A stretch of 64,000 nt of DNA from Microbacteriaceae bacterium (lineage in GTDB: Bacteria > Actinomycetota > Actinomycetes > Actinomycetales > Microbacteriaceae). The notes under the pieces were generated by a model, which saw only the letters and a list, made by a program, of their open reading frames with translations, was not told the origin of the DNA and made no database searches. Position 1 is the stretch's first letter, and every line of letters starts with the position of its first letter. Made by a program: the position numbers and the translations under genes. Below are positions 1 through 64,000 of this stretch, piece after piece. The DNA lies in assembly GCA_025464995.1 (NCBI GenBank), contig JAODMO010000056.1:109725-173724 (forward strand). The letters run 5' to 3'.

Positions 1-1095
1 CAGCTGCACTCCGCTTCCGCCGGTGAAGAGTCCGACGTCTGTTCCGAAGAGGCCGATGTAGAGCGTGCCGATGAGGCCACCCACGAGGTGGATCCCCACG
101 ACGTCGAGCGAGTCGTCGAAGCCGAACTTGAACTTCAAGTCGATCGCGAGGGCACACACGGCTCCGGCGACGAGACCGAGCACGATCGCCCAGAACGGCG
201 TCAGCGAGGCACACGCGGGAGTGATCGCGACGAGGCCCGCGACGGCACCGGAGGCCGCACCGACGGAGGTCGGCTTTCCGTCCTTCAGCTTCTCGACGAG
301 AAGCCAGGCGAGCAACGCCGCAGCGGGAGCCGCGATCGTGTTGACGAAGGCCAGGGCCGCAGTGCCGTCGGCCGCGAGCTCGGAGCCGGCGTTGAAGCCG
401 AACCAGCCGAACCACAGCAGCCCGGCGCCGAGGAGGACGAAGGGCGGGTTGTGCGGCACGTTGAGGCCCTTGGCGAACCCGACGCGCTTGCCGAGCACGA
501 GGGCGAGGGCGAGGGCGGCCGCACCGGCGTTGATGTGCACCGCGGTGCCCCCAGCGAAGTCGATTGCGCCGGCACCGAAGACGTCCTGCAGTCCGTGGGT
601 GAGCCATCCGCCGTAGGCGAAGGAGCCGTCGGCGGCGAGGCCGAAGTTGAAGACCCAGCTGGCGACCGGGAAGTAGACGACGGTCGCCCAGATTCCGGCG
701 AACACCATCCACGAACCGAACTTGGCACGGTCGGCGATGGCGCCGGAGACGAGTGCGACGGTGATGATCGCGAACGTCGCCTGGAAGGCGGCGAATGCGA
801 GCGGCGGGTAGGCCGCGTCATCCGGGGTCTCGAGGAGATTCGTCAGACCGAACGCGCCCGGGTCGACCGTCCAGAGAGGAAGCGTTCCCTCCGCGCCGGG
901 GAAGGCGATCGCGTACCCGTACAGCACCCAGAGCACGCCGATGAGCCCGAGCGCACCGAAGCTCATCATCATCATGCTGATCACGCTCTTGGCCTTGACG
1001 AGTCCTCCGTAGAAGAACGCGAGACCCGGAGTCATCAGCAGGACGAGAGCCGCACAGATGAGAAGGAAGGCGGTATTGCCCTGATCCATTGTCAT
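1..1095 (-). CDS. amt: Ammonium transporter (Amt family), C-terminus runs off the window start
   Basis: Reverse-strand translation from ATG at 1095: MTMDQGNTAFLLICAALVLLMTPGLAFFYGGLVKAKSVISMMMMSFGALG...; open to base 1, so absent from the ORF track. Confidence 0.93.
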   Translation of the reverse strand, partial: MTMDQGNTAFLLICAALVLLMTPGLAFFYGGLVKAKSVISMMMMSFGALGLIGVLWVLYGYAIAFPGAEGTLPLWTVDPGAFGLTNLLETPDDAAYPPLAFAAFQATFAIITVALVSGAIADRAKFGSWMVFAGIWATVVYFPVASWVFNFGLAADGSFAYGGWLTHGLQDVFGAGAIDFAGGTAVHINAGAAALALALVLGKRVGFAKGLNVPHNPPFVLLGAGLLWFGWFGFNAGSELAADGTAALAFVNTIAAPAAALLAWLLVEKLKDGKPTSVGAASGAVAGLVAITPACASLTPFWAIVLGLVAGAVCALAIDLKFKFGFDDSLDVVGIHLVGGLIGTLYIGLFGTDVGLFTGGSGVQL

Positions 1096-1214
1096 ACCTC
1101 TCTTACGTTTGCAAAGGATGCACCGTCGGTGGTCCTTGAGCGCAAGCGCAGAAACGGTGACCTCGGGTACGGACACAGTTTGTCGGCGGCAGGTTTCGGA
1201 CGCTGTGTAACGGT

Positions 1215-1230
1215 GTTTCGGTTCTGTTAC
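1215..1230 (-). promoter_or_regulatory. GlnR-like box upstream of amt
   Basis: Reverse strand reads GTAAC-AGAACC-GAAAC, matching gTnAc-n6-GaAAc, about 120 bp upstream of the amt start. Confidence 0.55.
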
Positions 1231-1287
1231 GCGAACCCGCCCTGTGTAAACATCGTGTTTCCCGTTGGCGGCGAGGGGCGGACTCCG

Positions 1288-2307
1288 CTACAGGCCCTCG
1301 CCGGAGGTGAGCGCGATGAGGCGCGAGACGGCCCGGAGGTACTTCTTGCGGTACCCGCCGGCGAGCATGTCGTCGGGGAATACCGAGTCGAGGGGCACAC
1401 CGCTAGCGAGCACCGGCACCTGCGCGTCGTACAGGCGGTCGACGAATGCCACGAGCCGCAGCGCGTCGGTCTGGCTCACCAGCAGGTGCACGTCGGTGAG
1501 GGCGATCGCGTCGAGTCCGTCGAGCAGCTTGACGTAGCGCGAGGGGTGCACCTTGGCGAGGTGGGTGAGCAGGTCGTCGAACCGGTCGATCGTGATCGCA
1601 CCGCGGAAGGAGGCGACGGCGGCGTTCAGGTCGTCGCGTTCGAGCGAGAACGCGTGCCCCTGCATGTCGCGACGGCGGTAGTCGAGCCCGTCGATGCGGA
1701 TGGTCGTGAACTGCGCCGAGAGGGCGTCGATCTCGCGCAGGAAGTCCTGGGCGGCGAACCGGCCCTCGCCGAGGGCGTTCGGTGGCGTGTTCGAGGTGGC
1801 GGCGATGCGGGTTCCTGACGCCGCCAGCTCGCCGAGCAGGCGCGACATGATGCGCGTGTCGCCCGGGTCGTCGAGCTCGAACTCGTCGATGCAGAGCAGG
1901 GATGCCCCGGCCAAGACCTTCGCCGCCCCGGCGTATCCCAGCGCGCCGACAAGCGCGGTGTACTCGATGAAGGTGCCGAAGTACTTGCGGCCGGGCGCCG
2001 CGTGCCAGAGCGCGGCGAGGAGGTGGGTCTTGCCCACACCGAAGCCGCCGTCGAGGTACAGTCCCGGCAGCACGTCCTTGTTGCGGCGGCGTGAGAACAG
2101 GCCTCCGGGTCGCCACGCGGCGACGAACGCCTGCACCGCGCCGACCGCATCCGTCTGCGACGGGTAGTCGAGGTCGGGCCGGTAGCTCTCGATGGTCGCG
2201 GTCGCGAACTGCCGCGGCGGAACGAGGTGGTCCACCATCTGCTCACCCGTGAGGGTGGGAAGGCGGTCGGCGAGGTGCTCGTGGTGACGGGTCGCGTCGC
2301 TGCTCAT
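1288..2307 (-). CDS. zapE: AFG1/ZapE-family ATPase (cell division protein ZapE)
   Basis: [20 protein letters not shown] Walker [15 protein letters not shown] Walker B; start chosen at [11 protein letters not shown], not the longer ORF start. Confidence 0.88.
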
Positions 2308-2433
2308 GGCCGCCTTGCTGTGTCGAAGTCCTACAGTGACCCGACGCCCCGCGTGGGTATTGCGTATCGTCGTTCGTGGGGTCGGGGTTTCCAGCCTAGA
2401 CCGCCCACCCGAGGCCAGATCGCAGGAGGAACC

Positions 2434-3348
2434 ATGACCATCGAGGTCGACAGCAACCCGAAGTTCGCCGAGTACGCCCATCCGGAGCGGCTCGTGAGCG
2501 GTGACTGGCTGGAGGCGCGCCTCCGCGCCCCCGGACTCGTGATCGTGGAGTCGGACGAGGACGTGCTGCTCTACGAAACCGGCCACATCCCCGGTTCGGT
2601 GAAGATCGACTGGCACACCGACCTCAACGACCCCGTCGAGCGCGACTACATCGACGGCGCGGCATTCGCCGCCCTCCTCGGCTCGAAGGGCATCACGCGC
2701 GACACCACCGTCGTCATCTACGGCGACAAGAACAACTGGTGGGCCGCCTACGCCCTCTGGGTCTTCACGCTCTTCGGGCACGACGATGTGCGCCTGCTCG
2801 ACGGCGGCCGCGCCAAATGGCAGGCAGAGGGTCGACCGCTCACGAAGGACCCGGAGTCGGCCACGCCCGTCGACTACCCCGTCGTCGAACGGGATGACGC
2901 GACCATCCGTGCATTCAAGGAAGACGTGCTCGCCCACTTCGGCAACCCCCTCATCGACGTGCGCTCGCCCGAGGAGTTCAGTGGCGAACGCACCACCGCC
3001 CCGGCGTATCCCGAGGAGGGCGCCTTGCGCGCCGGCCACATCCCGAGCGCTCAGAACGTGCCGTGGGGGAAGGCGGCGGCCGACGACGGCACATTCCGGC
3101 CGCTCGACGAACTCGAGGCGCTCTACCGCGACGGCGCGGGCCTCGCGAACGGCGACAGCGTCATCGCGTATTGCCGCATCGGGGAGCGCTCGAGCCACAC
3201 CTGGTTCGTGCTCACCCATCTCCTCGGCATGGAGGGCGTACGCAACTACGACGGATCGTGGACCGAGTGGGGCAGCGCGGTGCGCGTGCCCATCGCGACC
3301 GGCAGCGAGCCCGGAACGGCCCCGGCACGCCGGGAGGCGCGTCGATGA
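2434..3348 (+). CDS. Thiosulfate/3-mercaptopyruvate sulfurtransferase (two rhodanese domains)
   Basis: [30 protein letters not shown]..., catalytic loop [18 protein letters not shown] preceded by GGAGG. Confidence 0.9.
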
Positions 3349-3782
3349 GCCCGCAGCTGCCCGCCGCGCTCGAGGAGATCAAGACCGACTTCCGCGAGCT
3401 CGGGCTGAAGGACCGCCTCCAGCTCCTGCTCGAGTTCTCGAACGAGCTGCCGGCCCTCCCGCCGCGCTACTCCGAGCACCCCGACCTGCTCGAGCGTGTC
3501 GAGGAGTGCCAGTCTCCCGTGTTCATCTTCGTCGACGTGGACGACGCCGAGGTGGTCCGCCTCTTCGCCACCGCCCCGGAGGAGTCGCCGACGACTCGTG
3601 GCTTCGCCTCCATCCTCGTGCAGGGACTGACGGGACTCACGGTCGACCAGGTCGCCTCGGTTCCCGACGACTACCCCTCCGACCTGGGGCTGACCGAGGC
3701 GGTGAGCCCGTTGCGCATCCGAGGCATGACCGCGATGCTCGGCCGCATCAAACGGCAGGTGCGCGAGAAGCACGCCGCCTGA
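3345..3782 (+). CDS. sufE: SufE family Fe-S cluster assembly protein
   Basis: ATGA overlap with the sulfurtransferase; [17 protein letters not shown] with the conserved Cys. Confidence 0.85.
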
Positions 3783-4944
3783 GCGTCACGTCGTCGTCCC
3801 AGCTCCCGGGCAGCACCGCGAGCCACGACGCGATGTCCACCGTCCAGCGCGCGGAGTCGTAGTTCCACAGCTTCGTATGGCGGGCGACGCTGAAGGCGTC
3901 GAACGTCACGATGTCTGGACGCGCCTCCGCGAGAGCGCGTGACGAGAGCGACGGCACGTAGCCGTCATCGTCGCTGTGCATGAGCAGGATCGGGCGGCTG
4001 AGCTCGTCCGCGCGTGCCACGAAGTCGAGCCGGGCCAGGTCGATCGACTCCGCCTGGCCCGTGAGCCGCTTGCCCCACGCGTTGCCGATCACGGCGAGCA
4101 CCGCCTTGCTCGCGATATCCGGAAGCCGCATCCGGGCGCCTTGGAAACCGAGCACGCTCGCCCAGTCGATCACGGGTGAGTCGAGCACCATGCCGCTCAC
4201 GACGCCGGCGTGCACCGAGCGCGTGACCGTCTGCAGCACGATGGCGCCACCCATCGACCACCCCATGAGCACGATGCTCGTCGCGCCACGGCCGAGGGCG
4301 AACCGGATGGCCGCATCGACGTCGTGCCACTCGGCGTCACCAAGGGCGTACCTGTTGTCGTCGCTGCTCGGTGCGTCCTCGTCGTTGCGATAGGAGACGA
4401 GCAGAGAGGTGTAGCCCGCCTCGCGGAAGACAGGAACGGCCCGTAGCGTCTCGGAGCGACGGACGGCCCGTCCGTGCACCTGGATGACCCAGCGCCCGGC
4501 TCGCTCGAGCGCGCCGTCGTCTCCGGCGGGGATGAGCCAGGCGGGTGCCGGCCCGAGGTCGGTCTCGACGACGACATGCTCGAACGGGTATCCGAGGTCG
4601 CCCGGCTCGAGGTAGAACCAGGCGCCGATACGGGCACGGGCTCCGGGCAGCAGCCGTCCGAAGTCGACGGAGAGCAGCTCGCGTGTCACGCCCTCCGCGC
4701 CCGAGTCGACAATGGCGCCCACGCGGGCGTGGCCGGTTCCGTAGTCGAACCAGAGTCCGTAGCGCCCGGGAAGCAGCGTGTCCTGTGTGGCCGTGAGGGT
4801 GACGGTCGTTGCGGTGACATCGAGCACACGGATGTCCTCCTCCCGATTCTTCGGTGGAGTGACGACCTGCCGCGCGACGCGAACCGTGAGCGTCGCGGCG
4901 GCCGCCGTCGCGAGGGCGACGAAGCCGAGCACCCCGAGCACCAC
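3748..4944 (-). CDS. Alpha/beta fold hydrolase
   Basis: GWSMGGAIVLQ nucleophile elbow, LLMHSDDDGYVP, VARHTKLWNYD; N-terminal hydrophobic segment. Confidence 0.75.
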   Translation of the reverse strand: MVLGVLGFVALATAAAATLTVRVARQVVTPPKNREEDIRVLDVTATTVTLTATQDTLLPGRYGLWFDYGTGHARVGAIVDSGAEGVTRELLSVDFGRLLPGARARIGAWFYLEPGDLGYPFEHVVVETDLGPAPAWLIPAGDDGALERAGRWVIQVHGRAVRRSETLRAVPVFREAGYTSLLVSYRNDEDAPSSDDNRYALGDAEWHDVDAAIRFALGRGATSIVLMGWSMGGAIVLQTVTRSVHAGVVSGMVLDSPVIDWASVLGFQGARMRLPDIASKAVLAVIGNAWGKRLTGQAESIDLARLDFVARADELSRPILLMHSDDDGYVPSLSSRALAEARPDIVTFDAFSVARHTKLWNYDSARWTVDIASWLAVLPGSWDDDVTLRRRASRAPAV

Positions 4945-5072
4945 TCCCCCGGCTATCCGCCCGGCGACGGGAACGGGCTGCTGTGTGGTTGCGATGAGAA
5001 GCTCCCTCGTTTGCTGCCGCGGCGGCGGCGTGCCTCATCCGCAAAAATAGCAAGGAAGCCTAGGGTTCAGGT

Positions 5073-5669
5073 GTGCCCGACACACTTCCAGAAACGCCGG
5101 TCCCCGCAGCCTTCGCCGCTGCCCTTGAGGCCGTGCGGCGCGCGACGACACGCGCCGAGCTCGTCGTCACCGAGATCCCCGCCCCGTCGGGCCTCGCGCC
5201 GTGGTCGATCGCACTCGCCGCCGACGTCCGCCCCGCGGGCCACTCGGTCGACTCCGACTACGGCACTGGGCGATTCGTGCTCCTGTACGACCCGTCCGCT
5301 CCCGACGCGTGGGGCGGCGAGTTCCGGGTCGTGTGCTTCGCCCAGGCGCCACTCGAGACGGACATCGGTCTCGACCCCTTCCTCGCGAGCGTGGCGTGGT
5401 CGTGGCTCGTCGACGCGCTCGACTCGCGGGGCGCCCGCTACGACTCCGCATCGGGCACGGCTACGCGCATCCTGTCCACCGGCTTCGGCGAGCTCGAGGA
5501 GCAAGGCGATGGCGCCCAGATCGAGTTGCGGGCGTCGTGGACACCGCTCGACCACGACGTGACGTCACATGTGGAAGGCTGGGGCGAACTAGTGTGCATG
5601 CTGGCCGGCTTCCCGCCGACGGCTGAGGGAGTAAGTGTGTTGTCAACCCGTAGGGCGTCGCGTGACTGA
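5073..5669 (+). CDS. DUF3000 domain-containing protein
   Basis: 198 aa, matches the actinobacterial DUF3000 family upstream of the RNase D-like gene. Confidence 0.75.
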   Translation: MPDTLPETPVPAAFAAALEAVRRATTRAELVVTEIPAPSGLAPWSIALAADVRPAGHSVDSDYGTGRFVLLYDPSAPDAWGGEFRVVCFAQAPLETDIGLDPFLASVAWSWLVDALDSRGARYDSASGTATRILSTGFGELEEQGDGAQIELRASWTPLDHDVTSHVEGWGELVCMLAGFPPTAEGVSVLSTRRASRD

Positions 5670-6924
5670 CGAGAACCACGAGACCACGGAGGATTCCCGT
5701 CTGACGCCGCCCGCCATACAGGCGCCGCACACCACCGTCCACGTCATCGCGACGCGCGACGAGTACCTCCGCGCGGTCGATGCGATCGCGGCCGGACACG
5801 GCCCCATCGCGATCGACGCGGAGCGGGCAAGCGGCTACCGATATTCGCAGCGGGCCTATCTCATCCAGATCTTCCGTCGCGGGGCAGGCACGTTCCTGTT
5901 CGATCCCCCGGCGATCGGGGCGTTCACCGAGCTCAACGACGCCATCGGCGACGAGGAGTGGATCCTCCATGCGGCGAGCCAGGACCTGTCGTGCCTGCGC
6001 GAGATCGGCCTCAACCCCACCCGCATCTACGACACCGAACTGGCCGCCCGGCTCGCCGGGCTTCCCCGCGTCGGGCTCGGCACCGTCGTCGAGGAGCTGC
6101 TCGGCATCCACCTGGCCAAGGAGCACTCCGCCGCCGACTGGTCGACACGCCCGCTCCCCCAGGCGTGGCTCGTCTACGCGGCTCTCGACGTGGAACTGCT
6201 CGTCGACCTTCGCGAGAAGATGGGCGAGCTGCTCGAGGCCGACGGCAAGACGTTCATCGCCGACCAGGAATTCGCCTCCGTGGCGCTGCGCGACTTCACC
6301 ATCGTGCGCGTCGAGCCGTGGCGCCGCCTGAGCGGCCTCGCGTCGATCCGCGGCCAGCGCGGTCTCGCTGTAGCGCGCGAGCTGTGGCACGCCCGCGACG
6401 ACTACGCGAGGGAGATCGACACCGCGCCGGGACGCCTCGTTCCCGACACCGCCCTCACCGCCGCGGCGAAGGCGCTCCCGCCGAGCAAGCGCGACCTGGC
6501 CGCGATCAAGGAGTTCACTGGACGCGCGAGCCGTTCGCAGCTCGACCGCTGGTGGGCCGCTGTGGAGCGCGGCATGGCCACGACCGACCTCCCCACCACC
6601 CGAGCGCCCGGCGAGTCGATACCGGCGCCCCGCATCTGGTCCGATCGCAATCCCGAAGCCGACAAGCGGCTCAAGGCCGCCCGCGCGGCGCTCACCGAGC
6701 TGTCCGACTTCTTCCACATCCCGCTCGAGAACCTGCTGACGCCCGACACGCTGCGGCGCGTCGCCTGGTCGCCACCGGAGCCGCTCACCGTGGAGTCGAT
6801 CATCGGCGCCCTCGCCGAGCTCGGCGCGAGGCCGTGGCAGGTTGACGTGACCGCACAGAAGATCCTCGTCGCCTTTGTGGAAGCTAACCAAAGCATCGAA
6901 GCACCGGCCGAATCCGCTTCGTAG
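5662..6924 (+). CDS. Ribonuclease D-like 3'-5' exonuclease with HRDC domain
   Basis: GPIAIDAERASGYRYSQRAYLIQI, HAASQDLSCLREIG, C-terminal HRDC; GTG start VTDENHETTED. Confidence 0.87.
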   Translation: MTDENHETTEDSRLTPPAIQAPHTTVHVIATRDEYLRAVDAIAAGHGPIAIDAERASGYRYSQRAYLIQIFRRGAGTFLFDPPAIGAFTELNDAIGDEEWILHAASQDLSCLREIGLNPTRIYDTELAARLAGLPRVGLGTVVEELLGIHLAKEHSAADWSTRPLPQAWLVYAALDVELLVDLREKMGELLEADGKTFIADQEFASVALRDFTIVRVEPWRRLSGLASIRGQRGLAVARELWHARDDYAREIDTAPGRLVPDTALTAAAKALPPSKRDLAAIKEFTGRASRSQLDRWWAAVERGMATTDLPTTRAPGESIPAPRIWSDRNPEADKRLKAARAALTELSDFFHIPLENLLTPDTLRRVAWSPPEPLTVESIIGALAELGARPWQVDVTAQKILVAFVEANQSIEAPAESAS

Positions 6925-6998
6925 AAAGCGGCAACGGATTCCGGGCCCAAAAAGCCCCACCGTAGGATCGACAACACGCTCAATGTGTTGGAGGCAAA

Positions 6999-8204
6999 GT
7001 GGCCGATAAAGCTGAAGTCGTGTTCGTCGACGGGGTCCGTACCCCGTTCGGTCGAGCAGGCGAAAAGGGAATGTACTGGCACACCCGGGCCGACGATCTC
7101 GTGGTGAAGGCCATGATCGGTCTCATGGAGCGCAATCCGTCACTCCCCCCGGAACGTGTGGACGACGTGGCGATCGCCGCGACGACCCAGACCGGCGACC
7201 AGGGCCTCACGCTCGGCCGCACCGCCGCCCTGCTCGCCGGGCTGCCCAAGTCGGTGCCGGGATACGCCATCGACCGCATGTGCGCCGGTGCGATGACATC
7301 CGTCACCACCATCGCGGGGGCGATCGCGTTCGGCGCCTACGACGTCGGCATCGCCGGCGGTGTCGAGCACATGGGGCGCCACCCGATGGGGTTCAACGCC
7401 GACCCGAACCCCCGCTTCCTCTCCGAGAAGCTCGTGAGCGCCGACGCGCTCAACATGGGCAACACGGCGGAGCGCATCCACGACCGGTTCCCGCAGCTCA
7501 CCAAGGAGCGCTCCGACCGCTACGCGCTGCGCAGCCAGCAGAAGGCATACGCCGCCTACGAGAACGGCAGGCTGCAGCCCGACCTCATCCCCGTCGCCAC
7601 CCGCACCGAGAGCGGCTGGGGACTCGCGACCCGAGACGAGGCGTTGCGCCCGGAGACGACCATGGAGGGGCTCGCGTCGCTCAAGACGCCCTTCCGCCCG
7701 CACGGCCGTGTCACCGCGGGCAACGCGTCCGGACTCAACGACGGCGCGACCGCGAGTATCATCGCCAGCGCGGATGCCGCGAAGGAACTCGGTCTCACGA
7801 CGAAGATGCGCATGGTGAGCTTCGCGTACGCCGGAGTCGAGCCCGAGATCATGGGCATCGGCCCCGTCCCGTCGACGGAGAAGGCGCTGCGCAAGGCGGA
7901 CCTGACGATCGACGACATCGGCCTCTTCGAGCTCAACGAGGCGTTCGCGGTACAGGTGCTGTCGCTGCTCGACCACTTCGGCATCGACGATGAGGATCCC
8001 CGCGTCAACCCGTGGGGCGGCGCCATTGCGATCGGGCACCCGCTCGCGTCATCCGGTGTCCGCCTGATGATCCAGCTCGCCGCGCAGTTCGCCGAGCGAC
8101 CAGACGTGCGGTACGGCCTCACCGCAATGTGCATAGGCCTCGGCCAGGGCGGCTCCGTCATCTGGGAGAACCCCCACTACAGCGGCAAGAAGGGCAAGAA
8201 GTGA
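6999..8204 (+). CDS. fadA: Acetyl-CoA acyltransferase (thiolase)
   Basis: VDGVRTPFGRAGEKG, RMCAGAMTSV active Cys region, NPWGGAIAIGHPLASSG, MCIGLGQGG. Confidence 0.92.
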   Translation: MADKAEVVFVDGVRTPFGRAGEKGMYWHTRADDLVVKAMIGLMERNPSLPPERVDDVAIAATTQTGDQGLTLGRTAALLAGLPKSVPGYAIDRMCAGAMTSVTTIAGAIAFGAYDVGIAGGVEHMGRHPMGFNADPNPRFLSEKLVSADALNMGNTAERIHDRFPQLTKERSDRYALRSQQKAYAAYENGRLQPDLIPVATRTESGWGLATRDEALRPETTMEGLASLKTPFRPHGRVTAGNASGLNDGATASIIASADAAKELGLTTKMRMVSFAYAGVEPEIMGIGPVPSTEKALRKADLTIDDIGLFELNEAFAVQVLSLLDHFGIDDEDPRVNPWGGAIAIGHPLASSGVRLMIQLAAQFAERPDVRYGLTAMCIGLGQGGSVIWENPHYSGKKGKK

Positions 8205-10342
8205 TGGCCTACGAATTCAGCGCGAGCGACTTCGCCGAACTCGCATCGTTCTCCGGCGACGAGGTCGTGACGCGCTCGTTCGTGCGCGACATCCCGCTCT
8301 CCGGCGGCAAGACGCTCGCCCTCATCACGCTCGACAACGGCCGTGACCACACGCGACCGAACACCCTGGGCCCGGTGACACTGCTCGAGCTCGCGGGGGT
8401 GCTCGACGAACAGAAGGCGCGCGCCGCGCGCGGCGAGATCGCGGGCGTCGCCGTGACGGGAAAGCCATTCATCCTCGCGGCAGGCGCCGACCTGTCGAAG
8501 GTGAGCGACATCCCGAGCCGGGCGATCGCCAAGCAGATGGCGCAGCTCGGCCACTGGACGCTCGGAAAGCTCTCCGAGCTCGGTGTGCCGTCGTTCGTAT
8601 TCATCAACGGCCTCGCGCTCGGTGGCGGGGTCGAGATCCCGCTCAACGCCGATTACCGCACTATCGATCGATCGGTTCCCGCGCTCGCCCTGCCCGAGGT
8701 CTTCCTCGGCATCATCCCCGGCTGGGGCGGCGCGTGGCTGCTTCCCAACCTCATCGGCATCGAGAATGCTCTCAAGGTCGTCATCGAGAACCCTTTGAAG
8801 AACAACAGGACCCTCAAGGGCCAGGAAGCGTTCGACCTCGGCATCGCCGACGCGATCTTCGACCCGGCGAGCTTCCTCGAGGATTCGATCGCATGGGCCG
8901 ACGGCGTGATCGCCGGACGCATCAGCGTGAAGCGTCCCAACCTGCCGGGCAAGATCGAGCGCACCGTCAAGTGGCCGATTGCCATCGAAATGGCCGAGCG
9001 CATGCTCAAGAGCCGCATCGGCACGGTCGCCCAGTCGCCGTACCGGGCGCTCGAACTGCTCAAGGCAGCAGCCCGCACCGACAAGCACACCGGTTTCGCC
9101 GCGGAGGACGACGCCCTCGCCGACCTCATCAGCGGCGACCAGTTCAAGGCGAGCATCTACGCGTTCAATCTCGTGCAGAAGCGCGCGAAGCGCCCCGCCG
9201 GCGCCCCCGACAAGGGAACCGCCCACCCAGTGACGAAGGTCGGCATCATCGGTGCGGGACTCATGGCGAGCCAGTTCGCGCTGCTGTTCGTGCGCCGGCT
9301 GCAGGTACCCGTCGTCATCACCGACCTCGACCAGGGTCGAGTCGACAAGGGCGTCACCGGCATCCATTCCGAGATCGACGCTCTCCTGGCGAAGGGCCGC
9401 GTCAACGGCGACGAGTCGAACCGGCTCAAGGCGCTCGTGACCGGCACGACGAACAAGGCCGACTTCGCCGACTGCGACTGGGTGATCGAGGCGATCTACG
9501 AGGAGCTCGACGCCAAGCAGGACGTGTTCGCCGAGATCGAGCGCCACGTCTCCCCCGAGACCGTGCTTGCGACCAACACGTCGTCGCTCTCGGTGGAGAA
9601 GATCGGCGCGAAGCTCGCGCATCCCGAACGCCTCGTCGGCTTCCACTTCTTCAACCCCGTGGCGGTGATGCCGCTGATCGAGGTGGTCAAGACGCCGCGG
9701 ACGAACGAGCAGACGCTGTCCACGGCTATGGTGACTGCGGCCAAGCTGCGCAAGAACGCCGTCATCACCCGCGACACCCCCGGCTTCGTGGTCAACCGCA
9801 TCCTCGCCAAAGTGCTGGGCGAGGCGATGCACGCGGTCGACACCGGCACGCCGTTCGAGGTCGTCGAGCAGTCGACGAAACCCTTCGGGTTGCCGATGAC
9901 GCCGTTCGAGCTGCTCGAGCTCGTCGGGCTCAAGGTCGGCGCGCACGTGCTCGACACCCACCACGCGGCGTTCCCCGACCGCTTCTTCGACAGCGTCAAC
10001 CTGCACAGGCTCGCCGAGCTCGGGCACATCTTCGAGCGCGACTCGAAGGGCAAGGTGAAGGGCATCGACAAGCGTGCGCAGGAGATCGTCTCGGGCGGGA
10101 CGAGCCCGATGACGGCCGAGCAGTTGCAGACCCGCATCGAAGACGGCCTGGCCGACGAGATCCACCGGATGCTGGACGACAAGGTCGTCGAGGCGGCGGA
10201 GGACGTCGACCTCTGCCTCATCCTCGGTGCCGGCTACCCATTCCAGATGGGCGGAGCGACCCCCTACCTCGACCGCGTCGGCGCTTCGGATCGCGTCTTC
10301 GGATCGACGTTTCACACGCCTCCGATTCGCGGAATGGCATAG
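8204..10342 (+). CDS. fadB: 3-hydroxyacyl-CoA dehydrogenase/enoyl-CoA hydratase multifunctional protein
   Basis: TGATG overlap with thiolase; crotonase domain (FINGLALGGGVEIPLNADYR) then VGIIGAGLMASQFALLF NAD domain and FHFFNPVAVMPLIEVV. Confidence 0.92.
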   Translation: MAYEFSASDFAELASFSGDEVVTRSFVRDIPLSGGKTLALITLDNGRDHTRPNTLGPVTLLELAGVLDEQKARAARGEIAGVAVTGKPFILAAGADLSKVSDIPSRAIAKQMAQLGHWTLGKLSELGVPSFVFINGLALGGGVEIPLNADYRTIDRSVPALALPEVFLGIIPGWGGAWLLPNLIGIENALKVVIENPLKNNRTLKGQEAFDLGIADAIFDPASFLEDSIAWADGVIAGRISVKRPNLPGKIERTVKWPIAIEMAERMLKSRIGTVAQSPYRALELLKAAARTDKHTGFAAEDDALADLISGDQFKASIYAFNLVQKRAKRPAGAPDKGTAHPVTKVGIIGAGLMASQFALLFVRRLQVPVVITDLDQGRVDKGVTGIHSEIDALLAKGRVNGDESNRLKALVTGTTNKADFADCDWVIEAIYEELDAKQDVFAEIERHVSPETVLATNTSSLSVEKIGAKLAHPERLVGFHFFNPVAVMPLIEVVKTPRTNEQTLSTAMVTAAKLRKNAVITRDTPGFVVNRILAKVLGEAMHAVDTGTPFEVVEQSTKPFGLPMTPFELLELVGLKVGAHVLDTHHAAFPDRFFDSVNLHRLAELGHIFERDSKGKVKGIDKRAQEIVSGGTSPMTAEQLQTRIEDGLADEIHRMLDDKVVEAAEDVDLCLILGAGYPFQMGGATPYLDRVGASDRVFGSTFHTPPIRGMA

Positions 10343-10348
10343 GCCCCC

Positions 10349-10388
10349 TCGACAGGCTCAGGCACCGTGCGGTCGCCGAGCCTGTCGA
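10349..10388. repeat. Imperfect inverted repeat between convergent fadB and aldo/keto reductase genes
   Basis: Arms tcgacaggctc / gagcctgtcga, 11 bp matched. Confidence 0.6.
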
Positions 10389-10397
10389 AGCGTGGTG

Positions 10398-11371
<974 letters not shown>

Positions 11372-11375
<4 letters not shown>

Positions 11376-11755
11376 GGTCCGTCTACCTTCTTCGTGTAAT
11401 TGGCTATCTTGTAGTCGATGTGGTCGAGGCTCCGGGTGATCGTGTCGAGTTGCGCGGCGACAGCGATGCGGTGCTCGAGGAGCAGGTCTCGCCTCGCCTC
11501 GATCGTCGAGTCGCCCGCGCGCACGAGCTGCACGTACTCCCGCATCTTCGAGATCGGCATCGATGTGCCCCGCAGCTTGGTGAGGAACAGCACCCAGTTC
11601 ACGTCGGCGGTCGAGTACCTCCGGTGTTGCGATGACGCCCTGTCGACCGCGTGCAGCATCAGCCCCGCTCGCTCGTAGTACCGGAGCGTGTGGGTGCTCA
11701 GGCCGGTGGCCTCCGCGACCTCGGAGATTGCGAGGGACTCTTCCGTGATCGACAT
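11372..11755 (-). CDS. MerR family transcriptional regulator
   Basis: [24 protein letters not shown]; 4-bp overlap with the downstream aldo/keto reductase. Confidence 0.92.
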
Positions 11756-11902
11756 GACTACAGGCTAGAACTTCGAGCGCGCTCTAAGTCAAGCCGGCTG
11801 CAATCGGATGGTGCTGGCCGGTGTCGGCTGCGCGCACCACGGCCTCTTCATGACGAGCAGCATCCACTGCCTGGCAAGCAGCCTCGACGGCTTCATCGCC
11901 TC

Positions 11903-13861
11903 CTACTCGCGGCTTGCCTGCGGCTCGAAGTCGGCGTCTTCGGGCAGGGGACGCGCCACGGGGATCTTGCTGCCGAGCACCTGCGAGACCAGGTCGCGCG
12001 CGATGCGCTGCGGGGTGAGGCCGACGCGCTCGAGGATCTGGTCTCGCGTGCCGTGGTCGAGGAACTCGTCGGGGAGGCCGATCTCGGTGACGGCCGTGTC
12101 GACGCCCGCTGCGCGGAGGTCTTGCCTGATGCGTGTGCCGATACCGGCGACGCGCACGCCGTCCTCGATGGAGACGACGATGCGGTGCTCGGCCGAGAAC
12201 CCGATGATGCTCTCCGGAACGGGCACGACCCAGCGCGGGTCCACGACCGTCGCGCCGATTCCCTGGGCGGCGAGCCGCTCGGCGACCTGCAGCCCGAGCT
12301 TCGCCATCGGGCCGACCGTGATGATGAGCACGTCCTTGTTGGCGGCCTCCCGCAGCACGTCGACGCCGTCATGCGTGCGCCGTAACGCCTCGAACTCGGT
12401 GCCGACAGAGCCCTTCGAGAACCGAACGACGGTGGGTCCGTCGTCGACGGCGACGGCCTCGCGCAGCTCCTCGCGCAAGCGGCTCGCGTCGCGCGGGGCG
12501 GCGATGCGGATGTTCGGCACGACCTGCAGGATCGCGAGGTCCCACATCCCGTGGTGGCTGGGCCCATCCGGTCCCGTCACGCCGGCACGGTCGAGCACGA
12601 ACGTGACGCCCGCCTTGTGCAGCCCGACGTCCATGAGCACCTGGTCGAAGGCGCGGTTGACGAAGGTCGCGTACATGGCGACGACCGGATGCAGCCCGCC
12701 GAAGGCCAGCCCGGCGGCCGACGTCACCGCGTGCTGCTCGGCGATGCCGACGTCGAGCACCCGGTTCGGGAACTTCTCTGCGAACTTGTGCAGGCCCGTC
12801 GGACGCAGCATCGCGGCCGTGATGCCGACGATGAGCGGGTTCTGGGTCGCGAGCTCGACGATCTCGTCGGAGAACACCGACGTCCACGACGGCTTGCTCG
12901 CTACCTCGATCGGTTCGCCCGTCTCGGGATCGATCTGCCCGACCGCGTGGAACTGGTCGGCGGTGTCGGCGAGGGCGGGTTCGTAGCCTCGCCCCTTCTC
13001 GGTGATCGCGTGGACGATGACCGGCGCGCCGTAGTTCTTCGCCTGCTGCAGGGCCGCCTGCATCGCCTGCAGGTCGTGGCCGTGGATCGGACCGATGTAC
13101 TTGATGTCGAGGTTCGAATAAAGTGCGTCGTTGTTAGTGAAGCGACTGAGGAAGCCATGGGTGCCACCGCGGATGCCGCGGTAGAACGCGCGACCCGGCG
13201 TGCCCAACTTGGCGAACAGCTTCTCGCTCGACCGGTGCAGCTGCCGGTAGCTGCTTCGGGTGCGCACGTCGTTGAGGAAGTGCGCCATCCCGCCGATGGT
13301 CGGAGCATAGGATCGCCCGTTGTCGTTGACGACGATCACGAGATTGCGCGAGTTGTCGTCGCTGATGTTGTTGAGCGCCTCCCACGTCATGCCACCCGTG
13401 AGAGACCCGTCGCCGACGACGGCGACGACGTGCCGGTCTGTCTGGCCCAGCATGGTGAACGCGCGCGAGATGCCGTCGGCCCACGAGAGAGAGCTCGATG
13501 CGTGCGAGCTCTCTACGATGTCGTGCGGCGACTCCGAACGCTGGGGGTAGCCGGCGAGGCCGCCCTCGAGACGGAGCCTGCTGAAATCCTGCCGTCCCGT
13601 GAGCAGCTTGTGCACGTAGGTCTGGTGGCCCGTATCGAAGACTATGGCGTCATGTGGCGAGTCGAAGACGCGGTGGATCGCGAGGGTCAACTCGACCACG
13701 CCGAGATTCGGCCCGAGATGCCCGCCGGTCTTCGACACCTCGGTCACGAGGAATTGCCGGATCTCCGCGGCCAACTCGACAAGCTGGCTCTGGGAGAGGG
13801 CATCCAGGTCACGAGGACCGGTGATTCCCTTGAGCAATCCTGTGTTGTGGAGAGGCACCAT
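11903..13861 (-). CDS. dxs: 1-deoxy-D-xylulose-5-phosphate synthase
   Basis: GGHLGPNLGVVELTLAIHRVF, VVAVVGDGSLTGGM, GIAEQHAVTSAAGLA. Confidence 0.95.
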   Translation of the reverse strand: MVPLHNTGLLKGITGPRDLDALSQSQLVELAAEIRQFLVTEVSKTGGHLGPNLGVVELTLAIHRVFDSPHDAIVFDTGHQTYVHKLLTGRQDFSRLRLEGGLAGYPQRSESPHDIVESSHASSSLSWADGISRAFTMLGQTDRHVVAVVGDGSLTGGMTWEALNNISDDNSRNLVIVVNDNGRSYAPTIGGMAHFLNDVRTRSSYRQLHRSSEKLFAKLGTPGRAFYRGIRGGTHGFLSRFTNNDALYSNLDIKYIGPIHGHDLQAMQAALQQAKNYGAPVIVHAITEKGRGYEPALADTADQFHAVGQIDPETGEPIEVASKPSWTSVFSDEIVELATQNPLIVGITAAMLRPTGLHKFAEKFPNRVLDVGIAEQHAVTSAAGLAFGGLHPVVAMYATFVNRAFDQVLMDVGLHKAGVTFVLDRAGVTGPDGPSHHGMWDLAILQVVPNIRIAAPRDASRLREELREAVAVDDGPTVVRFSKGSVGTEFEALRRTHDGVDVLREAANKDVLIITVGPMAKLGLQVAERLAAQGIGATVVDPRWVVPVPESIIGFSAEHRIVVSIEDGVRVAGIGTRIRQDLRAAGVDTAVTEIGLPDEFLDHGTRDQILERVGLTPQRIARDLVSQVLGSKIPVARPLPEDADFEPQASRE

Positions 13862-13871
13862 ACAGTCGAGC

Positions 13872-16712
<2,841 letters not shown>

Positions 16713-16838
16713 AGTGCCGTCTCCCTTGCTGACCTGACTCCATCCTCGCCGTCAGCCTGACGGTGTGCCAGCAAGGTAAGCCTAAGCCTCGGCTGGACGA
16801 TCGGTCAGCGTTCCGGTGAGTGAGATGCCACCAGTATA

Positions 16839-16856
16839 TATCTCGATGTCAAGATA
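16839..16856. promoter_or_regulatory. 18-bp near-palindrome upstream of aconitase
   Basis: TATCTCGATGTCAAGATA, one mismatch between arms, about 130 bp upstream of the acnA start. Confidence 0.45.
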
Positions 16857-16901
16857 CTTTCGCGGGGGCGGCTGCCCTGCAGCACGGTACTCCGCGACCT
16901 G

Positions 16902-17618
16902 TCAGCGTGCCGCGGGGTCCGGTCGAGAGTATGCGGCGCGCACGAGAAGCCACGTCACCCAGAGCAGTCCGGCGTAGAGCGGCAGGCCCATGATGAGTTT
17001 CGTCGCCCCGAGCAATTGGGCCTGCTGCGTGTAATAGAGCGGAAGCTGCACCACGAGTCGAAGCGCGAAGAGCCCGGTCCAGAGGAGGGTGGTCACCGTC
17101 GCGACACGGAACCTCGCCTTGTCGGCCCGCCATTCGGTGCCCTCGCCGCGCAGGAGGCCCACGATGATGCCGATGGCCGGCCAGCGAACCACAAGGCTGA
17201 CGAGTAGGGCGACGACGTACGCACCGTTGAGGAAGAAGCCGAGCACGAAGTTCTCCTCGGCGCGCCCGGAGAAGAGGGCGAGGGCAGCGGAGACCGCGAT
17301 CCCGGCGAGCCCGACCAGCGCGGGCATGGCCGGGGTGCGGGTGACGAGCCGCACGATCACGAAGAGCACAGCGATCGCCGCGGGTATCAATACGGATGGT
17401 GCGACTTCGTTCGTGATCGCGAAGACGAGCACGAACACGAAGCCGGGCAGTATCGACTCGATGATGCCGCGAACGCCGCCGATCGCCTCCAGCAGGGCGC
17501 CGACGGTCGGAGTCTCCCCCGGGGACACCTTGCCGAAGGCCGAGTTCTGCGCGGCGCTCGAGAGCGACTCCGAGAGACTCGGGGTCACCGGTGATTCGTC
17601 GTTGTCGCCGTGGACCAC
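16902..17618 (-). CDS. DUF3159 domain-containing membrane protein
   Basis: VVHGDNDESPVTPSLSESLSSAAQNSAFG...VGALLEAIGGVRGIIESILPGFVFVLVFA; multiple TM segments. Confidence 0.8.
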   Translation of the reverse strand: MVHGDNDESPVTPSLSESLSSAAQNSAFGKVSPGETPTVGALLEAIGGVRGIIESILPGFVFVLVFAITNEVAPSVLIPAAIAVLFVIVRLVTRTPAMPALVGLAGIAVSAALALFSGRAEENFVLGFFLNGAYVVALLVSLVVRWPAIGIIVGLLRGEGTEWRADKARFRVATVTTLLWTGLFALRLVVQLPLYYTQQAQLLGATKLIMGLPLYAGLLWVTWLLVRAAYSRPDPAAR

Positions 17619-17622
17619 GGCG

Positions 17623-18255
17623 TCAGGCGGTCGGTGCGGGCGACGCCGACGGGTCGCTGCCGGGCGCCGCGGCCGGCATGTTGAGCGGGATAAGGTCGCG
17701 TGGGGGCATCGGCGTATTGCCGCGGACGACCACGATGCTGCGGAAGAGGTCTTCGACCTGCTCCGCGGCCTGCGGGTTGACGGCGCCCTCGCCCGCGATG
17801 ACGCCGCGCAGGAACCAGCGGGGGCCGTCCACACCGACGAAGCGGGCGAGTCTCGTGCCCGGCTGGCCTGCGGTGGTGACGGGGATCTCGGCGAGCACCT
17901 CCGGACCGAACGGGCCGTCGGAGATGGTGGTCGTGCCGCCCTGCTTGTGGATCTGGTCGATGATCTGCGCGCGGATCTCGTGCCACAGTCCGCTCGAACG
18001 GGGGGCGGCGAAGGGCTGCACCTGAAGGGACGATCCGGCATAGTCGAGGCCGACGGCGACGACGCGCTTGCTGCCCTCCTCGACCTCGAGGCGCAACTGC
18101 AGGTCGGCCCGCGGCACGATCTTCACTCCGCCGAGGTCGACGTACGGACGGACTGCGTTGGCCTCGCTCTCGTCGAGGGGCCCGTTGGTCGCCCGGTCTG
18201 CGGGCGCCGACTTGGCGTCGTCGTCTGCGATCTGGTCGATCTCGATGTCGCTCAC
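17623..18255 (-). CDS. DUF3710 domain-containing protein
   Basis: GPLDESEANAVRPYVDLGGVKIVPRADLQLRLEVEE...GVDGPRWFLRGVIAGEGA; next to dut and DUF3159. Confidence 0.82.
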   Translation of the reverse strand: MSDIEIDQIADDDAKSAPADRATNGPLDESEANAVRPYVDLGGVKIVPRADLQLRLEVEEGSKRVVAVGLDYAGSSLQVQPFAAPRSSGLWHEIRAQIIDQIHKQGGTTTISDGPFGPEVLAEIPVTTAGQPGTRLARFVGVDGPRWFLRGVIAGEGAVNPQAAEQVEDLFRSIVVVRGNTPMPPRDLIPLNMPAAAPGSDPSASPAPTA

Positions 18256-18710
18256 GCGTTTTCTCCTGACTGGACTGCGGTGTAACCGGTGGAACCGAAG
18301 CCTGATTCGCCACGGTGACTCCCGGGAAGCGTGTCGACGGGCACGAACCTGGCCCGCGACACCGGCATCACGATGAGCTGGGCGATGCGGTCACCGACCG
18401 CCACAGAATACGCCACCCTGCTGTCTGTGTTGAGCAGTGTCACGCGAATCTCGCCGCGGTAGCCCGCATCCACCGTGCCCGGGCTGTTCACAATCGTGAT
18501 GCCGTGGCGTGATGCGAGGCCGCTGCGCGGGACCACGAAGGCGGCATAGCCGTCGGGGAGTGCGATCGACACGCCCGTGCCCACCGTCGCCCGTTCACCG
18601 GGCAGCAGGTCGATGGCCTCCGCGGCCACGAGGTCGGCTCCGGCATCCCCGGGGTGGGAATAGGTGGGAACGGCGGCCGACGAAATGAGCACCTCTACGG
18701 AATCTGACAC
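18252..18710 (-). CDS. dut: dUTP diphosphatase
   Basis: HPGDAGADLVAAEAIDLLPGERATVGTGVSIALPDGYAAFVVPRSGLA, RGESGFGSTG; GTG start. Confidence 0.95.
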   Translation of the reverse strand: MSDSVEVLISSAAVPTYSHPGDAGADLVAAEAIDLLPGERATVGTGVSIALPDGYAAFVVPRSGLASRHGITIVNSPGTVDAGYRGEIRVTLLNTDSRVAYSVAVGDRIAQLIVMPVSRARFVPVDTLPGSHRGESGFGSTGYTAVQSGENA

Positions 18711-18765
18711 GTCACGAGGGTAGTGCAGAACATCGGGGCTCCCGAAAGTCTGATCGAATAGGAGC

Positions 18766-19212
18766 ATGACCAACTACCGCGAGAGGTTGTGGCCAGCGCC
18801 CTGGCTCTTCATCAGCACAGCCCTAGTGATCCCCGCGAGCCTTCTCGTGTTCCTTCCTATCGACACCACGGCGGGCGTCGTCGTCGCGATCGTGCTGTAC
18901 CTCGCGTGCGTCGGGGGGCTCCTTCTCGGCAGCCCCGTCATCGAAGTGACTGCGAGCGAGTTCCGCGCCGGACGCGCGACCCTGCCGCTGTCGATCGTCG
19001 GAACGGTCGAGGCGTTCGAGGGTGAGGAGGCGAGGGCGGAGCGCGGACCGAGGCTCGACGCCCGTACGTGGCTGCTCATTCGCGGCTGGGTCTCACCGGT
19101 GGTGAAGATCCAGAATCTCGACGAACGAGACAGCGCTCCGTACTGGGTTGTGTCGACGCGCCATCCGGAAGCCGTTGTCGCTGCTATCAGCGCGGCCACT
19201 CAGCGGGCTTAG
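18766..19212 (+). CDS. DUF3093 domain-containing membrane protein
   Basis: YRERLWPAPWLFISTALVIPASLLVFLPI...; divergent from dut. Confidence 0.8.
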   Translation: MTNYRERLWPAPWLFISTALVIPASLLVFLPIDTTAGVVVAIVLYLACVGGLLLGSPVIEVTASEFRAGRATLPLSIVGTVEAFEGEEARAERGPRLDARTWLLIRGWVSPVVKIQNLDERDSAPYWVVSTRHPEAVVAAISAATQRA

Positions 19213-19321
19213 ACGCCTCGCCGCCGGATTTCGCGTCGTTCATACTGCTGTGCTGCTGTGCCTTATTGCCGTGTTGCGTGGTGCGGTGATGCGGGTACTG
19301 CTGTTGCTGCGAGCGTGCCTA

Positions 19322-19621
19322 TCAGGCCGCGCACTCCAGGCAGATCGGACCCAGCTTGCCCTGGTGGTCGATCTGCGAACGGTGCTTGACGAGGAAACAG
19401 TTCACGCACGTGAACTCGTCAGCCTGCGGGGGAAGAACGACGACGTCGAGGTCGTGCTCCGACAGGTCGCCCCCCTCGAGTTCGAAACTGCCAGGGTTAT
19501 CGGCGTCATCAACGTCGACTGAGCCAGACATCTTGTCTGGAACGCGCTCCTTGAGGGCCTCGATCGACTCTGTGTCATCGTCGGTCTTACGGGGTGCGTC
19601 GTAGTCGGTTGCCATGCCCAT
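19322..19621 (-). CDS. DUF4193 domain-containing protein
   Basis: MATDYDAPRKTDDD...ADEFTCVNCFLVKHRSQIDHQGKLGPICLECAA. Confidence 0.85.
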   Translation of the reverse strand: MGMATDYDAPRKTDDDTESIEALKERVPDKMSGSVDVDDADNPGSFELEGGDLSEHDLDVVVLPPQADEFTCVNCFLVKHRSQIDHQGKLGPICLECAA

Positions 19622-19817
19622 CCACTTCTTGTATGCGTCTAGTTATCTAAATCGGCGGCCACAGTTTGCATCATTGGTTTGTGAATAGCAAACCCGTTTG
19701 ACGTGGGTCTCACACGACAGCAGGACTAACTTGCGGCGCGCCCACGGTATTCCCGAACTATGCGCCGTAACCGTGGCATCCTTAGCGGGAATATCGAGCG
19801 CTGGAGGGTATCTCAGC

Positions 19818-20846
19818 ATGCAAGACCTGCGAGTAATCGGAGTAGAGAACGGGGCACTCCTCGTCTCCTCAGTCGACGGAAGCCGCTACCGGATTCCCAT
19901 AGACGAGGTGCTGCAGTCGAAACTGCGGCAGGCGGTGCCCGACCCCGGATCCGGGCGCAAGCTCGCCCCCCGGGAGATTCAGGCGCAGATCCGCTCCGGC
20001 ATGTCGGCGCAGGATGTCGCGGCCGTCACCGGAGTTCCACTCGAGTACATCCAGAAGTTCGAGGGCCCGGTGCTCGCCGAACGCGAATTCGTCGTCGAGA
20101 CCGCTCTCGGGGTTGCCGTGCACACGGCGCTCGAGACCGACCCCATGAGCGTCGGACGCACCTTCGGCACCGTCATCCGCGAACGCCTGGTCGCCCTCGG
20201 CGCACTCGGCGAACGCTGGGCGAGCTGGAAGGACGCGGAAGAGGGCTGGATTGTCAAGCTCGCCTTCACCGCCGAGCACATCGACCACGACGCGCGCTGG
20301 AGCTTCGACCCGAAGCGCCTCACCCTCGCCCCTCTCAACAACGAGGCCATCACACTCTCGCAGCAGGGAGAGACGCAGGGCGGGCTCATCCCCCGGCTTC
20401 GCGCCGTCGGCGGCGACGACCGCGAGTCAGACAACTCGCGCTTCGACAGCGGCGCCTTCGACATCGACGACGAGGGCCTGCAGCAGCAGGACCACCCGTC
20501 CGCCGCCGCACGGTTCACGTCGGCGACGACCGCCGAGCACGAACCGGTGCACGACCACAACCAGACCGCCGACCTGCTGGAGGCGCTCCGTCGCCGTCGC
20601 GGGGAGCGAGAGGCGGCGTCGTTCGTCGACGAGGATGACTCGGCCGGCCGGCCGCAGAACGCGGCGGGCGGCATCCGCCTCGTCGACGTACCGCTCGCGG
20701 GCTTCATGCGCGACGAGGACGAGGGCCGTGACACGGCGCCCCAGCCCGTCATCCCCCACCGCGGCTCGGCCCGCAAGGGACGGACGGCCATGCCGAGCTG
20801 GGACGACATCGTCTTCGGCGCGCGACCGGAAGACGACCACGTCTGA
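19818..20846 (+). CDS. sepH: Septation protein SepH
   Basis: MQDLRVIGVENGALLVSS...LAPREIQAQIRSGMSAQDVAAVTGVPLEYIQKFEGPVLAEREFV; DUF3071 helix-turn-helix region. Confidence 0.85.
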   Translation: MQDLRVIGVENGALLVSSVDGSRYRIPIDEVLQSKLRQAVPDPGSGRKLAPREIQAQIRSGMSAQDVAAVTGVPLEYIQKFEGPVLAEREFVVETALGVAVHTALETDPMSVGRTFGTVIRERLVALGALGERWASWKDAEEGWIVKLAFTAEHIDHDARWSFDPKRLTLAPLNNEAITLSQQGETQGGLIPRLRAVGGDDRESDNSRFDSGAFDIDDEGLQQQDHPSAAARFTSATTAEHEPVHDHNQTADLLEALRRRRGEREAASFVDEDDSAGRPQNAAGGIRLVDVPLAGFMRDEDEGRDTAPQPVIPHRGSARKGRTAMPSWDDIVFGARPEDDHV

Positions 20847-20886
20847 CTCGTGATGCGTGCGGCCGCGACGCGGACGTCGTGATGGG

Positions 20887-22026
20887 CTAACGTCGCGCGA
20901 ACGCGCCGAAACGCAGCAGGGGAACCTGGATCTCGGCGGGCGACCATGACCCGTGGTAGCCGACCATTCGGTGGCCGTGGCCGAGCGTCCGGCTGTCGTA
21001 GTAGGCGATGCCCTTGCGTGCCGCGACGAGCAGGTCGCCGATGCGCGGCACCACGTCTGCGCGCACATCGCCGAACCATCCCGCGGCGATCGCCTCGTCG
21101 CGAGTCGCTACCCAGGCCCGATGTCCCTCAGCGTCGCGCCACGCCGCCACGGTTCGTTCGCGCTGTTCCAGGCTCGCGTCGGGATGGAAGTGCAACTGCA
21201 GGCAGCGCGGCTCCCCCGCGACGAACCGGATTCCGTCAGTCAGCGCCGGGTTCGCGTCGAAGAGCACGTGGTTGTGCTCGGCGATGTCGACGACCCCGTG
21301 ATCTGCGGTGATGAGAAGCCCGTCCCGCGGGCCGAGTGCCGCGATGAGACCGGTCACCGCCGCATCGAGCGTCTCGAGCCACGTCGTCCACTCCGACGAG
21401 CCGGCTCCCGTCGCGTGGCTCGCCACGTCGAGCTCGGGAACGTAGACGTAGGCGATCCCCGTCATCCCCGGCTGGCGCAGCCAGTCGGCCGCGCGCTCGA
21501 GACGTTCGGCGATGGTCGCCGCACCGACGTAGGTCGCGCCACGCAGCACCGCCTGGGTGAAGCCGGTGTCGCGATAACGCTCCGGACCGATCGCCACGGC
21601 GGCGTGGCCTGCGGCGGTCGCTCGCTCGAAGACGGTCGGCATGGGCTGCCACTCGACGGGATCGATGAGGGCGTCCCATCCCGAGAGCTGTTTGAGCATC
21701 CGGCCGTTCGCGGCATCCAGCACCGTGTATCCGACGAGTCCGTGCTGCCCGGGCGCGGTTCCCGTGGTCAGGGTCGCGAGGGCCGCGGCCGTCGTGGTGG
21801 GGAAGCCGGAGTCGATGACGGAGGATCCTGACATTGCCGACATGAGGGCGCGGGCGTGGCCCGCCCTGGCCTTGAGAGCCGCCGAACCCAGCCCGTCGAC
21901 GAGCAGCACCACGACCCGGTCGACGGGGGGAAGTGCCAGACGGTTCGCGTCGCCGGAGATTGCCGCGAGACACGCGGGCATGACATCGGCGAGGCTGAGG
22001 CGGTCTGTTTTCGGCGCCGGTAGCAT
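20887..22026 (-). CDS. Alkaline phosphatase/nucleotide pyrophosphatase family protein
   Basis: [56 protein letters not shown]. Confidence 0.82.
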
Positions 22027-22038
22027 AGGGGCAATCCT

Positions 22039-24522
<2,484 letters not shown>

Positions 24523-24555
24523 CTCGCGCGGGTTGCGACGACGCGCCGCAGGGCG

Positions 24556-24927
24556 CTACTCCCCCGGCGCGTACGCGTCGACGCGCAGGTGCAGTCCGGC
24601 GCGGGCGATGAGTGCGGCATCCGCCGGCTCGATCTCGAACACGAAGCCGTTCTCGCGGCCGGTGACCCCGATCGAGAAGCTCGAGTACAGCACGCCGTCG
24701 CACGGGCTCGCGGCGAGTCTCTCGAGGGCGGGGCGCAGCGGACCGAGGTGCGGCTCGAGCAGCTGCGTCTCCTCCGCGACCCCCGAGTCGAGGTGCCACT
24801 GGGAGATCTCGCGCGCCGGGCCGTCGGGATCGAAATCGTGGATGGGATCGCCGATCCCCGACCACCGCGTCGCCGGGGTACCGACGTGGTCATTGAGCTC
24901 CTCGCGGGTGCGACTAGCCGTGGCCAT
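24556..24927 (-). CDS. Hypothetical protein between convergent parC and parE
   Basis: MATASRTREELNDHVGTPATRWSGIGDPIHDFDPDGPAREISQWHLDSG...; reading frame ends just after parC. Confidence 0.55.
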   Translation of the reverse strand: MATASRTREELNDHVGTPATRWSGIGDPIHDFDPDGPAREISQWHLDSGVAEETQLLEPHLGPLRPALERLAASPCDGVLYSSFSIGVTGRENGFVFEIEPADAALIARAGLHLRVDAYAPGE

Positions 24928-24994
24928 GTTGATGCTCGCGCGGAAGATGCTCATGCTCCATGATCGCGCACGCGTCGCCGCTGTGCCGCCCCGG

Positions 24995-27097
24995 CTAGAC
25001 GTCGATGCGCTCCCGGTTGAGTCCCTCACCCGCGATGATGAACTCCTTGCGGGGTGCGACATCATTGCCCATCAGCAGCTCGAACACGCGCGACGCCTCT
25101 TCGGCAGCCGCGGCATCCACGACCGTCACTCGACGCAGCGTGCGATACCGGCGGTCCATCGTCGTCTCCGACAGCTGATCGGCGTCCATCTCGCCAAGCC
25201 CCTTGTAGCGCTGGATCGGGTCTTGGTACTTCTTGTTCGAGCGGCGGAGACCCGCCAGCACGGTGTCGAGTTCGCGCTCCGAGTAGGTGTAGATGGTCTC
25301 GTTCGGCTTCGACCCCGGGTTGACGACGATCACGCGGTGCAGCGGGGGCACGGCCGCGTAGACGCGCCCCGCCTCGATCATCGGCCGCATGTAGCGGAAG
25401 AACAGGGTGAGGAGAAGGGTGCGGATGTGGGCGCCGTCGACGTCGGCGTCGCTCATGATGATGACCTTGCCGTACCTCGCCTGGCTCAGGTCGAAGGTGC
25501 GCCCGGAGCCGGCGCCGATCACCTGGATGATCGACGCGCACTCCGTGTTGGAGAGCATGTCGGAGACAGAGGCCTTCTGCACGTTGAGGATCTTGCCGCG
25601 GATGGGCAGGAGCGCCTGGTATTCGCTGTCGCGGGCAAGCTTCGCGGTGCCGAGGGCGGAGTCGCCCTCGACGATCATGAGTTCGCTGTTCTGAACGTCG
25701 CTCGACCGGCAGTCGACGAGCTTCGCCGGCAGCGATGAACTCTCGAGTGCGTTCTTGCGGCGCTGCGTCTCCTTGTGCGCCCGCGCGGAGATACGCGACT
25801 TCATCTCGGCAACGATCTTGTCGAGCACGAGAGCCGACTGCGCCTTGTCGTCACGGGCCGACGATCCGAACTTCTCGGCCATCGCCTTCGCCACCACGCT
25901 CGCGACGATGTTGCGCACGGCGGGGGTGCCGAGGATCTCCTTCGTCTGGCCCTCGAACTGCGGCTCGGGGAGCCGCACGTTGAGCACCGCCGTGAGGCCG
26001 GCGAGGATGTCGTCTTTCTCGAGCTTGTCGTTGCCGACCTTGAGGCGGCGGGCGTTGAGCTCGACCTGGGAGCGCAAAAACTTCATGAGCCCGGCCTCGA
26101 AGCCGGCCTGGTGGGTTCCGCCCTTGGGGGTCGCGATGATGTTGACGAAGCTGCGGAAGACGGTCTCGTAGCCCGTGCCCCAGCGCAGCGCGATGTCGAC
26201 CTCGACGTCGCGAGTCAGCTCGGTCGGCATCATGGCGCCGGTCGGCTGCAGTACGGGAACCGTCTCGGTGAAGGTGCCGGCACCCTGCAGCCGCCACGTC
26301 GCGGTGAGCGGCGCGTCGGTGGAGAGGAAGTCGACGAACTCGGAGATGCCGCCCGCGTAGCGGAACGTCTCGGTCGCCGGCTCCTCACCACGCTCGTCGC
26401 TGATGTCGATGCCGAGGCCGGGAACGAGGAACGCGGTCTGGCGTGCACGCGCGGTGAGCTCATCCGTCTGGAAGGTCGCGCCCTTGGTGAAGATCTGCGG
26501 GTCGGCCCAATAGCGCACGCGCGTTCCCGTGACGCCCTTGGCGACCTTGCCGACGACACGCAGCTCACTGCCCGAGACGAACGGGGTGAAGGGAGAGTCC
26601 GGGCTCGGCCCGTCGGTGTCGGCGAAGTTGCCCGGCTCGCCGCGGTGGAACGACATCGCCCAGGTCTTGCCGTCGCGGTCGACCTCGACATCGAGGCGGG
26701 CCGAGAGGGCGTTGACGACGGATGCCCCGACCCCGTGCAGTCCGCCGGATGCGGCATAGGAGCCCGAGCCGAACTTGCCGCCCGCGTGCAGCTTGGTGAA
26801 CACGACCTCGACCCCGCTCAGGCCGGTCTTCGGCTCTATGTCGACGGGCACACCGCGGGCGCGGTCACGCACCTCGACGCTGTCGTCGGAGTGCAGGATG
26901 ACGCTGATCGCGCTGCCGTGGCCACCGAGCGCCTCGTCGACCGAGTTGTCGATGATCTCCCAGAGGCAGTGCATGAGCCCACGCGAATCGGTGGAGCCGA
27001 TGTACATTCCGGGGCGCTTACGCACGGCCTCGAGGCCCTCGAGAACGGACAGGTGCCTCGCCGAGTAGTCAGAACCCGCCACAGAAACTCCTTGCAT
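24995..27097 (-). CDS. parE: DNA gyrase/topoisomerase IV subunit B
   Basis: LEAVRKRPGMYIGSTDSRGLMHCLWEIIDNSVDEALGG, IVEGDSALGTAKLARD, IIMSDADVDGAHIRTLLLTLFFRYMRP; start uncertain. Confidence 0.9.
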   Translation of the reverse strand: MQGVSVAGSDYSARHLSVLEGLEAVRKRPGMYIGSTDSRGLMHCLWEIIDNSVDEALGGHGSAISVILHSDDSVEVRDRARGVPVDIEPKTGLSGVEVVFTKLHAGGKFGSGSYAASGGLHGVGASVVNALSARLDVEVDRDGKTWAMSFHRGEPGNFADTDGPSPDSPFTPFVSGSELRVVGKVAKGVTGTRVRYWADPQIFTKGATFQTDELTARARQTAFLVPGLGIDISDERGEEPATETFRYAGGISEFVDFLSTDAPLTATWRLQGAGTFTETVPVLQPTGAMMPTELTRDVEVDIALRWGTGYETVFRSFVNIIATPKGGTHQAGFEAGLMKFLRSQVELNARRLKVGNDKLEKDDILAGLTAVLNVRLPEPQFEGQTKEILGTPAVRNIVASVVAKAMAEKFGSSARDDKAQSALVLDKIVAEMKSRISARAHKETQRRKNALESSSLPAKLVDCRSSDVQNSELMIVEGDSALGTAKLARDSEYQALLPIRGKILNVQKASVSDMLSNTECASIIQVIGAGSGRTFDLSQARYGKVIIMSDADVDGAHIRTLLLTLFFRYMRPMIEAGRVYAAVPPLHRVIVVNPGSKPNETIYTYSERELDTVLAGLRRSNKKYQDPIQRYKGLGEMDADQLSETTMDRRYRTLRRVTVVDAAAAEEASRVFELLMGNDVAPRKEFIIAGEGLNRERIDV

Positions 27098-27319
27098 TCG
27101 GGATGATCGCGCCGCGCGGAACAAGACACTCCCCGGCCGACGTTCAAGACTACTGAATCATCCGCCGGCGACATCGCTGCGACACCCTGCGCGCCCGTCG
27201 ACCTGGCTCTCGGTACGCGTTCAGCGAAATACCCGGCAAAAGACGCACCACCGTAACAGCGGCGTGCTTGGATAGATACACGGAACCAAGGTTCGTGATC
27301 ACGCCCGAAGGAGCAACAC

Positions 27320-27553
27320 ATGTCTCAAATCGCCACAGAGAACACCGTTGACGAACTTGAGCCTGCGTACACGCTCACGGCCCTCGACCGCTGCGACAGC
27401 TGCGGCGCGCAGGCCTACGTCCGCGTGACCATGCAGAGCGGCGAGCTGCTGTTCTGCGCGCACCACGGTGCAGAGTTCAAGGAGAAGCTGTCTGCGACCG
27501 CTCTCCATTGGCACGACGAGTCCGGGCGCCTCGCCCAGGCCGCGCGCAACTAG
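27320..27553 (+). CDS. DUF7455-type small zinc-finger-like protein
   Basis: 77 aa: LTALDRCDSCGAQAYVRVTMQSGELLFCAHHGAEFKEKL. Confidence 0.75.
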   Translation: MSQIATENTVDELEPAYTLTALDRCDSCGAQAYVRVTMQSGELLFCAHHGAEFKEKLSATALHWHDESGRLAQAARN

Positions 27554-27579
27554 TCGTCAGACCGACCATCAGCGGAGCA

Positions 27580-28344
27580 GTGCGCTCGGCGAGCATCGAT
27601 CTCGCTGCGCTTGCCCGCAACATCCATTCTCTCACTGACGCCCTCGGTGTCGACCAGCCGCTGGTCGACCTGAGGGCGTCGGCGTATGGTCATGGCCTCG
27701 TGGCGGTAGCTCGAGCGAGTGAGGCCGCCGGGGCCACCGCCCTCCGGGTCTCGAGCGTCGCCGATGCGTCCGTCCTGCGCGACGCCGGCATCGAATGCGA
27801 CCTGCTGGCCGCCGCCTGTGAGCCGAGCACTGACGCGGCGACCCTCGGCGTGCGCCTCCTCGACGATTCCGTCGAGAGCCGGGATGCCGCGGACTCCCGC
27901 GATCTCGGAGCGGGCGTGTACGGTCTCGACCCGTCGCCCGCCTCCCCCACGACCGCGGTCATGACGCTCAGTGCCGAGGTCATCGCCGTCAAGACGGTGA
28001 GAGCCGGCACCGGCGTCTCCTACGGCTACACCTATCGTGCCCCCGGCGACACCGCCATCGCGCTCGTCTCGATCGGGTACGCCGACGGGGTGCCCCGACT
28101 CGGGTCGAATACGGCGACCGCGGCGCTCGGCGGCGGCATCCATCCCGTCGTCGGCCGCATAGCCATGGACCAGCTCGTGCTCGACATCGGTCGCACGACC
28201 GCCACACCCGGCGACCTCGCCACCATCTTCGGCGACGCGGCAGACGGGGTCCCCACGGCCCTCGACTGGGCTCTGCGCACTCGACGCGCGCCGCTCGCGC
28301 TCACCGCCGGTCTTGGCCGCCGAGTCGTCAGGACGCACTCGTGA
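27580..28344 (+). CDS. Truncated alanine racemase paralog (C-terminal domain kept, PLP lysine lost)
   Basis: LVDLRASAYGHG (Arg at PLP-Lys position), middle of barrel absent, then VYGLDPSP, TGVSYGYTYRAPGDTAIALVSIGYADGVPR, VVGRIAMDQLVLDIG. Confidence 0.82.
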   Translation: MRSASIDLAALARNIHSLTDALGVDQPLVDLRASAYGHGLVAVARASEAAGATALRVSSVADASVLRDAGIECDLLAAACEPSTDAATLGVRLLDDSVESRDAADSRDLGAGVYGLDPSPASPTTAVMTLSAEVIAVKTVRAGTGVSYGYTYRAPGDTAIALVSIGYADGVPRLGSNTATAALGGGIHPVVGRIAMDQLVLDIGRTTATPGDLATIFGDAADGVPTALDWALRTRRAPLALTAGLGRRVVRTHS

Positions 28345-29438
28345 GCGCCGCCCTCGCGACGATCGACCTCGAGGCCTTCCGGCGCAACGTGCGCCTCCTC
28401 GTCGACCTTGTCGCGCCGTCCGAGGTCATGCTCGCCGTGAAGGCTGACGCCTACGGACACGGCGTTCTGCCGATGTCGCTCGCCGCCCTGGAAGCGGGGG
28501 CGACGGCCCTCGCGGTGCTCGAGGTCGGTGCGGGGCTCGAGCTACGCGCGGCGGGCGTGACCGTTCCACTCTTCGCCTGGCTGCACGGCACCGCAACCGA
28601 CTTCCGCGCCGCCGCCGAGAACCACATCGACGTCGGCGTCTCGGCCGTGTGGCAGCTCGAGGCGATCGCAGAGAGCGGCGCCGAGGTGCCCGCGCGGGTT
28701 CACCTGAAGATCGACACCGGTCTGAGCCGCAACGGCGCGAGCGTGGAGGACTGGCCGAAGCTCGTCGCCACGGCGCTCCACCTCGAGTCGCAGGGCTTCC
28801 TCGAGGTGTACGGCGCCTGGTCGCACCTCGCCGATGCCTCGGTCGCCGACGACGAGATCGCGCTCGCCAAGTTCACGGTGGCGGTCGAGGTGGCGACGAG
28901 TCTCGGCGCGCGATTCAGCAAACTGCATCTCGCGGCAAGCTCTGCGGGCATCCGGATGCCGGCCGCACGCTTCGACTATGTGCGCTTCGGCATCGCGGCC
29001 TTCGGCATCTCGCCCTTCGACGACGTCGACGGTCGAGGCCTCGGGCTCGAGGCGCCCATGACGCTGAGCGCGCCCGTGCTGTCCGTGCACGAACTCGGCG
29101 CCGGACCCGCGAGCATCGCCGGCCTCGACGTCGACCTCGACGAACCGGCCACCGTCGCCCTGCTCGCCATCGGCTACGGTGACGGCGTGCAGGCGCCCGC
29201 CGTCGAGCGCGCCGAGGTGCTGCTCGGTGGAGAGCGCCGACGCATCATCGCGCTCGGTGCCGACCGCATGCTCGTCGACGCCGACGATGTGGCCGCCTCC
29301 CCCGGCGACCGGGTGGTGCTGTTCGGCAGCGCCGAACGGGGCGAACCGACGGCCGAGGAGTGGGCGGGTCACGCCGACAGCATCGGCGACGAGGTCGTCG
29401 TGAGCGTCTCGCCGCGCGTCGAGCGCGTCTACGTCTGA
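28341..29438 (+). CDS. alr: Alanine racemase paralog (PLP barrel intact, C-terminal catalytic motifs altered)
   Basis: GTGA overlap with previous ORF; LAVKADAYGHG, LKIDTGLSRNG, WSHLADA, FDYVRFGIAAFG kept; VSYG and GRIxMD absent (ASIAGLD, GADRMLVD). Confidence 0.85.
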   Translation: MSAALATIDLEAFRRNVRLLVDLVAPSEVMLAVKADAYGHGVLPMSLAALEAGATALAVLEVGAGLELRAAGVTVPLFAWLHGTATDFRAAAENHIDVGVSAVWQLEAIAESGAEVPARVHLKIDTGLSRNGASVEDWPKLVATALHLESQGFLEVYGAWSHLADASVADDEIALAKFTVAVEVATSLGARFSKLHLAASSAGIRMPAARFDYVRFGIAAFGISPFDDVDGRGLGLEAPMTLSAPVLSVHELGAGPASIAGLDVDLDEPATVALLAIGYGDGVQAPAVERAEVLLGGERRRIIALGADRMLVDADDVAASPGDRVVLFGSAERGEPTAEEWAGHADSIGDEVVVSVSPRVERVYV

Positions 29439-29515
29439 GCCCCGTCCACGGCGAACTGTGACGCAGTGCGTCGGAGACCCTGCGGCCCGAACCGTGTACG
29501 GACAAGGATGGGGGC

Positions 29516-30907
29516 ATGTCCAGACAGATTCGATTCAACGCCTTTGACATGAACTGCGTCGCCCACCAGTCCTCCGGGATGTGGCGCCACCCCGACGACG
29601 AGTCGTGGCGCTATAAAGACCTCACCTATTGGACCGAGCTGGCGAAGCTCCTCGAGCGGGGCATGTTCGATGGGATCTTCATCGCCGACGTGCTCGGCAC
29701 CTACGACGTCTACGGCGGTTCGAACGAGGCCGCCATCCGTCACGGCGCCCAGGTTCCCGTCAACGACCCGGTGCTGCTCGTCTCGGCCATGGCGCTCGTG
29801 ACGACGGACCTCGGTTTCGGTATAACCGCGGGAACCGCCTACGAGCACCCGTACCCGTTCGCGCGGCGCATGTCGACTCTCGACCACCTCACCGGAGGCC
29901 GGGTCGGATGGAACGTCGTGACGGGATACCTTCCGTCTGCCGCACGCAACATGGGACAGGACGACCAGCTCGAACACGACGACCGCTACGACGTGGCCGA
30001 CGAGTACCTCGAGGTGCTGTACAAGCTGTGGGAGGGTTCCTGGGAAGACGACGCCGTCATCCGCGACCGCCGATCGGGTGTCTTCACCGACCCGACCAAG
30101 GTGCACGAGATCGGCCACGCGGGCAAGCACTTCACCGTGCCGGGAATGCACCTCTCCGAGCCATCAACCCAGCGCACCCCCGTCATCTACCAGGCCGGCG
30201 CCTCGCCCCGTGGCATCGCGTTCGCGGCGGGCAACGCGGAGGCGATCTTCGTCGCGTCGCCCACGAAGGCCGGGCTGAAGGCAACCGTGTCACGCATCCG
30301 GGATGCCCTCGAGGCCGAGGGCCGCGACCGCTACTCGGCGCGCATCTACACCCTGCTCACGATCATCACCGACGAGACGCCCGAGCTCGCGCGCGCGAAG
30401 TACGAGGACTACCTCGGGTACGCGAGCGAGGAGGGCGCCCTCGTCTTCATGTCCGGGTGGATGGGCATCGACCTGTCGACCTACGACCTCGACGAGCCCA
30501 TCGGCAACGTGAAGAGCAACGCCATCCAATCGACGGTCGCGAACTTCCAAGCGGCGAACGAGGACGGCAGCGAGTGGACGGTGCGTGATATCGCGCGCCT
30601 GGGAGCGATCGGCGGGCTCGGACCCTTCGTCGTGGGTTCGGGTGAGGAGATCGCCGACCAGCTTCAGGAGTGGGTCGACGAGACCGACGTCGACGGGTTC
30701 AACCTCGCCTACGCCATCACCCCCGGCACGTTCGAGGACGTCGTCGAGCACGTGATTCCCGTGTTGCAGGCGCGCGGCGCCTATCCCGAGTCGTACGTGC
30801 CGGGAGGGCTGCGCAACAAGCTCCATGGGCGCGGCGACCGCCTGCCACCCGAGCACCGGGGCGCGAGCTACCGGTTCGGCGGCGCGAACTCGACGTCGGC
30901 GCGCTGA
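29516..30907 (+). CDS. NtaA/SnaA/DszA-type flavin-dependent monooxygenase (LLM class)
   Basis: MSRQIRFNAFDMNCVAHQSSGMWRHPDDES, GRVGWNVVTGYLPSAARNMG, YQAGASPRGIAFAA. Confidence 0.88.
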   Translation: MSRQIRFNAFDMNCVAHQSSGMWRHPDDESWRYKDLTYWTELAKLLERGMFDGIFIADVLGTYDVYGGSNEAAIRHGAQVPVNDPVLLVSAMALVTTDLGFGITAGTAYEHPYPFARRMSTLDHLTGGRVGWNVVTGYLPSAARNMGQDDQLEHDDRYDVADEYLEVLYKLWEGSWEDDAVIRDRRSGVFTDPTKVHEIGHAGKHFTVPGMHLSEPSTQRTPVIYQAGASPRGIAFAAGNAEAIFVASPTKAGLKATVSRIRDALEAEGRDRYSARIYTLLTIITDETPELARAKYEDYLGYASEEGALVFMSGWMGIDLSTYDLDEPIGNVKSNAIQSTVANFQAANEDGSEWTVRDIARLGAIGGLGPFVVGSGEEIADQLQEWVDETDVDGFNLAYAITPGTFEDVVEHVIPVLQARGAYPESYVPGGLRNKLHGRGDRLPPEHRGASYRFGGANSTSAR

Positions 30908-30937
30908 CGCGGACGCCGCTGACGCACCGGGGCGACG

Positions 30938-31687
30938 CTACAGCCCGAGCCGCTTCGCGATCGCTGTGCGCGCCTGCGCGGCGGCGGCGTCGACACGAGC
31001 CACGCGCTCGTCGGTGCCGAGGGCGGTGTCGAGGCCACGGAACGCGAGTGCCGAGCGCAGCATCCGGTCGGCGTAGGTCGGGTTCATCGGCAGAAACGGT
31101 CCGTGCAGGTTTGTGCCGATGCTGTCGCCCTCGACCACGCCCTCGGTGCGGGCTGCGGATGCAGCGACCCCGCCGTTGCCGTAGCCGGCCGTCACCGTTC
31201 CGAGCGGACGCGCGCCGGCGCCGAGAGTGACGACGGCGCCGTGGTTCTCGAAGCCTGCGACGCTGCCGTCACCGGTCTCGACCATGATCTCCCCCACGGC
31301 GCGCGCGGCGACGAGCCTGCTCGTCGTGTCGAAGACGCCCGCGCCGTCGACGACCGCGCCATCCTCTTCGACGAGCGAGGAGCCGAGCAACTGCCAGCCG
31401 CCGGCTATGGCGAGCACCGGCACGCCGGCGAGCTTCCACTCCCGCAAGCGGGCTGCGATGAGCGCGAGATCGGCGCGGACGGCGAGCTGAGCCGTGCGAG
31501 GGCCGGAACCGATGTGAATGATGTCGACGGAGTGGGGAAGGGCATCGCCGACGTTGTGCTCGACGACGGTGGCCGTGATGCCGCGCCAGCGGGCACGCTC
31601 GACGAGCGCGAGGACGTTGCCTGAGTCGCCGTTGATTCCGAGCTGCTTCGGATACAGCGCGAGGATCGTCAACGAGCGAGCGGTCAC
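30938..31687 (-). CDS. GatD-like type 1 glutamine amidotransferase lacking the catalytic cysteine
   Basis: LYPKQLGINGDSGNVLALVERARWRG, VLAIAGGWQLLG (Ala for Cys), AGFENHGA, NLHGPFLPMNP (His kept); no Cys in the protein. Confidence 0.88.
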   Translation of the reverse strand: MTARSLTILALYPKQLGINGDSGNVLALVERARWRGITATVVEHNVGDALPHSVDIIHIGSGPRTAQLAVRADLALIAARLREWKLAGVPVLAIAGGWQLLGSSLVEEDGAVVDGAGVFDTTSRLVAARAVGEIMVETGDGSVAGFENHGAVVTLGAGARPLGTVTAGYGNGGVAASAARTEGVVEGDSIGTNLHGPFLPMNPTYADRMLRSALAFRGLDTALGTDERVARVDAAAAQARTAIAKRLGL

Positions 31688-32988
31688 GGTGCCTTCTCCA
31701 ACTCGAGGAAGCCGAGCAGTTTGCGTATGAGCATCATCTGCTCGTAGTTGACGATCATGGTCTTGGTTCCCCGCGAGGGGGCGGGCAACGCGAGGAAGGC
31801 CTCGAGCGCGGGACGCAGCTCCGGCATGACGCGACCGACGGCGATCTCGCCGTAGCCGAAGCGCGTCGCGAGCTGCCACGCCTTCGTGCCCGACAGGATG
31901 TCGACGTGGTCGATGCTCGAGAAGTCGGTGTCGTACATCCACGACGGGTCGGGCGTGCCCTCGTCGACGGCGACGAAAAGCTGCTCGGGTGCCTCCGCAA
32001 GATAGTCGAGGTTCAACTGCAGGCTCGGCGGGTTCTTCATCATGATGACCTCGATGTCTTCGCCGTTGTAGCGGAGCACCTCGCCCCTCCCGTACACGGT
32101 CTCGAGCGTCAGCATCGCGGATGCCACGAGATCGGGCCGGAACGCATCACCGAGCAGTCGCTCCGCCATCGCCGCCGCGCCCGCCACGTCGACGGCGTAG
32201 TGCAGGCCGCGAGCGGGCAACCGCACGGCCACCTCGCCGCCGGGCATCGCGAGCACGGCGTCGACGCCGGAGAGGCTCTCGACCAGGATGTGGGGAACGG
32301 GAGCCGGGGCATCCATGGTGCCCGTGGCTCGCGTCGAATACACCTGCGCGTTGGCGAGGCCGTTCGGCGAGTCGCTGAGCAGGGCCGGCTCGACGCCGAA
32401 GTAGCTGACCCGGGAGCGGCCGTCGAGGGCCCGCGCGACGTTGACGAGGTTGTCGTCGTTCGCGTTGACGACGACGTGGGCGTCTGCCGCCGACGCGATG
32501 GTCGCGAGCATTCCGACAACGCGGTCGGGCTCGAAGAAGCGGTTCAACTGGTCGATCTGCACGTTCATGAGCAGCACACTCGAGGGGCGGAGCACCTTCG
32601 CGAGGTTCACCCCGTAGGCCTCGTCGACCTCGAGCACGGCGATCTGCTCGTCGAGGCGCCCGCTGAGGGGCATGCTCGCGAGGAGCGCCGAGGCGATGCC
32701 CTGCGGCAGGTTGCCGCCGGACGGGTTGCTGAACACATCCACGCCGTGGGCGCGGAGGATCGCGACGAGCATGTTCGTCGTGGTCGACTTACCGTTCGAC
32801 CCCGAGACGAAGACGACGCCGAGCGGCATGCGCTCGACGGCTCGTTCGAGGGCGCGGGGGGCGACGGCGAGCAGCACCCGCCCGGGCACCGCGGAGCCGC
32901 CACCACGCAACCTCGTGGCCCAGCGCGCCATCCTGCCGAGCAGGATGCCGACGACCGTGCGCACCTCGTAAGTACCGGTGGTTCGCAC
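31684..32988 (-). CDS. MurT-like Mur ligase (DUF1727) lacking the Cys4 zinc ribbon
   Basis: FVSGSNGKSTTTNMLVAIL P-loop, NPSGGNLPQGIASALL, DUF1727-like C-terminus; overlaps gatD-like start by 4 bp; no Cys in the protein. Confidence 0.87.
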   Translation of the reverse strand: MRTTGTYEVRTVVGILLGRMARWATRLRGGGSAVPGRVLLAVAPRALERAVERMPLGVVFVSGSNGKSTTTNMLVAILRAHGVDVFSNPSGGNLPQGIASALLASMPLSGRLDEQIAVLEVDEAYGVNLAKVLRPSSVLLMNVQIDQLNRFFEPDRVVGMLATIASAADAHVVVNANDDNLVNVARALDGRSRVSYFGVEPALLSDSPNGLANAQVYSTRATGTMDAPAPVPHILVESLSGVDAVLAMPGGEVAVRLPARGLHYAVDVAGAAAMAERLLGDAFRPDLVASAMLTLETVYGRGEVLRYNGEDIEVIMMKNPPSLQLNLDYLAEAPEQLFVAVDEGTPDPSWMYDTDFSSIDHVDILSGTKAWQLATRFGYGEIAVGRVMPELRPALEAFLALPAPSRGTKTMIVNYEQMMLIRKLLGFLELEKAP

Positions 32989-32992
32989 CGAT

Positions 32993-34378
32993 CTACTCGA
33001 GGTAGTCGCGCAGCGACTGCGACCGCGACGGGTGGCGCAGCTTGGCCATCGTCTTCGACTCGATCTGGCGAATGCGCTCGCGCGTCACGCCGAACGTGTC
33101 ACCGATCTGGTCGAGCGTCTTCGGCATGCCGTCGCCGAGGCCGAACCGCATGCGGATCACTCCCGCCTCACGCTCGGAGAGCGAGTCGAGCAGGCTCTCC
33201 AGCTGCTTCTGCAGCATGGTGAAGCCCACAGCGTCGGCGGGCACGACGGCCTCGGTGTCTTCGATGAGGTCGCCGAACTCGCTGTCGCCGTCTTCACCGA
33301 GCGGCGTGTGCAGGGAGATCGGTTCACGACCGTACTTCTGAACCTCGATGACCTTCTCGGGCGTCATATCGAGTTCGCGGCTGAGCTCTTCCGGTGTGGG
33401 CTCGCGGCCGAGGTCCTGAAGCATCTGGCGCTGCACGCGGGCGAGCTTGTTGATGACCTCGACCATGTGCACGGGGATGCGGATGGTGCGGGCCTGGTCG
33501 GCCATCGCACGGGTGATCGCCTGGCGGATCCACCACGTGGCGTAGGTCGAGAACTTGAAGCCCTTCGTGTAGTCGAACTTCTCGACGGCACGGATGAGGC
33601 CGAGGTTGCCCTCCTGGATGAGGTCGAGGAACTGCATCCCACGGCCCGTGTAACGCTTGGCGAGCGACACGACGAGGCGGAGGTTGGCGCCGAGCAGGTG
33701 GCTCTTCGCGCGGGCGCCGTCCTTCGAGACCCAGATGAGCTCGCGGCCCAGCTGCGACTTCTTCTCGGCGTCGCTCATCTGCGACAGCTTGTCTTCGGCG
33801 AAGAGTCCCGCCTCGATGCGCATGGCGAGCTCGACCTCTTCGGCCGCGTTGAGCAGCGCGACCTTGCCGATCTGCTTCAGGTAGTCCTTGACCGGGTCGG
33901 CGGTGGCGCCGGTGATCGCGGAGGAGTACACGGGCACTTCGTCTTCGTCGTCGACGAGCGAGAGCACGAGGGCGCCCGTGGGAAGTTCCTCTTCCTTGAC
34001 CGCAGGCTTCTTCGTCTCGGCGTCGTCGTCGGTCTCGACGTCGTCACCATCCACCACGACGACGTCGGTGTCGACGACGGGAACCACGACCGCATCCACG
34101 TCGTCGTCTTCGTCGTCACCCTCGGTGGGCTCGACGATCTCGTCACCCGAGGGGTCGATCGTCTTCGGCCCGCGCTTGGCGGCGGCGGTCTTCTTGGCCG
34201 GGGTCTTCGTGGCGGCGGGAGCCTTTGCGGCAGCGGCGGCCTTCTTGGGAGCCGCCTTGGTCGCGGCGGCCTTCTTCACGGGAGCCTTCTTCGCGACTAC
34301 TGCGGGAGCGGAGTCGGCGTTGACTTGCTCTTTTTCTGCAGCGTCTGCGAGAGCAGCTGTCTTGGTCTGGGTTGCCAT
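32993..34378 (-). CDS. sigA: RNA polymerase primary sigma factor
   Basis: K/A-rich N-terminus; [96 protein letters not shown]. Confidence 0.96.
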
Positions 34379-34546
34379 TAGAACACCTTCCAGGGTTTTC
34401 GGGCAGTACTAAGACCCATGTCAAGTCCATTTCCACCGCGCGACGAAAACTAAGCGGGGAACTAGCCGAACCTGAACGGGTCTTAGTTCAATTATTGCAC
34501 GAGTTGACGCCTCAATATGCCATTTGCTATTGACAACGCCCGGCAA

Positions 34547-35881
34547 TCACTTCGCGGCACGCCGCCTGCGCCAACCCCTCACCAATGCAACCCACAGCGG
34601 GGCCACGTGTATTCCCTCGTCCTCGTGCATACGGCGCCTCGTGCGTCGCCGAGCGAGCAGCAGGAACACCACTCCCGTGCCCACCACCGGAAACTGCACG
34701 AGGAAGGCGATGCGGAACGACTCCATCGAGTACAACTCCGACGGGATGCCGCTTCCGCCGTTCGAGCGGTCGAGGACGTCGAGCACGATCCCGATGAGCA
34801 GCATCATGACGAAGCTCGCGAGGAACCCGCCCACATTGACGACCCCGCTCGCCGATCCCAGGCTGCGGGCCGGGTTGAACGTACGGGCGAAGTCGAAGCC
34901 GATGAGCGAGCCCGGGCCCCCGACCGCGACGACCACGAGGAGGGTGATCACGAGCCAGAGGGGTGGCCGGCCGGGCCAGAGCAGGAGCAGCGCCCACGCG
35001 ACGCCCATCGAGGCCACGATGCCGAGAACGAGATTGCTCCGTCGGTACGGGTGCCGGGCGCTCAGGATACCCAGCACCGGACCGGCGACGACGGCCACCG
35101 CGACGACGAGTGTGAGCAGGAGGGAGGCGGTGGTCGGTCCGTATCCGAGGCCGACGGACAGGAAGGGGAAGCCCCACAGCAGCGTCAACACGGTGCCCGG
35201 CGACTGGGTCACGAAGTGCGACCAGAACCCGAGCTGCGTGCCGGGCCGCGCGAGGCTCTCCCGGAGCTGCCGGAGGGCGGCGGGCCATCCGGCAGGCCGT
35301 TCGACGGGCTCGACGCCAGGAGGCGCGTTGAACACGAAGACGACGACGAGCACGAACGCCACGACGGAGAGCGCGGCGGCGCTGAGGTACGCCGGCTGCC
35401 ACCCGTACTGGTGCAGGACGATCGACAACGGGATGGCAGACAGCACCTGTCCGAGCGCGCCGATGGTGCCCATGGCCTGAGACAGCAGCGGGAGGGTGCG
35501 ACCACTGAACCACGACGCGATGAGTCGCGACACGGAGATGAAGGTCATGGCATCTCCGGCGCCGACGAGGATGCGACCCAGTATCGCGACCCCGATGGAG
35601 GGTGCGAGGGCGAGCGTCGTCTGCCCGAGGATCATCAGGAGCGCCCCCGTGGCGATGAGCACGCGCGGCCCGTGGCGGTCGAGCACGACACCCACGGGGA
35701 TCTGCAGCCCCGCATAGACGACGAGCTGCACGACGGCGAGGCTCGACAGCGCGGCCGCCTGCACGTCGAACCGCTCGGTCGCGTCGACGCCCGCGACACC
35801 GAGCGAACTGCGCTGCATCACCGCGATGAGGTACGCGAAGACTCCGACCGAGAATACGATCCAGGAGCGCCGTGAGTTCAT
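34547..35881 (-). CDS. MFS transporter
   Basis: About 12 hydrophobic segments; GLQIPVGVVLDRHGPRVLIATGALLM. Confidence 0.88.
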   Translation of the reverse strand: MNSRRSWIVFSVGVFAYLIAVMQRSSLGVAGVDATERFDVQAAALSSLAVVQLVVYAGLQIPVGVVLDRHGPRVLIATGALLMILGQTTLALAPSIGVAILGRILVGAGDAMTFISVSRLIASWFSGRTLPLLSQAMGTIGALGQVLSAIPLSIVLHQYGWQPAYLSAAALSVVAFVLVVVFVFNAPPGVEPVERPAGWPAALRQLRESLARPGTQLGFWSHFVTQSPGTVLTLLWGFPFLSVGLGYGPTTASLLLTLVVAVAVVAGPVLGILSARHPYRRSNLVLGIVASMGVAWALLLLWPGRPPLWLVITLLVVVAVGGPGSLIGFDFARTFNPARSLGSASGVVNVGGFLASFVMMLLIGIVLDVLDRSNGGSGIPSELYSMESFRIAFLVQFPVVGTGVVFLLLARRRTRRRMHEDEGIHVAPLWVALVRGWRRRRAAK

Positions 35882-35994
35882 CGGTTAAGGGTATCGCCGA
35901 CCGACGGCAAAGCCGCACGGGCGGCAAGGCCGCACGACCGGGTCGGCGGATGGCGAGGCGTTACGCGCGCGGGTCGACGGCGAATGCCGACGCG

Positions 35995-36918
35995 TTACAG
36001 TCGCGGGTCGTCGTCGCCGCTGCGACGCAGGGCCAGGAAGTTCTCGAGCTCGGCCGCGATGTCGTCGGCGCTTGGCAGTTCGCCGTCTTCGTCGGTGAGG
36101 GGCGACCTCAACGGGTTGTCGAGCATGTAGCTGTCGTGGCGCTGCTCGAGGGTCTCGACGAGCTTCGCGAGCTCTTGGTTGCTCTCGATCTGCCCGTCGA
36201 TCTTGGCGATGAACTCGCGACCCTCTTCGCGCAGGCGATCGGTCGGGAAGATGAGGCCGGTGGCGGCGCTCACGCTCTCGAGCGCGGTGACGGCGGCGAG
36301 GGGGAACTCCGTGTCGGCGAGGTAGTGCGGAACGAGCAGCACGAAGCCGGCGATGGGATGACCCAGCTCCTGCAGCCGGTACTCCACGAGGTGGAGCGCG
36401 TTGGCGGGAACCTGCGTCTGCGGCTTCCAGATCGACATCGAGTCGATGAGCTCGGAGCGGTTGCCGCTCACCGTCACCCCCATCGAACGGGTGTGGGGAA
36501 CGGGCATCGGGATGGCGTTGACCCACGTCGTCGTCTTCACCTGGTAGCGGTCGACGAGCTGCAGCACGGCCGCGGTGAACCGCTCCCACTGGAAGTCGGG
36601 CTCGTAGCCGGTCAGCAGCAGGAACGGCTGGCCGACCTCGTCGGTCGCGAGATAGAGCTTCAGGGTCGCGGGCCGGTAGTCGCTGAGGTGGTCGTGGTCG
36701 AAGTAGATGAGGGGACGGCGTGCGCGGAAGTCGAGCAGCTCGTCGCTGTCGAACGTGACGACCTCGCGGTAGTCGAGCGTGTCGAGCAGGTATTCGCTCA
36801 ACTGCGTGACCGCCGAGCCGGCATCCGTGAATCCCATCAGCCCGGCGACAAGGTGCAGGCCCTCGGGCACGTCGAAGACGTCGTCGGAGAAGTCGAAGAG
36901 GCCAGCCGGATCTTGCAT
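35995..36918 (-). CDS. PAC2 family protein
   Basis: LHLVAGLMGFTDAGSAVTQLSEYLL, LLTGYEPDFQWERFTAAV, MSIWKPQTQVPANALHLVEYRLQELGHP. Confidence 0.82.
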   Translation of the reverse strand: MQDPAGLFDFSDDVFDVPEGLHLVAGLMGFTDAGSAVTQLSEYLLDTLDYREVVTFDSDELLDFRARRPLIYFDHDHLSDYRPATLKLYLATDEVGQPFLLLTGYEPDFQWERFTAAVLQLVDRYQVKTTTWVNAIPMPVPHTRSMGVTVSGNRSELIDSMSIWKPQTQVPANALHLVEYRLQELGHPIAGFVLLVPHYLADTEFPLAAVTALESVSAATGLIFPTDRLREEGREFIAKIDGQIESNQELAKLVETLEQRHDSYMLDNPLRSPLTDEDGELPSADDIAAELENFLALRRSGDDDPRL

Positions 36919-37022
36919 GGGTCGATTCTAATCGCGCGGCTCTCGCAGCACCCGGTGCCGCACGACGGCGGCGTCATGCTGACAGCGAACACGCGCGGAG
37001 CCGTCGTCGGTACGATGAGGCA

Positions 37023-38519
37023 ATGACTGTTGCGGCGCTGAGCGTCTCCCCCGAGCCCATTCTCGCCATCCACGCCGACGTCCTCGTCGTCGGAGTGGCC
37101 TCGACAGAGTCGGGTCCGGTGTTGCTGACCGATGTCGAGGAGATCCTCGCCCTGCAACCGGCCCTCGCGGGCATCGGCGTGAGCGGATCCGCCGATGAAC
37201 TCGTGCGCCTGCCCTTCGCGTCGGCCGCGGCATCCAGTCTCGCCCTCATCGGTGTCGGCGGCCGTGCGCCCACACCGGACTCACTGCGGCTCGCGAGCGG
37301 CTCGGCCGCGCGCCAGTTGCGCGGGATCGACTCCGTCGCCATCGCGCTCCCCGCCTCGACGGAAGACGAACTCCTCGCCGTGCTCGAGGGCGCCGCGATC
37401 GGGTCCTACGGGTACACCGACTACCGCTCCTCGACCCTCGAGTCGACGAAGCTCACGGCCGCCACGATCATCATCGCGAGCAGCGTCGCCGACAGCGCCC
37501 GACTCGCGGAGCGTGCGACGATCGTCGCGACCGCCGTGCACAAGGTGCGCGACCTCGTGAACGCGCCGCCGTCAGACCTCTACCCCGAGACGCTCGCCGA
37601 CGCCGCCGTCGCGCACGCCGCGCACGCCGACATCGACGTCACTGTGTTCGACGAGGCCGCCCTCGAGGAGGGTGGTTTCGGAGGAATCCTCGCGGTGGGC
37701 CGCGGTTCGTCGCGACCACCGCGACTCGTGAAGCTCGCCTACTCGCCCGCGGGTGCCACGAAGCACGTCGCTCTCGTCGGCAAGGGCATCACCTTCGACT
37801 CGGGCGGACTCTCGCTCAAGCCGGCGGGGTCGATGCTCACGATGAAGACGGACATGACCGGGGCGGCGACCGTGATGTCGGTCGTCGTCGCCGCCGCCGA
37901 CCTCGGTCTCCCCGTGCGCCTGACCGCGTGGATGTGCATCGCCGAGAACATGCCCTCCGGCACCGCGTCTCGCCCGGACGACGTGCACCGCATCCGGGGC
38001 GGAAAGACCGTCGAGAATCTCAACACCGACGCCGAGGGCCGCATCGTGCTGGCCGACGGCCTCGTCGCGGCGAGTGAGGAGAACCCCGACGCGATCATCG
38101 ACGTCGCGACCCTCACGGGCGCCTCGGTCGTCGCGCTCGGCAACCGCTACGTCGGAACCCTCGGAGACGACGAGCTCGTCGCTCGGGTCGTCGCGGTGGC
38201 GAACGGTGTGGGCGAGACGCTCTGGCCGATGCCGATGCCCACCGAACTGCGTCCCCTGCTCAACTCCGACATCGCGGACATCGCGAACGTCAAGCCGGGC
38301 AACACTGCCGGCGGCATGCTGCTCGCCGCCGCCTTCCTCAAGGAGTTCGTCGGAAGCACCGGAGAGGGCGACGAGAAGCGCCAGATCCCGTGGGCCCATC
38401 TCGACATCGCCGGCCCGTCGAACAACGGCGGCGGCGGCTACGGGTACACACCCAAGGGCCCGACGGGAGTTGCTGTGCGAACACTGATCGCCCTGGCCGA
38501 GGAGTTTTCCCGCGCGTAG
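37023..38519 (+). CDS. pepA: Leucyl aminopeptidase
   Basis: VRDLVNAPPSDLYPE, VGKGITFDSGGLSLKPAGSMLTMKTDMTGAA, NTDAEGRIVLADGL. Confidence 0.95.
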   Translation: MTVAALSVSPEPILAIHADVLVVGVASTESGPVLLTDVEEILALQPALAGIGVSGSADELVRLPFASAAASSLALIGVGGRAPTPDSLRLASGSAARQLRGIDSVAIALPASTEDELLAVLEGAAIGSYGYTDYRSSTLESTKLTAATIIIASSVADSARLAERATIVATAVHKVRDLVNAPPSDLYPETLADAAVAHAAHADIDVTVFDEAALEEGGFGGILAVGRGSSRPPRLVKLAYSPAGATKHVALVGKGITFDSGGLSLKPAGSMLTMKTDMTGAATVMSVVVAAADLGLPVRLTAWMCIAENMPSGTASRPDDVHRIRGGKTVENLNTDAEGRIVLADGLVAASEENPDAIIDVATLTGASVVALGNRYVGTLGDDELVARVVAVANGVGETLWPMPMPTELRPLLNSDIADIANVKPGNTAGGMLLAAAFLKEFVGSTGEGDEKRQIPWAHLDIAGPSNNGGGGYGYTPKGPTGVAVRTLIALAEEFSRA

Positions 38520-38614
38520 TACAGTCGTTGTGGCGGATTCATCCGCCCACTCGGCCTCGGGCGCACAAGCCGGCGGGTCGTCCCACTACCTGAAACACCA
38601 AGGGAGTTGCGTAA

Positions 38615-39988
38615 GTGTCGGAACAGAATTTTGACCTTGTGATCCTGGGCGGCGGAAGCGGTGGCTATGCCGCCGCGCTCCGCGCGAGCCAGCTCGGAAT
38701 GTCCGTCGGCCTCATCGAGAAGAACAAGCTCGGGGGCACCTGCCTGCACGTCGGCTGCATCCCGACCAAGGCGCTCCTGCATTCCGCCGAGGTCGCCGAT
38801 GTCACCCGCGAGTCGGCCAAGTACGGCGTCAACGCGAGCCTCGAGGGCATCGACATCTCCGCGGTCACCTCGTACCGCGAGGGGATCGTCGCGAGCAAGT
38901 ACAAGGGCCTTCAGGGCCTCATCAAGGCACGCGGAATCACCGTCATCGAGGGCTCGGGTCGCCTGACCTCCCCGACCACCGTGCAGGTCGGCGACGACAC
39001 GATCACGGGCAAGAACGTCATCCTGGCCACCGGTTCGTACTCCCGCTCACTGCCCGGCCTCGAGATCGGGGGCCGCGTCATCACCTCCGAACAGGCTCTC
39101 GAGCTCGACTTCGTGCCGAAGAAGGTCGCCGTGCTGGGTGGCGGCGTCATCGGCGTCGAGTTCTCCAGCGTGTGGAAGTCGTGGGGCGCCGATGTTCACA
39201 TCATCGAGGCGCTGCCCCATCTCGTCCCCAACGAGGACGAGTCGGTCAGCAAGCAGTTCGAGCGCGCCTACCGCAAGCGCGGCATCGGCTTCACGCTCGG
39301 CGTGCGCTTCCAGAGCGTGACACAGGACGAGAACGGCGTCGTCGTCACCCTGGAGAACGGTGACACCATCGAGGCCGACCTCCTCCTGGTTGCCGTCGGT
39401 CGTGGACCGTCAACCGCGGGACTCGGCTTCGAAGAGGCGGGCATCACCGTCGACCGCGGATTCGTCATAACCAACGAGCGCCTCGAGACGAGCGTGCCCG
39501 GCGTCTACGCGGTCGGCGACATCGTGCCCGGACTCCAGCTCGCGCACCGAGGCTTCCAGCAGGGGATCTTCGTCGCCGAAGAACTGGCCGGACTCAACCC
39601 GATCGTCATCGACGACCTCAACATCCCCAAGGTCACGTACAGCGACCCGGAGGTCGCGTCGGTCGGACTCTCGGAGGCCAAGGCTGCGGAGAAGTACGGC
39701 GCAGACAAGATTTCGGCCTACGACTACAACCTGGCGGGCAACGGCAAGAGCCACATCATCGGCACCGCCGGGTCGATCAAGGTCGTCCGCGTCAACGACG
39801 GCCCCGTCGTCGGTGTGCACATGATCGGCGCGCGCGTCGGAGAGCTCATCGGCGAGGCCCAGCTGGCCGTGAACTGGGAGGCGTACCCGGAAGACGTCGC
39901 GCCCCTCGTGCACGCTCACCCGACTCAGAATGAGGCGCTCGGAGAGGCGTTCCTCGCGCTGGCCGGAAAGCCGCTGCACGCAATCTAA
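38615..39988 (+). CDS. lpdA: Dihydrolipoyl dehydrogenase
   Basis: LVILGGGSGGYAAALRASQLG, LGGTCLHVGCIPTKALLH, HAHPTQNEALGEAFLA. Confidence 0.96.
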   Translation: MSEQNFDLVILGGGSGGYAAALRASQLGMSVGLIEKNKLGGTCLHVGCIPTKALLHSAEVADVTRESAKYGVNASLEGIDISAVTSYREGIVASKYKGLQGLIKARGITVIEGSGRLTSPTTVQVGDDTITGKNVILATGSYSRSLPGLEIGGRVITSEQALELDFVPKKVAVLGGGVIGVEFSSVWKSWGADVHIIEALPHLVPNEDESVSKQFERAYRKRGIGFTLGVRFQSVTQDENGVVVTLENGDTIEADLLLVAVGRGPSTAGLGFEEAGITVDRGFVITNERLETSVPGVYAVGDIVPGLQLAHRGFQQGIFVAEELAGLNPIVIDDLNIPKVTYSDPEVASVGLSEAKAAEKYGADKISAYDYNLAGNGKSHIIGTAGSIKVVRVNDGPVVGVHMIGARVGELIGEAQLAVNWEAYPEDVAPLVHAHPTQNEALGEAFLALAGKPLHAI

Positions 39989-40070
39989 CAATCCTCGATC
40001 GGCACTAATCCGGTGCGGGTCAGAACTAAGCTGGCTGGAACAAGATTTTGGTTACTAAGGAGCATCACTG

Positions 40071-41579
40071 ATGAGCGAATCCGTCAACCTCCCGGCACTC
40101 GGCGAGAGTGTGACCGAGGGCACGGTGACCCGCTGGTTGAAGAACGTGGGTGACCGCGTAGAGGTCGACGAGCCGCTGCTCGAAGTCTCCACCGACAAGG
40201 TCGACACGGAGATCCCGTCGCCCGTCGCCGGCGTGATCGAGGCCATCCTCGTCGCCGAGGACGAGACCGTCGAGGTCGGAACGGCACTCGTGACGATCGG
40301 CACCGGCGAGGCCCCCGCCGAGCCGGAAGCGCCCGCCGAGGAGGCTCCGGCCGAGGAGGCTCCCTCAGCGGGGCAGCCCGCCGCCGAGGAGTCGACCGAG
40401 GTTCCCTCCGTCGACGCTCCCGTGCCCGCCCAGCAGCCGGCCGAGGCAGAACAGGCTCCCGAGCCCGCTGCCGATGTCGACGAGGCGCCCGCCGAGGCGG
40501 CTCCGTCGCAGGAGGCCGCTGCCCAGGCGGCTCCGGCCGCATCGGGCGAGGCGACCCCCGCCCCCGCCGGCGAGCAGGCTCCGGCCGCCGCAGCACCCGC
40601 GCCGAGCACGGAGCCGGAGGCGCCCGTCGCCGCCGGCACCACGGCGACGAACTCCGTGGAAGCCGCAGCAGCGCTGACCGCCAACGCCGGCTACGTCACC
40701 CCGATCGTGCGCAAGCTCGCGAATGACCGCGGCGTCGACCTGTCGACCGTTTCGGGCACGGGCGTCGGTGGACGCATCCGCAAGCAGGATGTGCTCGCCG
40801 CGGCCGTCGCAGCTCCCGCCGTCGCAGAGGCTGCCCCCGCCACCCCGGCGCTCGAGACGTCGCCGCTGCGCGGAACCACGGTTCCGATGTCGCGACTGCG
40901 CAAGGTCATCGCCGAGCGTGCCGTCATCTCGATGCAAGCCTCAGCACAGCTCACGTCAGTGGTCGAGGTCGACGTCACCAAGGTCGCGGCGTTCCGCGAC
41001 AAGGTCAAGGCGGACTTCCAGGAGAAGGCCGGCGTCAAGCTCTCATTCCTCCCGTTCTTCGCCCTCGCCGCCGCCGAGGCCCTCAAGGCATACCCCATCG
41101 TCAACGCGACGATCGACGGCGACACGATCGTCTACCCGGCGCACGAGAACATCTCGATCGCCGTCGACACCGAGCGCGGACTGCTGACGCCCGTCATCAA
41201 GGATGCGGCATCCCTCGATCTCGCCGGCATCGCCACGCAGATCGCTGATTTGGCCGCACGGACGCGCGACAACAAGCTCAAGCCCGACGAACTCGCCGGC
41301 GGCACGTTCACCCTCACGAACACGGGGTCGCGCGGCGCGCTGTTCGACACCCCCATCGTGTTCCTGCCGCAGAGTGCGATCCTCGGCACGGGAATCGTCG
41401 CGAAGAAGGCAGTCGTCGTCTCGCACGACGGCACCGACTCCATCGCGATCCGTTCGATGGTCTATCTGGCCCTCTCCTACGACCACCGCATCGTCGACGG
41501 TGCAGACGCCGCACGATTCCTCGTCGCGGTCAAGAACCGTCTCGAGGGCGGCGACTTCGCCTCCGTGCTGGGCGTCTGA
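40071..41579 (+). CDS. sucB: 2-oxo acid dehydrogenase E2 (dihydrolipoamide acyl-/succinyltransferase)
   Basis: One lipoyl domain ([16 protein letters not shown]), A/P/E-rich linker, E3-binding ([34 protein letters not shown]), [15 protein letters not shown]. Confidence 0.9.
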
Positions 41580-41596
41580 GACTCTGTAACGGGTAG

Positions 41597-43201
41597 TCAG
41601 CCGTCCGGAGCTGCCGCAAGGTAGTCCCGGATGCGCCAACCGGCCTCGCCCCTCATCACGAGGGTCGAGGCCGTTGTGCTGTCGCGGCCGGCGCCGAGAT
41701 CGACGATCGCGGAGTCGCCGAGGCGTTCCACGAGTCGCGGCTGCCCGACCGCGATGGCGGCGTCCTCGGGCAGTTCGCCGCCCGCCTGGATCGATCGGAC
41801 GAGCGCGACATCGGAAGCGAGCGCGGCCGAACCCGGCTGTGCCACGCCATCGAGGCACAGAACGGACTGATCGCGGATGCACTGGTCACGACGCTCGAGG
41901 AGGGCCGTCACGGCGACGAGCGGGTCGTCGGATGCCGCGGGATCGAGGGTGGTGCCGGGCTGCGGAGTGCCAGGCTCGGTTGTGCCGTCCTCCGGCGAGG
42001 CCGCCTGGGGGGTGCCCGGCGCCGCTCCCCCGCCGCTTCCCGCGGTCCGGCCGGCATCGCCCGTCGGCACCGCCACGAGTCCGACGAGGAGCGACGCGCC
42101 GGCGACCGCTGCCGCGATCCAGAAGCGTGGGCGCACGCCGAGCGCGTGCTCGGCGACGGCACGCGCGAACACGCCGGAGTGGAACGCCGCCGGCTGAAGA
42201 ACAGGCAGCCGCGTAGCGAGCCGCGCCGCCCGTGCGACAGCGCGGGAGCGCGTCCCGTTCCCCTCCGTCTCGACGGCTGCCGCGTGGCGACGGCGCGTGA
42301 CCTGCTGTGTCGTGGCTCCCGCTGGTCTCAGCCCGCCGACCCCGCGCGAGGGCTCGATCCGCACAGGCGCCGACGGCCCACCCGATTTCGCGGCCGGAGC
42401 GAGGCGTACCGGCCGGGGTTCGGCGAGCTCGAAGAGGCGGTCGGCGAGCACGGCGCCGAAGTTGTCCATCGCGAAGTCGGACTCCTCGAAGTCCAGCATG
42501 AGGTCGGACTCGCGGGCCGTATCGGTGCCGGTGGCCGACTCGCCCGCGACTCTCGCAAGTACCGCTGCGACGATCGTCGCCGCCGCGCGACGATCCGTCA
42601 GGACGCCCTCGATCCCGGCGAGACGTGCGGGCGGCAAGCCCGGCGCGACGAGCGTGGCACCGCCGAAGCCGACGACGACGGGCGCCCCGGAGTCGCGGAA
42701 CAGCACGGACGACAACCGGAGACGCCCGTGGACCACACCGCTCGCGTGCATCGAGTCGAGCGCCGACGCGATGGGGGCGAGGATCGTCACCGCCTCCCCC
42801 GCGGTCAGCGAACGATCGCCGACGAGCGCCGACAGCGACCCCGCCGAGAGGCGCTCGACGATGAGGCACGGTGAACCGGACGGGGCCAGCGCGACATCGG
42901 CCAACTGCAACAGGTGGTCGTGGTGGAGGCGGCTGAGCGCCTCGATCTCGGCACCGATGCGCGTCGGCTCGACGAGCGGGCCGAATACCTTCACGGCGGC
43001 CGTGGGGTCGCCCGAATCATCCGCCCCCGACTGCGCGATGCCAAGGAATATCTCGCTCCCTCCGCCTATGCCGAGCCGGCGCAGCAGGCGAAAGCCGCCC
43101 ACGATGTCGCCCGGGGCGCTGACGGGTGAGGGCAGGGCGACGAGCGGTGCCGACGGGGGCACCCCAGGGGGCCGGGCTGGATTTATGCGGTTGCGTCTCA
43201 C
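41597..43201 (-). CDS. Serine/threonine kinase-like protein (predicted pseudokinase) with TM segment
   Basis: LLRRLGIGGGSEIFLGIA, AAVKVFGP; catalytic loop HGRLRLSSVLF and GFG in place of DFG; TM near FWIAAAVAGASLLVGLVAVP. Confidence 0.72.
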   Translation of the reverse strand: MRRNRINPARPPGVPPSAPLVALPSPVSAPGDIVGGFRLLRRLGIGGGSEIFLGIAQSGADDSGDPTAAVKVFGPLVEPTRIGAEIEALSRLHHDHLLQLADVALAPSGSPCLIVERLSAGSLSALVGDRSLTAGEAVTILAPIASALDSMHASGVVHGRLRLSSVLFRDSGAPVVVGFGGATLVAPGLPPARLAGIEGVLTDRRAAATIVAAVLARVAGESATGTDTARESDLMLDFEESDFAMDNFGAVLADRLFELAEPRPVRLAPAAKSGGPSAPVRIEPSRGVGGLRPAGATTQQVTRRRHAAAVETEGNGTRSRAVARAARLATRLPVLQPAAFHSGVFARAVAEHALGVRPRFWIAAAVAGASLLVGLVAVPTGDAGRTAGSGGGAAPGTPQAASPEDGTTEPGTPQPGTTLDPAASDDPLVAVTALLERRDQCIRDQSVLCLDGVAQPGSAALASDVALVRSIQAGGELPEDAAIAVGQPRLVERLGDSAIVDLGAGRDSTTASTLVMRGEAGWRIRDYLAAAPDG

Positions 43202-43332
43202 AGCCCAATTCTGCGTCGCGTCCGCCTGCCCGTCGGGCCCTCGAAGGAGAAGTGTGGCCTGATCGCTGAAGGCGCAACGGTGGGGGACAGGCGGCGCTGA
43301 AACGGCGGGCGCCAGCCCGTATCCTTATACGC

Positions 43333-44043
43333 ATGGCACGCACCAAGAAAGACCCGAACAGGGAACCAGGCCGCATCAAGCAGATGTGGCAAGTCTTCCA
43401 GATGACCCGGCGGTACGACTCGCTCGCCGTCTGGTACCTCGCACTGGCCTTCCTGCTCCCCGTGCTCGTCGGCGTCGCGCTCGCCTTCATCTTCGCGAAC
43501 GTGACCGACCAGATCATCGGCTTCATCCTGTTCGTCGTCGCCGGGCTGCTCGGCGGCCTCCTCGCCTTCCTCATCGTGCTGGGCCGTCGCGCCGAGAAGG
43601 CAGCGTACTCCCAGATCGCCGGACAGCCCGGCGCGGTCGGCGCGGTGCTCAAGAGCTCGCTGCGCCGAGGTTGGACCGCGAGCGAGATGCCCGTCGCGGT
43701 GAGCCCGAAGACACAGGATGCCGTGTACCGGGCGGTCGGCAGGGGCGGGATAGTGCTCATCGCGGAGGGCCCGCGCAGTCGCACCCAGCGCATGCTCGAA
43801 GACGAGCGCCGCTCCGTCACCCGCATGCTGCCGAACGTGCCGGTCAACTTCCTCTACGTCGGCCCCGACGCCGACTCGGTGCCGCTGCACAAGGTCGCCG
43901 GCCGTCTCGGCAAGTTCAAGACCGCGCTGCGCAAGCAGGAGATCCTCGCGGTCAGCAACCGCCTCAACTCGTTGGGCAAGAACCAGCTGCCGATCCCCAA
44001 GGGCATCGACCCATTCAAGGTGCGGTCGTCGCGACCGCGCTGA
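43333..44043 (+). CDS. DUF4191 domain-containing membrane protein
   Basis: MARTKKDPNREPGRIKQMWQVFQMTRRYDSLAVWYLALAFLLPVLVG... Confidence 0.82.
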   Translation: MARTKKDPNREPGRIKQMWQVFQMTRRYDSLAVWYLALAFLLPVLVGVALAFIFANVTDQIIGFILFVVAGLLGGLLAFLIVLGRRAEKAAYSQIAGQPGAVGAVLKSSLRRGWTASEMPVAVSPKTQDAVYRAVGRGGIVLIAEGPRSRTQRMLEDERRSVTRMLPNVPVNFLYVGPDADSVPLHKVAGRLGKFKTALRKQEILAVSNRLNSLGKNQLPIPKGIDPFKVRSSRPR

Positions 44044-44060
44044 TCATCGTGCGCAATGAC

Positions 44061-44090
44061 GAATGCCCCCGCTCGAGAGCGGGGGCATTC
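44061..44090. terminator. Bidirectional terminator hairpin between convergent genes
   Basis: Perfect inverted repeat gaatgcccccgctc-ga-gagcgggggcattc between DUF4191 and RDD genes. Confidence 0.8.
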
Positions 44091-44102
44091 GTCGTTGCGT
44101 CG

Positions 44103-44543
44103 CTATCGGCGCACGAGCACCGTGCCGACGAGACGATCGTGCATGCCGCGCTGGTCGTGGTCCCAGATCACCGCCGGGATCGCGAGGCACAGCAGCACGG
44201 TGCGCGCGATCGGCTTCACGATGCCGACCCAGCCGGGGCTCAGCGGTACGACGCGCATTCCGAAGATGAGGTGGCCGATGCTGCCTCCCGCCGTGGCGAT
44301 GAAGAGCACCTGGAGCACCGCGAAGATGCCGAGGGTCGCGAAGGGGTTCGTCGCCGTCCAGGCGGCGGAGCCACCAGCCTGCGGCTGGGGTACGAGGATC
44401 AACGACAGTACGCTCGCGATGATCCAGTCGAGTGCGAGGGCGAGGATGCGTCGCCCCGCACGTGCGACGGATCGCGCGCCGCTCTCGGGGAGGCCGAATT
44501 TCTTGCCCGGCCAATCGGCGGGGCTGTGGGGCGCGGTAGACAT
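44103..44543 (-). CDS. RDD family membrane protein
   Basis: RSVARAGRRILALALDWIIASVLSLIL, IGHLIFGMRVV. Confidence 0.85.
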   Translation of the reverse strand: MSTAPHSPADWPGKKFGLPESGARSVARAGRRILALALDWIIASVLSLILVPQPQAGGSAAWTATNPFATLGIFAVLQVLFIATAGGSIGHLIFGMRVVPLSPGWVGIVKPIARTVLLCLAIPAVIWDHDQRGMHDRLVGTVLVRR

Positions 44544-44570
44544 CCGCTCATCCTAATCCGGAACATTCTC

Positions 44571-44608
44571 GTAACATGCCGGAAACAATCGCGTCACCAC
44601 GGCGAAAT
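44571..44608 (+). promoter_or_regulatory. Tandem GlnR-like a-site/b-site upstream of glnA
   Basis: GTAAC-atgccg-GAAAC-aatcgc-GTCAC-cacggc-GAAAT, two sites 22 bp apart, about 70 bp before the glnA ATG. Confidence 0.72.
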
Positions 44609-44678
44609 CCCTTACCTCTAGCCTCGACAGTGGCTGCGAACGCAGTCGACCAGCACCAAGCTCATTGGAGTCCCTCAC

Positions 44679-46103
44679 ATGTTCAGTGATTCTTCCGAAG
44701 TGCTCAAGTTCATCAAGGACACTGACGTCAAATTCCTTGATATTCGCTTCACCGACCTTCCCGGTGTCCAGCAGCACTTCAACATCCCCGCGTCCACCGT
44801 CGATGAGGAGTTCTTCTCCGTCGGCCAGCTCTTCGATGGCTCGTCGATCCGTGGGTTCGCGTCGATCCACGAATCCGACATGCAGCTCATCCCGGACGTC
44901 ACGACGGCCTACCTCGACCCCTTCCGGGTCGAGCGCACCCTCATCATGATCTTCGACATCTACAACCCCCGCAGCGGCGAGATCTACGCCCGCGACCCGC
45001 GCCAAATCGCCAAGAAGGCCGAGAAGTACCTTGTGTCGACCGGCATCGCCGACATCGCCTACTTCGCTCCCGAGGCGGAGTTCTACATCTTCGACGACGT
45101 GCGCTACGACGTGAAGCAGAACGCGAGCTTCTACTCGGTCGACTCCGAAGAGGGCGCGTGGAACTCCGGACGCGTCGAAGAGGGCGGCAACCTCGCCAAC
45201 AAGACCCCCTTCAAGGGCGGCTACTTCCCCGTCAGCCCCGTCGACAAGCAGGCTGACCTCCGCGACGACATCAGCCTCAAGCTGATCGACGCCGGGCTCA
45301 TCCTCGAGCGCGCGCACCACGAGGTGGGCACGGGCGGCCAGGCCGAGATCAACTACCGCTTCGACACGATGGTGCACGCGGCAGACGACATCCTCAAGTT
45401 CAAGTACATCGTCAAGAACACCGCCGAGCAGTGGGGCAAGACGGCGACGTTCATGCCGAAGCCGCTCTTCGGCGACAACGGCTCAGGCATGCACACTCAT
45501 CAGTCGCTGTGGAACGGCTCGACGCCGCTCTTCTACGACGAGGCCGGCTACGGCGGACTCAGCGACATCGCGCGCTGGTACATCGGCGGACTCCTCAAGC
45601 ACGCGCCGGCGGTGCTCGCGTTCACCAACCCGACGCTCAACTCCTACCGCCGCCTCATCCCCGGCTTCGAGGCTCCCGTCAACCTGGTGTACTCCGCCGG
45701 AAACCGCTCGGCCTCGATCCGCATCCCGATCACGGGAACGAACCCGAAGGCCAAGCGCATCGAGTTCCGCGCGCCCGACGCCTCGGGCAACCCGTACCTC
45801 GCGTTCGCTGCCCAGCTGATGGCCGGCCTCGACGGCATCAAGAACAAGATCGAGCCGCACGAGCCCGTCGACAAGGACCTCTACGAGCTTCCGCCCGAGG
45901 AGGCGAAGAACATCCCACAGGTTCCGGCCTCGCTCGAGGAGGCCCTCAAGGCGCTCGAGGCGGACCACGAGTTCCTGACCGCCGGCGGGGTCTTCACGAA
46001 CGACCTGATCGAGACCTGGGTCGCCTACAAGCGCGAGAAGGAGATCATCCCCGCTGCACAGCGCCCGACGCCGTTCGAGTACGAGCTGTACTACAGCGTC
46101 TAA
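44679..46103 (+). CDS. glnA: Glutamine synthetase, type I
   Basis: [72 protein letters not shown]. Confidence 0.96.
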
Positions 46104-46116
46104 GCGCTTCACACGG

Positions 46117-46144
46117 AGGCCGCATCCCGCGAGGGGTGCGGCCT
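46117..46144 (+). terminator. Intrinsic terminator hairpin after glnA
   Basis: aggccgcatccc...gggtgcggcct arms with one mismatch, T-rich tail, 13 bp after stop. Confidence 0.65.
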
Positions 46145-46234
46145 TCGTCGTCTCGGGGTGAACAGCACCGGCCCGTCAATCGCCAGACGGCCGTGACCCC
46201 GGAAGGAACGCGGCAGGTTCGGCGCTCCGTGTGG

Positions 46235-46760
46235 CTAGCGCCCTCCCACGAGGGTGCGCACGGGGCCCGCCGTCAGGGCGACGCTCGGCTCGCTGGCGGA
46301 GGCCGGGAGTGCGAGAGCGCGGTAGTTCCGGCCCACCGAACGCCATGCGTCCCCGTACAGGCAGTCCCGAGCGTCCACGACGACGGGGCTGTTCACGATG
46401 GCGAGGTCGACCTCGACGGATTCCGCCCACTCGGTGAGCACGAGCAGGGCGTCGGAACCGGCGACCACGTCCTCCATGGAGTCCACGCAGGTCTACGCAG
46501 GTCGGGGTCGGGAAGATGGCTGTGGCCGTCGCGCCCGCCTCGGAATCGAACAGCACGACCTGCGCACCGCGGAGGTGCAGGGTCGCGGCCACGTTGAGCG
46601 CGGGTCGCGCACGTCGTCGGAGTGCGGCTTGAGGGCCGCACGCAGCACGCCGATGCGACCGTTGAGCACCGATCTGCCGAGAGCGGAGAGCGCGCCGTCG
46701 ATCACCCGCCGGCGCTGCCCCGTGTTGATCTCGTCCACCTGCTGCATGATGGACGTCGTT
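46235..46760 (-). pseudogene. Decayed UDP-glucose dehydrogenase C-terminal fragment with frameshifts
   Basis: Fragments in different frames: QVDEINTGQRRRVIDGALSALGRSVLNGRIGVLRAALKPHSDDVRD / VAATLHLRGAQVVLFDSEA / SDALLVLTEWAESVEVDLAIVNSPVVVDARDCLYGDAWRSVGRNYRALA. Confidence 0.72.
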
Positions 46761-47009
46761 CGCTGATCGGTCGTCGGGGTGACCTCTCCATCACGAGCTG
46801 CGTCGTGGGCGAGCTGGGCAGGCGCGACCGATGATGTCGGCGTTGGCGGGCTGCGCCATCGCCTCGAACATGCTCGCGATGCGCTTCGGCTCTTTCCGTG
46901 CGCAGGAGGGCCCGGCCCAGTCGCACACGACCGTCCGGAAACCCCGTTCGCGACTGCCAATCACGAAGCGTTGCCGCGCTCGGTGCCGACGGACGCCCAG
47001 GCGCTCGGC

Positions 47010-49946
47010 TCAGGCCGTAGACGGAGTTCGAGCCGGCGGTGTTCCGTAGAACTCGCGCTCGAAGACGTGGCGTGCGAGACGCGTCGTGCGCAGGTAGTCC
47101 TCTTCCAGCTGTGAGGCGGATCCGGGCGGGTATTCGAGCAGGCGGGCGACCCCGTCGAGCTGCTGGCGGTCGGTGGGAAGCACGTCGGCGGTCTTCGAGC
47201 TCCAGAGGGTGATCGCGCTCCGGGCACGCGAGGCCAGCAGCCACGCCTCGCGCAACCTCGCCGCGTCATCCGCGGGCACCAGGCCCTCCCCGACAGCGGC
47301 TGCCAGGGCGGCGAGGGTCGACGTGGTGCGCAGCGAGGGTCGCGCGGCGGCGTGCTGCAACTGCATCAACTGCACGAACCACTCGACGTCGCTCAGGGAA
47401 CCTCGGCCCAGCTTGAGATGCCGCGCGGGGTCGGCGGCCTGCGGCAGCCGCTCCGACTCGATGCGCGCCTTGATCCGCTTGACCTCGCGCACGTCGCGCT
47501 CTGCGATCGTCTCGGGATACCGCACGACGTCGGCGAGCCGCTCGAACTCCTCGATGAGGGCGTCGTCACCCACAACTCCGCGCGCGCGAAGGAGCGCCTG
47601 CGCCTCCCACGTGAGCGACCAGCGGGCGTAGTACGCCCGGTACGACTCGAGGGAGCGCACGATGGCGCCGTTCTTGCCCTCGGGACGCAACCCGATGTCG
47701 AGGTCGAGCGGGGTGCGCAGGTCTTCGGTGAGCCTCGAGAGGCCGCGCACGATGCCCTCGGCGCGCGACTGCGCCTCGGTATCGGTCGCGCCAGCCGCGC
47801 GGTACACGTACATCACGTCGGCATCCGAGCCGAAACCGAGCTCCGCTCCCCCGTACCGGCCCATCGCGATGATTGCGAACTCGATGCCGTCGCCGAAACG
47901 GTGGGTGATGGCGAGCGCACCGGTGAGGATCGCCGTCGTGATGTCGGAGAGACCGATACCCAGCTCCTCGACCGTGAGGGTTCCGAGGATGGCGCTCATG
48001 GCGAGCCTCAGGATCTCGCGACGTCGTGCGGTGCGCAGCACGAGGGCGGCTGCATCCGCGTCGTCGTAGTGGCGGGCCACGGTGGCTCTCGCCTCGTCGA
48101 GCAGCACGGCGAGGGGGCGGGGTCGAAGCTCGGCGTCGCTCTCCAGCCAGGCCGCGGCCTCGGGGATGCGCTCGAACAGGTCGCCGACGAATCGGGAACC
48201 GGAGAGCACGTGCGTGAGCCGCTGGGCCGCGCCCGAGGAGTCGCGGAGCATCCGCAGGAACCAGTACGCCTCACCGAGGTCGTCGCTCAAGCGACGGAAG
48301 GCGAGGAGCCCGTGATCGGGGTCGGCGCCCTCCGCGAACCACTGCAGCATGACAGGCAGCAGGTTGCGTTGGATGGTCGCCCGGCGCGACACCCCACCGG
48401 TGAGCGCGGCGATGTGGCGCAACGCTCCCGCGGGGTCGGTGAACCCGATCGCGGCGAGGCGCGCGGTGGCCTGCTCGCTGCTGAGGGCGAGCCCCTCCTC
48501 GGGCAGGGCGGCGACCGCCGAGAGCAGCGGTCGGTAGAAGAGCCGTTCGTGCAGCCGCCGCACGGCGTTCTTCGTGCGCTTCCACTGCGCGGAGAGTTCG
48601 ATGCCGCTCGGCGAGACGCCGCTCGCGCGCGCGAGCACGCGAAGCGCGTCGGCATCGGTCGGCATGATGTGCGTACGCAGGAGCTTCGTGAGCTGCAGCC
48701 GGTGCTCGAGCAATCGGAGGAAACGGTAGTCGCGGGAGAACTCGGCGGCCTCGACGCGACCGATGTATCCCTGGTCGGCGAGGGCCGTGAGCGCGTCGAG
48801 CGTGGCGGGCTGGTGCACGAGCGGGTCGCCCTGGCCGTGCACGAGTTGCAACAGCTGGATCGTGAACTCTACGTCGCGGAGACCCCCCGGGCCGAGCTTG
48901 AGCTGCACGTCGAACTCGTCGCCCGGGATGTTCTGGGTCACGCGTTCCCGCATTCGCTGCACGGACTCGACGAAGCCCTCCCGGCTCGCACTCGACCAGA
49001 CGAGCGGAGAGACGGCTTCGACGTATCGACCCCCGAGGTCGAGGTCGCCGGCGAGCGGGCGCGCCTTGAGCAGGGCCTGGAACTCCCAGCTCTTCGCCCA
49101 CCGCTCGTAGTACGCGAGGTGGGAGTCGAGGGTGCGGACGAGTGCCCCGTCTTTGCCCTCCGGGCGCAGGTTGGCGTCCACCTCCCACAGCTCGGGCTCG
49201 TAGGCCGACTCGTGGATGCCGCGCATCGTCTCCATCGCGAGCCGCGTGGCGATGGCCACCGCGCGGTCGCCGGAGAGCTCGTCGGAGGCCTCGGTCACGA
49301 AGATGACGTCCACATCGCTCACGTAGTTGAGTTCGCGCGCGCCGGCCTTGCCCATGCCGATGATGGCGAGCGGAGTGCGCGCTACCTCGTCGGCCGGGAA
49401 CCTGACGAGGGTGCGCGCGACGGCGAGGGATGCGTCGAGTGCCGCCGCCGCGAGGTCGGCGAGAGCTCGCGCGACGACGGACACCGCGGCGAGCGGATCG
49501 GACTGCTCGAGGTCCCACGCGGTGAGCTGGAGGAGGTGGCGCCGGTATCGCACGCGGAGCGCCGTGATGGCGACCTCGCCGGAGTGGGCCGCGGTGGCCG
49601 CGAGGATGTCGGCGGTGTACGCCGCCGCGTCCGCCGGCGCTGCGATCGGCGACGCGACGGCCTCGAGTTCGGCGGGGCGGCGCAATAGGAAGTCGGCGAG
49701 CCCGAGGGACGCGCCGAGAACAAGGATGAGGCGCGCCGTCGCCGCAGGGTCGGCGAGCACCGGGGCGAGCCGCTCCGGCGCGTGCTCGCGGAGGCGCGCG
49801 AGCGCCAGCAGCGCCTGGTCGGGATCGGCGGCGGCCGCGAAGTACGGCACCACCGAGTCGTCGAACTCGGCGAGCCGTTGCCGCGAGAGCTCGAGGTCGG
49901 CGAAACCGAGCCGGGCCAGGTCAGTCAGCGTTGTCTGGTGGCGCAT
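47010..49946 (-). CDS. glnE: Bifunctional glutamine synthetase adenylyltransferase/deadenylase
   Basis: VIGMGKAGARELNYVSDVDVIFV, DANLRPEGKDGALVRTL, IIAMGRYGGAELGFGSDADVMYVY; between glnA and glnA2. Confidence 0.94.
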   Translation of the reverse strand: MRHQTTLTDLARLGFADLELSRQRLAEFDDSVVPYFAAAADPDQALLALARLREHAPERLAPVLADPAATARLILVLGASLGLADFLLRRPAELEAVASPIAAPADAAAYTADILAATAAHSGEVAITALRVRYRRHLLQLTAWDLEQSDPLAAVSVVARALADLAAAALDASLAVARTLVRFPADEVARTPLAIIGMGKAGARELNYVSDVDVIFVTEASDELSGDRAVAIATRLAMETMRGIHESAYEPELWEVDANLRPEGKDGALVRTLDSHLAYYERWAKSWEFQALLKARPLAGDLDLGGRYVEAVSPLVWSSASREGFVESVQRMRERVTQNIPGDEFDVQLKLGPGGLRDVEFTIQLLQLVHGQGDPLVHQPATLDALTALADQGYIGRVEAAEFSRDYRFLRLLEHRLQLTKLLRTHIMPTDADALRVLARASGVSPSGIELSAQWKRTKNAVRRLHERLFYRPLLSAVAALPEEGLALSSEQATARLAAIGFTDPAGALRHIAALTGGVSRRATIQRNLLPVMLQWFAEGADPDHGLLAFRRLSDDLGEAYWFLRMLRDSSGAAQRLTHVLSGSRFVGDLFERIPEAAAWLESDAELRPRPLAVLLDEARATVARHYDDADAAALVLRTARRREILRLAMSAILGTLTVEELGIGLSDITTAILTGALAITHRFGDGIEFAIIAMGRYGGAELGFGSDADVMYVYRAAGATDTEAQSRAEGIVRGLSRLTEDLRTPLDLDIGLRPEGKNGAIVRSLESYRAYYARWSLTWEAQALLRARGVVGDDALIEEFERLADVVRYPETIAERDVREVKRIKARIESERLPQAADPARHLKLGRGSLSDVEWFVQLMQLQHAAARPSLRTTSTLAALAAAVGEGLVPADDAARLREAWLLASRARSAITLWSSKTADVLPTDRQQLDGVARLLEYPPGSASQLEEDYLRTTRLARHVFEREFYGTPPARTPSTA

Positions 49947-49958
49947 CTCTTCCCCGCG

Positions 49959-51296
49959 CTACAGCATCTCCAGGTTGCTCGCGAGCTCGTACGGCGTCAC
50001 CTGGGCGCGGTACTCCTGCCACTCACGCCGTTTGTTGAGAAGCACGTAGTTGAACACCTGCTCGCCGAGTGTCTCCGCGACGAGCTCCGAGTTCTCCATG
50101 AGCGACACGGCGTGATCGAGGCTCGCGGGCAACTGGTTGTAGCCGAGCGCACGACGCTCGGCGTCGCTGAGCTCCCACACGTTGTCCTCCGCCTCTGCGG
50201 GCAGTTCGTAGCCCTCCTCGATGCCTTTCAGTCCCGCCGCGAGCAGCAGGGAGTAGGCGAGGTAGGGGTTGGCCGCCGAGTCGATGGCACGGTACTCGAC
50301 CCGGGCACTCTGGCCCTTGTTGGGCTTGTAGAGCGGCACGCGCACGAGCGCCGATCGGTTGTTGTGCCCCCACGTGACGAAGCTGGGCGCCTCGTCGCCG
50401 CCCCAGAGCCGCTTGTAGGAGTTGACGAACTGGTTGGTGACGGCGGTGATCTCGGGCGCGTGCGTGAGGAGCCCCGCGACGAACTGCCGGCCGATCGTCG
50501 ACAGCTGGTAGTGACCGGATGCGTCGTAGAAAGCGTTGCTGTCACCCTCGAAGAGCGACATGTGCGTGTGCATGCCGCTGCCGGGGTGTCCCGACATGGG
50601 CTTCGGCATGAACGTCGCATAGACGCCCTGCTCGATCGCGACCTCCTTGATCACCGTGCGGAACGTCATGATGTTGTCGGCGGTCGTGAGCGCGTCGGCG
50701 TAGCGGAGGTCGATCTCGTTCTGCCCGGGGCCGGCCTCGTGGTGGCTGAACTCCACCGAGATGCCGAGATCTTCCAGCATGCGCACCGAGCGGCGACGGA
50801 AGTCGTGGGCCGTTCCGCCCGGCACGTTGTCGAAGAATCCAGCCGAGTCGACGGGTTCCGGCTTTCCGTTCTTGAGCTTCGACGACTTGAGCAGGTAGAA
50901 CTCGATCTCGGGGTGCGTGTAGAACGTGAATCCGCGGTCGGCCGCCTTCGCGAGTGTGCGCTTGAGCACGTGGCGCGGATCGGACACGGCGGGCTGTCCG
51001 TCGGGCGTCGTGATGTCGCAGAACATGCGCGCCGTCGGGTCGATCTCCCCGCGCCACGGCAGGATCTGGAAGGTCGTGGGGTCGGGCTGAGCGAGCATGT
51101 CGGCCTCGTACGCCCGGGTGAATCCCTCGATCGCTGAGCCGTCGAATCCGAGCCCCTCGGCGAAGGCGCCCTCGACCTCGGCGGGTGCGATGGCGACGCT
51201 CTTGAGGGTTCCGACGACGTCGGTGAACCATAGGCGGATGAACTTGATGCCTCGTTCTTCAATGGTTCGAAGAACGAAGTCTCGCTGCTTGTCCAT
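49959..51296 (-). CDS. glnA2: Glutamine synthetase (second type I-family paralog)
   Basis: MDKQRDFVLRTIEERGIKFIRLWFTDVVGTLKSVAIAPAEVEGAF, HHEAGPGQNEIDLRY, GSGMHTHMSLFEGDSNAFYD. Confidence 0.93.
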   Translation of the reverse strand: MDKQRDFVLRTIEERGIKFIRLWFTDVVGTLKSVAIAPAEVEGAFAEGLGFDGSAIEGFTRAYEADMLAQPDPTTFQILPWRGEIDPTARMFCDITTPDGQPAVSDPRHVLKRTLAKAADRGFTFYTHPEIEFYLLKSSKLKNGKPEPVDSAGFFDNVPGGTAHDFRRRSVRMLEDLGISVEFSHHEAGPGQNEIDLRYADALTTADNIMTFRTVIKEVAIEQGVYATFMPKPMSGHPGSGMHTHMSLFEGDSNAFYDASGHYQLSTIGRQFVAGLLTHAPEITAVTNQFVNSYKRLWGGDEAPSFVTWGHNNRSALVRVPLYKPNKGQSARVEYRAIDSAANPYLAYSLLLAAGLKGIEEGYELPAEAEDNVWELSDAERRALGYNQLPASLDHAVSLMENSELVAETLGEQVFNYVLLNKRREWQEYRAQVTPYELASNLEML

Positions 51297-51448
51297 CCGG
51301 CTCCTCTGTTGATTCTGGGGTGGTGGATCCCCGCGCTATCAGGCTACTGGCTATACCCACCGTCTGCTTGTCACACCCGTGCGGCCTGTCACCCAGTCGG
51401 CGCGTCGTCCGTCGGTCGCCGTTCGGCGACACCTTTACACTTTCGACT

Positions 51449-51787
51449 ATGACGAAGCCAGCACCGAAGCGCAGGAGGAAGCCGACCCGCACGCCCGTCG
51501 ACACGGCCGTCGTCGTGCTCTACGCCGCCTACGCGGTGGTTTTCGTGTTCGTGGTGTTCTACACGCTGCTGCACCTCGTCTTCTTCGGTTTCAACGGCGA
51601 CCCGGTCGGGGTCGACCTCGGTCTCGGTCTCGTGCTCCCGCTGCTCTGGATCGTCGGCCTCCTCCGCGCGATCGCGTTGCGCGCGACCCCACGACGGGCC
51701 CAGTTCTGGGGCTTCCTCGTGCTCGCGGTCGTGGTAGTGCTGCTGGCGTTCGACACCGCACGTTTCGCCCCCATCTTCTGGGGCTAG
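51449..51787 (+). CDS. Small hypothetical membrane protein
   Basis: 113 aa with about three predicted TM segments and a basic N-terminus. Confidence 0.65.
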   Translation: MTKPAPKRRRKPTRTPVDTAVVVLYAAYAVVFVFVVFYTLLHLVFFGFNGDPVGVDLGLGLVLPLLWIVGLLRAIALRATPRRAQFWGFLVLAVVVVLLAFDTARFAPIFWG

Positions 51788-51808
51788 AGGCGGCGCTAAG
51801 CTCGACGC

Positions 51809-52624
51809 ATGGCAGACCAGGCAGTAAAGCGCGTTCGCACCAGGCACTTCCAGAACGCCAAGGAGACCGGCATCAAAATCACCGGGCTCACCAGCTACGA
51901 CCAGTTGACGGCATCCATCTTCGACGACGCGGGAATCGACTTCCTGCTCGTCGGAGACTCGGCCGGCAACAACGTGTTCGGCCACGACACGACCCTCCCC
52001 GTCACCGTCGACGAACTCATCCCGCTCGCCCGCGCCGTCGCCGGAGCCACCAAGCGGGCGTTCGTCGTCGCCGACATGCCCTTCGGCTCGTACGAGACGA
52101 GCCCGGATGAGGCGTTGCACACCGCCTTCCGATTCATGAAGGAGACCCACGCGCACGCCGTGAAGCTCGAGGGCGGCGTGCGCAGCGCCGAGCAGATCAG
52201 GCGCATCGTCTCCGCCGGCATCCCGGTCATGGCGCACATCGGGTTCACGCCGCAGAGCGAGCACGGCCTCGGCGGCCACATCATCCAGGGACGTGGAGAG
52301 GGCGCTGCACAACTGCTCCTCGACGCCCATGCCGTCGAAGACGCCGGTGCCTTCGCCGTCGTGCTGGAGATGGTGCCGTCCGGCGTCGCGGCGCAGGTGA
52401 CCGACGAACTGCGCATCCCCACGATCGGTGTCGGCGCCGGCCCCCACGTCGACGGCCAGCTGCTGGTCTGGACCGACTGGGCGGGACTCTCGACCGGGCG
52501 AATCCCGAAGTTCGTACGGCAGTACGCCGACCTCAAGGGCGTATTGACCGACGCGACGAAGGCGTACATCGCCGACGTCGCGGCCGCGAGCTATCCGGCA
52601 CACGAACACGAGTACGAGGGCTGA
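51809..52624 (+). CDS. panB: 3-methyl-2-oxobutanoate hydroxymethyltransferase
   Basis: [68 protein letters not shown]. Confidence 0.95.
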
Positions 52625-52631
52625 CGACACG

Positions 52632-53465
52632 GTGCACTGGGGTGAAGCGCGGGTCGGCATCTCCGGCTGGCGCTATGCGCCCTGGCGCGGCGACTTCTAC
52701 CCCAAGGGGCTGCAGCAGCGGCTCGAGCTCGAGTACGCATCGAGTAGGCTCTCGTCGATCGAGCTCAACGGCTCGTTCTATTCCCTCCAGCGCCCCTCGA
52801 GTTGGCTCTCCTGGTCGCAGCAGACCCCCGTCGACTTCGTCTTCTCGGTGAAGGGCCCGCGCTACGTCACCCACCTGCTTCGACTCCGGTCGACGGATGA
52901 GGCGCTCGCGAACTTCTTCGCGTCGGGGCTCTTCCGGCTCGGCCCCAAGCTCGGCCCGATCCTCTGGCAGCTGCCGCCCAACCTGCACTTCGACGAGGAG
53001 CAGCTCGACGCGTTCCTCTCGAGCCTGCCGCGCACCACGACGGAGGCGGCGGCACTCGCGGCCCGCAGCACGCGCGGCACCGCGCCAGAGGAGCGCGGCT
53101 TCGACCCCACGCTGGAACGCCCGATCAGGCACGCGCTCGAGGTGCGCAGCGTGAGCTTCGACACGGAGCGGTACTTCGCCCTGCTCGAGCGTCAGGGCGT
53201 CGCATCCGTCGTCGCAGATACCGCCGGGCGGTGGCCGTTCTTCACCCGGGTCACCGCCGACTTCGCGTATGTGCGGCTGCACGGCGACGAAATCCTCTAT
53301 GAGAGCGGGTACTCGCCCGAATCGCTCGACACATGGGCGGCGCGCATCGACGGGTGGCGCGCGACGGGTCGGGATGTCTTCGTCTACTTCGACAACGACA
53401 TCAAGGTGCGCGCGCCGTACGACGCGATGGCTCTCGCGTCGAGACTCGCGAGCCAGCCCGGCTGA
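52632..53465 (+). CDS. DUF72 domain-containing protein
   Basis: ARVGISGWRYAPWRGDFYPKGLQQRLELEYASSRLSSIELNGSFYSLQ, VYFDNDIKVRAPYDA. Confidence 0.88.
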   Translation: MHWGEARVGISGWRYAPWRGDFYPKGLQQRLELEYASSRLSSIELNGSFYSLQRPSSWLSWSQQTPVDFVFSVKGPRYVTHLLRLRSTDEALANFFASGLFRLGPKLGPILWQLPPNLHFDEEQLDAFLSSLPRTTTEAAALAARSTRGTAPEERGFDPTLERPIRHALEVRSVSFDTERYFALLERQGVASVVADTAGRWPFFTRVTADFAYVRLHGDEILYESGYSPESLDTWAARIDGWRATGRDVFVYFDNDIKVRAPYDAMALASRLASQPG

Positions 53466-53490
53466 CAACGCCGTGCTGTTCGAGTTGGGG

Positions 53491-53664
53491 CTACCGCCCT
53501 TCGGCGGCCTCCTCCTCGGCCCACTTGCGAGCGCGTTCGGCGATGATCTGCGGCGCACGAGCCGCCTCCTCGCGCGAGGCGAAGGGGCCGTCGCGCTCCG
53601 AGCCGAGCGACTGCGCGCCCTCCTCGACCTCACCAGTCTTGTTGTTGTACCACCACTGGGTCAT
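53491..53664 (-). CDS. Small SPOR-like conserved protein, 57 aa
   Basis: MTQWWYNNKTGEVEEGAQSLGSERDGPFASREEAARAPQIIAERARKWAEEEAAEGR; below the ORF-track length cutoff. Confidence 0.72.
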   Translation of the reverse strand: MTQWWYNNKTGEVEEGAQSLGSERDGPFASREEAARAPQIIAERARKWAEEEAAEGR

Positions 53665-53713
53665 GGGAGCCTCCTGTCGACTGGCTCCAGCCTAAACCCG
53701 GTGCTCGGCACGT

Positions 53714-54097
53714 TCACATGCTCGCGATCTGGATCAGGTTGCCGCACGTGTCGTCGAACACCGCGACGGTCACGGGGCCCATCTCGACGGGTGGCTGCAC
53801 GAATCTCACGCCGAGCGCTGCGAGGCGCTCGTGCTCCGCGATCACGTCGTCGACGGCAAAACTCGTGAACGGGATGCCGTCGGCCACGAGCGCCGCGCGG
53901 AATGGCGCGACCGCGGGGTGCTCGGCCGGTTCGAGCAGCAGTTCGACGCCGTCTGGTGCGTCCGGTGAGACGACGGTCAGCCACCGGTACTCGCCCGCGG
54001 GCACGTCGGTCTTCTTCTCGAAGCCGAGGGTGCCGGCGTAGAACTCGAGCGCCTCGGCCTGGTCGTCGACGAAGACGCTCGTGGTCACTATTCTCAT
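53714..54097 (-). CDS. VOC (glyoxalase-like) family protein
   Basis: MRIVTTSVFVDDQAEALEFYAGTLGFEKKTDVPAGEYRWLTV, VAVFDDTCGNLIQIASM. Confidence 0.87.
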   Translation of the reverse strand: MRIVTTSVFVDDQAEALEFYAGTLGFEKKTDVPAGEYRWLTVVSPDAPDGVELLLEPAEHPAVAPFRAALVADGIPFTSFAVDDVIAEHERLAALGVRFVQPPVEMGPVTVAVFDDTCGNLIQIASM

Positions 54098-54384
54098 TTC
54101 CTGTCCTCCGATTCGATGGGTTGTGCGAACCAGGCCCCCAGCGCCGCGAGCGTCGACCTCTCGAGGTGGTGCACCGTGGTGCGCCCCCTTCGATCTATAG
54201 TGACGATGCCCGCGTCGACGAGCACGCCGATGTGCTTCGAGACCGCCTGCCGGCTGACCGAGATCTGTCGCTTCGTCATCAGGCGAGCGCAGAGCTCGAA
54301 CTGCGACTGGTCGTCGCGCTCCCTCAGTTCCTCGACGATCGCGAGCCGGGAGGGATCACCCAGCGCGCGGAACAGCCTGTCCAT
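54094..54384 (-). CDS. ArsR-type helix-turn-helix regulator
   Basis: MDRLFRALGDPSRLAIVEELRERD...ISVSRQAVSKHIGVLVDAGIVTIDRRGRTTVHHLE; overlaps the VOC gene by 4 bp. Confidence 0.88.
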   Translation of the reverse strand: MDRLFRALGDPSRLAIVEELRERDDQSQFELCARLMTKRQISVSRQAVSKHIGVLVDAGIVTIDRRGRTTVHHLERSTLAALGAWFAQPIESEDRK

Positions 54385-54453
54385 GCCGTCAGGATAGGCA
54401 ACCAGATGGTTGCGCGTCAAGGGTCGCATGCCGCGGAAACTAGACTTGTGCGC

Positions 54454-55323
54454 ATGCCCCGCGACACCAACGGCCACCTCACGCCCGGACGAATCTCCCC
54501 GATGCGCACGGTCCCGCAGCACATCGCCCGCCCCGAGTATGTGGGCAAGAAGGCTCCGTCGGACTTCACCGGCTCGGACGTCTACCCCGCGGCATCCGTC
54601 GACCTGATTCGCGAGTCGAGCGTCATCGCGGCGCAGGCCATCCAGGCCGTGGGTCGGGCCGTGCGGCCGGGCGTCACGACCGACGAGCTCGACGCGATCG
54701 GACACGACTTCGTCGTGGCCGCGGGCGCCTACCCGTCGTGCCTCGGGTACCGCGGATTCCAGAAGTCGGTCTGCACGTCGCTGAACGAAGTCATCTGCCA
54801 CGGCATCCCCGACGACACCGTGCTGCAGGACGGCGACATCATCAACATCGACATCACGGCGTTCAAGAACGGCTTCCACGGCGACAGCAACGTGACCTTC
54901 CTCGTCGGAGATGTCGCCCAGGAGGCCGTGGACCTCGTCGAGCGCACGCGCGAGTCGCTCAACCGCGGCATCAAGGCTGTCGCGCCCGGGCGCGAAGTCA
55001 ACGTCATCGGCCGCTCCATCGAGTCGTACGCCAAGCGCTTCGACTACGGGGTCGTGCGCGACTTCACGGGGCACGGAGTGGGTGCGGCGTTCCACTCCGG
55101 GCTCATCATCCCGCACTACGACTCCGCTCCCCGGTTCAACGACGAGATCGTCGAGAACATGGTCTTCACGATCGAACCCATGCTCACCCTCGGCGGCTCG
55201 CCCGAATGGGAGATGTGGGCCGACGGCTGGACGGTCGTGACGAAGGACCGCAGCTGGAGCGCCCAATTCGAACACACGCTCGTCGTCACCGAGCGTGGCG
55301 CCGACGTACTCACCGTGGCCTAG
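54454..55323 (+). CDS. map: Type I methionine aminopeptidase
   Basis: YPSCLGYRGFQKSVCTSLNEVICHGIPDD, DIINIDITAFKNGFHGDSN, GHGVGAAFHSG. Confidence 0.94.
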   Translation: MPRDTNGHLTPGRISPMRTVPQHIARPEYVGKKAPSDFTGSDVYPAASVDLIRESSVIAAQAIQAVGRAVRPGVTTDELDAIGHDFVVAAGAYPSCLGYRGFQKSVCTSLNEVICHGIPDDTVLQDGDIINIDITAFKNGFHGDSNVTFLVGDVAQEAVDLVERTRESLNRGIKAVAPGREVNVIGRSIESYAKRFDYGVVRDFTGHGVGAAFHSGLIIPHYDSAPRFNDEIVENMVFTIEPMLTLGGSPEWEMWADGWTVVTKDRSWSAQFEHTLVVTERGADVLTVA

Positions 55324-55337
55324 CGAAAGATGAAGTC

Positions 55338-56102
55338 ATGACAACTGCACTGGGAATCGACATCGGCGGAACCGGCATCAAGGGGGCGCTCGTCGACGTC
55401 GACAGCGGCGAACTCCTGAGCGACCGGGTGAAGCTGGCCACGCCGGCGGGCGGCGAACCGGAGGCAATCCTCGCGACGGTCGTCGAGATCATCGCCAAGC
55501 TCGGCGGAGTCGCCGACGGTGTACCCGTCGGCGTCTGCTTCCCCGCGATCGTCAAGAACGGCAAGACGATGTCTGCCGCCAACGTCTCGAAGAAATGGAT
55601 CGGGCTCGACGCCGAGGCACTGTTCGAGAAGACTCTCGGGCGCGACATCACCTTCGTCAACGACGCGGATGCCGCGGGAGTCGCCGAGGTTCGCTTCGGC
55701 GCCGCCAAGGGAGTCGACGGGCTCGTCATCCTCACGACGCTCGGCACCGGCATCGGCTCGGCGATGATCTACAACGGTGTGCTCGTCCCCAACTCGGAGC
55801 TGGGACACCTCGAGATCGGCGGCAAGGACGCGGAGACACGGGCGTCGTTCTCGGCGAAGGAGCGGTCGCGCCTGAGCTTCCACAAGTGGGCGACGAAACG
55901 CCTTCAGAAGTACTACTCGGCGGTGGAGTTCCTCTTCTCCCCCGACCTGTTCATCGTCGGCGGCGGGGTGTCGAAGAGCCACGAGGAGTTCCTCCCGCTG
56001 CTCAACCTCGCCACGCCGATCGTGCCGGCCAAGATGCGCAACAACGCGGGCATCCTCGGTGCGGCGGCACTCGCGGTGAAGACCCCCGAGGGCGTCGCCT
56101 AG
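55338..56102 (+). CDS. ppgK: Polyphosphate glucokinase (ROK family)
   Basis: LGIDIGGTGIKGALVDVDSGEL, VNDADAAGVAEVRFGAAKG, LTTLGTGIGSAMIYNGVLVPNSELGHLEIGG. Confidence 0.9.
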   Translation: MTTALGIDIGGTGIKGALVDVDSGELLSDRVKLATPAGGEPEAILATVVEIIAKLGGVADGVPVGVCFPAIVKNGKTMSAANVSKKWIGLDAEALFEKTLGRDITFVNDADAAGVAEVRFGAAKGVDGLVILTTLGTGIGSAMIYNGVLVPNSELGHLEIGGKDAETRASFSAKERSRLSFHKWATKRLQKYYSAVEFLFSPDLFIVGGGVSKSHEEFLPLLNLATPIVPAKMRNNAGILGAAALAVKTPEGVA

Positions 56103-56631
56103 GGCGACCCGCCCGACAGCGGCATCCGCGACGGCCGCATCGGTCTCGGCTCCGTGCCGTTCCTCGCGCCGCCCGTGGTTGGACGACGCACAGCGACGTC
56201 GATCGCGCTGAGGTCTGACTGTGGCGCGCCCATTCGCACCCCAGCGCCGAGAGGGTGTTGCATCCGTAGGTGGCCCTTCGGTCACCGGTGTGCGCCCGGT
56301 CGGGGGTCTGGCTCTGTGTCACCGTGCTCTTCGCGACGGTCGCCGAGTCGGCGGCCGAGGGTCGCGGTCGCGCAGGGCGCAGGCATCCGCGTTGTGCAAG
56401 AACTCGCACGACGACCCGCTCGACGGGGCGCCGCGGTGGCATCAGGCCCAGCTGCGCAAGAAGCCCGCCCTCGGGTACGTACCGCGGCGCCGTCCGCGAA
56501 ACTCCGCGCCGCGATCGTCGCTCAGCGATGCAGGCCACGACACGACGCCCGTCCGAGGACGCCCCCGATTCAATCGCCGGGCCGACCCGGCCGCTAGGTG
56601 TGCGCGGCGCGCGTGCCGTATAACTGGGTGC

Positions 56632-57027
56632 GTGACGAGCGCATCAAGGCACCTCAGCATCCACATCGACCGTTCGCCGGTCGACGTCTACCTGTATGCG
56701 TCCGACCCCGCGAACCTGCCGCACTGGGCGAGCGGCATCGGCGACTCGATCGAGCTGGTCGACGGCAACTGGGTCGTCGAGTCACCAGCTGGACGCATGA
56801 TCATCGCCTTCGCCTCGGCGAACCCGTTCGGAGTACTCGATCACGTCGTCACGATGAACACCGGAGAGAGGTTCTACAACCCGATGCGCGTCATCGAAGA
56901 CGGAGACGGCGGCGAGGTCGTGTTCACGCTCCGCAGGGCCGCAGGCCAGGACGACGACGCGTTCGAGACGGATGCCGCGACCATCGTCGCGGACCTCGAG
57001 AAGCTCCGCAGCATCCTCGAGTCGTAG
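56632..57027 (+). CDS. SRPBCC-like family protein
   Basis: RHLSIHIDRSPVDVYLYASDPANLPHWASGIGDSIELVDGNWVVESPAGRM...; GTG start. Confidence 0.7.
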   Translation: MTSASRHLSIHIDRSPVDVYLYASDPANLPHWASGIGDSIELVDGNWVVESPAGRMIIAFASANPFGVLDHVVTMNTGERFYNPMRVIEDGDGGEVVFTLRRAAGQDDDAFETDAATIVADLEKLRSILES

Positions 57028-57178
57028 CGTCCGCTCGACTACGGGCGTCGGGCCCTCGAGCTCGGCGAGGCCGAGGCGCGGGAGGATGTCTTCGGCTTCA
57101 ACACCGAGGCGAAGAAGCTTTAGGACTCGCTCGGCTGCCGCGTGACGGCGCCCCAGACGGACAAGCCGCTCTGAGGGG

Positions 57179-57561
57179 CGAATGGGCCGGCTGATACGCC
57201 GGGTTCTGTTCACGCACGCCATACGACGCGCGCTGGACGGCCATCTATCTACGACGTACGTTGCCGCACGCCTCTAGCGGTCTACCCGGGAGCTGGACGA
57301 GCAGCCCGTAACGCTCCCTGTGTGACCTTGCTCCTGGCGAGGTTTACATAGCCGATCGGGTCACCCCGGCCGCTGGTGGTCTCTTACACCACCGTTTCAC
57401 CCTTACCCCGCCCCGGTGAGGGGGCGTGGCGGTCTGCTTTCTGTTGCACTGTCTCGCGGGTTACCCCGGGTGGGTGTTACCCACCGCCTTGCTCTGCGGA
57501 GCCCGGACGTTCCTCGGGCACCATCACTGGTGCACGCGACCGTCTTGCCGACCCATTCGAG
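57179..57561 (-). ncRNA. rnpB: RNase P RNA, bacterial type A
   Basis: Reverse strand: gaggaacgtccgggctc, cagaaagcagaccgcc, gtaagggtgaaacggtg, gtaaacct; terminal pairing cgaatgggtcggc / gccggcccattcg. Confidence 0.93.
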
Positions 57562-57578
57562 TCGAGTCTACCGGGCGC

Positions 57579-58319
57579 TCAGATGCCCGATTCCTTCGTG
57601 CGCACGAGGATGGCCTCGCTGCTCGCGCACATGATGACGGCATCGGGGGCCGCCGCGCGGATCTCCTGCATCTCGTTCTCGAGCAGCTTCACCCCGCTCG
57701 CGCTGGAGACGCCGTAGCGCAGGTGCGAGGCTCCGACGCCGTAGCGGGCGCGCTGCTTCTCGTAGAGCGCGAGGAGGTCGGCGGGGATGGTGGCGGCGAT
57801 CGTCGACCGGTCGGCCGTCGCACCGGCGATTTCCGTCTCGAGCACGCCGAGGTCGGCGTCGCGTTCGTCGACTATGACCTGGATCTGCGCCCGAAGCGCG
57901 TCGATCTTGCCCGTCGTCACCGCGAGAGCGGCCTCACGCTCCTCGAGCTTCTCCATGACCGAGAGCTCGATCTCCTCGAGGGCGTACTGGCGCTTCGCGA
58001 GGTTGGCGAGCTCGTGCTCGAACGCCTGGGCGTCCTTCGCCGACGTCGACGACTGCGCGCGGTCGGTGTCGCGCTTGATGCGTGCGGCGACGACCGTGAC
58101 ATCCGACTCGATGCGGCCGAGCTCGATCTGCACGTCTTCGCGCGCGCCCGACTGCTCGAGCGCGACGACGCGGAGGGCCTCGATCTCCGCGGTGAGCGCG
58201 GCGATCGCGGCATGCTGCGGAAGCGCCTTCGCGCGGTGCGTGAGCTGGGCGATCTTGGTATCGAGCGCCTGGAGGTCGAGCAGGAGTGCCTGCGATACGG
58301 GGCTGGCTGTCAGAGCCAT
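57579..58319 (-). CDS. CT398/DUF164-like coiled-coil protein with degenerate zinc ribbon
   Basis: MALTASPVSQALLLDLQALDTKIAQLTHRAKALP...; C-terminal EIRAAAPDAVIMCASSEAILVRT lacks most Cys ligands. Confidence 0.78.
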   Translation of the reverse strand: MALTASPVSQALLLDLQALDTKIAQLTHRAKALPQHAAIAALTAEIEALRVVALEQSGAREDVQIELGRIESDVTVVAARIKRDTDRAQSSTSAKDAQAFEHELANLAKRQYALEEIELSVMEKLEEREAALAVTTGKIDALRAQIQVIVDERDADLGVLETEIAGATADRSTIAATIPADLLALYEKQRARYGVGASHLRYGVSSASGVKLLENEMQEIRAAAPDAVIMCASSEAILVRTKESGI

Positions 58320-58378
58320 AGGGTTCTCACCGGTTTCTGTGGAGTGATCTCGTGGATGGAGTGCTGGTGAGGGTTCGT

Positions 58379-59200
58379 CTACTGCACGATGACGAAGTCC
58401 CAGGGGTCGGTGCGGATGTCGCTGACGGTGATGGTCACGTCGGGCAGGGCGTCCCGCAGCTCCGCTGCCGCGGTCTCGAGCCAGAGCCACTCGCTCGCCC
58501 AGTGCGACACGTCGATGAGCGCGGGGCCGCGGGCGATGCGCGCGTTCTCCCGCGCCTCGGAGGCCGGGTGGTGCCGCAGGTCGCTCGTGATGTAGACGTC
58601 GGCCGCGAGCACGGCCTCGGCGGTGAGCAGCGAGTCGCCCGCTCCCCCGCACAGGGCGACGGTGCTCACGGGTGCGTCGAAGTCGCCGGACACGCGGATG
58701 CCGCCCGCCGTCGCCGGCAGGATCTCGCCGAGTGCGCGCGCCAGGGTGCCGAGCGTCGTGGCCGCGGGGAGAGTGCCGACCCGGCCGAGTCCGCGTTGCG
58801 GATGCGTCGTCGACGGCACGATCGGCAGCGTGTCGACGAGCCCGAGGCGCGCGGCGAAAACGGCGGACGTTCCGGTCTCCACCACGTCGGCGTTGGTGTG
58901 GGCGGCGATGAGCGAACATCCCGCACGGATGAGGCGGCCGAGCATCGCGCCCTTGTAGCGGTCTTCGGCGACCGACGTCACGCCGCGCAGCAGGAGGGGG
59001 TGGTGCACGAGCAGGAGGTCGACGCCCGCCGCTATCGCCTCGTCGACCGAGTCGGCGACGGCGTCGACAGCCAGGTGGATCGACCGCACCTCGGCGCTGG
59101 GGTCTCCCGACAGCAGGCCGGGGGCATCCCACGACTCCGTGCCCGAGAGCGGCCAGAGTCGCTCGACGGCGGCGTTGACCTCGGCGACTGTGGGGAACAT
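58379..59200 (-). CDS. Nif3-like dinuclear metal center hexameric protein
   Basis: LWPLSGTESWDAPGLLSGDPSAEVRSIHLAVDA, LLLVHHPLLLRGV, LIAAHTNADV. Confidence 0.92.
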   Translation of the reverse strand: MFPTVAEVNAAVERLWPLSGTESWDAPGLLSGDPSAEVRSIHLAVDAVADSVDEAIAAGVDLLLVHHPLLLRGVTSVAEDRYKGAMLGRLIRAGCSLIAAHTNADVVETGTSAVFAARLGLVDTLPIVPSTTHPQRGLGRVGTLPAATTLGTLARALGEILPATAGGIRVSGDFDAPVSTVALCGGAGDSLLTAEAVLAADVYITSDLRHHPASEARENARIARGPALIDVSHWASEWLWLETAAAELRDALPDVTITVSDIRTDPWDFVIVQ

Positions 59201-59243
59201 GCGTCGATTCTACGTTGGCGCGAGCGGCTCGGAGCGGTCGGGC

Positions 59244-61658
59244 TCAGAGGAGCGCGGCGGCCGTCTCCTGGCGCCGCACGGTCGGCACGCCGGCGATGAT
59301 TGGCGTGAGCAGGCCGAGCACGAGAGCGACGATGACGCCGAGGTCGCTCGCCGCGAGCTCGGAGTCGAGCGGCACACCGCCGACGGCGAAGAGGTAGCCC
59401 TGCCAGGCCAATCCGCCGCTCGAGGCGCTCGTCAGGCCCCAGCCGACCACGGTGATGCCGACGAGGGCCGGCAGATTGACCCAGTTGACCGACGGGTACA
59501 CCCCGCCCGGCCCGAGGAGCGACGCGCCGTGCAGCGGTCGATTGCGGATCATGGCGTCGGCGGCGAAGATGCCCACCCACGCGGCCACCGGCACCGCGAG
59601 CGTCGTGGCGAGGTCGCGGAAGACGGCGGTCAGGTCGTCGGAGAGCACGCTGAACAGCCCCGCGAGGATCGCCAGCAGCACACCGACGACGAGGGTCGCC
59701 CACTGGCGCTCGAGCCTCACACCGACGCCCTGCAGGGCGAAGGCGCCCGAGTACACCGTGACGACGACGGCCGAGAGCAGGCTGACGCCGATCGTCGCGA
59801 TGAGCGGCACGGCGTACCAGCCGGGCACGATCGACTGGAGGGTCTCGATGGGCCGGGTGGCCAGCCCGCTGGCGAGGGCAGGGTCGGACGCCGCGAGCAG
59901 GGCGCCGTAGGCGATGAGGAGGAATGTCGGCACGGCGGTGCCGAACGTCGCCCACAGCATGTTCCCGCCGCTGCTGCTCTCGGGGCGCTGGTAGCGCGCG
60001 AGGTCGGAGCTGCTGTTGGCCCAGACCAGGCCGACGAAGCTGAACACCAGGATGGCACCCGTGGTGACCAGCACCCATGACCCGTCCGGTCGGGTCAGAG
60101 CGGCCGCGACATCCACTCGTCCCGCGGTGATGGCGACGAACCCCACGATGAGGAGTGCCGAGAGCACGCTCGCCGCGAGTTGGAAGCGGGCGAGCAGCGC
60201 GTACCCGAGGAAGGCGACAACGACCGCGAGCATCACCCCGACGACGATGAACACGATAACGAGGCCGCTCGTCGGGCCGCCTCCCCCGAGGACCCCCGCG
60301 ATGGAGGCGGCGAACAGCCAGAGCAGCACCGCTCCCCAGAAGACCCGGGTGACGAGGGCGAGCACCGCCGGCACGATGTTTCCGGCGATGCCGAACGCGG
60401 CGCGCGACACGACGACGGTCGGCTGACCGCTGCGTTTGCCCGCGAGCGTGCCAAGCCCGAGCGGAATGAACGACAGCGCGACCCCCGCGAGGGTGGCGAC
60501 GATCGCCTGTCGCAGGCTCATGCCGAGCGACAGCACGACCGCGCCGAAGGCGACACTCACGAGCGACGAGTTGGCGGCGAACCAGAGCCAGAACAGGCGC
60601 GACGCGCGTCCGACCCGGTAGTCCACCGGCGTGGGGCGGAGGCCCGAGAGCTCGAGGCTGAACACGGGCGCCCGTTCCCGACCGAATTCCGTCGGCGGTC
60701 CGTCGTGCTCGGCGAGGGTCGGGGTGGAGCCGGCGGCGGGCGGCAGACTCGCAACGGTCGGCGCGGCCGCTGGGGCTGTCGACGGAGCGGCGGTGGCGGG
60801 ACCCGGGGCAACGGGAGCGGCGGCAGGCGCCGTCAAGACGATCGAGGCGATGCCGCCGGTGTCGACGCTGATGGCACGCGGCGCGCTCGGCGGCGGCGCC
60901 GCGGACGGCTCGACGAGGGCGGGCGGTGCGGAGATCGACAGCATGGCGGGAGGGGCCGGTGTGGAGGACGCCGGGAAGTCGGGCGCCCACTGCACGGGAA
61001 TCTGCGACGTCGTGAGTTCTTCCGGGATCGTGATCTCGCTGAAAACGGGCCGCACCTGCGCGACGGCAGCGAGCGCCTCGGGAGTGCCGACCGCGAGCAT
61101 CGACTGCTCCCACTCGCGGTACTCCTGCACCTCTTCCTCGCGGAGTCGCATCTCGTTCTCGAGGGTGTCGATTGCGCTGAGCGTGCCGCCCGGCTGTCTG
61201 CCCGTCTCGCCGAGCACGGAGAGCAGTTCGTCGTCGGGCAGTGACCGGCGTCGCGGAATCCACGGCTGGCCGGCCGGTGGAGCGAGTGTGGCCGGGTCGG
61301 CCACGGGCAGTTCGGCGGCGGGCGGATCGGGGACCCACGGCCGGTACGGCGCCGCGTGCTCGGGCGGCAGCGCCGCCGGTTCGTCGGAGCGGTCCCACCG
61401 CAGCGCGGGCAGGTCGAGTTCGTGGCGCACGGGCGTGACCGCGTCGTCGCTCCCGTCCGGGGCCGCCGATGCCGGACGCGGTACCGCTGGCTGGGCAGCA
61501 TCCGTCGCGGTGAGATCGGCGAGCTGATCCGCATCCGGCAGGGCGACGACATCGCGGTACTGGGGCGGCGGAGTGTAGGTGGAGCGACGCAGGCGCGGCG
61601 GGGCGAACGCTTCTTCCGCCTCGTCGTTCGGCGCGTCGCCCGTGCTCATCATGCGCAA
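59244..61658 (-). CDS. NCS1-type cytosine/purine permease-like protein with long N-terminal extension
   Basis: C-terminal about 440 aa multi-TM (FVGLVWANSSSDLARYQRPESSSGGNMLWATFG); N-terminal about 360 aa P/A-rich. Confidence 0.78.
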   Translation of the reverse strand: MRMMSTGDAPNDEAEEAFAPPRLRRSTYTPPPQYRDVVALPDADQLADLTATDAAQPAVPRPASAAPDGSDDAVTPVRHELDLPALRWDRSDEPAALPPEHAAPYRPWVPDPPAAELPVADPATLAPPAGQPWIPRRRSLPDDELLSVLGETGRQPGGTLSAIDTLENEMRLREEEVQEYREWEQSMLAVGTPEALAAVAQVRPVFSEITIPEELTTSQIPVQWAPDFPASSTPAPPAMLSISAPPALVEPSAAPPPSAPRAISVDTGGIASIVLTAPAAAPVAPGPATAAPSTAPAAAPTVASLPPAAGSTPTLAEHDGPPTEFGRERAPVFSLELSGLRPTPVDYRVGRASRLFWLWFAANSSLVSVAFGAVVLSLGMSLRQAIVATLAGVALSFIPLGLGTLAGKRSGQPTVVVSRAAFGIAGNIVPAVLALVTRVFWGAVLLWLFAASIAGVLGGGGPTSGLVIVFIVVGVMLAVVVAFLGYALLARFQLAASVLSALLIVGFVAITAGRVDVAAALTRPDGSWVLVTTGAILVFSFVGLVWANSSSDLARYQRPESSSGGNMLWATFGTAVPTFLLIAYGALLAASDPALASGLATRPIETLQSIVPGWYAVPLIATIGVSLLSAVVVTVYSGAFALQGVGVRLERQWATLVVGVLLAILAGLFSVLSDDLTAVFRDLATTLAVPVAAWVGIFAADAMIRNRPLHGASLLGPGGVYPSVNWVNLPALVGITVVGWGLTSASSGGLAWQGYLFAVGGVPLDSELAASDLGVIVALVLGLLTPIIAGVPTVRRQETAAALL

Positions 61659-61661
61659 ATA

Positions 61662-62160
61662 CTAGAACGACACGGGGTCGCTCGGCGGTTGCCGAGCCGT
61701 GGCGAGCACAGTTACTCCGACGAGAATGAGGAGAAGTCGAACCAGCCCACCGGATGGAGTCGCTCGCCTACCACGAGCATCGCCAGCACGGTCGCAACGA
61801 GCGGCTCGATGAGGGTGACGGATGTTACGACGCTGCTCCTGAGATGGGTGAGCCCCTGGCCGACCAGGAGGTACGCGACGAACGTCGGACGGACCGAGTG
61901 CGACCACGTTGCCGATGGCGACGCCTGCCTGGTCCACGGCGCTGTAGAACGCGAGCGGGTAGACCACCACGCCGAGCGACCCGATGAGCAGCCAGCGCAG
62001 CGCCGCGGGATCACGCAACGCGACGACCGACGCGCGTGCCGCCACCGAGAACAGGAGGATGCCGCCGACGGCCATCGCGCCTGCACCGATCGCCAGCGGG
62101 CTGACGTTTGACGGCAGGAGGCTCGCGGCGGTGCCGGTGGTGCCCCACGCCTCTCCCCGG
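61662..62160 (-). pseudogene. Truncated, frameshifted EamA/DMT-family transporter
   Basis: ALRWLLIGSLGVVVYPLAFYSAVDQAGVAIGNVVALGP in one frame, then TFVAYLLVGQGLTHLRSSVVTSVTLIEPLVATVLAMLVVGERLHPVGW in another; middle missing. Confidence 0.75.
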
Positions 62161-62286
62161 CCGGTACCAGAGATTGTTTCGCGCGAGTACCCCGCGTCGG
62201 GGGGCCATCGCCCGGTGTTACTTTTGCTCGATCGGCTCACCCTACGCCGACGCTCACCCCACGTCTCCTACCCGAAGTGGACACCC

Positions 62287-63195
62287 GTGAAACTCCACCG
62301 CACCGTCGCGGTCTCGACCGCTCTCGCCCTGTTCGTCACCCTCTCCGCCGCCGGCGCTGCCGTCGCAGCACCAGCCGTCGACCAGACGGCTCACGCCCGT
62401 CAGGTGGCCTCTATCGTCACTCCCACCACCACGACGCTCACGGAGAGCGAGTTCGCCTCCGCCGGCTACACCGCCGCCGTCTCGGGCTTCCGGGCCGGGC
62501 AGGTGACCATCACTCTCAACGGCAACAGTCTCGACCCCGTCACGCTCGACCCGACGGGGCAGTTCACCTTCAGCTACGACAACGGCGGAGCGGGTCTCGC
62601 CCCGGGAACCTACACCTTCGAGTTCAGCCAGCAGAGCGCGGGTTCGCAGACGGCGATACTCGTCATCGTCACCGACACGGTGCCGACGCCAACGCCGACG
62701 CCGCGCTGCTCCGCCGTCCCGGCGGTGATCACCGGCTCAGCGCCGACGAGCATCACGATCACGGGCATCCAGACGACGGGGCTCCCGGTCACAGCCACCG
62801 GCTTCATCGCCGGCGAGACGGTCGATGTCATCTTCGGCGCGGGGCAGTCTGCCACCGTCGTCGGCCAGGCGGTCGTCGGAGCCGATTGCTCCGTCTCCTA
62901 TTCGCTCGTCGTCACGACGCCGCTGCCGGCGGGCACCGCCTACACCGTGACGCTCGCGAGCGACACGGCGCAGATATCGTTCCCGTTCGCCGTCGTGGCA
63001 GACGTCGTCACGAGCCCCGTCGCCATCGTCGCCCCGCCCGCAGCGGCGCCGCGAGCGGCTGTCCGCGCCTCCTCACCGCAGCTCGCCGCCACCGGCTTCG
63101 AACCCGCGGGCGGGATGTTGGTGGCCGCCGGGCTTCTTTCCGCGGGTGCCGCGGCGTTCGCCCTCCGTCGCCGGCTGATGCTGGGGCGCGACTGA
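62287..63195 (+). CDS. Secreted protein with Ig-like repeats and LAATG-type sorting signal
   Basis: Signal peptide MKLHRTVAVSTALALFVTLSAAGAAVAAPA; C-terminus PQLAATGFEPAGGMLVAAGLLSAGAAAFALRRRL; GTG start. Confidence 0.78.
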   Translation: MKLHRTVAVSTALALFVTLSAAGAAVAAPAVDQTAHARQVASIVTPTTTTLTESEFASAGYTAAVSGFRAGQVTITLNGNSLDPVTLDPTGQFTFSYDNGGAGLAPGTYTFEFSQQSAGSQTAILVIVTDTVPTPTPTPRCSAVPAVITGSAPTSITITGIQTTGLPVTATGFIAGETVDVIFGAGQSATVVGQAVVGADCSVSYSLVVTTPLPAGTAYTVTLASDTAQISFPFAVVADVVTSPVAIVAPPAAAPRAAVRASSPQLAATGFEPAGGMLVAAGLLSAGAAAFALRRRLMLGRD

Positions 63196-63245
63196 AGCCC
63201 GCAGCTGCGGGCGGAAGCGAAGCAGCTTCTGGGCGGCAGCCGCCG

Positions 63246-63690
63246 TGCTGGCGCGCTGCCTCTGGGCGAACGGCGCACCGTCGACGCTCCGCCCGACCTA
63301 TGCCGCGGAACGGGACCTCTCCCCCGTCGTCATCACCTTCATCTTCGGCACCTACCCCGTGGCGCTGCTCCTCGTGCTGCTTCTCGCCGGCGGCATCACC
63401 GACACGATCGGCAGGCGGCGGGCGATCCTGCTCGGCGTCGGGCTCGTCGTCGTCTCGACGCTCGTCTTCGCCGTCGCGCCCGATCTCGGCTTCCTATTCG
63501 CCGGTCGCGTGCTGCAGGGCGTCGGAACGGGGTTAGCGCTCCGTGCCGCGAGTGCCGCCCTCGTGGAGTACAACGTGTCGGCGAACCCGCGTTTCGCGTC
63601 CGCGCTCACGACGGTGTCGACATCCGCGGGCCTGACGCTTGTGCTTTTCGTCAGCGGCGGTCTCGCGCAGTACGCGCCGTGGCCCCCGCA
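63246..63690 (+). pseudogene. N-terminal MFS transporter fragment truncated beside tRNA-Val
   Basis: DLSPVVITFIFGTYPVALLLVLLLAGGITDTIGRRRAILLGVGLVVVSTLVFAVAPDLGFLFAGRVLQGVGTG...GLAQYAPWPPQ, then the frame reads into tRNA-Val. Confidence 0.7.
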
Positions 63691-63708
63691 GCTGAGCTTC
63701 TGTCACGA

Positions 63709-63784
63709 TGGTGGGCCCTACCGGGCTCGAACCGATGACATCCACGGTGTAAACGTGGCGCTCTACCAACTGAGCTAAAGGCCC
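63709..63784 (-). tRNA. tRNA-Val (anticodon TAC)
   Basis: Reverse strand gggcctttagctcagttggtagagcgccacgtttacaccgtggatgtcatcggttcgagcccggtagggcccacca; cloverleaf with encoded CCA. Confidence 0.95.
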
Positions 63785-63842
63785 GTTGCTTCGGTGAACC
63801 GAAGTAACGCGTGACCATGATACTCGGTCTAGACTTCCGAAA

Positions 63843-64000
63843 ATGGCCACCGAACCCAAACGCGTCGCCCGGGCGGAACATCGCTGGCCCGTTGTCATCG
63901 CAATCCTGGTTGCATTGATCCTCTACGCAACCCTTCCTAGCAGCTTTTTACCCGCACTTCGCTACGGCGTTGTGATCATCGGGATACTCCTGCTCATTCC
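63843..64000 (+). CDS. Small membrane protein, incomplete at window end
   Basis: MATEPKRVARAEHRWPVVIAILVALILYATLPSSFLPALRYGVVIIGILLLIP... Confidence 0.55.
   Translation, partial: MATEPKRVARAEHRWPVVIAILVALILYATLPSSFLPALRYGVVIIGILLLI

Follow-up and report, generated by a model that had tools for sequence, protein, structure and literature searches.

The window, a 64,000-nucleotide stretch of a contig from a Microbacteriaceae bacterium, carries two adjacent forward-strand genes that are both related to the alanine racemase (Alr) gene alr. Each starts with GTG, and the stop codon of the first (ORF1) overlaps the start codon of the second (ORF2) in the tetranucleotide GTGA, as the first-pass annotation of this DNA had reported; from this overlap we infer that the two genes are translationally coupled. 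That annotation gave ORF1 255 residues, where the gene encodes 254 plus the stop codon; its length for ORF2 was correct. The features of the pair are as follows.

27580-28344, + strand: ORF1, here called the trans subunit; GTG start, 254 amino acids plus stop; truncated alr paralogue
27673-27675, + strand: AGG, Arg of ORF1 at the position of the pyridoxal phosphate (PLP) lysine, Lys39
28021-28023, + strand: TAC, Tyr148 of ORF1, equivalent of Tyr265 (second catalytic base), retained
28165-28167, + strand: ATG, equivalent of Met312 in GRIAMDQ, retained in ORF1
28341-28344, + strand: GTGA, overlap of the ORF1 stop and the ORF2 start
28341-29438, + strand: ORF2, here called the cis subunit; GTG start, 365 amino acids; complete two-domain alr paralogue
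28440-28442, + strand: AAG, Lys34 of ORF2, PLP lysine (Lys39 equivalent), retained
29103-29129, + strand: GPASIAGLD in ORF2, in place of the VSYG loop that bears Tyr265
29256-29264, + strand: GAD in ORF2, in place of the A/C-Met312-Asp of GRIxMD

Directly upstream of ORF1, a small cysteine-containing ORF (CDSCGAQAYVRV...CAHHG; 27320-27553, + strand) possibly belongs to the same operon. ORF2 is followed by a flavin-dependent monooxygenase, LLM-class-like as judged by eye (29516-30907, + strand), which had no tblastn match in any related locus and appears to lie outside the ORF1-ORF2 system. Homologues of gatD-murT also adjoin the pair (30938-32988, − strand), and these neighbors are conserved at many of its loci. 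Within the genus, gatD was found in the genomes with the pair (G000, G038, and G171) and was not found in those where no pair was found (G112 and G222). A functional link between the pair and gatD-murT is nevertheless not relied on, because gatD is present in 170 of the 250 genomes of the family, which makes the association weak.

The two-domain Alr fold consists of a barrel and a beta domain; ORF2 has both, and in ORF1 the beta domain is accompanied by only the initial part of the barrel. The Pfam models Ala_racemase_N and Ala_racemase_C each matched ORF2 in full. ORF1, a barrel remnant with a complete C-terminal domain, matched only positions 1-84 of the 220 in Ala_racemase_N, together with the entire Ala_racemase_C. 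With the NCBIfam model for alanine racemase (TIGR00492, EC 5.1.1.1), ORF2 scored 194.0 bits, above the curated cutoff of 168, and ORF1 scored 129.5 bits, below it; a system in which one gene can be called an alanine racemase and the other falls under the cutoff is easily overlooked.

Alignment to the Alr of G. stearothermophilus showed that ORF1 lacks nearly all of positions 95-215 (about 110 barrel residues are gone) and has Arg at 39, Tyr at 265 and 284, and Ala/Met/Asp at 311-313. In the same alignment, ORF2 has K39, Y43, R136, H166, S204, and R219, with Ala at 265, Gly/Ala at 311/312, and Asp at 354. Alignment and Pfam thus bear out the first-pass description of ORF1 (Arg at the PLP-lysine position, loss of the middle of the barrel, and a retained VSYG/GRIAMDQ region), and the alignment likewise upholds its observation that VSYG and GRIxMD are replaced in ORF2. 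Its further claim that ORF2 keeps the cis set of active-site residues holds for K39, Y43, S204, and R219 and fails for Tyr354, which is Asp.

Single-chain AlphaFold2 models were obtained for both proteins. The ORF2 model (pLDDT 94.2, pTM 0.91) had S. lavendulae Alr (1VFH) as its best PDB match, with a TMq of 0.96. The ORF1 model had a pLDDT of 89.5 and a pTM of 0.86, and its best PDB matches were Alr folds in which the middle region is skipped, with TMq values mostly of 0.77-0.88. ORF1 is predicted with high confidence to fold on its own. Plasmid spread was considered and rejected; the best matches were ordinary Alr proteins of at most 42% identity.

Next, the distribution of the pair was examined. 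Homologues of ORF1 and ORF2 were searched for in 250 Microbacteriaceae genomes, from which 64 stretches were fetched, and an ORF1-ORF2-like pair was present in many genera of the family. An exact-pattern scan for D-x-R-A-D-A-Y-G-H-G over 85,462 species genomes yielded 40 loci, 37 of which carry alr-family genes of the split kind (one of them, L104 of Homoserinibacter gongjuensis, is cut by the locus end); the three loci without any alr gene look like chance matches. Among the named hosts, Leifsonia is the most frequent; the others are Pseudoclavibacter, Gulosibacter, Homoserinibacter, Salinibacterium, Protaetiibacter, Diaminobutyricibacter, and two Microbacterium metagenome-assembled genomes. 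Such recurrence in many separate assemblies rules out chance or an assembly artifact.

Loci L037 to L136 contain 72 truncated-then-full and 4 full-then-truncated neighbor pairs, on the same strand and mostly overlapping, where the counts refer to loci rather than species and some genome stretches were fetched twice. Among the full-context loci of this set there was no case of a truncated subunit alone, and partnerless genes occurred only at locus or contig ends. Most truncated-then-full loci are adjoined by parE, and gatD-murT also lies beside many. At one locus (L057, genome G227), two trans-cis pairs lie close together (4178-6555 and 9265-12002), and the second trans subunit, which keeps part of the barrel, is an apparent intermediate. 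Loss of ORF1 alone in close relatives, raised in the first-pass annotation as a point that would tell against its reading, was not seen; ORF1 and ORF2 occur together in G000, G038, and G171, and no pair of this type was found in the congeneric genomes G112 and G222.

Residue statistics were compiled from distinct sequences, comprising 75 trans (ORF1-type), 68 cis (ORF2-type), and 29 intact proteins, with five rows (intact genes cut by locus ends) excluded. Lys39 was present in none of the 75 ORF1-types and in all 68 ORF2-types, and the distribution was reversed for Tyr265 (75/75 and 0/68) and Met312 (75/75 and 0/68); because positions 39, 265, and 312 served to define the classes, these three columns are not independent evidence, and the remaining columns are. 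The residue at position 39 in ORF1-types was R (57), S (7), T (6), A (4), or G (1) and never K. The Tyr265 loop was deleted or replaced in every ORF2-type and deleted outright in 65 of the 68. Arg290 was found in 75/75 trans and 4% of cis subunits; R136, H166, and R219 were found in 68/68 cis subunits and were lost in trans subunits save for a few edge-cut rows. No mixed class (proteins with neither half, or ORF1-types that had regained Lys39) was observed, and the one row outside the classes, out of 181, is a frame-damaged fragment.

Of the columns that intact proteins conserve, trans subunits alone retain R6, G262-Y265, L277, L279, V280, Y284, A285, R290, G308, R309, A311, M312, D318, and G361, and cis subunits alone retain a set that includes K39, K129, R136, H166, H200, and R219. 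In published Alr structures, Tyr265', Tyr284', Arg290', and Arg309' are on the partner side and the PLP contacts are on the lysine side (PMC3485190, PMC3245724); Arg309' is assigned by the M. tuberculosis numbering Arg316', and one of the two papers prints the residue without the prime. The trans-only and cis-only columns match these published sets. Within the C-terminal domain, present in both subunits, the lent residues were enriched in trans-only columns (6/7 versus 10/39; Fisher P = 0.005).

We propose that ORF1 and ORF2 form an obligate heterodimeric racemase whose single active site is a composite of the two, a reading to which we assign a probability of roughly 0.87. The complementary residue sets, gene adjacency, conservation, selection, and fusions are observed, and association, catalysis, and substrate are inferred. 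ORF2 would bind PLP on Lys39 and provide the cis wall of the site, and ORF1 would reach across the dimer interface to provide Tyr265' (the base on the opposite face), Tyr284', Arg290', Arg309', and Met312'. The other site would be dead, with ORF1 having neither a PLP lysine nor a complete barrel. The first-pass annotation had already read the pair as an obligate heterodimer, and the residue split, coupling, selection, coevolution, fusions, and Alr-less genomes all fit that part of its account, in which association and catalysis are still predictions, and none of them fits pseudogenization.

Position 354 departs from the canonical site. The residue there is D in 43, E in 18, and Y in 7 of the 68 ORF2-types, whereas Tyr354 of Alr is an inner-gate residue associated with alanine specificity; it contacts the PLP phosphate (PMC3485190) and controls which substrates gain access (PMC3485190, PMC3245724). 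The replacement by D or E in 61/68 cis subunits is what a heterodimer with some other PLP chemistry, such as decarboxylation or transamination, might display in this type. Against such an enzyme, both bases (Lys39 and Tyr265') and the racemization-favoring Arg219 are strictly kept, and a nonracemase would have no need of both bases, so that this alternative appears improbable.

Both subunits are under purifying selection, with pairwise dN/dS ratios of 0.08-0.49 in the trans set and 0.08-0.30 in the cis set. Trans and cis protein distances were correlated (r = 0.82), as they also were with parE distances held (partial r = 0.75; permutation P = 0.0005), over 46 nonredundant loci at which coinheritance of the cassette could contribute to the correlation. 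Fusions of the two halves in one reading frame were also found. The trans part precedes the cis part in G236, where a long Ala-rich linker joins them, and in G245; cis-then-trans fusions lie at the alr locus in G073, G137, and G236. The trans part of the G245 fusion is full length but degenerate and has no PLP lysine, indicating that the lysine can be lost without the deletion having come first.

These data bear on whether ORF1 could be a decaying pseudogene beside an ORF2 that is a self-sufficient racemase with a replaced Tyr265. ORF1 has indeed lost about 110 residues and its PLP lysine, and in most pairs its rate of evolution exceeds that of ORF2. We nevertheless regard decay as very unlikely, given dN/dS values well below 1, the invariance of Y265, R290, and M312 across all 75 ORF1-types, the presence of ORF1 beside ORF2 at all complete loci and its retention in fusions, and the deletion of the Tyr265 loop from most ORF2-types with no obvious substitute base. 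These results support the first-pass argument that reciprocal loss speaks against pseudogenization. Two checks proposed there, co-occurrence and dN/dS across the Microbacteriaceae, showed the genes paired at all full-context loci and selection on both to be purifying.

A second type of split or fused gene lies at the housekeeping alr locus. At the loci read, the place where alr normally sits, glmS-[alr]-tsaE-tsaB-tsaD, is taken by a pair that has Thr204 and Tyr354 or by the fused version of that pair, the neighbors having been named by eye from those in the same genome. An intact Alr is missing from six genomes that are 97 to 99% complete (G077, G141, G194, G240, G236, and G137). In each of the first four, two split pairs account for all four PF00842 matches; G236 has its four matches in two fusions, and G137 has both of its matches in a single fusion of 629 residues. 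G073 has a further distant Alr-family protein (locus L168, G073:C9, 3190-4359; 389 amino acids, with VGYERTH and PGMNCL motifs) and so differs from G236 and G137 in having another Alr-like gene.

Ddl scored above its cutoff in all four genomes of the Alr-less set that were tested. No D-amino-acid transaminase reached the model cutoff in the G077-type genomes or in G236. Fold-type IV aminotransferases do occur in Alr-less genomes, and the single one of G137 is probably IlvE. Unless these genomes have some other source of D-Ala, their half-site proteins have to function as a racemase, and the split or fused version at the housekeeping locus very probably makes D-Ala. The Alr-less genomes are the strongest functional argument for half-site racemases, but they bear on this second type and not on the window pair. 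Besides the canonical Ddl, a second Ddl-like ligase that scored 210 to 218 bits, below the Ddl cutoff, was observed in G137 (C3:111533-112417), G236 (C1:65906-66823), G077 (C4:333757-334668), and G240 (C1:3364154-3365065); it could be a D-amino-acid ligase. That ORF1 is a prozyme-like regulatory subunit of canonical Alr, with ORF2 a decoy or scaffold, would suit the canonical Alr of the window genome and the dead-paralogue activators known in trypanosomatids (PMC3663545) but is highly improbable, since the six genomes have no canonical Alr to regulate, the PLP-lysine side is kept in 68/68 ORF2-types, and the fusions at the loci read join an ORF1-type to an ORF2-type, never to an intact Alr.

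The substrate of the proposed heterodimeric racemase of the window was considered next. The first-pass annotation had weighed whether a canonical alr elsewhere might account for all activity; an intact alr does exist in the window genome, on contig C52 beside glmS (locus L001), and the ORF1-ORF2 pair therefore need not supply its D-Ala. Together with Asp in place of Tyr354, this suggests that the substrate is probably not alanine. Asp or Glu at 354 could favor a cationic side chain, and the window type could have a chemistry different from that of the second type, in which Tyr354 is retained. The broad-specificity racemases Lyr and Bar are marked by an Arg-Asn pair at 136/137 and a residue other than Tyr at 354. 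R136, N137, and D354 are all present in ORF2, but N137 is also usual in canonical Microbacteriaceae Alr and so does not discriminate. Pair-bearing genera include ones with wall diaminobutyrate or D-ornithine, namely, Gulosibacter (wall cited in PMC6113628) and Salinibacterium (listed with Lys and Orn in PMC7033078), and no gene assigned to the D-diamino-acid racemization step of group-B peptidoglycan was found in the literature searched. We tentatively suggest, at somewhat worse than even odds, a diamino acid of group-B peptidoglycan (D-Dab, D-Orn, or D-Lys); were this guess true, a missing cell-wall gene would be supplied.

The origin of the half-site genes was examined with trees. Tandem complete alr genes occur at the glmS-tsaE site (L063, L064, and L093 to L096), and their second copy has Ser204 and Asp354; it is likely a relative of the window-type cis subunit. 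Window-type cis subunits were placed near these second tandem genes, and housekeeping-type cis subunits were placed with canonical alr. A single clade for all half-site cis subunits was rejected (AU test, P = 6.6e-5), and one for the window-type cis subunits (the ORF2 lineage) was not (AU test, P = 0.49), indicating that, under the model used, half-site cis subunits arose at least twice. Window-type trans subunits form one group; for the remaining trans subunits, long branches leave the origin uncertain. Put together, homodimeric Alr may have become an obligate heterodimer, or a single-chain pseudo-heterodimer, with one composite site at least twice in the Microbacteriaceae, with the window type now a D-diamino-acid racemase and the other type a replacement for the housekeeping Alr, although this combined scenario has a less than even chance of being right in every part.

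Alr is the textbook symmetric homodimer and an antibiotic target. Both ORFs are homologous to homodimeric Alr (TIGR00492; G. stearothermophilus, S. lavendulae 1VFH, and M. tuberculosis 1XFC), and, position 354 aside, their residues taken together are those of one Alr active site. Where homodimeric Alr has one gene and two sites, the system described here has two genes, each with half a site, and one predicted site per dimer. Strych and Benedik reportedly used complementation between laboratory Alr mutants in 2002. Their mutants, in work cited in PMC3245724, served to show that Alr must dimerize; the shared-site principle is alike, whereas those were engineered mutants and these are natural genes. 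No published precedent for a natural heteromeric Alr was found in the literature searched, and, as far as that literature shows, the architecture is undescribed; it is real and conserved. In it, an enzyme that is normally symmetric with two sites appears to have become asymmetric with one, and the series from intact gene to tandem intact paralogues, half-site subunits, and fused chain would be an unusually complete case of subfunctionalization of a shared active site, repeated within one family. The series makes it testable why one active site can be dropped, and it offers a natural single-site racemase for mechanism studies. The lysine racemase Lyr, the broad-specificity racemase Bar (PMC3485190), and the serine racemase VanT belong to the same superfamily as ORF2. 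Lyr and Bar likewise lack the Tyr354 equivalent (Thr391 and Ala393), where ORF2 is acidic instead, but they are homodimers with two complete sites and resemble ORF2 less than canonical actinobacterial Alr does (at most 87 bits, compared with 213 bits for S. lavendulae Alr). The trypanosomatid prozymes of deoxyhypusine synthase and AdoMetDC (PMC3663545) are eukaryotic members of unrelated families in which a dead paralogue activates its partner allosterically; ORF1, by comparison, would lend catalytic residues directly to a partner whose gene is coupled or fused to its own.
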